Origin: an uncultured Tepidamorphus sp.
GTDB lineage: Bacteria > Pseudomonadota > Alphaproteobacteria > Rhizobiales > Tepidamorphaceae
Assembly: GCA_905479765.1 (NCBI GenBank)
Contig: CAJQNW010000155.1
Span: 1 to 32,084, forward strand
Reading direction: 5' to 3'
Length of the DNA stretch: 32,084 nt
A program made the position numbers and the translations under genes. How positions within the stretch are numbered: the first letter of the stretch is position 1; every line of letters starts with the position of its first letter. Below, piece by piece: positions 1 through 32,084 of the stretch. The notes below the pieces were generated by a model, which was not told where the DNA came from, searched no databases, and worked only from the letters and a program-made list of their open reading frames with translations.

Positions 1-957
1 CATCCAGCCGCGTTCCTTGTAGTATTTTTCAGCGCCTGGATGCAGAGGAGCGGACAGCGAGTCCTTGATCATTTCCTCTTCCTTCAGGTTGGCGAAGGCG
101 GGGTGCAGGCCCTTGAAGTCGTCGAAATTCTCGAAGACCGCCTTGACCACCACGTAGACGACATCATCGGGCACATCGGCCGATGTGACGAAAGTGGCGC
201 CAACACCGAAGGCATTCACGTCGGCGTCCTGTCCGGGATACATGCCTGCCGGAATCGTGGCCTTGCGGTAGAACGGGTTGTCGGCGACCAGCTTGTCGAT
301 TTCCGGTCCGGTCGTGTTGACCAGGTTGGAGTCGCAGGTCGACAGCGTCTCCTGGGTCAGCGCCGACGGATGGCCGACCAGCCACATGTAGGCGTCGATT
401 TTGTCGTCGCACAGCGCCTGCCCGGTTTCCGCGGACTTCAGCTCAGTCGCCAGCTTGAGGTCGTCCTGGGTCCAGCCGAGTGCTGCTTCCATGATGTCCC
501 AGGTCGCGCGGCTACCCGAACCGGGATTGCCGATGTTGACGCGCTTGCCCTTCAGGTCAGTGACGTTGTTAATATTCGCGTCCTTGCGGGCGATGATCGT
601 CACCGGCTCGGGATGCACGGAGAACACCGAGCGGAGGTCCTTGAAGGGCTTGCCGTCCCACTGCTCCTTGCCTTCGTAGGCGTTGTACTGGACGTCGGAC
701 TGGGCAACGCCGAATTCGAGTTCGCCGCCCTGGATGGTGTTGACGTTGTAGACGGAACCGCCGGTCGATTCCGCCGAGCAGCGGATGCCGTGTTCCTTCC
801 GGTCCTTGTTCACCAGCCGGCAGATCGCGCCGCCGGTCGGATAATAGACGCCGGTGATACCGCCGGTGCCGATCGAGACGAATTTCTGCTGGGCCGAAGC
901 ACCGCCCGCGCCAACCGCGAGCGCAACCGCGAATGCGCCAAAAGCCAGATATCTCAT
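1..957 (-). CDS. TAXI-family TRAP transporter solute-binding protein (3' end cut by window)
   Basis: This is a periplasmic binding protein of a TRAP (ion-gradient-driven) importer of the TAXI type; the ligand cannot be read from the sequence. It starts with a signal peptide ([22 protein letters not shown], probable cleavage before QQKF). The family-typical stretch [19 protein letters not shown] follows, then [10 protein letters not shown] and the [10 protein letters not shown] segment near residue 145. The frame stays open to base 1 (319 codons, last residues KERGWM), close to the usual 320-330 aa, so only a few C-terminal residues are missing. GGAAGGAG sits 5-6 nt before the ATG. The ORF track misses it because no stop lies in the window. 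It is downstream of a creatininase-family gene on the same strand. Membrane subunits would be expected beyond the left edge. Confidence 0.9.
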
Positions 958-1170
958 GGAAACTCCTTCCGTCGATGGTTCTTTTTGCGCCCCGGCGTTT
1001 CGCCGGTGGTTTGCATGTTTCGGGACCGCGCACGGCATCGTTTAATGATGAAGCCACCCTTCGGAGAGCGCGCCTCCCTTGCCTCGTATGTCATCTCTAA
1101 AAGCCACCTAAGACAACCCTCAAGTGCACACGACGTTATATGCAGCGCAATATTCGGCTTCGCGAACGGA
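958..1170. other. Intergenic region upstream of the TAXI gene
   Basis: This 213-bp gap separates the end of the creatininase gene from the TAXI gene, both on the minus strand. It is more AT-rich than its surroundings, so the TAXI gene may have its own promoter, but I see no convincing -35/-10 pair or sigma-54 site. A perfect small stem (CCGGCG-TTT-CGCCGG, 992-1006) lies in what would be the 5' leader of the TAXI mRNA. Confidence 0.4.
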
Positions 1171-1977
1171 TCAATCCACGAGGCGGGCCGGGTCGAAGCT
1201 GTCGATATCGTGGAGAAGGCGAAGAAAGCGATCGACGATGAATTCGGCGGCCGCACGACCTTTCCCGGCATCGGCGGCCGCGGCATTTCCGCATGCGCCG
1301 GAAGTATTGAGGTCCGCGGTCATCCAGGAAAACGCCATGCGGCCGTTGCCGCGCAAAACGTCGAACTCGCTTTCCATGGCGACGGAAGCCGGCACGAAAT
1401 CGGACGCTGCCGCCTCACGCACCAGTTGCGGGTGCAAATGCAGCATCAGCGACGTTTCGATATCGCCGCCGTGGATGCCGTGGGCGATTTCATCATCGTC
1501 GAAAAGTCCGGCGGGATAGCCCATCCGCGCCCAACTCGTGGGAACAACCAGCATGCGATAACGGATACGCAAGGCGCGTCCCGCCAGCCCCATCACCTCG
1601 CTGTTGCCCCCGTGCGAACTCATGATCACCAGCTTGCGGATGCCGGCGCGGGCAACCGAATCGCCAAGCGCTTCCAGCATGTCGAGCAGCGTCCGCGCCT
1701 CGACGCTGAGGGTGCCCGGAAAGCCGAAGTGCTCGTCGCTTTTTCCCACCGCCAGCGTCGGCAGAACCAGCGCCGGCAGCTCGGCCGGCATACGGTCCAC
1801 TGCCGCGCCGATCAGCCCGTCGGCGATGAACGTGTCGACCCCGGTCGGCAGGTGCGGGCCGTGCTGCTCGGTCGCCGCGATCGGCAGCACAGCAATCCAG
1901 CCGGACGTGTCCGCTTCGAAGTCGCCGGTGGTGAGATTTTGCCAGAAACGGCTGGGGGGAAAATTCATGTGCAGCAT
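1171..1977 (-). CDS. Creatininase-family amidohydrolase (copy 1)
   Basis: This is a metal-dependent C-N hydrolase of the creatininase fold. The family includes creatininase, the formamidopyrimidine deformylase ArfB, MftE and IolN, so the substrate is open. The metal and active-site signatures are intact: TEQHGPHLPTGVD (Glu37, His39 and Asp48 from the chosen start), MSSHGGNSEV near residue 120 and GIHGGDIETSLML near 165. The length of 268 aa is normal. The track starts at a GTG at 1983, but GGAG lies 5 nt before the ATG at 1977 and would overlap the GTG, so I choose 1977. That GGAG is contributed by the adjoining palindromic repeat. The gene is downstream of the RidA and 8-oxoguanine-deaminase-like genes. 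Its paralogue at 3886 has the same motifs but differs elsewhere. Confidence 0.88.
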   Translation of the reverse strand: MLHMNFPPSRFWQNLTTGDFEADTSGWIAVLPIAATEQHGPHLPTGVDTFIADGLIGAAVDRMPAELPALVLPTLAVGKSDEHFGFPGTLSVEARTLLDMLEALGDSVARAGIRKLVIMSSHGGNSEVMGLAGRALRIRYRMLVVPTSWARMGYPAGLFDDDEIAHGIHGGDIETSLMLHLHPQLVREAAASDFVPASVAMESEFDVLRGNGRMAFSWMTADLNTSGACGNAAAADAGKGRAAAEFIVDRFLRLLHDIDSFDPARLVD

Positions 1978-1983
1978 CGCCAC

Positions 1984-2098
1984 TCCGTCGTCATCCCGGC
2001 CGAAGCGAAGCGGAGAGCCGGGATCGGAGAGCCACCGCGCGTTCTGTGGCTCACCGATCCCCGATACACGCTGACACGCATTCCGGGATAACGACGGA
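1984..2098. repeat. Palindromic intergenic repeat (RIME/REP-like)
   Basis: This is a 115-bp imperfect palindrome. Outer arms CCGTCGTCATCCCGG and CCGGGATAACGACGG match at 14 of 15 positions when inverted. Inner arms CCGGGATCGGAGAGCCAC and GTGGCTCACCGATCCCCG also pair with few mismatches, around a short CGCGCGTTCT loop. The design and the GTCATCCCGG end resemble intergenic mosaic palindromes widespread in alphaproteobacterial genomes; that family assignment is from memory. It lies between the deaminase gene and creatininase copy 1, and its edge carries the GGAG used by the latter. I found no second full copy in this window. Confidence 0.75.
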
Positions 2099-2116
2099 CG
2101 GGACGTTCACTGGGCA

Positions 2117-3457
2117 CTACAACGCCTCCAGAAAGCGCTTCGCCGCCGCGCCGTGCTCGACCCTCAGCCGCGCGACGTCGATCCCGACAGGCATGCCGTC
2201 CTCGATAGTCCACTCGCCCGAGATCATCACCCGGTCGGCCTGATGCGCCCCGCACAACACGAGGGCCGCCAGCGGATCGCCGGAGCCGGAGAACCTGAGC
2301 TCGTCGAGCGTGTACAGGGCCAGGTCGGCCTGCTTGCCGACCGCGATCGCGCCGATATCGTCACGCCCCAGGCACCGCGCTGACCCTTCTGTCGCCCAGC
2401 GCAGCACGTCGAAATGCGTGACCGCGCCGGAGCCGTAGGTCAGCCGGTTGATCATCAGCGCGTGCCGCACGCCTTCCATCAGGTTGGAGTTGTCGTTGGA
2501 CGCCGAGCCGTCGACGCCCAGACCCACCGGCACGCCGGCGGCTTCCAGTTCCTTGGTGCGGCACTGGCCCGATGCCAGCACCATGTTCGAGGTCGGGCAA
2601 TGGCTCACCCCGACGCGGTGCTTGCCGAGCCGGTCGACTTCGGCGTCGTTGAAATGGATGCCGTGCGCCAGCCACACCTTGTCGTTCAGCCAGCCCAGTT
2701 CCTCGAGATACTCGACCGGCCGGCAGCCGAAGTGTTCGAGACAGTAGGCGTCCTCGTCGTGGGTTTCGCCGAGATGGGTGTGGAGACGACAATCGAATCG
2801 CTCGGCAAGCGCGACCGACTCCGTCATCAGCCGCTTGGTGACCGTGAACGGCGCGCACGGCGCGAGCGCCACACGGATCAGCCCGCCCTCACTGGCATTG
2901 TGATAGCGCGACAGCACGCGCTCGCAGTCGGCCAGGATCGTGTCCTCGTCCTGGACGACGCTGTCGGGCGGCAGGCCGCCGTCCTTCACGGACAGGTTCA
3001 TCGAACCGCGCGTCACCGTCATCCGCATGCCGAGCGCGGTCGCCTCCTCGACCTGGATGTCCATGGCGCTTTCGAGGCCGTCGGGGAACAGGTAGTGGTG
3101 GTCGGAGGCCGCCGTGCAGCCCGACATCATCAGTTCCGTCAGCGCCAGCCGCGTCGCCAGACGGAAGCCCTCGGGCGTCAGCCGGCTCCAGATCGGATAC
3201 AGCGCCTGCAGCCAGGGAAACAGCTCCTTGTTGATGGCGTCCGGATGCGCCCGGGTCAGCGTCTGGTAGAAATGGTGATGGGTGTTGACGAGGCCCGGCA
3301 GCACCGCGTGGCGGCTTGCGTCGAAGACCGTGTCGACGGGAGCCGCCGGCTCTTTTCCCACGCCAACCAGTTCGACGATCCGGCCATTCTCGACGACGAT
3401 GCCGCGTTCCGCGCCTTCTGCGAGGATCGCCAGCGGATCCTTGATCCAATTGCGCAT
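2117..3457 (-). CDS. 8-oxoguanine deaminase-like amidohydrolase
   Basis: This belongs to the COG0402 amidohydrolase group, closest in pattern to 8-oxoguanine deaminase (8-oxoguanine to urate and ammonia) and its hydroxyatrazine-hydrolase-like relatives. A short beta domain is followed by the TIM barrel. Visible metal and catalytic motifs are VNTHHHFYQT (HxH near residue 60), HTHLGETHDED (His and Glu near 230), WLAHGIHF (His near 265) and GVDGSASND (Asp near 315). The C-terminal GKQADLALY strand pair closes the beta domain. The track starts at a GTG, but AAGGAG is 5 nt before the ATG at 3457, giving 446 aa. Only 2 nt separate it from the upstream RidA gene, so the two are co-transcribed. The exact substrate (8-oxoguanine versus another aminated purine or triazine) is inferred. 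Confidence 0.85.
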   Translation of the reverse strand: MRNWIKDPLAILAEGAERGIVVENGRIVELVGVGKEPAAPVDTVFDASRHAVLPGLVNTHHHFYQTLTRAHPDAINKELFPWLQALYPIWSRLTPEGFRLATRLALTELMMSGCTAASDHHYLFPDGLESAMDIQVEEATALGMRMTVTRGSMNLSVKDGGLPPDSVVQDEDTILADCERVLSRYHNASEGGLIRVALAPCAPFTVTKRLMTESVALAERFDCRLHTHLGETHDEDAYCLEHFGCRPVEYLEELGWLNDKVWLAHGIHFNDAEVDRLGKHRVGVSHCPTSNMVLASGQCRTKELEAAGVPVGLGVDGSASNDNSNLMEGVRHALMINRLTYGSGAVTHFDVLRWATEGSARCLGRDDIGAIAVGKQADLALYTLDELRFSGSGDPLAALVLCGAHQADRVMISGEWTIEDGMPVGIDVARLRVEHGAAAKRFLEAL

Positions 3458-3459
3458 CG

Positions 3460-3846
3460 TCACTCCTTCGCCGCCACGACTTCGACCTCGACCTTGAATT
3501 CCTCTCGCGCAAACCCCGAGACCACCATCAGCGTCGAAGCCGGCGGCGGATCGGCGGTGAATTCATCCCGCGCCGCCATGTAGTCCTTCAGGTAGGCCCG
3601 GTCGGATACGAATCCGTTGATGCGGATGATATCGGCGAGCGTCATGCCGGCGGACTGAAGAATGACGCGGATGTTCTCGAAGCACAGCCGCGTCTGTTCG
3701 GCCGCGCCTTCGGGGATGGCGTCGCCCGATCCGATGCCGAGCTGCCCGGAGCAGAACATCAGCCGGGCGCCCGCCTCGACCTCGACGCCATGACTGTAGC
3801 GGGCGAAGGGAGGACGGATGCCTCCCGGCGTGTGATGGGTTACCAT
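3460..3846 (-). CDS. RidA/YjgF/UK114-family protein
   Basis: This is a small trimeric-type Rid protein of 128 aa, a normal length. Classical RidA hydrolyses reactive enamine/imine intermediates. The fold is recognisable from FCSGQLGI near residue 32, the QTRLCFENI helix and the VEVEVVA end. The catalytic Arg of classical RidA, found in the PARS-type motif, is replaced: the segment reads PPPASTLMVV with Ala at that place. It therefore looks like one of the Rid subfamilies without the Arg, and imine deaminase activity is doubtful. It is the first gene of the minus-strand run with the deaminase and creatininase, which suggests handling of a nitrogenous intermediate there. Its ATG is only 39 bp from the start of the divergent creatininase copy 2. 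Confidence 0.9.
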   Translation of the reverse strand: MVTHHTPGGIRPPFARYSHGVEVEAGARLMFCSGQLGIGSGDAIPEGAAEQTRLCFENIRVILQSAGMTLADIIRINGFVSDRAYLKDYMAARDEFTADPPPASTLMVVSGFAREEFKVEVEVVAAKE

Positions 3847-3885
3847 GGTTGTTCCCGCCGAATGATTTCCGATCCGGAGACGCTA

Positions 3886-4683
3886 ATGACCGCCACGCGC
3901 CGCTGGCAAGACCTTACGACAGTTGATTTCGAATCCCTCGACCCGAACCGGACCGTCGCGGTGCTTCCCGTGGGCGCCATCGAACAGCACGGGCCGCATC
4001 TTCCCGTGGCGACCGATGCCCTCGTCGCCCAGGCCGTGGCGGAAGCCGCGGTCGCGGCGGCTGATCCCGATCTGCCCGTCCTGCTATTGCCCACCATGCC
4101 GGTCGGCAAGTCGAACGAACACATCGATTTCCCGGGCACGCTGACGTTGCCCGCAGAGACGCTGATAGGGCTGTGGCGCGAGATCGGCGAGAGCGTCGCC
4201 CGCTCCGGCGTCCGCAAGATGCTGTTCATCAACGCCCACGGCGGCCAGCCGCAGGTCATGGAAATCGTCGTCCGCGAACTCAGGGTCCGCAGGGAAATGC
4301 TCTGCGTCACCTCGAGCTGGTGGCATATGGGCATGCCGGGCGGACTGATCCCGCCGGAAGAATCCAGACACGGCATCCACGGCGGCATGGTCGAGACCTC
4401 GCTGATCCTGCACCTGGCCTCGGACCTCGTCCACATGGACAAGGCGGAGAATTTCACCCCGGTCATGGCCGAGATCGCTTCAGACAACGAAAAGCTCACC
4501 TATGTCGGCGGCGTCGGCATCGGCTGGCAGGCCCAGGATATCCATCCCGCCGGCGTGGCGGGCGACGCCACCAAAGCGACGCCGGAGATCGGCAAGGCCG
4601 TTTTCGAACATGTCATTGCCGGTTACGCCAGGCTCCTCGCCGAAATCTCCGAATATCCACTCTCGCGGATCAAACGGCGATAG
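3886..4683 (+). CDS. Creatininase-family amidohydrolase (copy 2)
   Basis: This is a second creatininase-fold metal hydrolase, 265 aa. Motifs are GAIEQHGPHLPVATD near residue 35, INAHGGQPQV near 118 and SRHGIHGGMVETSLIL near 165, so the metal site is complete. The track gives a 297-aa frame, but GGAG at 3876-3879 lies 6 nt before the ATG at 3886 and the family domain begins there (RRWQDLTTVDF). The extra N-terminus would overlap the divergent RidA gene. Compared with copy 1, the HGGN is HGGQ and the HGGDIE is HGGMVE, which suggests a different ligand rather than a recent duplicate. It ends 12 bp before the convergent phosphoesterase gene. Confidence 0.87.
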   Translation: MTATRRWQDLTTVDFESLDPNRTVAVLPVGAIEQHGPHLPVATDALVAQAVAEAAVAAADPDLPVLLLPTMPVGKSNEHIDFPGTLTLPAETLIGLWREIGESVARSGVRKMLFINAHGGQPQVMEIVVRELRVRREMLCVTSSWWHMGMPGGLIPPEESRHGIHGGMVETSLILHLASDLVHMDKAENFTPVMAEIASDNEKLTYVGGVGIGWQAQDIHPAGVAGDATKATPEIGKAVFEHVIAGYARLLAEISEYPLSRIKRR

Positions 4684-4695
4684 CCCCCTGTTGCC

Positions 4696-5490
4696 CTACC
4701 CGAACAGCATGCTGGGGCCGTGATCCCCGATATAGCTGATATGACTGACGATCCCGTTGCCGGGCCGCCACAGGTGCAGCAGACAGGCCGGCGGTTCGGC
4801 GATCCACGCGGCGGGGTTGTTCTCGGCGATATCGAGTGCCACGTGATGCGCGGTACCCGGCGCGATCATCGCGATGGTGCCCGCGAAGCGCGTCTGGATC
4901 GCGCGGTGAACATGGCCGCAGGCCACCACCTCGACGTGACCGTGACGAGCCACGACATCGGCCAGCGCGTCGCAATCCTCGAGCATGATCGCATCCATGA
5001 AGCCGATGCCGGTCCTGAACGGCGGATGGTGCAGGAATACAAGCGTCGGCCGCTCGGGTGCGGCGCTCAGTGTATCGTCGAGCCACCGAAGCTGCGCGCC
5101 GCCGATCCGGCCGCCATCCTGCCCTTCAACCAGCGTATCGAGGCCAATGAGCCGGACCGGATGGTCCTCGACGGCGTACCGCAGGGGTCCGTCCGCCGGC
5201 AGTACGCCGGTAAACGACAGATGGCGCCGCATCAGGTCGCGGCGATCGTGATTGCCGGGGATCGGATAGACCGGCATCGGCAGCCGGCTCAGCAGGCCGG
5301 CCAGCGCCGCGTAGTCCTCGTCGTCGCCGTCGTTGACGAGATCACCGGTCACGATCACCGCGTCGGGCCGGGGTGTCAGGGCCTCGAGGTGTTTGACCGC
5401 GTTTACAAGCGCGCCATGAGCATCTACCGCGTCGAACAGGCGTACGCCGTCGATGCGATAGTGGAGGTCGGTAATCTGGGCAATCAGCAC
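4696..5490 (-). CDS. GpdQ-like class III metallophosphoesterase
   Basis: This is a binuclear metallophosphodiesterase of the GpdQ/Rv0805 (class III cyclic nucleotide phosphodiesterase) type, 264 aa. All metal motifs are present: DLH (Asp8, His10), GDLVNDG (Asp50), GNHD (Asn80, His81), LHHPP (near 155) and GHVH (His193, His195). The track start at 5538 is wrong: GGGGAG lies 6 nt before a GTG at 5490, and with that start the ligand positions match those I recall for GpdQ (D8, H10, D50, N80). The likely substrates are phosphodiesters such as glycerophosphodiesters or cyclic nucleotides; the true one is unknown. It converges on creatininase copy 2 and diverges from the sigma-54 operon. Confidence 0.87.
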   Translation of the reverse strand: MLIAQITDLHYRIDGVRLFDAVDAHGALVNAVKHLEALTPRPDAVIVTGDLVNDGDDEDYAALAGLLSRLPMPVYPIPGNHDRRDLMRRHLSFTGVLPADGPLRYAVEDHPVRLIGLDTLVEGQDGGRIGGAQLRWLDDTLSAAPERPTLVFLHHPPFRTGIGFMDAIMLEDCDALADVVARHGHVEVVACGHVHRAIQTRFAGTIAMIAPGTAHHVALDIAENNPAAWIAEPPACLLHLWRPGNGIVSHISYIGDHGPSMLFG

Positions 5491-5849
5491 GATCGGCTCC
5501 CCGAAAATCGATGGAAACTGGTCTCCGTGTCGCAACACACCAAATTCGCGGCTTTGTCGAGCCTGTTCCCTTCCCCGGACGTGATGTTAGGCTGGAGATC
5601 TGACGGCTGACTGCCTCATTCTTGGGCATCAGGATAATTAAGGACGCAGTCCGTCCGGGTCTCTCGCCCTCTCGCGGCGAATCCCGTAGCGGATGGGGGT
5701 GGCATGGTGTTTGCTCGAACACTCCGGTTCGACGCGCGGCAGGTTGCGCGGTTACGTGGTCTTCCCGGGAATCGCTCCGGTGTCCCCGGTTTCCAGTTTA
5801 CGGCGTGCCGCTTCGGCGCCCGGTCCTCAAACATGGGAGGTGTTTCGTG
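5491..5849. other. 359-bp regulatory gap between divergent genes
   Basis: There is no gene here. On the plus strand it holds a near-consensus sigma-54 promoter (separate entry) and the leader of the binding-protein gene. A short palindrome GTGT-CGCA-ACAC (5527-5538) lies about 165 bp upstream of that promoter, where an enhancer-binding activator could sit, but it does not match the NtrC consensus well. I looked for TPP, guanidine (ykkC) and other riboswitch cores and saw none. Confidence 0.5.
5700..5715 (+). promoter_or_regulatory. Sigma-54 (RpoN) -24/-12 promoter
   Basis: The sequence TGGCATGGTGTTTGCT matches the sigma-54 consensus TGGCACG-N4-TTGCW at all but one fixed position (C to T). 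The invariant GG and GC are exactly 10 nt apart. Transcription would begin about a dozen bases downstream, giving a leader of roughly 120 nt to the ABC binding-protein gene. Sigma-54 control in alphaproteobacteria often goes with nitrogen limitation through NtrC, which suits the operon's content. It lies inside the over-long track ORF starting at 5622, which also argues against that upstream start. Confidence 0.7.
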
Positions 5850-6863
5850 ATGTCTTTACTACTGCGTTCAGCTACCGCCATTGGCGCGATGCTGGCTGCC
5901 GTCGGGCTTGCCAGCCCCGCTGCGGCCCTCGATGAAGTTACCTTCGGCACGAACTGGCTCGCCCAGGCCGAACACGGCGGCTTCTACCAGGCGATCGCCG
6001 ACGGCACCTACGAAAAGCACGGCCTCAAGGTCACGATCCGCCAGGGCGGGCCGCAAGCCGGCAACCAGGCGCTGCTGATCGCCGGGAAGATCCAGTTCTA
6101 TATGCAGGGCAACATGCTGTCGCCCTTCGACGCCGCCGAACAGGACATCCCGGTGATCGAGGTCGCCGCGATCTTCCAGAAGGAGCCGCAGGTGCTGCTC
6201 GCTCACCCCGATGCCGGCGTCGAGAAATTCGAGGATCTCGCCAAGCTGCCGACGCTGTTCCTGTCGAAGGACGGCTATTCGTCCTATTTCCTGTGGATGA
6301 AATCGGCCTTCGAGGGCTTCAACGACGCCCAGTACAAGCCCTATACCTTCAATCCGGCGCCATTCATTGCCGACAAGGAATCCGCGCAGCAGGGCTACAT
6401 CACGTCAGAGCCCTACGCCATCGAAAAGGAAGCAGGCTGGGCACCGAAATTGTTCCTGCTCGCCGACGAGGGCTTCAACACCTACTCGACGCTGATCGAA
6501 GGCATGAAGGACTACGTGGACGCCAATCCCGATATCACCAAGCGCTTTGTCGAAGCCTCGATCATCGGCTGGTACAACTACCTGTATGGCGACAACACCG
6601 CCGCCAACGCGCTCATCAAGACCGACAACCCCGAGATGACCGACGAGCAGATCGCCTTTTCCATCGCCAAGATGAAGGAATACGGCATCGTCGATTCTGG
6701 CGACACTGAGACCAAGGGCATCGGCTGCATGACGGACGAGCGCCAGAAGGACTTCTACGAAAAGATGGTCAAGGCCGGCGTCGTCAAGGCCGGTATCGAC
6801 TACACGACCACCTATACGACGGAGTATGTCTGCAAGGGCGTCGGTCTCGACCTCAAGAAGTAG
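5850..6863 (+). CDS. ABC transporter substrate-binding protein, NMT1/THI5-like
   Basis: This is the periplasmic ligand-binding component of an importer related to ThiY/SsuA/TauA, 337 aa. The signal peptide MSLLLRSATAIGAMLAAVGLASPAAA is followed by the mature start LDEVTFGTNWLAQAEHGGFY, the typical first strand and loop of NMT1-type proteins. IRQGGPQAGNQALLIAGK and the YITSEPYAIEKE hinge region follow. Members bind formylaminopyrimidines, aromatic or sulfonated compounds and other small rings; the ligand here is unknown. GGGAGG lies 9 nt before the ATG at 5850 and 6 nt before a GTG at 5847, so either may be used. The track start at 5622 is too early. It is the first gene of the sigma-54 operon, followed by two stem-loops and the ATPase gene. 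Confidence 0.9.
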   Translation: MSLLLRSATAIGAMLAAVGLASPAAALDEVTFGTNWLAQAEHGGFYQAIADGTYEKHGLKVTIRQGGPQAGNQALLIAGKIQFYMQGNMLSPFDAAEQDIPVIEVAAIFQKEPQVLLAHPDAGVEKFEDLAKLPTLFLSKDGYSSYFLWMKSAFEGFNDAQYKPYTFNPAPFIADKESAQQGYITSEPYAIEKEAGWAPKLFLLADEGFNTYSTLIEGMKDYVDANPDITKRFVEASIIGWYNYLYGDNTAANALIKTDNPEMTDEQIAFSIAKMKEYGIVDSGDTETKGIGCMTDERQKDFYEKMVKAGVVKAGIDYTTTYTTEYVCKGVGLDLKK

Positions 6864-6868
6864 CGAGA

Positions 6869-6925
6869 CGAGCCCGTAGCGGCTCGCACTCAACAACCGA
6901 TGGCGGGGCCCGGCGTCGCCATCGG
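6869..6925 (+). repeat. Two stem-loops between binding-protein and ATPase genes
   Basis: Immediately after the stop codon there is a 6-bp stem (CGAGCC-cgtagc-GGCTCG, 6869-6886). It is followed by a perfect 9-bp stem (CCGATGGCG, 11-nt loop, CGCCATCGG, 6897-6925). No T-run follows, so a full terminator is unlikely. Such hairpins after a binding-protein gene often protect its mRNA or cause partial termination so that it is made in excess over the ATPase and permease. Confidence 0.65.
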
Positions 6926-6991
6926 TATCAGCAACCAGCGGCGAGTACGTTCACCGACGCCGGCTTCCTGGCGAAAAACGGAGGCGACCTC

Positions 6992-7840
6992 TTGGTCAGC
7001 ACAATCGAAGCCGGCGGCCCCGAAGCCGGCGCCCCAGCCGAGCGATCGCGCACGTCGCCCGCACGCCCCCTGGTCTCCCTGAGCGGCGTCTCGAAAGTAT
7101 TCTCCAACGGCACGGTCGCCTTGCGCGACATGTCTCTCGACATCCAGCCTGGCACTTTCGTCAGCCTGCTCGGCCCGTCGGGCTGCGGCAAATCCACGGC
7201 ACTTCGTATTATCGCAGGCCTGGGCGAGGCCACATCCGGCTCGATCGACTGGCCGACTTCCGAATTCGACGCCTCAGGCCAGCCACACCCCGAGATCGGC
7301 TTCGTCTTCCAGGAACCCACACTGATGCCGTGGGCGAGTGTCTTCAACAATGTCCGGCTGCCGCTCCGGCTGAAAGGCAAGTCCCGTTCGGCATCGCGCG
7401 AAGACGTCATGAATGCACTGGAGATGGTTGGGCTGGAAAATTTCGCCGAAGCCTACCCGCGCGAACTGTCGGGCGGCATGAAGATGCGGGTGTCGATAGC
7501 CCGCGCGCTCGTCACGAGGCCGAAACTGCTGCTGATGGATGAACCCTTCGCAGCCCTCGACGAAATCACCCGCTTCAAGCTCAACAACGACCTGCTGCAC
7601 CTGTGGGAAAGCTTCGGCTGGACGGTGATCTTCGTCACCCACTCGGTGTTTGAATCGGTCTACCTGTCCGACCGGATCGTCGTCATGGCAGCACGGCCAG
7701 GCCGCGTGGTCGCCGATCTGGCGATCGATGCGCCCTATCCCCGCGAGGACGATTTCCGCACCTCAACCGTCTACAACGACTATTGCCGCGATGTCTCCAA
7801 TGCCCTGCACGACGCCATGGACGAGAAGGCGGACGCATGA
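6992..7840 (+). CDS. ABC transporter ATP-binding protein (SsuB/TauB/ThiZ-like)
   Basis: This is the cytoplasmic ATPase of the NMT1-type importer, 282 aa. Walker A is GPSGCGKST near residue 64, the Q-loop is VFQEPTLMPW, the signature is LSGGM near 155, Walker B is LLLMDEPFAALDE near 177, and the H-loop is FVTHS. The start codon is TTG: GGAGG at 6980-6984 sits 7 nt upstream and no ATG or GTG competes, so expression is likely low relative to the binding protein. An unusual Ala/Pro/Gly-rich stretch of about 25 residues precedes the first strand (LVSLSGVSKVF). The stop overlaps the permease start (ATGA), so the two are translationally coupled. Confidence 0.92.
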   Translation: MVSTIEAGGPEAGAPAERSRTSPARPLVSLSGVSKVFSNGTVALRDMSLDIQPGTFVSLLGPSGCGKSTALRIIAGLGEATSGSIDWPTSEFDASGQPHPEIGFVFQEPTLMPWASVFNNVRLPLRLKGKSRSASREDVMNALEMVGLENFAEAYPRELSGGMKMRVSIARALVTRPKLLLMDEPFAALDEITRFKLNNDLLHLWESFGWTVIFVTHSVFESVYLSDRIVVMAARPGRVVADLAIDAPYPREDDFRTSTVYNDYCRDVSNALHDAMDEKADA

Positions 7841-8712
7841 GCACGCTCGAAACCGCCTCGAAACCGGTGTCCACGCCCGCGGCGGCTGTTCAGGAAGAAA
7901 CGCCTTCCTCCACCGATCCGAACCGGCTTGGCGAGCGGCTGATCCGCATCCTCATTCCCGTCGCGATGCTGGGCGCCCTGATCCTGCTGTGGGCGTGGTA
8001 CGTGACCGCCTACGACGTGCCGCACTACATCCTGCCAAGCCCGTCCCGCGTGGCCAAGGCGATGATCGAGGACTGGCATATCCTCGGCCCCGCCCTGCTG
8101 GTCACCCTGAAGATCACCTTCACCGCCCTTGCGCTGGCGCTGATCGGCGGCGTCGCGCTGGCGGTATTGCTGATCCAGTCGAAATGGATCGAACTCGCGC
8201 TCTATCCCTACGCCGTCATCCTGCAGGTCACTCCGATCGTCGCGATCGCGCCGCTGATCCTGATCTACGCGCCGACGACCCAGTCGGCGCTGTTGATCTG
8301 CGCCTGGCTGGTCGCCTTCTTCCCGATCCTGTCGAACACCGCACAGGGCCTGAAGAGTGTCGACCACAACCTGCTCAACCTGTTCGAACTCTACGGCGCG
8401 AACCGCTGGCAGAGCCTGTACCTGTTGCGCCTGCCGGCGGCACTGCCCTATTTCCTGACAGGCTTGCGGATCGGCGGCGGACTGGCGCTGATCGCCGCTG
8501 TCGTCGCCGAATTCGCCGCAGGCTCCGCCGGCGCCGGCTCGGGCCTCGCCTTCCGGCTGCTCGAATCGCAGTTCCGGCTCAACATCCCGCGTCTGTTCGC
8601 GGCACTCATCCTGCTGTCGGTCACCGGCGTTCTGATCTTCTTCGCCACCAGCCTCATCTCCCACCTGCTCCTCCACAAGTGGCACGAGAGCGCCGTAAAG
8701 CGGGAGAACTAG
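7837..8712 (+). CDS. ABC transporter permease (SsuC/ThiX-like)
   Basis: This is the inner-membrane permease of the same importer, 291 aa. After a 35-residue hydrophilic N-terminus there are about six membrane segments, beginning with IRILIPVAMLGALILLWAWY. The EAA-type cytoplasmic loop that docks on the ATPase reads ELYGANRWQSLYLLRLPAALP near residue 185, as in binding-protein-dependent permeases of the BPD_transp_1 family. The ATG at 7837 overlaps the ATPase stop by 4 nt; the track start at 7783 is inside the ATPase gene. The deaminase-like gene follows after 2 nt, so the importer and enzyme are made from one message. Confidence 0.92.
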   Translation: MSTLETASKPVSTPAAAVQEETPSSTDPNRLGERLIRILIPVAMLGALILLWAWYVTAYDVPHYILPSPSRVAKAMIEDWHILGPALLVTLKITFTALALALIGGVALAVLLIQSKWIELALYPYAVILQVTPIVAIAPLILIYAPTTQSALLICAWLVAFFPILSNTAQGLKSVDHNLLNLFELYGANRWQSLYLLRLPAALPYFLTGLRIGGGLALIAAVVAEFAAGSAGAGSGLAFRLLESQFRLNIPRLFAALILLSVTGVLIFFATSLISHLLLHKWHESAVKREN

Positions 8713-8714
8713 GC

Positions 8715-10040
8715 GTGTCGACCGGATTTGCCCGCGTCCCCGCGGCCGGACGGTATCTCATCGCAAACGCAACGGTTCCCGAAGCCCTGGTGGAAACGGA
8801 TGCGAGCCTTCCTGCGGCTGGCGATGGCCTGGTAAGCACCGAGATCGAGATCGACGGCACGACCATCGCCGCGATCCGCGCACCAACCGACACGCCCGCC
8901 GGCGACCTCCCCGTCCTCGACATGGACGCCGGCATGGCCTGGCCCGGCTTCGTCGATATGCATACCCATATCGACAAGGGCCACATCTGGCCGCGTCGGG
9001 CCAATCCCGACGGCACGTTCATGGGCGCGCTCAATGCCGCCGAGGCCGATCGCGTGGCGAACTGGTCCCCCGACGATCTCGCCCGGCGCATGGATTTCTC
9101 GCTGCGCTGCGCCTATGCGCACGGCACCGTGCTGTTGCGCACCCACCTCGATTCCATCCCCCCGCAGCACACGACCTCATGGCCGGTGTTCTCCGAGATG
9201 CGCGAACGCTGGGCCGGCCGCATCGATCTGCAGGGCGTGGCGCTGATCACCATCGAGATGGCCGAAAATACCGGCGTGATCGAGGAGATTTCGGCGCTGG
9301 TCGAAGCCCATGGCGGCATGATGGGCTGCGTCACCTACATGGTGCCGGGCCTAGACGGCTTCCTCGATACGGTCATCGCCGCCGCCGCCAGGCACGGTCT
9401 CGACCTCGATTTCCATTCCGACGAGTCGCAGGACCCGGGCCAACGCTCGCTCGCCCATGTCGCCGAAGCTGTCCTGCGCAACCGCTTCGGAGGCCGCGTC
9501 GTCTGCGGCCATTGCTGCTCGCTGGCCCGGCAGCCGGAGGAGGAAGCCCGCCGCACAATCGAGCGGGTCGCCGAAGCCGGCATCGCCGTCGTGTCGCTGC
9601 CCATGTGCAACATGTACCTACAGGATCGCCACGCCGGCCGCACACCGCGCTCGCGTGGCATCACGATGCTGCATGAATTGGCGGCTGCCGGCGTCGAGGT
9701 GGCGGTCGCCAGCGACAACACCCGCGATCCCTTCTATGCCTATGGCGACCTCGACATGCTGGAAGTCTTCTGCGAGACGGTGCGCATCGGCCATTTCGAC
9801 CACCCCTTCGCGATGTGGCCTCAACTCGTCGGCGCGGCACCAGGCCGCATCCTGCGGCGACCGGATCGTGGCATTCTGCGCGCCGGGACGCCCGCCGATA
9901 TCGTATTGTTCAGGGCGCGAAGCTGGACGGAACTCCTGTCCCGCCCGCAAAGCGAGCGAAGCGTCTTGCGCGGCGGTCGCCCAATCGACACAACGGTGCC
10001 CGACTACCGCGAACTCGACGACCTGTTCGAGAGCGCCTGA
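8715..10040 (+). CDS. Cytosine deaminase-like amidohydrolase
   Basis: This is a CodA-group metal-dependent amidohydrolase, 441 aa, which deaminates or hydrolyses an imported ring compound. The motifs follow cytosine deaminase: DMHTHIDKGHIW (HxH at 83/85), DFHSDESQDPG (His and Glu near 234), CGHCCSL (His near 264) and ASDNTRDPFY (catalytic Asp near 332). A C-terminal GTPADIVLF segment closes the beta domain. Relatives act on cytosine, creatinine, isoguanine, triazines or related rings; the sequence does not decide. The start is a GTG with GGGAG 8 nt upstream, 2 nt after the permease; the 796-aa track ORF runs through the permease region out of frame and its first half is not real. A 6-bp stem (ACGGTC/GACCGT, 10041-10062) follows the stop. 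Confidence 0.85.
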   Translation: MSTGFARVPAAGRYLIANATVPEALVETDASLPAAGDGLVSTEIEIDGTTIAAIRAPTDTPAGDLPVLDMDAGMAWPGFVDMHTHIDKGHIWPRRANPDGTFMGALNAAEADRVANWSPDDLARRMDFSLRCAYAHGTVLLRTHLDSIPPQHTTSWPVFSEMRERWAGRIDLQGVALITIEMAENTGVIEEISALVEAHGGMMGCVTYMVPGLDGFLDTVIAAAARHGLDLDFHSDESQDPGQRSLAHVAEAVLRNRFGGRVVCGHCCSLARQPEEEARRTIERVAEAGIAVVSLPMCNMYLQDRHAGRTPRSRGITMLHELAAAGVEVAVASDNTRDPFYAYGDLDMLEVFCETVRIGHFDHPFAMWPQLVGAAPGRILRRPDRGILRAGTPADIVLFRARSWTELLSRPQSERSVLRGGRPIDTTVPDYRELDDLFESA

Positions 10041-10082
10041 ACGGTCTGTATCGTCGGACCGTATTGCCTGACGGAGTAACAA

Positions 10083-11483
10083 ATGCCCGATATCGCTGCC
10101 CTCAGGAAAACCCTCGACGGCCTGAAGATCGAGGACAATCCCGCCCTGGTGAAGCAGAAAAGCCGGGATTTCTTCTGGTACAGCCCCGTCCTGAAGCGCC
10201 AGCTCGATGCGGTCACGGCCGATATCGTCGTCACCCCGAAGAGCGAGGACGAGGTGATCCGGATTCTCAAGGCCTGCTACCAGATGGACGTTCCCCTCAC
10301 GGTGCGCGGCTGCGGCACGGGCAACTACGGCCAGGCGATGCCCCTGTCGGGCGGCGTCATCCTCAACATGGCCGAGATGAACAAGATCATCGACATCAGG
10401 CCCGGCCGGCTGACCTGCGAACCCGGCGCCATCATCCACGATATCGACGAGGCGGCCCGCGCCGATTCCGGCCAGGAAATGCGCATGCATCCCTCGACCG
10501 CCAAGACCGCTTCGATCGGCGGCTTCGTCGGCGGAGGGTCGGGTGGTGTCGGCTCGATCCGCTGGGGCGGCCTGCGCGATCTCGGCAACGTGTTGAGCCT
10601 GCGCGTCGTCACCATGGAAGACAATCCGCGCGTGCTCGAACTGAACGGCTGGGACCTGCAGAAGGTCAGTCACGCCTACGGCACTAACGGCGTCATCACC
10701 CAGGTCGAGATCCCGCTGACGGCTGCCTACGACTGGGTCGACGTCATTGTTGGCTTCGACGATTTCATGGATGCCGCCCGCTACGGCAACGCCATCGGCA
10801 CCCATGACGGCCTGCTGGTCAAACTGGTCTCGCCGATCGCCGCCCCCGTCCCGCACGATTATTTCCTGCGCCACAGGAAGTTCATCGACGAGGGCAAGAG
10901 CGTCTGCCTGGTGATGGTCGCAGCGCACGCCGTCGAACCTCTGATCGCCTTCACCGAGCGCGGCCCGGGCGAGATCCTGTTCCGCTCCGATACCGCCGGG
11001 GATCTGAAAGGCCTGCCACCGGCCTTCGAACTCTCCTGGAACCACACCACACTCAGGGGGCTCAGGGTCGACGAGACGATCACCTATCTGCAGGTGCTCT
11101 ATCCCTTCCCCAATCAGCTCGCTCTCGTCGAGAAAGTGCATGATTATTTCGGCGACGAGGTCATCGCGCATCTGGAATTCGTCCGCTTCGACGGCGACGT
11201 CACCTGCTTCGGCCTACCCGTCGTCCGCTACACCACGGAGGAGCGGCTCGACGAGATCATGCGCGTTCACGAGGAAATGGGCTGCGTGATCTTCAACCCC
11301 CACCGCTACACCCTGGAAGAAGGCGGCATGAAGCAGACCGACGAGGTGCAGCTTGCCTTCAAGCGGGAGGCCGATCCCAAGGGGCTGCTCAATCCGGGCA
11401 AGATGATCGCCTGGGAGGATCCCGGCTTCGACTACGCCTCCAGCAAGACCTACCTCTTTCCCGGCCTCGAGCAGGCCGGCTGA
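10083..11483 (+). CDS. FAD-binding oxidoreductase (PCMH/GlcD-type)
   Basis: This is a flavin-linked oxidase or dehydrogenase of the FAD_binding_4 family, 466 aa. The FAD-binding half shows VTPKSEDEVIRILKAC, PLTVRGCGTGNYGQAMPLSGG near residue 70 and HPSTAKTASIGGFVGGGSGG near 140. The C-terminus ends with the family's LLNPGKMI. The family oxidises hydroxy acids, aldoses, aromatic alcohols and similar compounds; the substrate is unknown. I see no covalent-FAD His in the usual loop (RGCGTGNYG lacks one), so binding is probably non-covalent. GGAG lies 6-7 nt before the ATG. It sits between the deaminase-like gene and two flavodoxin-fold oxidoreductases, suggesting an oxidative step after deamination. 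Confidence 0.85.
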   Translation: MPDIAALRKTLDGLKIEDNPALVKQKSRDFFWYSPVLKRQLDAVTADIVVTPKSEDEVIRILKACYQMDVPLTVRGCGTGNYGQAMPLSGGVILNMAEMNKIIDIRPGRLTCEPGAIIHDIDEAARADSGQEMRMHPSTAKTASIGGFVGGGSGGVGSIRWGGLRDLGNVLSLRVVTMEDNPRVLELNGWDLQKVSHAYGTNGVITQVEIPLTAAYDWVDVIVGFDDFMDAARYGNAIGTHDGLLVKLVSPIAAPVPHDYFLRHRKFIDEGKSVCLVMVAAHAVEPLIAFTERGPGEILFRSDTAGDLKGLPPAFELSWNHTTLRGLRVDETITYLQVLYPFPNQLALVEKVHDYFGDEVIAHLEFVRFDGDVTCFGLPVVRYTTEERLDEIMRVHEEMGCVIFNPHRYTLEEGGMKQTDEVQLAFKREADPKGLLNPGKMIAWEDPGFDYASSKTYLFPGLEQAG

Positions 11484-11501
11484 CCGTCCGGCGCAATATC
11501 C

Positions 11502-12080
11502 ATGCGAATACTCGTTCTTTACGCTCATCCCGTCGAGACAAGCTTCTGTGCGGCTCTGCATGCCCGGGTCGTCGAAACGCTGCGGGCGGCCGGACACCAG
11601 GTCGACGATTGCGACCTCTATGCCGAGGAGTTCGATCCCGTTCTGTCGCGTGAGGAACGGCTCGGCTATCACGACGTGCCCGACAACCGCGCCCCGGTCG
11701 CAGCCCATGTCGACCGGCTTATGGCGGCCGAGGCCCTGGTCATTGTCCATCCGGTGTGGAATTTCGGCTTGCCCGCCATCCTGAAGGGATATCTGGACCG
11801 CGTTTTCCTGCCCGGCGTCTCGTTCCGTATGGAAAATGGAGCGGTCGCGCCGAACCTGACCCATATCAAGCGGATCACGGCGGTCACCACCTATGGTGGC
11901 ACCCGGTTCCGGGCCTGGGTGCTTGGCGACCCCCCGCGAAAGATCGTCAAACGGCTGCTACGCGCCACGGCGCCGCGGGCGAAGGTCAGGTATCACGCGC
12001 TTTACGACATGAACCGCAACGACGCTTCCGCGCTTAAGGGGTTTCTTGAGTCAGTCGGTCGCGAAATGGAACGATTCTGA
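11502..12080 (+). CDS. NAD(P)H-dependent oxidoreductase, flavodoxin fold (copy 1)
   Basis: This is a 192-aa member of the Flavodoxin_2 group (NQO1/KefF/MdaB-like), which reduces quinones or other acceptors using FMN or FAD and NAD(P)H. Characteristic segments are ILVLYAHPVETSF at the N-terminus, the HPVWNFGLPAILKGYLDRV flavin loop near residue 85, and TTYGGTRF near 130. It follows the FAD oxidase by 18 nt. Its stop overlaps the start of a paralogue by 1 nt (TGATG), so the pair is translated together and may form a heterodimer or act in sequence. Confidence 0.85.
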   Translation: MRILVLYAHPVETSFCAALHARVVETLRAAGHQVDDCDLYAEEFDPVLSREERLGYHDVPDNRAPVAAHVDRLMAAEALVIVHPVWNFGLPAILKGYLDRVFLPGVSFRMENGAVAPNLTHIKRITAVTTYGGTRFRAWVLGDPPRKIVKRLLRATAPRAKVRYHALYDMNRNDASALKGFLESVGREMERF

Positions 12081-12670
12081 TGCGTGTTCTGGTGATCTAC
12101 TGCCACCCCTGCGAGGAAAGCTACAATCACGCGGTTCTCGAAACGACGCTTTCGGCATTGGGCGAATCGAACCACGAGATCCGTCTGATCGATCTCTATG
12201 CCGACGGATTCGATCCGGTGATGAGCCCTGACGAGCGCCGCGGTTACCATACGCCGGAAGCAAACGAAATCCCGGTTTCCCGGTACCTTTCGGACCTGAA
12301 ATGGGCGCAAACGCTAGTGTTCGTCTACCCGACCTGGTGGTTCGGATTGCCGGCTATGCTGAAAGGCTGGTGCGACCGCGTCTTCGTGCCACACGCCACC
12401 TTCGAGATCCCCAGCGAAACCAGGCAGATGGATCCGAAGTTGGACAATATCCGCCGCATCGTCGTGGTCACGACATGCGGCGCATCGTGGCTGATGTCCA
12501 AATTCGTCGGAGAACCGGGCCGGAGAACGATTTTACGCGGCGTACGATGGCTCTGCCACCCGAAATGCCGCACGAACTACTTAGCCCACTACAAAATGGA
12601 CACGTCGACTCCGGACAGCCGCGCGCGCCATCTAAAGCGCGTATATCGGCTATGCCGACTTATCACTTGA
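12080..12670 (+). CDS. NAD(P)H-dependent oxidoreductase, flavodoxin fold (copy 2)
   Basis: This is a 196-aa paralogue of the preceding gene, with VLVIYCHPCEESYNHAV at the N-terminus, YPTWWFGLPAMLKGWCDRV near residue 82 and TTCGASW near 133. It is richer in Cys and has a basic C-terminal tail (RARHLKRVYRLCRLIT). Tandem duplication followed by divergence is likely; the two are similar in order of motifs but differ throughout. It ends the sigma-54 operon, since a gap with its own regulatory palindrome follows before the MarR gene. Confidence 0.85.
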   Translation: MRVLVIYCHPCEESYNHAVLETTLSALGESNHEIRLIDLYADGFDPVMSPDERRGYHTPEANEIPVSRYLSDLKWAQTLVFVYPTWWFGLPAMLKGWCDRVFVPHATFEIPSETRQMDPKLDNIRRIVVVTTCGASWLMSKFVGEPGRRTILRGVRWLCHPKCRTNYLAHYKMDTSTPDSRARHLKRVYRLCRLIT

Positions 12671-12705
12671 AAACTCAACTTTTGGAAGTAGGGTTTGGTT
12701 TCCAC

Positions 12706-12719
12706 TGCCCAATTGGGCA
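12706..12719. promoter_or_regulatory. 14-bp perfect palindrome, candidate MarR operator
   Basis: TGCCCAATTGGGCA is a perfect palindrome 36 bp before the MarR-family ATG, in the AT-richer gap after the flavodoxin-fold genes. A weak promoter can be read upstream (TTGAAA 12667, 16-nt spacer, TAGGGT 12689), which would place the palindrome near the transcription start. Position and symmetry suit autoregulation by the downstream dimeric regulator; binding is inferred. Confidence 0.45.
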
Positions 12720-12755
12720 CATCATCCACTCTGGGAGTTGGGGGACTCTCTTATC

Positions 12756-13247
12756 ATGAAGAAATGGTATGAAGATTCGGTCGGGCTGCATCTGACGCGC
12801 GCCGCCCGCCTGCATCGCGCACGTGCACACTCCATGCTCGGGGAAATCGGTATCCATCCCGGGCAGGAAAATGTCCTTCAGGTACTCCTGGAAGACGATG
12901 GTCAGCCGATGACCAAACTGGCCTCCGAACTCAAGGTCAAACCGCCCACCGTGACGAAAATGGTATCGCGCATGGCTGCCCAGGGCCTTGTGCGTCGCAT
13001 CGCTTCCGAGACGGACGCCCGCAGCGCGCGGGTCTTCCTGACCGACGAAGGCCGGTCGCGCGGCATCGAACTGAAAAAGCGTTGGAAGCGGCTCGAGCAG
13101 ATGACCATGCGCAATGTTCCCGACAAGGAACGCGCTCGTCTGATCAAGCTGTTGATGGCCGTAGAGGCATCACTCAACGATGAAAGCGTCGATGACGCCG
13201 ACCAGTCCGACGGCAGTGAAATCGTCTACGACGAAAACGCCGCCTGA
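12756..13247 (+). CDS. MarR-family transcriptional regulator
   Basis: This is a 163-aa winged-helix regulator. The DNA-binding part reads MTKLASELKVKPPTVTKMVSRMAAQGLVRR (helix-turn-helix, about residues 50-80), followed by the wing ETDARSARVFLTDEGR and a C-terminal dimerisation helix. The C-terminus is acidic (DESVDDADQSDGSE). The track starts at a TTG at 12738 with no room for an SD, so I use the ATG at 12756, preceded by a G-rich stretch. MarR proteins usually respond to small, often aromatic ligands. Its place right after the importer/deaminase/oxidase operon and before an aminotransferase gene suggests it senses that pathway's compound. Confidence 0.88.
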   Translation: MKKWYEDSVGLHLTRAARLHRARAHSMLGEIGIHPGQENVLQVLLEDDGQPMTKLASELKVKPPTVTKMVSRMAAQGLVRRIASETDARSARVFLTDEGRSRGIELKKRWKRLEQMTMRNVPDKERARLIKLLMAVEASLNDESVDDADQSDGSEIVYDENAA

Positions 13248-13270
13248 GGCACGGGTCCCGACCCTTGATC

Positions 13271-13319
13271 GCCGGGGTTTGCCTAGCGCCAGTCATTGGC
13301 GTTAGGTAACGGCCCCGGC
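13271..13319 (+). repeat. Strong stem-loop before aminotransferase gene
   Basis: A two-part hairpin is formed by GCCGGGG pairing with CCCCGGC on the outside and CCTAGCGCCA pairing with TGGCGTTAGG (one G-U pair) on the inside, around a GTCAT loop. It lies between the MarR stop and the GTG of the aminotransferase, 20 nt before the start codon. No T-run follows, so it may be a weak terminator for the MarR message or a leader element controlling the aminotransferase. Confidence 0.6.
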
Positions 13320-13339
13320 GAATAAGGGAGAATCGTGCC

Positions 13340-14518
13340 GTGCTGAACACAGTCGCTTCGTTTGATCGTATTGGCGAGGAAAATGCGTTTGCCGTGCTGG
13401 CGCGCGCCACCGAGCTTGCCAATAGCGGCCGCGATATCATCAATCTCGGCATCGGCCAGCCCGATTTCCGCACGCCCGACCATATCGTCGAGGCGGCGAT
13501 CAAGGCGCTGCGCGACGGCCATCACTGCTACACGCCGGCGACCGGCATCCAGCCGCTGCGCGAGGCGGTTGCCGCCGACATCCACAAGCGCCTCTCCGTC
13601 GACGTCGATCCGGGCCTCGTCCTGATCGTGCCGGGCGGGAAGGTGACCATGTTCATGGCGATCCTGATGTTCGGCGAACCCGGCGCCGAAATCCTCTATC
13701 CCGATCCCGGCTTTCCGATCTACCGCTCGATGATCGAGTTCACCGGCGCGCGTCCCGTTCCCGTGCCGATCCGCGAGGAAAACGGTTTCGCCTTTTCGGC
13801 CGAGGAGACCCTCTCGCTGATCACGCCGCAGACCCGTCTGCTGATCCTCAACAGCCCGGCCAACCCGACCGGCGGCGTCACCCCGAAAGAGGAAATCGAC
13901 AAGCTGGTCGAGGGCCTCGCCCGCTTTCCCGATGTCGCCATCATGTCCGACGAGATCTACGGCCAGATGACCTATGACGGCCTGGAGCACCGCACCCTGC
14001 TCGCCTACCCCGAGCTGCGCGACCGGCTGATCCTGCTCGACGGCTGGTCGAAGACCTACGCGATGACCGGCTGGCGGATGGGTTACTCGGTCTGGCCGCA
14101 GAAGCTCTACGACTATGCCCGCAAGCTTGCCGTCAACTCGTTCTCCTGCGTCAACGCGTCCGCCCAGTATGCCGGCCTCGCGGCACTTGAAGGACCGCAG
14201 GACGCGGTCCGCGAGATGGTCGCGGAATTCGACCGCCGCCGCTCGGTCGTCGTCAACGGGCTGAACGGCCTGCCCGGCATCTCCTGCCGCACCCCGAAGG
14301 GCGCCTTCTACGCATTCCCGAATATCAAGGACACCGGCTGGCAGGCAAAACCGCTTGCCTCCGCGCTGCTCGAAGAAGCCGGCATCGCCGTCATCGGCGG
14401 ACCGGATTTCGGCGTCCACGGCGAAGGCTACATCCGCGTGTCCTACGCCAACTCGACCGAGAACATCACCCGCGCCATCGAGCGCATGGGCGAGTTCCTG
14501 ACTGCCAAGGCAGCCTAG
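13340..14518 (+). CDS. PLP-dependent aminotransferase, class I/II
   Basis: This is a 392-aa fold-type I aminotransferase. Signature segments are INLGIGQPDF near residue 35, YTPATGIQPLREAV, SPANPTGG near 173 (Asn binding PLP), SDEIYGQMTYD near 203 (Asp and Tyr), SKTYAMTGWRMGY with the Schiff-base Lys near 238, and YIRVSYA with the carboxylate-binding Arg near 373. The pattern is that of the AspC/AlaA-like branch; the amino donor and acceptor are not evident. The start is a GTG with GGGAG 9 nt upstream. It converges on modC with a 6-nt gap. A role in collecting nitrogen freed by the upstream pathway is possible but unproven. Confidence 0.9.
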   Translation: MLNTVASFDRIGEENAFAVLARATELANSGRDIINLGIGQPDFRTPDHIVEAAIKALRDGHHCYTPATGIQPLREAVAADIHKRLSVDVDPGLVLIVPGGKVTMFMAILMFGEPGAEILYPDPGFPIYRSMIEFTGARPVPVPIREENGFAFSAEETLSLITPQTRLLILNSPANPTGGVTPKEEIDKLVEGLARFPDVAIMSDEIYGQMTYDGLEHRTLLAYPELRDRLILLDGWSKTYAMTGWRMGYSVWPQKLYDYARKLAVNSFSCVNASAQYAGLAALEGPQDAVREMVAEFDRRRSVVVNGLNGLPGISCRTPKGAFYAFPNIKDTGWQAKPLASALLEEAGIAVIGGPDFGVHGEGYIRVSYANSTENITRAIERMGEFLTAKAA

Positions 14519-14524
14519 CCGGGT

Positions 14525-15628
14525 CTAGTTGTTGTCGGCCGGCGGCATCAGGTGAATGCCCTCGACCAGTAGCGACACCGTAGCGGGAATACCGGGCTCG
14601 ACGCCGTTGCGCCGTGCCACATGGGCCGGCACCGTGAAATGCAGAGGCAGATCCTCCGATCCCTCGATGCGCATCGTCACATGCGCCGTCTGGCCGATGA
14701 CCAGCAGGCTGTCGATGACGCCGGAAACCGGGTTCTCGCGCTCGCCGCGCGACGGCCGGTCGCGCCGGTGCAGCACCACGAAACCATCGGGGACCACCCA
14801 GGAGACCCTTGTACCGACTGGAAACCGCTCGTCCGGAGAGACGTCCAGCCGGTGCCCGGCCCAGTCGAGCGCGATGCCGCCCCCCTCCCGGTCGACGACC
14901 GTCGCCTCGAACACGTTGCGCAGGTCGACGAGCCGGGCGACGTCCGGCGACGCCGGCCTCGTGGTGATCTCCTCCGGCGTTCCGGTCTGCAGGATGCGGC
15001 CGCGATGCAGGACGGCGACCCGGTCGGCGAGCATCACCGCTTCGTCGAGGTCATGGGTCACCAGAACGACCGGAACGTCGAGACTGCGGCGCAGCTCGGC
15101 GATTTCCCTGTAGAGCCGCTTGCGCGTCGCCCGGTCGACGGCGGAGAACGGTTCGTCGAGGAGCAGAACCTTCGGATCGCGCGCCAGCGCGCGGGCAACC
15201 GCGACGCGCTGCTGCTGGCCGCCGGAGAGTTCGGCCGGCCGGCGCGCCTCCAGCCCGTCGAGATGGACGAGCGCCAGCAGCTCCCGCGCCCGTCCGGGCC
15301 GGTCTGCCGCCGGCCGGTGATCGAGCGCGGACTCGACGTTGGCCAGTGCCGTCATGTGGGGAAACAGCGCGTAACTCTGGAAGACGAAACCAACCTCGCG
15401 CCGGTGCGGCGGGGTGGCAATACCCGCGGCGGTATCGAGCCAGACGTCGTCCCCGACGCTGACACGGCCTTCATCCGGCTTGTATAGCCCGGCGATGACG
15501 CGCAGCAGCGTCGACTTGCCGCTGCCAGACGGCCCGACCAGCGCCAGAACCTCGCCGGGCGCGCAGGCGAGCGCGGCGTCCAGCGGGATCGGCGTCGACT
15601 GCCGGATGTGCGCCTTGAGATCGGGCAT
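14525..15628 (-). CDS. modC: Molybdate ABC transporter ATP-binding protein ModC
   Basis: This is the cytoplasmic ATPase of the molybdate importer, 367 aa. Walker A is [11 protein letters not shown] near residue 32, the Q-loop is VFQSYALFP, the signature is LSGGQQQR near 130, Walker B is [12 protein letters not shown] near 150 and the H-loop is LVTHD. The last 130 residues form the regulatory/TOBE part ([21 protein letters not shown]) typical of ModC. The 630-aa track frame runs back through modB out of frame; the real ATG is at 15628, 5 nt after the modB stop. The assignment rests on gene order with modE, modA and modB. Confidence 0.9.
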
Positions 15629-15633
15629 GAGTT

Positions 15634-16302
15634 CTAGCCGAGCCGCCGCCCGACGCGGCGCGACAGGCCGATGGTCAAGGTGATCGTCACAAGCGACAGG
15701 GCCAGCAGGAACGCCGACATCTGCGCGGCCGCCTGCCCGTCGAAGGCTTGTACCCGGTCGTAGATGGCGATGGCGATGGTGCGGGTCTCGCCGGGAATGG
15801 CGCCGCCAACCATCAGCACCACGCCGAACTCGCCGAGCGTATGGGCGAAGCTCAGCACCATCGCCGTGGCGATGCCCGGCCAGGCGAGCGGGATTTCGAT
15901 GCGCCGGAGCGCGCGCAGGGGCGACATGCCCGAACAGGCCGCGGCTTCGCGCACGTCCTGCGGTATCGCCTCGAAGGCGCGCTGCATCGGCTGGATGGCG
16001 AACGGCAGGTTGACGATCACCGAGGCGACGAGCAGGCCCTCGAAGGTGAACACCAGCGATCCGCCGAACACCGCTTCCCACAACCGGCCGACAGGCGAGG
16101 CCGCCCCGAAGGCAACGAGAAGATAGTACCCGAAAACAGTCGGCGGCAGGATCAGCGGTAGCGCGACCAGCGCCTCGACGATCCCCTTGCCGCGGAAATG
16201 CCTGTAGGCGAGCAGGCGGCCGACGACGATGCCGATCGGCAGGAGCAGGATGACCGCGAACACGCCGAGGCGCAGCGACAGCCAGAGTGCGGTCCAGTCC
16301 AT
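15634..16302 (-). CDS. modB: Molybdate ABC transporter permease ModB
   Basis: This is an inner-membrane permease of 222 aa, the usual ModB length, with about five to six membrane segments starting at LWLSLRLGVFAVILLLPIGIVVG. ModB-typical segments are ALPLILPPTVFGYYLL near residue 50 and the cytoplasmic docking loop AAACSGMSPLRALRRIEIPLAWPG near 125, followed by AHTLGEFGVVLMVGGAIPGETRT. GGGAGG lies just before the ATG. It is 23 nt after modA and 5 nt before modC, in one operon. Confidence 0.94.
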   Translation of the reverse strand: MDWTALWLSLRLGVFAVILLLPIGIVVGRLLAYRHFRGKGIVEALVALPLILPPTVFGYYLLVAFGAASPVGRLWEAVFGGSLVFTFEGLLVASVIVNLPFAIQPMQRAFEAIPQDVREAAACSGMSPLRALRRIEIPLAWPGIATAMVLSFAHTLGEFGVVLMVGGAIPGETRTIAIAIYDRVQAFDGQAAAQMSAFLLALSLVTITLTIGLSRRVGRRLG

Positions 16303-16325
16303 TGCCCCTCCCGTCGGCTATGCCC

Positions 16326-17150
16326 TCAGCTGGATTCTCCGGGCAGAACGTATCCGTAGTTTCGGAAGATGGCACGCGCCGGTGCGGATTGCACATAGGT
16401 ATAAAACCGCTCGGCAACCGGCCCCGCGTCCTTCAGCAAGACCATCCGCTGGTTCAGCGGCGCATGCCACTCCGCCGGAATCAGCGCGTGGTCGGCGATC
16501 TTCATGACATTCGGCGACAGCGCCAGCGAATAGGCGATGATCCCGCCCTCGGCATTGCCGGACGTCGCAAACAGCGCGGTCTGGCTGACATTCTCGCCAA
16601 AAACGATGTGCGGCTGTAGCGGTTCCCAGAGCTCTTCGTGCTGCAGCGCTTGCTTCGCCGCAAGGCCGTAGGGCGCGTGCTCCGGGCTGGCGATCGCGAA
16701 CCGCTTGACCCGCCCCTCGGCGATCGCCGCCTTGAGATCGCCGAGCGACCCGTCAGCTTTCAGCGGCGATCCCGTCTTGGGAACGACGAGCACGATGCGG
16801 CCGATCCCGTACAGCGCGCCTTCGTCGCGGGTAAACCCGTCGCCGGCAAGGTCGCGCACATACTGCTCGTCGGCGGAAAAAAACAGTTCGAATGGCGCGC
16901 CCTGGCGGATCTGCCTGGCGAAATTGCCCGACGAACCAAACGTCAGCTTGAGGTGCTCGCCGGTGTCGGCCTCGAAGGCCGCGGCGATCTCCTCCATCGC
17001 GACCTGCAGGTTTGCCGCCACGGCAATCGGCGGCGCCTTTCCGGCGCGGGCGGAACCCGGACCGGCCAACAGCGCGGCGACGGTCAGAAACGCCAGCAGG
17101 CGAAACGGCTGCCGGCGAAACCGTCCAAGCCCCGTAGCTGCCACGTTCAT
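16326..17150 (-). CDS. modA: Molybdate-binding periplasmic protein ModA
   Basis: This is the periplasmic molybdate/tungstate-binding protein, 274 aa. The signal peptide ends near GPGSARA. The mature part begins IAVAANLQVAMEEIAAAFE, with the family's TFGSSGNFARQIRQGAPFELFFSAD ligand-binding stretch. Later come FAIASPEHAPYG and a variant GGIIAYSLAL. The track start (17207) lies inside the promoter; AAGGAG is 7 nt before the ATG at 17150, which also begins the signal peptide. The gene is preceded by a promoter with a ModE-type operator over the -10 element, so it is expected to be repressed when molybdate is plentiful. Confidence 0.93.
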   Translation of the reverse strand: MNVAATGLGRFRRQPFRLLAFLTVAALLAGPGSARAGKAPPIAVAANLQVAMEEIAAAFEADTGEHLKLTFGSSGNFARQIRQGAPFELFFSADEQYVRDLAGDGFTRDEGALYGIGRIVLVVPKTGSPLKADGSLGDLKAAIAEGRVKRFAIASPEHAPYGLAAKQALQHEELWEPLQPHIVFGENVSQTALFATSGNAEGGIIAYSLALSPNVMKIADHALIPAEWHAPLNQRMVLLKDAGPVAERFYTYVQSAPARAIFRNYGYVLPGESS

Positions 17151-17163
17151 CCGGAAACTCCTT

Positions 17164-17187
17164 CGATATGTCCAAATGAACATATCG
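17164..17187. promoter_or_regulatory. ModE-type operator (Mo-box) before modA
   Basis: Perfect 8-bp inverted arms CGATATGT and ACATATCG are separated by 8 nt. The arms resemble the CG/TATAT-type half-sites of known ModE boxes. It overlaps the -10 element and probable start of transcription of modA and abuts its SD. A weaker, related element (CGTTATGT-N8-CTATATCG, 17209-17232) lies just upstream, partly in the end of the modE gene. Confidence 0.7.
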
Positions 17188-17207
17188 ATACGCTCATCCT
17201 CTGCCAA
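17179..17207 (-). promoter_or_regulatory. Sigma-70-type promoter of modABC
   Basis: Reading the minus strand, TTGGCA (17207-17202) is followed after exactly 17 nt by TATGTT (17184-17179). The start of transcription would fall near 17172, giving a leader of about 22 nt to the modA ATG. The -10 lies inside the ModE-type palindrome. Confidence 0.6.
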
Positions 17208-17216
17208 TCGTTATGT

Positions 17217-17582
17217 TCACTTGGCTATATCGGCCATCTCGGTACGCAACGCAGTAAGCTCCGGCTCCGTCGCAGCACCGGCGGCCTTTTCCATACGGCG
17301 ATAGGCCTTCAGCACCGTTTCGCCGAGCGCCGTCAGCCGGGCGCCACCGCCCCCGGCGCCACCCTTGCCGGTTTCCACCAGCGGTTCGCAAAACCAGCCG
17401 TTCATGTCGTCGACCAGCGTCCAGGCCCGCTTGTAGCTCATCGTCATGTGCCGCCCGGCCGCCGAGATCGAGCCGGCCTCTGAAATCGCCTCTAGCAGGT
17501 CCGCCTTGCCCGGCCCAAGTGCGATGCCAGGTGCCAGTACGACCCGAAGCCGCACGCCGGTTGTCTGATTGCCCGCTTTCAT
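17217..17582 (-). CDS. modE: Single-domain ModE-like molybdate regulator
   Basis: This is a 121-aa protein with the LysR-type winged-helix N-terminal domain of ModE: GKADLLEAISEAGSISAAGRHMTMSYKRAWTLVDDMN (helix-turn-helix about residues 25-62). The glycine-rich wing TGKGGAGGGGARLTALGE follows. Classical ModE (about 260 aa) carries two further TOBE/Mop domains that bind molybdate, and these are absent. It therefore belongs to the short ModE-like group, and how it senses molybdate is unclear. It is the first gene of the mod group and 66 nt upstream of modA, with the operator and promoter in that gap. Confidence 0.85.
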   Translation of the reverse strand: MKAGNQTTGVRLRVVLAPGIALGPGKADLLEAISEAGSISAAGRHMTMSYKRAWTLVDDMNGWFCEPLVETGKGGAGGGGARLTALGETVLKAYRRMEKAAGAATEPELTALRTEMADIAK

Positions 17583-17631
17583 CGCCTGATCATCGGCATG
17601 TCCGGCGGATTTGCCAAGCCGCGAACCGCGC

Positions 17632-20343
17632 TCACCGGCGCAAGACCGCTCGGGTCACGATCTTCTCGATCTCGACAATGAGGAACAGTCCGGCCGCCGC
17701 CGCGATCACCAGCCCCCATTCGGAAAGTGTCAGCGGCTCCGTCGCGAACATCGCCTGGAACGGCGGCAGGTAGGTGAATGCGAGCTGCATCAGGATGACG
17801 ACGCCGATCGCGATCAACACCGGGCGGCTGCCGAACAATCCCTTGAAAGACAGCACCGAGCCGCGCACAAAACGGCTGTTCAGCAGATAGGCCGCCTCCA
17901 GCGCGACGATGACATTGACCACCAGGCCGCGCGCGTGATCGAGGCCGTTGCCGCTTTCCACGTAGAGGAACAAGGCGAAGGACGCGGCCGTCATCAGCAC
18001 CGAGACATACGCGATCCGCCAGACGAGATACGGCCCGATGATCGACTCGCCCGGCGAGCGCGGCGGGCGCTTCATGGTCGCCTCCTCGGCGGGCTCGAAG
18101 GCAAGCGCCAGCGCCAGCGTCACCGTCGTCACCATGTTGATCCACAGGATCTGGATCGGCGTGATCGGCAGCGGCAGGCCGACGGCGATGGCCCCGATGA
18201 CGATCATCGCCTCGCCGCCATTAGTCGGCAGCATGAAGGCGATCGACTTGCGGATGTTTTCGTAGACGGTACGGCCCTGCTCGACGGCCTTGGCGATCGA
18301 GGCGAAATTGTCGTCGGCAAGCACGATCTGCGCGGCCTCCTTGGCCGCCTCCGAGCCCTTGATGCCCATCGCCACGCCGACATCGGCGCGCTTCAGCGCC
18401 GGCGCGTCGTTCACCCCGTCTCCCGTCATCGAGACGATCTCGCCCCGGCTCTGCAGGGCTTCGACGAGGCGCAGCTTGTGCTCGGGGCTGGTGCGGGCAA
18501 AGACGTCGACGTCGGCGGCCCGCTCGGCGAGTGCATCCGCGCCCAGCACATCGAAATCGCGGCCGGTCATCACTTCATCCGTCGCCAGGCCGAAGCGGCC
18601 GGCGATCGAGCGCGCGGTCTCGGGATGGTCACCGGTGATCATCTTGATGCGGATGCCAGCGGCACGGCAATCGGCCACCGCCTGGATCGCCTCGCGCCGC
18701 GGCGGATCGGCAAGGCCGATCAGCCCCAGCATGGTCAGGCCCTTTTCCAGATCGTCCAGATCCATGTCAGTCAGGCTCCCCGGCACCGCACGTACCGCGA
18801 CGGCGATCACCCGCTCGCCGGCCGCGGTCATGTCCTCGATCCGCCGATGCCAGGCCGCCAGGTCGATGCGCTCGTCATGCACCGTGTTGCGCTGCCGGTC
18901 GCACAGGGCGAGCAACCGTTCCGGTGCGCCCTTCACATAGATGACGCCCCCTTCGCCTCCCGTCTCACCAGTACGATGCAGCGTCGCCATGAGCTGCGTT
19001 TCGGATTCGAACGGTATGACATCGATACGCGGCATGGCGGCGCAGTCGCGCTCGCCGTCGACGCCCGCCTTGGCGGCGAAGGCGATGAGCGCGCCCTCCA
19101 TCGGGTCGCCCTCGACCCGCCAGTCGCCATGATCGCGGCGCAGCCGCGCGTCGGAACACAGACAGACAGCCCGCGCCAACTCCGTTAGGTCGGCATCGCC
19201 TGCCGGATCGATAACCGCGTCGTCCACGCTGATGCTGCCCTCCGGCCCGTATCCGGTGCCGGTGATCGTGTAGACCTTGTCGGCGGTCGCAACCGTCTCG
19301 ACCACCATCTCGTTGCGCGTCAGCGTTCCGGTCTTGTCGGAACAGATCACCGTGACGGACCCGAGCGTCTCGACGGCGGGCAGGCGCCGGACGATGGCGT
19401 TTCGCCGCGCCATCCGCTCCACCCCGAAGGCAAGCGCGATGGTCAGGATTGCCGGCAGTTCCTCCGGGATCGCCGCGACAGCCAGGCCGACGGCGGCCAG
19501 GAACATCTCGCTGGCCGGCCACTGGTTGACCAGCACGCCCCAGGCGAAAACCGCCGCCGACGCCGCCAGCACGACGAAGGCCAGCCCGCGCCCGAACGCG
19601 CCAACACGACGCAGCAGCGGCGTCATCACCGTGCCGACGCCTTCGATCATGGTGCCGATCCGCCCGATCTCGGTGCGCGTACCGGTCTCCACCACCACGC
19701 CCGAACCGTGGCCGCGCGTCACCAGCGTGCCGAAGAACGCGAGATCCGCCCGGTCGCCGACCACTGCGTCTTCGCCGACGGGCTCGACATGCTTGGAGAC
19801 CGGCAGCGATTCTCCCGTCAGCACCGCCTCGTCGATCTGCAGCCCCTTGACGTGCAGGAGCCGCATGTCGGCCGGGATCCGGTCGCCCGGCTCCAGCAGC
19901 ACGACGTCGCCTGGAACCAGCTCGCCGGCCTCGAGTGTCAGCCGGTGCCCGTCTCGCAGCACCGAGGCGTGCGGCGCGAGCATGTCGCGGATCGCCTCCA
20001 GCGCGGCTTCGGCCCGTCCCTCCTGTATGAATCCGATCACCGCGTTGACCACCACAACGGCAAGGATCACCGCCGCGTCGACAATGTGGCTGACCGCAAC
20101 CGTAATGACCGCCGCGGCGACCAGCAGATAGACCAGCATGTTGTTGAACTGCGCCAGGAACCGGATGATTCGGGACCGGCGCGGCGCCTGCGGCAGCGAG
20201 TTCGGGCCGTATCGGCGCAACCGTTCGCTCGCCGCGGCTGTATCGAGGCCATCGTGATGCGAGCCCAGGCGGTCCAGCGCCTGACGGCCGGTGAGCGCAT
20301 GCCAGGCGATGCTGTCGGCAGTGATTTTGGTCTGCTCTGTCAT
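17632..20343 (-). CDS. P2-type cation-transporting ATPase
   Basis: This is a 903-aa integral membrane P-type ATPase of the calcium-pump-like (P2) class. It has an N-terminal cation-ATPase domain (LRRYGPNSLPQ), the actuator TGES near residue 174, the phosphorylation motif CSDKTGTLTRNE near 330, KGAPER in the nucleotide domain, TGDHPETA and the hinge GDGVNDAP near 600. About ten membrane segments are visible. Cation-site residues: M4 keeps Glu (AIPEELPA) and M5 keeps Asn and Glu (TNGGEAM), but in M6 (WINMVTTVTLAL) the Asp of calcium pumps is Thr. Ion specificity is therefore uncertain. It follows the desaturase gene by 48 nt and precedes modE by 49 nt; a functional link is not evident. Confidence 0.9.
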   Translation of the reverse strand: MTEQTKITADSIAWHALTGRQALDRLGSHHDGLDTAAASERLRRYGPNSLPQAPRRSRIIRFLAQFNNMLVYLLVAAAVITVAVSHIVDAAVILAVVVVNAVIGFIQEGRAEAALEAIRDMLAPHASVLRDGHRLTLEAGELVPGDVVLLEPGDRIPADMRLLHVKGLQIDEAVLTGESLPVSKHVEPVGEDAVVGDRADLAFFGTLVTRGHGSGVVVETGTRTEIGRIGTMIEGVGTVMTPLLRRVGAFGRGLAFVVLAASAAVFAWGVLVNQWPASEMFLAAVGLAVAAIPEELPAILTIALAFGVERMARRNAIVRRLPAVETLGSVTVICSDKTGTLTRNEMVVETVATADKVYTITGTGYGPEGSISVDDAVIDPAGDADLTELARAVCLCSDARLRRDHGDWRVEGDPMEGALIAFAAKAGVDGERDCAAMPRIDVIPFESETQLMATLHRTGETGGEGGVIYVKGAPERLLALCDRQRNTVHDERIDLAAWHRRIEDMTAAGERVIAVAVRAVPGSLTDMDLDDLEKGLTMLGLIGLADPPRREAIQAVADCRAAGIRIKMITGDHPETARSIAGRFGLATDEVMTGRDFDVLGADALAERAADVDVFARTSPEHKLRLVEALQSRGEIVSMTGDGVNDAPALKRADVGVAMGIKGSEAAKEAAQIVLADDNFASIAKAVEQGRTVYENIRKSIAFMLPTNGGEAMIVIGAIAVGLPLPITPIQILWINMVTTVTLALALAFEPAEEATMKRPPRSPGESIIGPYLVWRIAYVSVLMTAASFALFLYVESGNGLDHARGLVVNVIVALEAAYLLNSRFVRGSVLSFKGLFGSRPVLIAIGVVILMQLAFTYLPPFQAMFATEPLTLSEWGLVIAAAAGLFLIVEIEKIVTRAVLRR

Positions 20344-20391
20344 GCCGCCGATGCGGTTGGATACGGGCTGAAGCGAATCGACGTCCGCAAA

Positions 20392-21300
20392 CTAGCCGCC
20401 ACGCCCGACTGCTTCCTTGACATAGCGCGCGTTGAAGGCGGCGTAGCCGTCCGACACGTTTTCAAGCCTGTCCTTGAAGCGCGTATGAACGTCCGGCAGC
20501 GCATGGAACGGGACGCCCATGAAAGCATGGTGCTCGGTGTGATAGGGCATGTTCCAGGCGAGGAACCGCACGAACCGCGTCGTCAGGGTCGTGCGGGTAT
20601 TGGCGAAGGGATCGCCGATGAACGGGCACAGCCCGTGCTCGGCCAGCAGATAGAACCGCAACACAGGCTGGCCGAGCAATGCGGGAACGACCCAATACCG
20701 CAGGACCACATCCGTTCCCATCGCTATCGAGAACAATGCCAGTAACGCGTAGCCGGCGACGAACCAGCGCGCCTCGGCGATTACACGGGGTTTCAGTGCC
20801 GACGTGACGTAGCGCTCCGGCACGCGGCCGAGCGCGTGAGTGGTCAGACCGGAAATCCTGCTCGTCCAGTACCTGAGGCCGCTGACATGCCAGAGATAGC
20901 GCGGCCAGGTATCGATGCGCTTGTCGTCGAGTTCGGGATCCTCGCCGGGGATCTGGGTGTGCCGGTGGTGGGCAAGATGAAACGACCGGAACCAGGCCGG
21001 CGGCAGCAGCACGATGAAACCGGCCACATACGCCACAGCGGCGTTCAGCCAGATCGAGGCGAATGCGGTGCGATGCACCGTCTCGTGCAGGGCACAGAAC
21101 AGGAAAACCAGCGCCACGCCCTGCGCTAACATCGCCGGCAGCACCAGCCATGTGCCCGAAGCGAGGAACACGCAAGCCGACGTGGCGGCGATCAACGCCA
21201 CATGGCCGGCGAGCTGAGCAAGTCCCTTGGCGTCCGAACGCGCCGAGAGCGCCTTCAGGGCCCGCTTGTCATCGGTATCGAGAACGGCCGGTGTGCTCAT
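20392..21300 (-). CDS. Membrane fatty-acid desaturase family protein
   Basis: This is a 302-aa di-iron membrane desaturase/hydroxylase-type protein (COG3239 group). Three histidine boxes are clear: HETVH near residue 72, HLAHHRH near 108 and HTEHH near 258, plus an extra AEHG near 220. Membrane stretches include HVALIAATSACVFLASGTWLVLPAML and VAYVAGFIVLLPPAWF. The substrate (fatty acyl chain, carotenoid or other lipid) cannot be read. Its ATG lies directly downstream of a strong stem-loop that closes the urease cluster, and GAGG a few bases before the ATG serves as its SD. Confidence 0.87.
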   Translation of the reverse strand: MSTPAVLDTDDKRALKALSARSDAKGLAQLAGHVALIAATSACVFLASGTWLVLPAMLAQGVALVFLFCALHETVHRTAFASIWLNAAVAYVAGFIVLLPPAWFRSFHLAHHRHTQIPGEDPELDDKRIDTWPRYLWHVSGLRYWTSRISGLTTHALGRVPERYVTSALKPRVIAEARWFVAGYALLALFSIAMGTDVVLRYWVVPALLGQPVLRFYLLAEHGLCPFIGDPFANTRTTLTTRFVRFLAWNMPYHTEHHAFMGVPFHALPDVHTRFKDRLENVSDGYAAFNARYVKEAVGRGG

Positions 21301-21306
21301 GAGACC

Positions 21307-21342
21307 TCATCCAGGGCCGACCATACCGCCGGCCCCGGATGA
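21307..21342 (-). terminator. Stem-loop ending the urease/hupE transcript
   Basis: TCATCCAGGGCCG and CGGCCCCGGATGA pair over 13 positions with one mismatch, around a 10-nt loop. It lies between the hupE stop and the desaturase start, both on the minus strand. No T-run follows, so it may be a partial terminator or an mRNA-stabilising hairpin. Confidence 0.5.
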
Positions 21343-21362
21343 CAACAATGCGGCCGTTACGC

Positions 21363-21953
21363 TTATCCGGCAGCCAGAACCACGCCGGCAGCCGCGGCGC
21401 CGGCGCCGAGTACCCTGACAAGACGGGTCGAGAGCCCGGTTCGCGTGGCACCGGCGGCAAGCGCGCTACCCGTAGTGAGCAGGAGCGCCGTGGCGAACAT
21501 AAAGCCGCCGAGATAGTCGAGCGCCCCGGCGGCCGCCGGGATCTCCGTGCCATGCGCATGACCGTGAAACAGCGCAAGACCGCCGACCAGCGCCGCACCG
21601 ACCGGAACCGGCGCGCGGACCGCCAGGGCCGCCGCCGCGCCGAGCACGATGGCGGACGCCAGGATCACCGGTTCGACGAACGGCAGCGAAACGCCGGTCA
21701 TGCCGAGCACGCCGCCGCCGAGCATCACTGCGACGAAGGCAAGCGGCCAGACCCAGAGCGCCTTGCCGCCGACGAGACCGGCCCAAAGGCCGACGGTCAT
21801 CATGGCAAGCAGATGATCCGCGCCGAACAACGGATGGGTGAAGCCGGCCGCAAAGCCGGACACCGCCCCGGCGCCGATATGCGCCGCGGCCGGTGACGCG
21901 GCAAGCACGGCCAGCGCGAAGGCCAGTCTGCCGGGTGAAAGATACGTCTTCAT
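21363..21953 (-). CDS. hupE: HupE/UreJ-family nickel permease
   Basis: This is a 196-aa membrane protein thought to supply nickel (or cobalt) to urease. After a signal-like N-terminus (LAFALAVLAASPAAAHIGAG) comes the family motif HPLFGADHLLAMMTVGLWAG near residue 40 and a second metal-type motif FHGHAHGTE near 130, with about six membrane segments. The track starts at a TTG with no spacing from the SD; GAGGGG lies 10 nt before the ATG at 21953. It is 18 nt after ureG and the last gene of the urease group. Confidence 0.9.
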   Translation of the reverse strand: MKTYLSPGRLAFALAVLAASPAAAHIGAGAVSGFAAGFTHPLFGADHLLAMMTVGLWAGLVGGKALWVWPLAFVAVMLGGGVLGMTGVSLPFVEPVILASAIVLGAAAALAVRAPVPVGAALVGGLALFHGHAHGTEIPAAAGALDYLGGFMFATALLLTTGSALAAGATRTGLSTRLVRVLGAGAAAAGVVLAAG

Positions 21954-21971
21954 CAAAGCCAATCCCCTCTT

Positions 21972-22634
21972 TCAGTTGGTCGCCGTTTGCACCGCGGGTC
22001 CGGCATCGATATCCGCCGGCACGAAGCCGCCGGACGTCTCGATGAACCGGATCACGGTATCGAGACCCTCCCCCGTCTTCAGGTTGGTGAAGACATAAGG
22101 CCGTTCCCCCCGCATCCGTTTCGTATCGGAATCCATGACCTCCAGTGACGCGCCCACCATCGGCGCAAGGTCGATCTTGTTGATCACCAGAAGGTCCGAG
22201 CGCGTGATGCCTGGCCCGCCCTTGCGCGGGATCTTTTCACCGGCCGCCACGTCGATCACGTAGATCGTCAGATCGGCGAGTTCGGGCGAGAAGGTCGCCG
22301 CGAGATTGTCGCCGCCGGATTCGATCAGGACGATTTCCAGCCCCGGGAACCGCCCGCGCATGTCGGCGACGGCGGCGAGGTTGATCGAGGCGTCCTCTCG
22401 GATTGCCGTGTGCGGGCAACCGCCCGTCTCGACGCCTAGGATGCGCTCCTCCGGCAAGGCACCGGCGCGCGTCAGGATCAGCGCATCTTCCTTGGTGTAG
22501 ATGTCGTTGGTGATGGCGGCGATGTCGTAGGTGTCGCGCATTGCCTTGCACAGCGCTTCCATCAGCGCCGTCTTGCCCGAGCCGACCGGCCCGCCGATAC
22601 CGACCCGCAGGGGCCCGTGGGGTGAACTCGTCAT
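21972..22634 (-). CDS. ureG: Urease accessory GTPase UreG
   Basis: This is a 220-aa SIMIBI GTPase that drives nickel insertion into urease with UreD and UreF. The P-loop [11 protein letters not shown] is at residues 12-22, the nickel-binding [13 protein letters not shown] (CPH motif) near 72, ESGGDN near 103 and the base-specificity motif NKIDLAP near 150. No His-rich N-terminal extension is present. The real ATG overlaps the ureF stop (ATGA); the 413-aa track frame upstream of it is a shadow of ureF. Confidence 0.96.
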
Positions 22635-23329
22635 GTCCTGAACAACCTCGTGTACTGGGTTTCGTGGCGCATCGACGCGATGTCGGCGAGAAGAACGCAG
22701 CCGCCCAGATCGTCGAGCCCGGCGGTCATTGCCTCGTCCGTCACCGAGGCGACGACGGGTTCGAGCGCGGCGATCGCCTTCTGCCCGTCGGTCTGTCCGA
22801 GCGGGACGAGCCGGATCCCCGCCGAGACGATATTGGCGACGAAGGCATGCAGATAGGCGGCAAGAGTCGGGCCAAGCGGAATCGTGTGCCGCGCCGCAGC
22901 GATGCCGACGGCGACAGGATAGGCAAGATCGCCGGAAGGCAAAGCGTCGCCGTCGGCCAGCCACGACGCTTCGGCGGCAAGCGCGAAGGCCTTGCCCTGC
23001 GACATCGTCTCCACCGCGCGCTCCTTCGACGGCGATAACGCCGCGGCGAGTTCGGCGACCTCCGAAAGACGCTCCGTATCGCCGACGGTCACGGCGCGCC
23101 ACGTCTCGGCGAGCAGGATCGCATCCTGCCGGCCTCCGCCATAACGCAGGATCTGCTCGACCCAGTCCGTCAGCGCCGCAACGTCGCGCACCTCCCCGGT
23201 TTCCACGACCCACTCCAGCGCGTGGCTGTGCGAGAACGCGCCGACCGGAAACGACGGCGACAGCCAGGCCATTAGCCGGTAGAGCCCGGCGGAGTCGAGG
23301 GCGGGATCGAGGCAGGCGTGCTCAGCCAT
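22631..23329 (-). CDS. ureF: Urease accessory protein UreF
   Basis: This is a 232-aa all-helical urease chaperone that joins UreD and UreG. Typical segments are [30 protein letters not shown] near residue 15, AETWRAV and LAEL-type helices, and the conserved C-terminal [13 protein letters not shown]. The ATG at 23329 lies within the end of ureE (8-nt overlap). The 33 extra N-terminal residues in the track frame are ureE's His/Asp repeat read in another frame. Confidence 0.95.
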
Positions 23330-23837
23330 CGCCGTCTCCGTCCCCGTCGTGGTCGTGCTCATGATCGTGGGAATGGTGATGATCATGGCTGTGACCATGG
23401 TCGCTATGGCCGTGCGAGTAGGCACCGCCCTCCGGATCGAATGGCGCCTTGATGGCGCGCACCTGTCCGCCGAGCCCCTCGATCATCTCGGCGATCACGT
23501 GATCGGGAAAGATCAGGATCCGGTCGGGCATGATCGCGGCCGACAGATGCCGGTTGCCGATGTGCCAGGCAAGCCGCGTCAGGTGATGGGCATCCGGCGC
23601 CGTGATCTCCATCAGGTCCTCGTCGGCCGCCTTCACCATCACCACGCGCCCGTCCTCCAGTTCGACGCCGTCGCCGTCCCGCATCGCTACGGCCTCCGGC
23701 AGGTCGAGCAGGAACGCCGTGCCCTTGGCGCCGGTCAGCGTGATGCGCCGCCGGAACCGGCTGCCGTGATCGAGCGTCACCGTATCGACCGCCGCCGGGT
23801 AGCTGCCTTTTGGGAGGACTTTCAGGGCGCGGATCAT
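23322..23837 (-). CDS. ureE: Urease nickel metallochaperone UreE
   Basis: This is a 171-aa nickel-delivery protein. The N-terminal peptide-binding domain (VTLDHGSRFRRRITLTGAKGTAFLLDLPEA) is followed by the metal-binding domain with AWHIGNRHLSAAI (conserved His near 100). The C-terminal tail has 12 His among Asp, Ser and Glu (SHGHSDHGHSHDHHHSHDHE), ending in DGDGDGDG. Such tails store nickel. The ATG overlaps the stop of the upstream membrane-protein gene (ATGA) and the 3' end overlaps ureF by 8 nt. Confidence 0.95.
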   Translation of the reverse strand: MIRALKVLPKGSYPAAVDTVTLDHGSRFRRRITLTGAKGTAFLLDLPEAVAMRDGDGVELEDGRVVMVKAADEDLMEITAPDAHHLTRLAWHIGNRHLSAAIMPDRILIFPDHVIAEMIEGLGGQVRAIKAPFDPEGGAYSHGHSDHGHSHDHHHSHDHEHDHDGDGDGDG

Positions 23838-24400
23838 GACGCCGCGCCCGGTTCGGCCGGCCACACGAAACTCATGACGAGCATCATAAGAAGTACGCCC
23901 ACAGCGACGGCGAGCAGCCGCCATTTCCAACGGGTCCAGAAACTGGCGCGCGCCGCCAGTTCGGGGGTCAGGCGGTCAGGCCCGCCCATCAGCATCGCCG
24001 CCACAAGGGCGTTTTCCCGCAGGTCGCAGATGACCGCGGGCAAGCCGGTCAACGCCATGATGCCCGGCGGGATCGGGAACGTCGCCGGCGTCGCCCACTG
24101 GATCGCCATGCAAAGCACCGCGCCGTAGAGCAGCGGGAAGATCATGTCCCATTGCGTCGCCATTTTCAGATAGGTCTTCGCGGCCTCGGGAGTGAGCGCA
24201 TTCAATAGCGTTCTCGCCTCCTCGTAGCCGTAGCCGCCGACCCGCCCGTCGAAGAGTTTCCGGCCGCCCGCCGCCTCTTGAATACGAGGGATGATCCGAA
24301 AGGCCATCACGGAGCCGACGGCAAGCATCGCGACAAACAAAATCCCATATGCCAGGTTCGCCGCGGTCACGACATCGTCTTTCGTCCGTGCAAGGCGCAT
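23834..24400 (-). CDS. Uncharacterised four-helix membrane protein in urease operon
   Basis: I do not recognise this 188-aa protein. It has four hydrophobic segments: LAYGILFVAMLAVGSVMAF, WDMIFPLLYGAVLCMAIQW, IPPGIMALTGLPAVICDLREN and WRLLAVAVGVLLMMLVMSFVW. A soluble stretch of about 45 residues lies between segments 1 and 2, and a DLREN motif ends segment 3. It starts 5 nt after the ureC stop, whose TGAGGAG also provides its SD at close spacing, and overlaps ureE by 4 nt, so it is translated as part of the urease operon. It has no His/Cys-rich metal motif like a nickel permease. A membrane role in urease maturation or ammonia/urea handling is a guess from position only. Confidence 0.75.
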   Translation of the reverse strand: MRLARTKDDVVTAANLAYGILFVAMLAVGSVMAFRIIPRIQEAAGGRKLFDGRVGGYGYEEARTLLNALTPEAAKTYLKMATQWDMIFPLLYGAVLCMAIQWATPATFPIPPGIMALTGLPAVICDLRENALVAAMLMGGPDRLTPELAARASFWTRWKWRLLAVAVGVLLMMLVMSFVWPAEPGAAS

Positions 24401-24405
24401 TCTCC

Positions 24406-26112
24406 TCAAAACAGCGAATAGAGCTGCGCCATCGGCAGCACCGTGGCCGGCTTGCTGGTTATCAGTTCGCCGTTGGCGCGCACCTCGTAAGTCTCCGGAT
24501 GAACGTCGATTTCCGGTTGCTCGCCGTTGTGGATCATGCTCGCCTTCGAGATCGTACGGGTATTGCTGACCGGCACCAGCGTTTTCGCCACGCCCAGCCG
24601 CGCGGCCAGCCCCGCATCGACCGAGGCCTGGGAGACGAACGTCACCGAGCTCGACGTCAGCGCCTTGCCGTAGGCGCCGAACATCGGCCGGTAGTGCACC
24701 GGCTCGGGGGACGGGATCGAGGCGTTCGGATCGCCCATGGGAGCTGCCGCGATCGATCCGCCGATTAGCACCATCTCCGGTTTCACCCCAAAGAAGGCAG
24801 GCGACCACAACACCAAATCGGCGCGTTTTCCCACCTCGACAGAGCCGATCTCGCCCGACATGCCGTGCGCGATCGCCGGGTTGATCGTGTATTTGGCGAT
24901 GTAGCGCCTGACCCGGAAGTTGTCGTTGTCGCCGGTTTCCTCCGCCAGGCGGCCGCGCTGCACCTTCATCCGGTGCGCGGTCTGCCAGGTCCGGATCAAC
25001 ACTTCGCCGACCCGGCCCATCGCCTGGCTGTCTGAGGCGATGATCGAGAAGGCTCCCATGTCGTGCAGGACGTCCTCGGCCGCCATGGTCTCCTTGCGGA
25101 TCCGGCTCTCGGCAAACGAAACATCCTCCGGGATGTCCGGATCGAGGTGGTGGCAGTGCATCAACATGTCGAGATGCTCCTCGATCGTGTTGACGGTGTA
25201 TGGCAGCGAGGGATTGGTCGAGGACGGGATGACGTTGGAAAGCCCGCACACCTTGATGATGTCCGGCGCGTGTCCGCCGCCGGCACCCTCGGTGTGGAAG
25301 GCGTGGATGACGCGGTCCTTGAACGCCTTGACGGTGTTTTCGACGAAACCGGATTCATTCAGCGTGTCGGTGTGGATCATCACCTGCACGTCGAGGTCGT
25401 CGGCGACCGACAGGCAGCAGTCGATCGCCCCCGGCGTCGTGCCCCAGTCCTCGTGCAGCTTCAGCGCGCACGCCCCGCCCAGTACCTGCTCGACGAGCGC
25501 GTCGGGACGCGAGGCATTGCCCTTGCCCGACAGGCCGATGTTCAATGGCAGGCCGTCGCAGGCCTCGATCATCCGTCCGATGTGCCACGGCCCCGGCGTG
25601 CAGGTCGTCGCCAGCGTGCCGTGCGCCGGGCCGGTGCCGCCGCCCAGCATGGTGGTGACGCCGGAATACAGCGCCTCGTCGACCTGTTGCGGGCAGATGA
25701 AATGGATATGCGCGTCGAAGCCGCCGGCCGTCAGGATCTTGCCTTCACCGGCGATCGCCTCGGTGCCCGGCCCGACGATGATGTCGACGCCCGGCTGGAT
25801 ATCCGGATTGCCGGCCTTGCCGATGCCGACGATGCGCCCGTCCTTCAGACCCACGTCGGCCTTGAAGACACCGGTATGGTCGACGACCAGCGCACAGGTG
25901 ATCACCGTGTCGACGGCGCCGCCCTCGCGCGTCACCTGGCTCTGGCCCATGCCGTCGCGGAGCACCTTGCCGCCGCCGAACTTCACCTCCTCGCCGTAAA
26001 CCGTGAAGTCCTTTTCGACCTCGATCCACAGGTCGGTGTCGGCGAGCCGCAGCCTGTCGCCGACGGTCGGGCCGAACATGTGGGCGTAGTCCTTGCGGGA
26101 CATGCTAGCCAT
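24406..26112 (-). CDS. ureC: Urease alpha subunit UreC
   Basis: This is the catalytic urease subunit, 568 aa (normal), which hydrolyses urea to ammonia and carbamate. The nickel site is complete: HIH at 135/137, carbamylated Lys218 in ALKLHEDWG, His247 ([11 protein letters not shown]), His273 ([13 protein letters not shown]) and Asp361 ([11 protein letters not shown]). The mobile flap reads [10 protein letters not shown] with Cys320 and His321; the residue before Cys is His rather than the usual Val. An ATG at 26112 (MASMSRK) and one at 26103 are possible; GAGGAAAG upstream favours 26112. Unusually it is separated from ureAB by a DUF1311 gene and an opposing cytochrome gene, so it probably has its own promoter in the 181-bp divergent gap. 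Confidence 0.97.
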
Positions 26113-26293
26113 TTTACGTCTTTCCTCTGGGCTTTTGGTCCTGGAGCTCCTGCGCCCGACGGCAGCGAGGTCGATCCGCATAGCCGACGCGATAAATGCT
26201 CTTGACCGAACGGAAGCAGTGATAATCAATCGGCTTAAGGGTCCGATCCCCCATAACCAGGATCCGAACACCGATGCATGAGGAGAACACGCC
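26113..26293. promoter_or_regulatory. Divergent promoter region, ureC and cytochrome c
   Basis: This 181-bp gap must hold the starts of transcription for both divergent genes unless ureC is read through from ureAB. It is AT-richer towards the cytochrome side (GATAATCAATCGG near 26220). I see no sigma-54 match and no -35/-10 pair with correct spacing that I would call; TTGACC (26202) and GATAAT are only 13 nt apart. Confidence 0.35.
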
Positions 26294-27148
26294 ATGAAGG
26301 CGCGAATAACAATGCTTGTTGGCGGGGCGCTCGCGCTTGCTGCCATGCCGGCGGCGGCCGAAACACCGCTCGAACGCGGCACCTATTTGATGCAGGGGCC
26401 CGCCGCCTGCGGCAATTGCCACACGCCGATCACCCCGCAGGGCCTGCCGATCGAAGGCCAGGAGCTCTCTGGACGTCTCGTCGAGGACAACGAGTTTTTC
26501 ACCGCCTACGCGCCCAACATCACGCCCGACACCGAAACCGGCATCGGCGGCTGGACGGACGAGCAGATCATCACCGCGATCCGCGAGGGCAAGCGCCCGG
26601 ACGGCTCCATCATTGGCCCGCCCATGCCGATGGGGCTTTACCGCGGCATTTCCGACAGCGACGCGAAGGCCATCGTTGCCTATCTGCGCTCGGTTCCTCC
26701 GGTGAAGAACGAGGTGCCGAAATCCACCTACCGGATACCGCTGCCGCCGGCCTATGGCCCGCCGGTCGGCGAGGTGGCCGATGTCACGCCCGGCGTGACA
26801 GCCGAGTACGGCGCCTATCTGGCCGGTCCGGTCGCCCACTGCATCGAATGCCATACCCCGATGGGCGAGAGGGGACCCGACTTCGAGAACCGGCTCGGCG
26901 CCGGCGGCTTCGAGTTCCACGGCCCCTGGGGCGTCTCGGTTACAAGCAATCTGACGCCGCACGAAGACGGTCTCGCAGGCCGCAGCGACGAGGACATCGC
27001 AAAGATGATCACGACCGGCACCCGGCCCGACGGCACGCCGATGCTGCCGCCGATGGGCTACAACTACTACGCCAACATGAGCCCCGAGGACGTCAAGGCG
27101 ATCATTGCTTACCTGCGAACGCTGCCGCCGCAGCCCACCCCGCAATAA
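26294..27148 (+). CDS. Dihaem cytochrome c
   Basis: This is a 284-aa periplasmic cytochrome with two c-type haem sites, CGNCH near residue 39 and CIECH near 182, each in its own class I-like domain. The signal peptide is [22 protein letters not shown]. Each domain has a [17 protein letters not shown]- or [13 protein letters not shown]-type helix followed by a Met region ([19 protein letters not shown]) and a closing [10 protein letters not shown] or [10 protein letters not shown]. This layout is that of the cytochrome subunit found with membrane alcohol/aldehyde or other dehydrogenases, but no dehydrogenase is next to it. GGAG is 8 nt before the ATG. It is encoded against the urease genes that flank it on both sides. 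Confidence 0.92.
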
Positions 27149-27176
27149 GGCGCGCGCCCTCGCCGACGAAGCCTGG

Positions 27177-27206
27177 CCGGGTCCGGACCGCAAGGTCCGG
27201 GCCCGG
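27177..27206. terminator. Bidirectional terminator-like hairpin
   Basis: CCGGGTCCGGACC and GGTCCGGGCCCGG pair over 13 positions (one G-U) with a GCAA tetraloop. It lies between the convergent cytochrome c and DUF1311 genes and so could end both messages. Outer bases (GCCCT...AGGGC, about 27157-27220) extend the symmetry, which also suggests a palindromic intergenic repeat. The run after it is only weakly T-rich. Confidence 0.6.
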
Positions 27207-27246
27207 CTTGTTCCGGTGAGACAAGGGCAGCGACGGACCGGCACGA

Positions 27247-27651
27247 TCAGTTCCCCATGCCCTCGACGAGGAAGTTCAGCTGGCCGATACGCTGGCCGGT
27301 CAGTTTCGTCAGGCATTCATAGATGATCAGGGGCTGCATGGAGCCGCCGCTCACCAGATAGCCCTCTGCTTCGCAGGCCTTGTCGCGAAAGGGAATCCAG
27401 GCTCGCTGCGCCTCGCGCAACGCATCGGCCGCACCGCGCTGGTCCTCATCGAGATAACCGTCGATCTGCTTCATCGCCGCCATCGCCTTCTTGTAGACGG
27501 CATTCAGCCGGGCATCGGCGGCCTTGTAGGCTTCTCCGGCGCAGTAGTTCATCTCCATCTGCACCTGCGGATCGGTGCAGTCGATCTTGTCGTCGGCCAC
27601 GGCGATGACCGGTGAAAGGATGATGGCGGCTGCGAGAACAATTTGCTTCAT
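27247..27651 (-). CDS. DUF1311 / LprI-like secreted protein
   Basis: This is a 134-aa exported protein with the signal peptide MKQIVLAAAIILSPVIAVA. The mature part has the DUF1311 pattern: DCTDPQVQMEMNYCAGEAYKAADARLNAVYKKAM near residues 24-57, then LREAQRAWIPFRDKACEAEGYLVSGGSM and YECLTKLTGQRIGQL. Four Cys could form two disulfides. The family includes the mycobacterial lysozyme-inhibitor LprI, but most members have no known role. GGGAG is 8 nt before the ATG. It follows the fused ureAB gene by 33 nt; genes of this family also occur inside urease operons of other alphaproteobacteria, as I recall. Confidence 0.85.
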   Translation of the reverse strand: MKQIVLAAAIILSPVIAVADDKIDCTDPQVQMEMNYCAGEAYKAADARLNAVYKKAMAAMKQIDGYLDEDQRGAADALREAQRAWIPFRDKACEAEGYLVSGGSMQPLIIYECLTKLTGQRIGQLNFLVEGMGN

Positions 27652-27684
27652 GGACGAATCTCCCTGGGTTCGAGTCGGAGCATC

Positions 27685-28308
27685 CTACAACGCACCCATG
27701 ATTTTCTGGTTGAAGCCGTAGACTTTGCCCTCGCCGGCCAGCTTGACGAGCGTCACCTCGCGCGACTGGCCGGGCTCGAACCGCACCGCCGTGCCGGCCG
27801 GGATATCGAGGCGGAAGCCGCGCGCCGCCTCACGATCGAAGTCGAGCGCCTCGTTGGTTTCGTAGAAATGATAGTGGCTGCCGATCTGCACCGGCCGGTC
27901 GCCAGTGTTGGCGACCGTCAGCGTCACCGTTTCCCGGCCCGCGTTGATCTCGATGTAGCCGTCGCTCACCGACAAGGCACCCGGCGCCGTCTCGCCGCTG
28001 GCAGCCCCGCGGATCGGCGCGTGCACGGTCACCAGTTTGGTGCCGTCCGGAAAGGTCGCCTCGACCTGTACTTCACTGATCATGTCCGCCACGCCGGGCA
28101 TGACCTGGTCGGTGGAGACGACATGGGCGCCCGCCTCCATCAGGTCGGCGACGGCCCGGCCATCGCGCGCGCCTTCGACAATGAAGTCCGAAATCAGCGC
28201 GATCGCTTCGGGATAGTTCAGCTTGACCCCGCGCTCCAGCCGCTTGCGCGCCACGATCGCCGCCATGGCGACCAGCAGCTTGTCCTTTTCCCTCTGCGTC
28301 AGTTTCAC
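27685..28308 (-). CDS. ureAB: Fused urease gamma/beta subunit UreAB
   Basis: This is a single 207-aa polypeptide joining two structural subunits of urease. Residues 1-100 are UreA ([66 protein letters not shown]). From about 110 it is UreB ([58 protein letters not shown]). The linker [12 protein letters not shown] is short. The same fusion is known from Helicobacter UreA and some alphaproteobacteria. The start is a GTG with GGGAGA 6 nt upstream, 19 nt after ureD. Confidence 0.96.
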
Positions 28309-28327
28309 CTGCCGTCTCCCTTGTCTC

Positions 28328-29228
<901 letters not shown>

Positions 29229-29254
<26 letters not shown>

Positions 29255-29927
29255 CCTCCTCCACCATCTCCTCGCGTGTGCCGGACAAAACGATCTCGCC
29301 ACGATCCATCACCGCGAAGCGGTCGGCAAGATCCCGGGCGAAATCGAAATACTGCTCGACCAGCAGAATCGCCATGTCGCCCTTGTCGCGAAGATAGGAT
29401 ATCGCGCGGCCGATGTCTTTGATGATCGAAGGCTGGATCCCCTCCGTCGGCTCGTCAAGGACCAGCAGGCGCGGCTGCGATACCAGCGCACGGGCGATCG
29501 CGAGCTGCTGCTGCTGGCCGCCCGACAGGTCGCCGCCCCGGCGCCGCTGCATGGATTTCAGCACCGGGAATAATTCGAATACCTCGTCGGACACGACGTG
29601 CTTCACGCCGCGCCCCAGCGCGGCGAACCCGGTTTCCAGGTTCTCGCGCACGGTGAGCAGCGGAAAGATCTCGCGGCCCTGCGGCACATAGGCGATACCG
29701 CGCCGGGCCCGGTCATAGGGCTTCAGGCCGCTGACATCGCCACCCTCCCAGACGATTTCGCCGGCGCTGACGGGATGCTGACCGACGATCGCCTTCAGCA
29801 GCGACGTCTTGCCGACACCGTTTCGCCCGAGCAGGCAGGTGACCTGCCCGGTTTCGGCGCTCAGCGAAACGTCCCAGAGCGCCTGGGCGGCGCCGTAGTG
29901 CAGATTGACGTGTTCGACATCAAGCAT
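29229..29927 (-). CDS. urtE: Urea ABC transporter ATP-binding protein UrtE
   Basis: This is a 232-aa ATPase of the branched-chain-amino-acid-type (LivF-like) importer family. The motifs are GRNGVGKTSLLKA near residue 34, VPQGREIFPLLTV, LSGGQQQQLAIARAL near 134, LLVLDEPTEGIQPSI near 155 and LLVEQYF. The EGIQPSII stretch and the position directly before ureD identify it as UrtE rather than LivF. It starts 3 nt after urtD. Confidence 0.95.
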
Positions 29928-29930
29928 GGT

Positions 29931-30683
29931 TCATCGTCCCAGATAGACTTCGACCACGCGCGGGTCGGCGGAGACATGGTCGAGGGTTCCCTCCGCCAGC
30001 ATAGAGCCCTCGTGCAGCACCGTGACCTTGACGCCGAGATCGCGCACGAAATCCATGTCGTGCTCGACGACGACGACAGACTGGGTCATGGCGATCTCCT
30101 TCAGCAGGATCGCCGTCTGCTCGGTTTCCGAATCCGTCATGCCCGCGGCCGGCTCGTCGACCAGCAGAAGCTTCGGCGCCTGGGCGAGCAGCATGCCGAT
30201 CTCCAGCCATTGCTTCTGGCCGTGGCTCAGGTTCGCGGCGAGTTCTTTCTGCTTCTCGGTCAGGCGGATCGTCGCCAGAAGCGCGTCGATTCGGTCGCGC
30301 TCTTCGCCGGTGGTGCGGTGGGCCAGCGTCGCGAACGGTCCGCGCGGCGCCTTCAGAGCGAGTTCGAGATTGTCCCAGACCGTATGGCTCTCGAACACGG
30401 TGGGGCGCTGGAACTTCCGGCCGATCCCGAGTTCGGCGATGTCGGTCTCGTCGAGCTTGGTAAGATCGGTCCCGCCCTGGAACAAGACGGTGCCTTCGTC
30501 CGGCCTGGTCTTGCCGGTGATCACATCCATCATGGTTGTCTTGCCGGCGCCGTTCGGACCGATGATCGCCCGCATTTCGCCCGCGGCGATAACCAGCGAC
30601 AGGGAATTCAGCGCCTTGAACCCGTCGAAGGAAACGCTGACGCCGTCGAGATAGAGCAGCGATGGGGTGATGGCCTCGGTCAT
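29931..30683 (-). CDS. urtD: Urea ABC transporter ATP-binding protein UrtD
   Basis: This is a 250-aa ATPase (LivG-like). Walker A is GPNGAGKTTMMDVITGKTRPD near residue 38, FQRPTVFESHTVWDNLELAL is the Q-loop area, the signature is a variant LSHGQKQWLEIGMLLAQ near 148 as in UrtD proteins, Walker B is LLLVDEPAAGM near 170 and the H-loop is VVVEHDMDFVRDL. AGGAGG is 6 nt before the ATG at 30683; the 24 extra residues in the track lie in the urtC end. Confidence 0.95.
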   Translation of the reverse strand: MTEAITPSLLYLDGVSVSFDGFKALNSLSLVIAAGEMRAIIGPNGAGKTTMMDVITGKTRPDEGTVLFQGGTDLTKLDETDIAELGIGRKFQRPTVFESHTVWDNLELALKAPRGPFATLAHRTTGEERDRIDALLATIRLTEKQKELAANLSHGQKQWLEIGMLLAQAPKLLLVDEPAAGMTDSETEQTAILLKEIAMTQSVVVVEHDMDFVRDLGVKVTVLHEGSMLAEGTLDHVSADPRVVEVYLGR

Positions 30684-30693
30684 AGCGCGCCTC

Positions 30694-31890
30694 CTATTCC
30701 GCCGGCTGGGGTTTGGGCGACTGGGGTTTGGGCCGCCGGCCGTCGGGTTCGACACCGGCCTCGGCCTCCTCGGAGGCTTCCCGCAATTCGGCCGCCGTCC
30801 GGCCTTTCGCGCGCTGGCCGTTCACGAATTGCGTAATGGTGCCGACGATACCCTTCGGCAGGAACAGCGTCACGGCGACGAACAAGCCGCCCAGCGCGAA
30901 CAGCCACAGGTTCGGCAGAGCCCCGGTGAAGTAAGTTTTCGCGTAGTTGACCAGCACCGCCCCGATCACCGGGCCGACCAGCGTGCCGCGCCCGCCGACG
31001 GCGACCCAGATGACCACCTCGATGGAATTGGCCGGTGCGAATTCGCTCGGGTTGATGATGCCGACCTGCGGCACGTAGAGCGCACCGGCGATACCCGCGA
31101 GCACCGCCGACAGCGTCCACACGAACAGCTTGTAGTGCTCGACCCGGTAGCCGAGGAACCGCGTCCGGCTTTCCGCGTCGCGCACCCCGACCAGCACCTT
31201 GCCGAGCTTGGAAGCGACCACGACACGGCAAATGACGAACCCGGCGGCAAGCGCCAGCGCCGAGGCCGCGAACAGGCCGGCGCGGGTTGAATCCGATTGT
31301 ATGTTGAAGCCGAGGATATCCTTGAAGTCGGTCAGCCCGTTGTTCCCGCCAAAGCCCATGTCGTTTCTAAAGAAGGCAAGCAGCAGAGCGTAGGTCATCG
31401 CCTGGGTGATGATCGACAGGTAGACGCCGGTAACCCGCGAGCGAAACGCGAACCAGCCGAACACGAAGGCCAGCACGCCGGGCACCAGTATCACCATCAG
31501 GGCGGCGAAGGCGAAATTATCGAAGCCGTACCAGTACCAGGGCAGTTCCTGCCAGTTGAGGAACACCATGAAGTCCGGCAGGTCCGGATTGCCATAGACG
31601 CCGCGGCTGCCGATCTGGCGCATCAGGTACATGCCCATCGCGTAGCCGCCGAGCGCGAAGAACGCGCCGTGGCCGAGCGACAGGATGCCGGCGAAACCCC
31701 AGATCAGATCGACCGACAGGGCCAGAAGCGCGAACGACAGGTATTTGCCGAACAGCGTCACCATGAAATTCGGCACGTGGAAGGGGCTCGAGGCCGGAAG
31801 CCCCAAATTGAGCGCCGGCACCAGCACGGCAATCGCCAGCAGGATGACCAGGAACGTCGTGGCGTAGCGGTTTAGGCCGTTGAGGATCAT
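30694..31890 (-). CDS. urtC: Urea ABC transporter permease UrtC
   Basis: This is a 398-aa LivM-like membrane permease with about nine to ten membrane segments. Family segments are LALSVDLIWGFAGILSLGHGAFFALGGYAMGMYL near residue 60, FRNDMGFGGNNGLTDFKDILG (typical of UrtC) near 170, GVRDAESRTRFLGYRVEHYKLF near 230 and YVPQVGIINPSEFAPANSIE near 280. The C-terminal tail is long and rich in Pro/Lys (RRPKPQSPKPQPAE). The ATG overlaps the urtB stop (ATGA). The track frame beyond 31890 is a shadow of urtB. Confidence 0.95.
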   Translation of the reverse strand: MILNGLNRYATTFLVILLAIAVLVPALNLGLPASSPFHVPNFMVTLFGKYLSFALLALSVDLIWGFAGILSLGHGAFFALGGYAMGMYLMRQIGSRGVYGNPDLPDFMVFLNWQELPWYWYGFDNFAFAALMVILVPGVLAFVFGWFAFRSRVTGVYLSIITQAMTYALLLAFFRNDMGFGGNNGLTDFKDILGFNIQSDSTRAGLFAASALALAAGFVICRVVVASKLGKVLVGVRDAESRTRFLGYRVEHYKLFVWTLSAVLAGIAGALYVPQVGIINPSEFAPANSIEVVIWVAVGGRGTLVGPVIGAVLVNYAKTYFTGALPNLWLFALGGLFVAVTLFLPKGIVGTITQFVNGQRAKGRTAAELREASEEAEAGVEPDGRRPKPQSPKPQPAE

Positions 31891-32084
31891 GCCTCCACCG
31901 CCCGGCCCTTGAGCGCGAACAGGCCGCGCGGGCGCTTCTGGATGAACAGGATGATGAACACGAGCACCAGGATCTTGGCCAGCACGGCGCCGGCGTAGGG
32001 CTCCAGGAACTTGTTGACGACACCGAGCGTCATCGCGCCGACAAGCGTCCCCCACAGGTTCCCAACCCCGCCGAACACCACGAC
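31887..32084 (-). CDS. urtB: Urea ABC transporter permease UrtB (C-terminal part only)
   Basis: This is the last 65 residues of a LivH-like permease, with the frame open to the right edge of the window. GGVGNLWGTLVGAMTLGVVNKFLEP and KILVLVFIILFIQKRPRGLFALKGRAVEA are the typical UrtB C-terminus. The stop overlaps the urtC start by 4 nt. The rest of urtB, and presumably urtA, lie beyond the window. Confidence 0.93.
   Translation of the reverse strand, partial: VVVFGGVGNLWGTLVGAMTLGVVNKFLEPYAGAVLAKILVLVFIILFIQKRPRGLFALKGRAVEA

Follow-up and report, generated by a model that had tools for sequence, protein, structure and literature searches.

The alphaproteobacterial glnK-amtB and glnB promoters that are under NtrC and sigma-54 control combine a −24/−12 element with an upstream dyad of the TGC-N11-GCA type. 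By comparative genomics, lineage-specific extensions of the NtrC regulon have been described that include urea transport, urease, allophanate hydrolase and nitrate uptake (PMC5343134), and COG0402, the cytosine/guanine deaminase family, has been predicted, at the level of COGs, to reside behind sigma-54 promoters (PMC12316311). The NtrC proteins of Caulobacter and Rhodobacter lack the GAFTGA motif and act on sigma-70 promoters (PMC10274813). In the window, the whole stretch of 32,084 nucleotides from an uncultured Tepidamorphus sp. analysed here, a −24/−12-like element and an upstream dyad likewise precede an operon, which in this case encodes an importer and a deaminase. Judged from sequence, we consider it probable (about 0.77) that phosphorylated NtrC and sigma-54 drive this operon for the scavenging of nitrogen.

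The first gene of the operon (5850..6863, + strand) encodes an NMT1/THI5-like solute-binding protein (PF09084) with a signal-like N-terminal sequence. According to profile searches, it is followed on the same strand by genes for a NitT/TauT-like ABC transporter ATPase (6992..7840), an ABC transporter permease (BPD_transp_1; 7837..8712), a cytosine-deaminase-family amidohydrolase (8709..10040), a GlcD-like FAD-linked oxidase (PF01565; 10083..11483) and a flavodoxin-fold NAD(P)H oxidoreductase (11502..12080), while a second flavodoxin-fold oxidoreductase (12080..12670, +) was recognized by its likeness to the product of the gene before it. Importer, deaminase and oxidase, all named in a preliminary description of this DNA, are borne out by these searches, and the deaminase scores above the curated cut-off of NF005759 (638.6 versus 403 bits), with deamination of cytosine as the predicted activity. 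The gene of a MarR-family regulator (12738..13247, +; profile search) may or may not be part of the same transcript. At its other end, the intergenic region is bordered by a divergent gene for a calcineurin-like phosphoesterase (metallophosphoesterase; 4696..5538, − strand).

Further upstream are two creatininase-family genes (1171-1983, −, and 3790-4683, +), which flank an 8-oxoguanine deaminase gene (2117-3463, −), and genes of these kinds repeatedly adjoin the operon in many relatives. Urease genes, counted in favour of NtrC control, are located on the same contig: between 21972 and 32055 a CobW/HypB/UreG GTPase domain, urease alpha and UreD make up a nitrogen-scavenging neighbourhood, in which a branched-chain-type permease may be part of a urea transporter. 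Antisense inside the urease alpha gene (24406-26382, −), the Rfam family RF02514 (5′ ureB sRNA) is matched at 25675-25962 (+) with 93.5 bits. In Helicobacter, this family reportedly represents an antisense RNA, and the match may only reflect conserved urease coding sequence.

The promoter element TGGCATGGTGTTTGCT occupies positions 5700..5715 of the + strand, with the GG at 5701-5702 and the GC at 5713-5714, and is separated by 150 nt from the ATG (5850) of the solute-binding protein gene. A single mismatch to TGGCACG-N4-TTGCW, C to T at position 6, and an intact GG-N10-GC spacing had been claimed for this place and were confirmed; the accompanying claim, that no other such site was found in the intergenic regions, can be widened, as a scan of the whole window for at most one mismatch returned this site alone (expected 0.27 matches). 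By itself, the consensus match is weak evidence and carries no significance. Significance on this ground was rejected, with five matches at two mismatches in the window versus 5.15 expected, at least one match at no more than one mismatch in 22 of 100 shuffled windows and, assembly-wide at the same tolerance, 21 sites versus 55 for the reversed control pattern, which is thus the commoner one. The stricter pattern TGGCAYG-N4-TTGCW occurs five times in the 5.0 Mb assembly (control, once); these genome-wide scans are pattern searches in an assembly that is 85% complete and distributed over 521 contigs. What sets the element apart from chance is its conservation in relatives together with the enhancer-like dyad upstream. 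A sigma-70-like promoter was not found between 5490 and 5860, and the leader from the promoter to the first gene (5716..5849, +) matched no Rfam family, hence no riboswitch was found. Taking consensus match and conservation in orthologues together, 5700-5715 is very probably a functional sigma-54 promoter.

Conservation was assessed by locating orthologues of the solute-binding protein in relatives and searching the 450 nt upstream of the 80 named orthologous loci. Loss of the site from close relatives that retain the operon had been named in the preliminary description as the observation that would speak against the promoter; instead, with up to two mismatches allowed, the element is present in 15 of the 16 closest named orthologues, compared with none of the remaining 64 loci and 1.6% of letter shuffles of the same upstream regions. 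The record titles of these 16 cover Kaistia, Roseibium, Pannonibacter, Pseudoxanthobacter, Chthonobacter, Bosea, Mesorhizobium, Rhodobacteraceae and Tepidamorphus, and the one exception (L121) carries TGGCATACCTCTTGCG with three mismatches. The element persists, with differing N4 spacers, in two congeneric genomes and in a further genome from the family (GGGCACGGGGTTTGCT, TGGCATGCGGTTTGCT and TGGCATGTCGCTTGCT), and relatives at the level of the order include perfect matches to the consensus (TGGCACGGCGCTTGCT and TGGCACGTGCGTTGCA). Among 24 loci of this sigma-54 type, in which TGGCA and TTGC are largely retained and the N4 spacers vary, the element was detected in 22 (controls: reversed 2, antisense 2, inside the gene 1), whereas 300 permuted consensuses averaged 0.66 on the same loci and never exceeded 4; as eight of the 24 came from the list of relatives and were mostly chosen for having the site, the unselected 15/16 is the cleaner figure. 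At greater distance, mainly in Rhizobiaceae, the operon persists without the promoter and is adjoined by a LysR-type gene instead.

The genome encodes the machinery that such a promoter would demand. RpoN is present (PF04552, 238.5 bits), and NtrC scores 716 bits against a cut-off of 558.6, has an intact GAFTGA and is preceded by an NtrB-like gene, which makes it an NtrC of the sigma-54 type, unlike its Caulobacter and Rhodobacter counterparts (PMC10274813). NtrX of this genome, where the GAFTGA is missing, and NtrC are two of seven PF00158 proteins.

The palindrome TGCCTCATTCTTGGGCA (TGC-N11-GCA; 5612..5628), which precedes the promoter element by 88 nt and is absent from the preliminary description, is a putative NtrC-type enhancer dyad. 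It was scored with a symmetric 17-bp model of the NtrC box, seeded with TGC-N11-GCA and trained solely on the upstream regions of glnB/glnK-type genes from 13 genomes, with the glnK promoter of this genome included and the present operon excluded (consensus about TGCMYAWWWWWTRKGCA). Under this model, position 5612 ranks first in the entire window with 15.5 bits, the next position reaching 9.4. Among the 21 near-consensus sigma-54 sites of the genome, a box that exceeds 12 bits and lies no more than 200 nt away accompanies only three, namely glnK-amtB (19.7 bits, 102 nt upstream of its sigma-54 site), the present operon and L216 (G000:C285:270-285), where the sigma-54-like site CGGCACGAGCCTTGCT has a box of 12.8 bits 100 nt upstream and precedes another NitT/TauT-type binding protein gene at a contig end; the flagellar hook-type sigma-54 site (L194) is without an NtrC box. 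In the relative from the same family, TGCCCGATTCTTGGGCA precedes the sigma-54 element by 72 nt, and TGC-N11-GCA or near versions of it occur in most sigma-54-type relatives, although with this model a good dyad was not found or was weak in four of them (L003, L018, L114 and L126). Well-scoring AT-rich dyads that resemble TGC-N11-GCA are also situated upstream of LysR-type loci without a −24/−12 element, so that the dyad alone is not diagnostic; used as a discriminator between sigma-54-type loci and LysR-type plus other loci, its score fails (medians 12.0 and 15.4 bits).

The proposed NtrC/sigma-54 control builds on computed results: the conserved element, the likeness of the dyad to glnB/glnK NtrC boxes, rpoN and the GAFTGA-bearing NtrC. 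Upon nitrogen limitation, NtrB would phosphorylate NtrC, and NtrC-P would bind the dyad at 5612-5628 and loop to the sigma-54 RNA polymerase waiting at the −24/−12 element of 5700-5715. Hydrolysis of ATP by NtrC-P would then lead to promoter opening, and transcripts would begin near 5726 and proceed through the genes for solute-binding protein, ATPase, permease, cytosine deaminase, FAD oxidase and flavodoxin oxidoreductases. Presumably a nitrogen-containing ring compound, probably pyrimidine-like, would be imported and deaminated to release ammonia. The preliminary description had tied the operon to nitrogen limitation or another RpoN activator; this link is supported and can be sharpened, as nitrogen limitation is now favoured over another activator because of rpoN, the GAFTGA in NtrC and the dyad 88 nt upstream.

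The alternative that survives best retains the sigma-54-dependent promoter and assigns it to a different enhancer-binding protein, L206, L208, L209 or a remote activator, which would sense the substrate or another cue. Five of the seven PF00158 proteins, the FlbD-like L205 and four others, are neither NtrC nor NtrX; L206, L208 and L209 among them bear GAFTGA and are without an assigned role; one relative (G025) has a gene for a bacterial enhancer-binding protein about 9 kb from the orthologous solute-binding protein gene; and the good NtrC dyad is missing in some relatives, as detailed above. In the remaining sigma-54-type genomes searched, however, none of the listed enhancer-binding protein genes adjoins the operon, and the dyad is precisely the position in the window that most resembles the glnB/glnK boxes, which renders an activator other than NtrC unlikely.

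A second alternative emerges from the loci that lack the element. A divergent LysR-type gene stands directly before the binding-protein gene in 61 of the 80 loci, with the sigma-54 element in none of these 61, and no sigma-54-type locus has an adjacent gene of this LysR family, matches of 29-31% identity in L112, L122 and L123 representing other LysR-type genes. The gene order of the operon, from solute-binding protein through ATPase, permease, deaminase and FAD oxidase to flavodoxin, is alike in both groups. LysR boxes are T-N11-A palindromes as well, and a similar AT-rich dyad is found near the LysR start in LysR-type loci; instead of an NtrC box, the dyad at 5612-5628 could on these grounds be an operator to which a LysR-type protein or some other regulator binds, and it could act alone or beside sigma-54. 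We regard this as rather improbable, since the genome of the window has no close orthologue of the adjacent LysR family elsewhere (best 27% identity) and GATGCC...GGCATC plus AATTTTGATGCTTTTCAAA, not such a dyad, is the top conserved intergenic element of the LysR-type loci. A chance origin of the 16-mer, with the operon read from an ordinary promoter, as the matches in shuffled windows and the commoner reversed pattern might suggest, is very improbable in view of an element kept in 22 of 24 loci against a control mean of 0.66 and of a region devoid of a sigma-70-like site.

In the alignment of LysR-type loci L128-L178 (A2), GATGCC...GGCATCAATGCG-N-ACGAATTTTGATGCTTTTCAAA is highly conserved between the LysR and binding-protein genes and is probably the LysR operator.

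Fifty-six binding proteins were placed in a tree (quick search, midpoint root). The LysR-type sequences form a single group in it (SH-aLRT 97), and the sigma-54-type sequences are scattered over several branches, not all of them within the main group, which suggests that sigma-54 control predates the LysR gene and that this gene was gained once. A fuller scenario, in which a dedicated LysR-type regulator took over, a single time, from ancestral NtrC/sigma-54 control in the operon lineage of Rhizobiaceae and Roseibium, possibly leaving an NtrC-like dyad behind, we put forward tentatively, at slightly less than even odds. If it holds, a general nitrogen-starvation response has been turned into a presumably substrate-specific one. 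Two records filed as Roseibium aggregatum, L113 and L133 (strains PHM038 and IAM 12614), differ in the regulatory version that they bear, be it as paralogues or as replacements. Two kinds of regulator swapped before one conserved operon would offer a tractable natural example of regulatory rewiring.

A literature search for NtrC control of an importer/deaminase operon retrieved only loosely related papers, with most subscription papers outside its reach. The systems reported in the accessible part of the comparative study (PMC5343134) likewise combine uptake and hydrolysis of nitrogen compounds under NtrC in particular lineages, and an operon of NMT1 importer and cytosine deaminase is not named among the extensions given there. 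The sigma-54 survey (PMC12316311) likewise links a deaminase family with sigma-54 and, in its accessible part, does so without the operon described here, an NtrC dyad or an exchange with LysR. The LysR-associated operon of Rhizobiaceae and relatives has the same gene order and differs by the divergent LysR gene and the lack of a −24/−12 element. For a widespread and uncharacterized operon of Hyphomicrobiales, assignment to the nitrogen-starvation response would suggest a purpose for importer and deaminase, the acquisition of nitrogen from a ring compound, as well as the condition under which to search for the substrate. The closest architecture is provided by glnK-amtB of the same genome, with the element at −151 and the box 102 nt further upstream, compared with −150 and 88 nt for the operon. 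Two differences remain: the −12 elements of glnK-amtB promoters (L093-L105) mostly read TTGA or TTGT, whereas the operon has TTGC, and, in contrast to glnK-amtB and glnB, the target is a catabolic importer/deaminase operon. The kind of system is a known one, as NtrC regulons reach lineage-specific nitrogen-scavenging genes, of which the importer/deaminase operon would be a further case.
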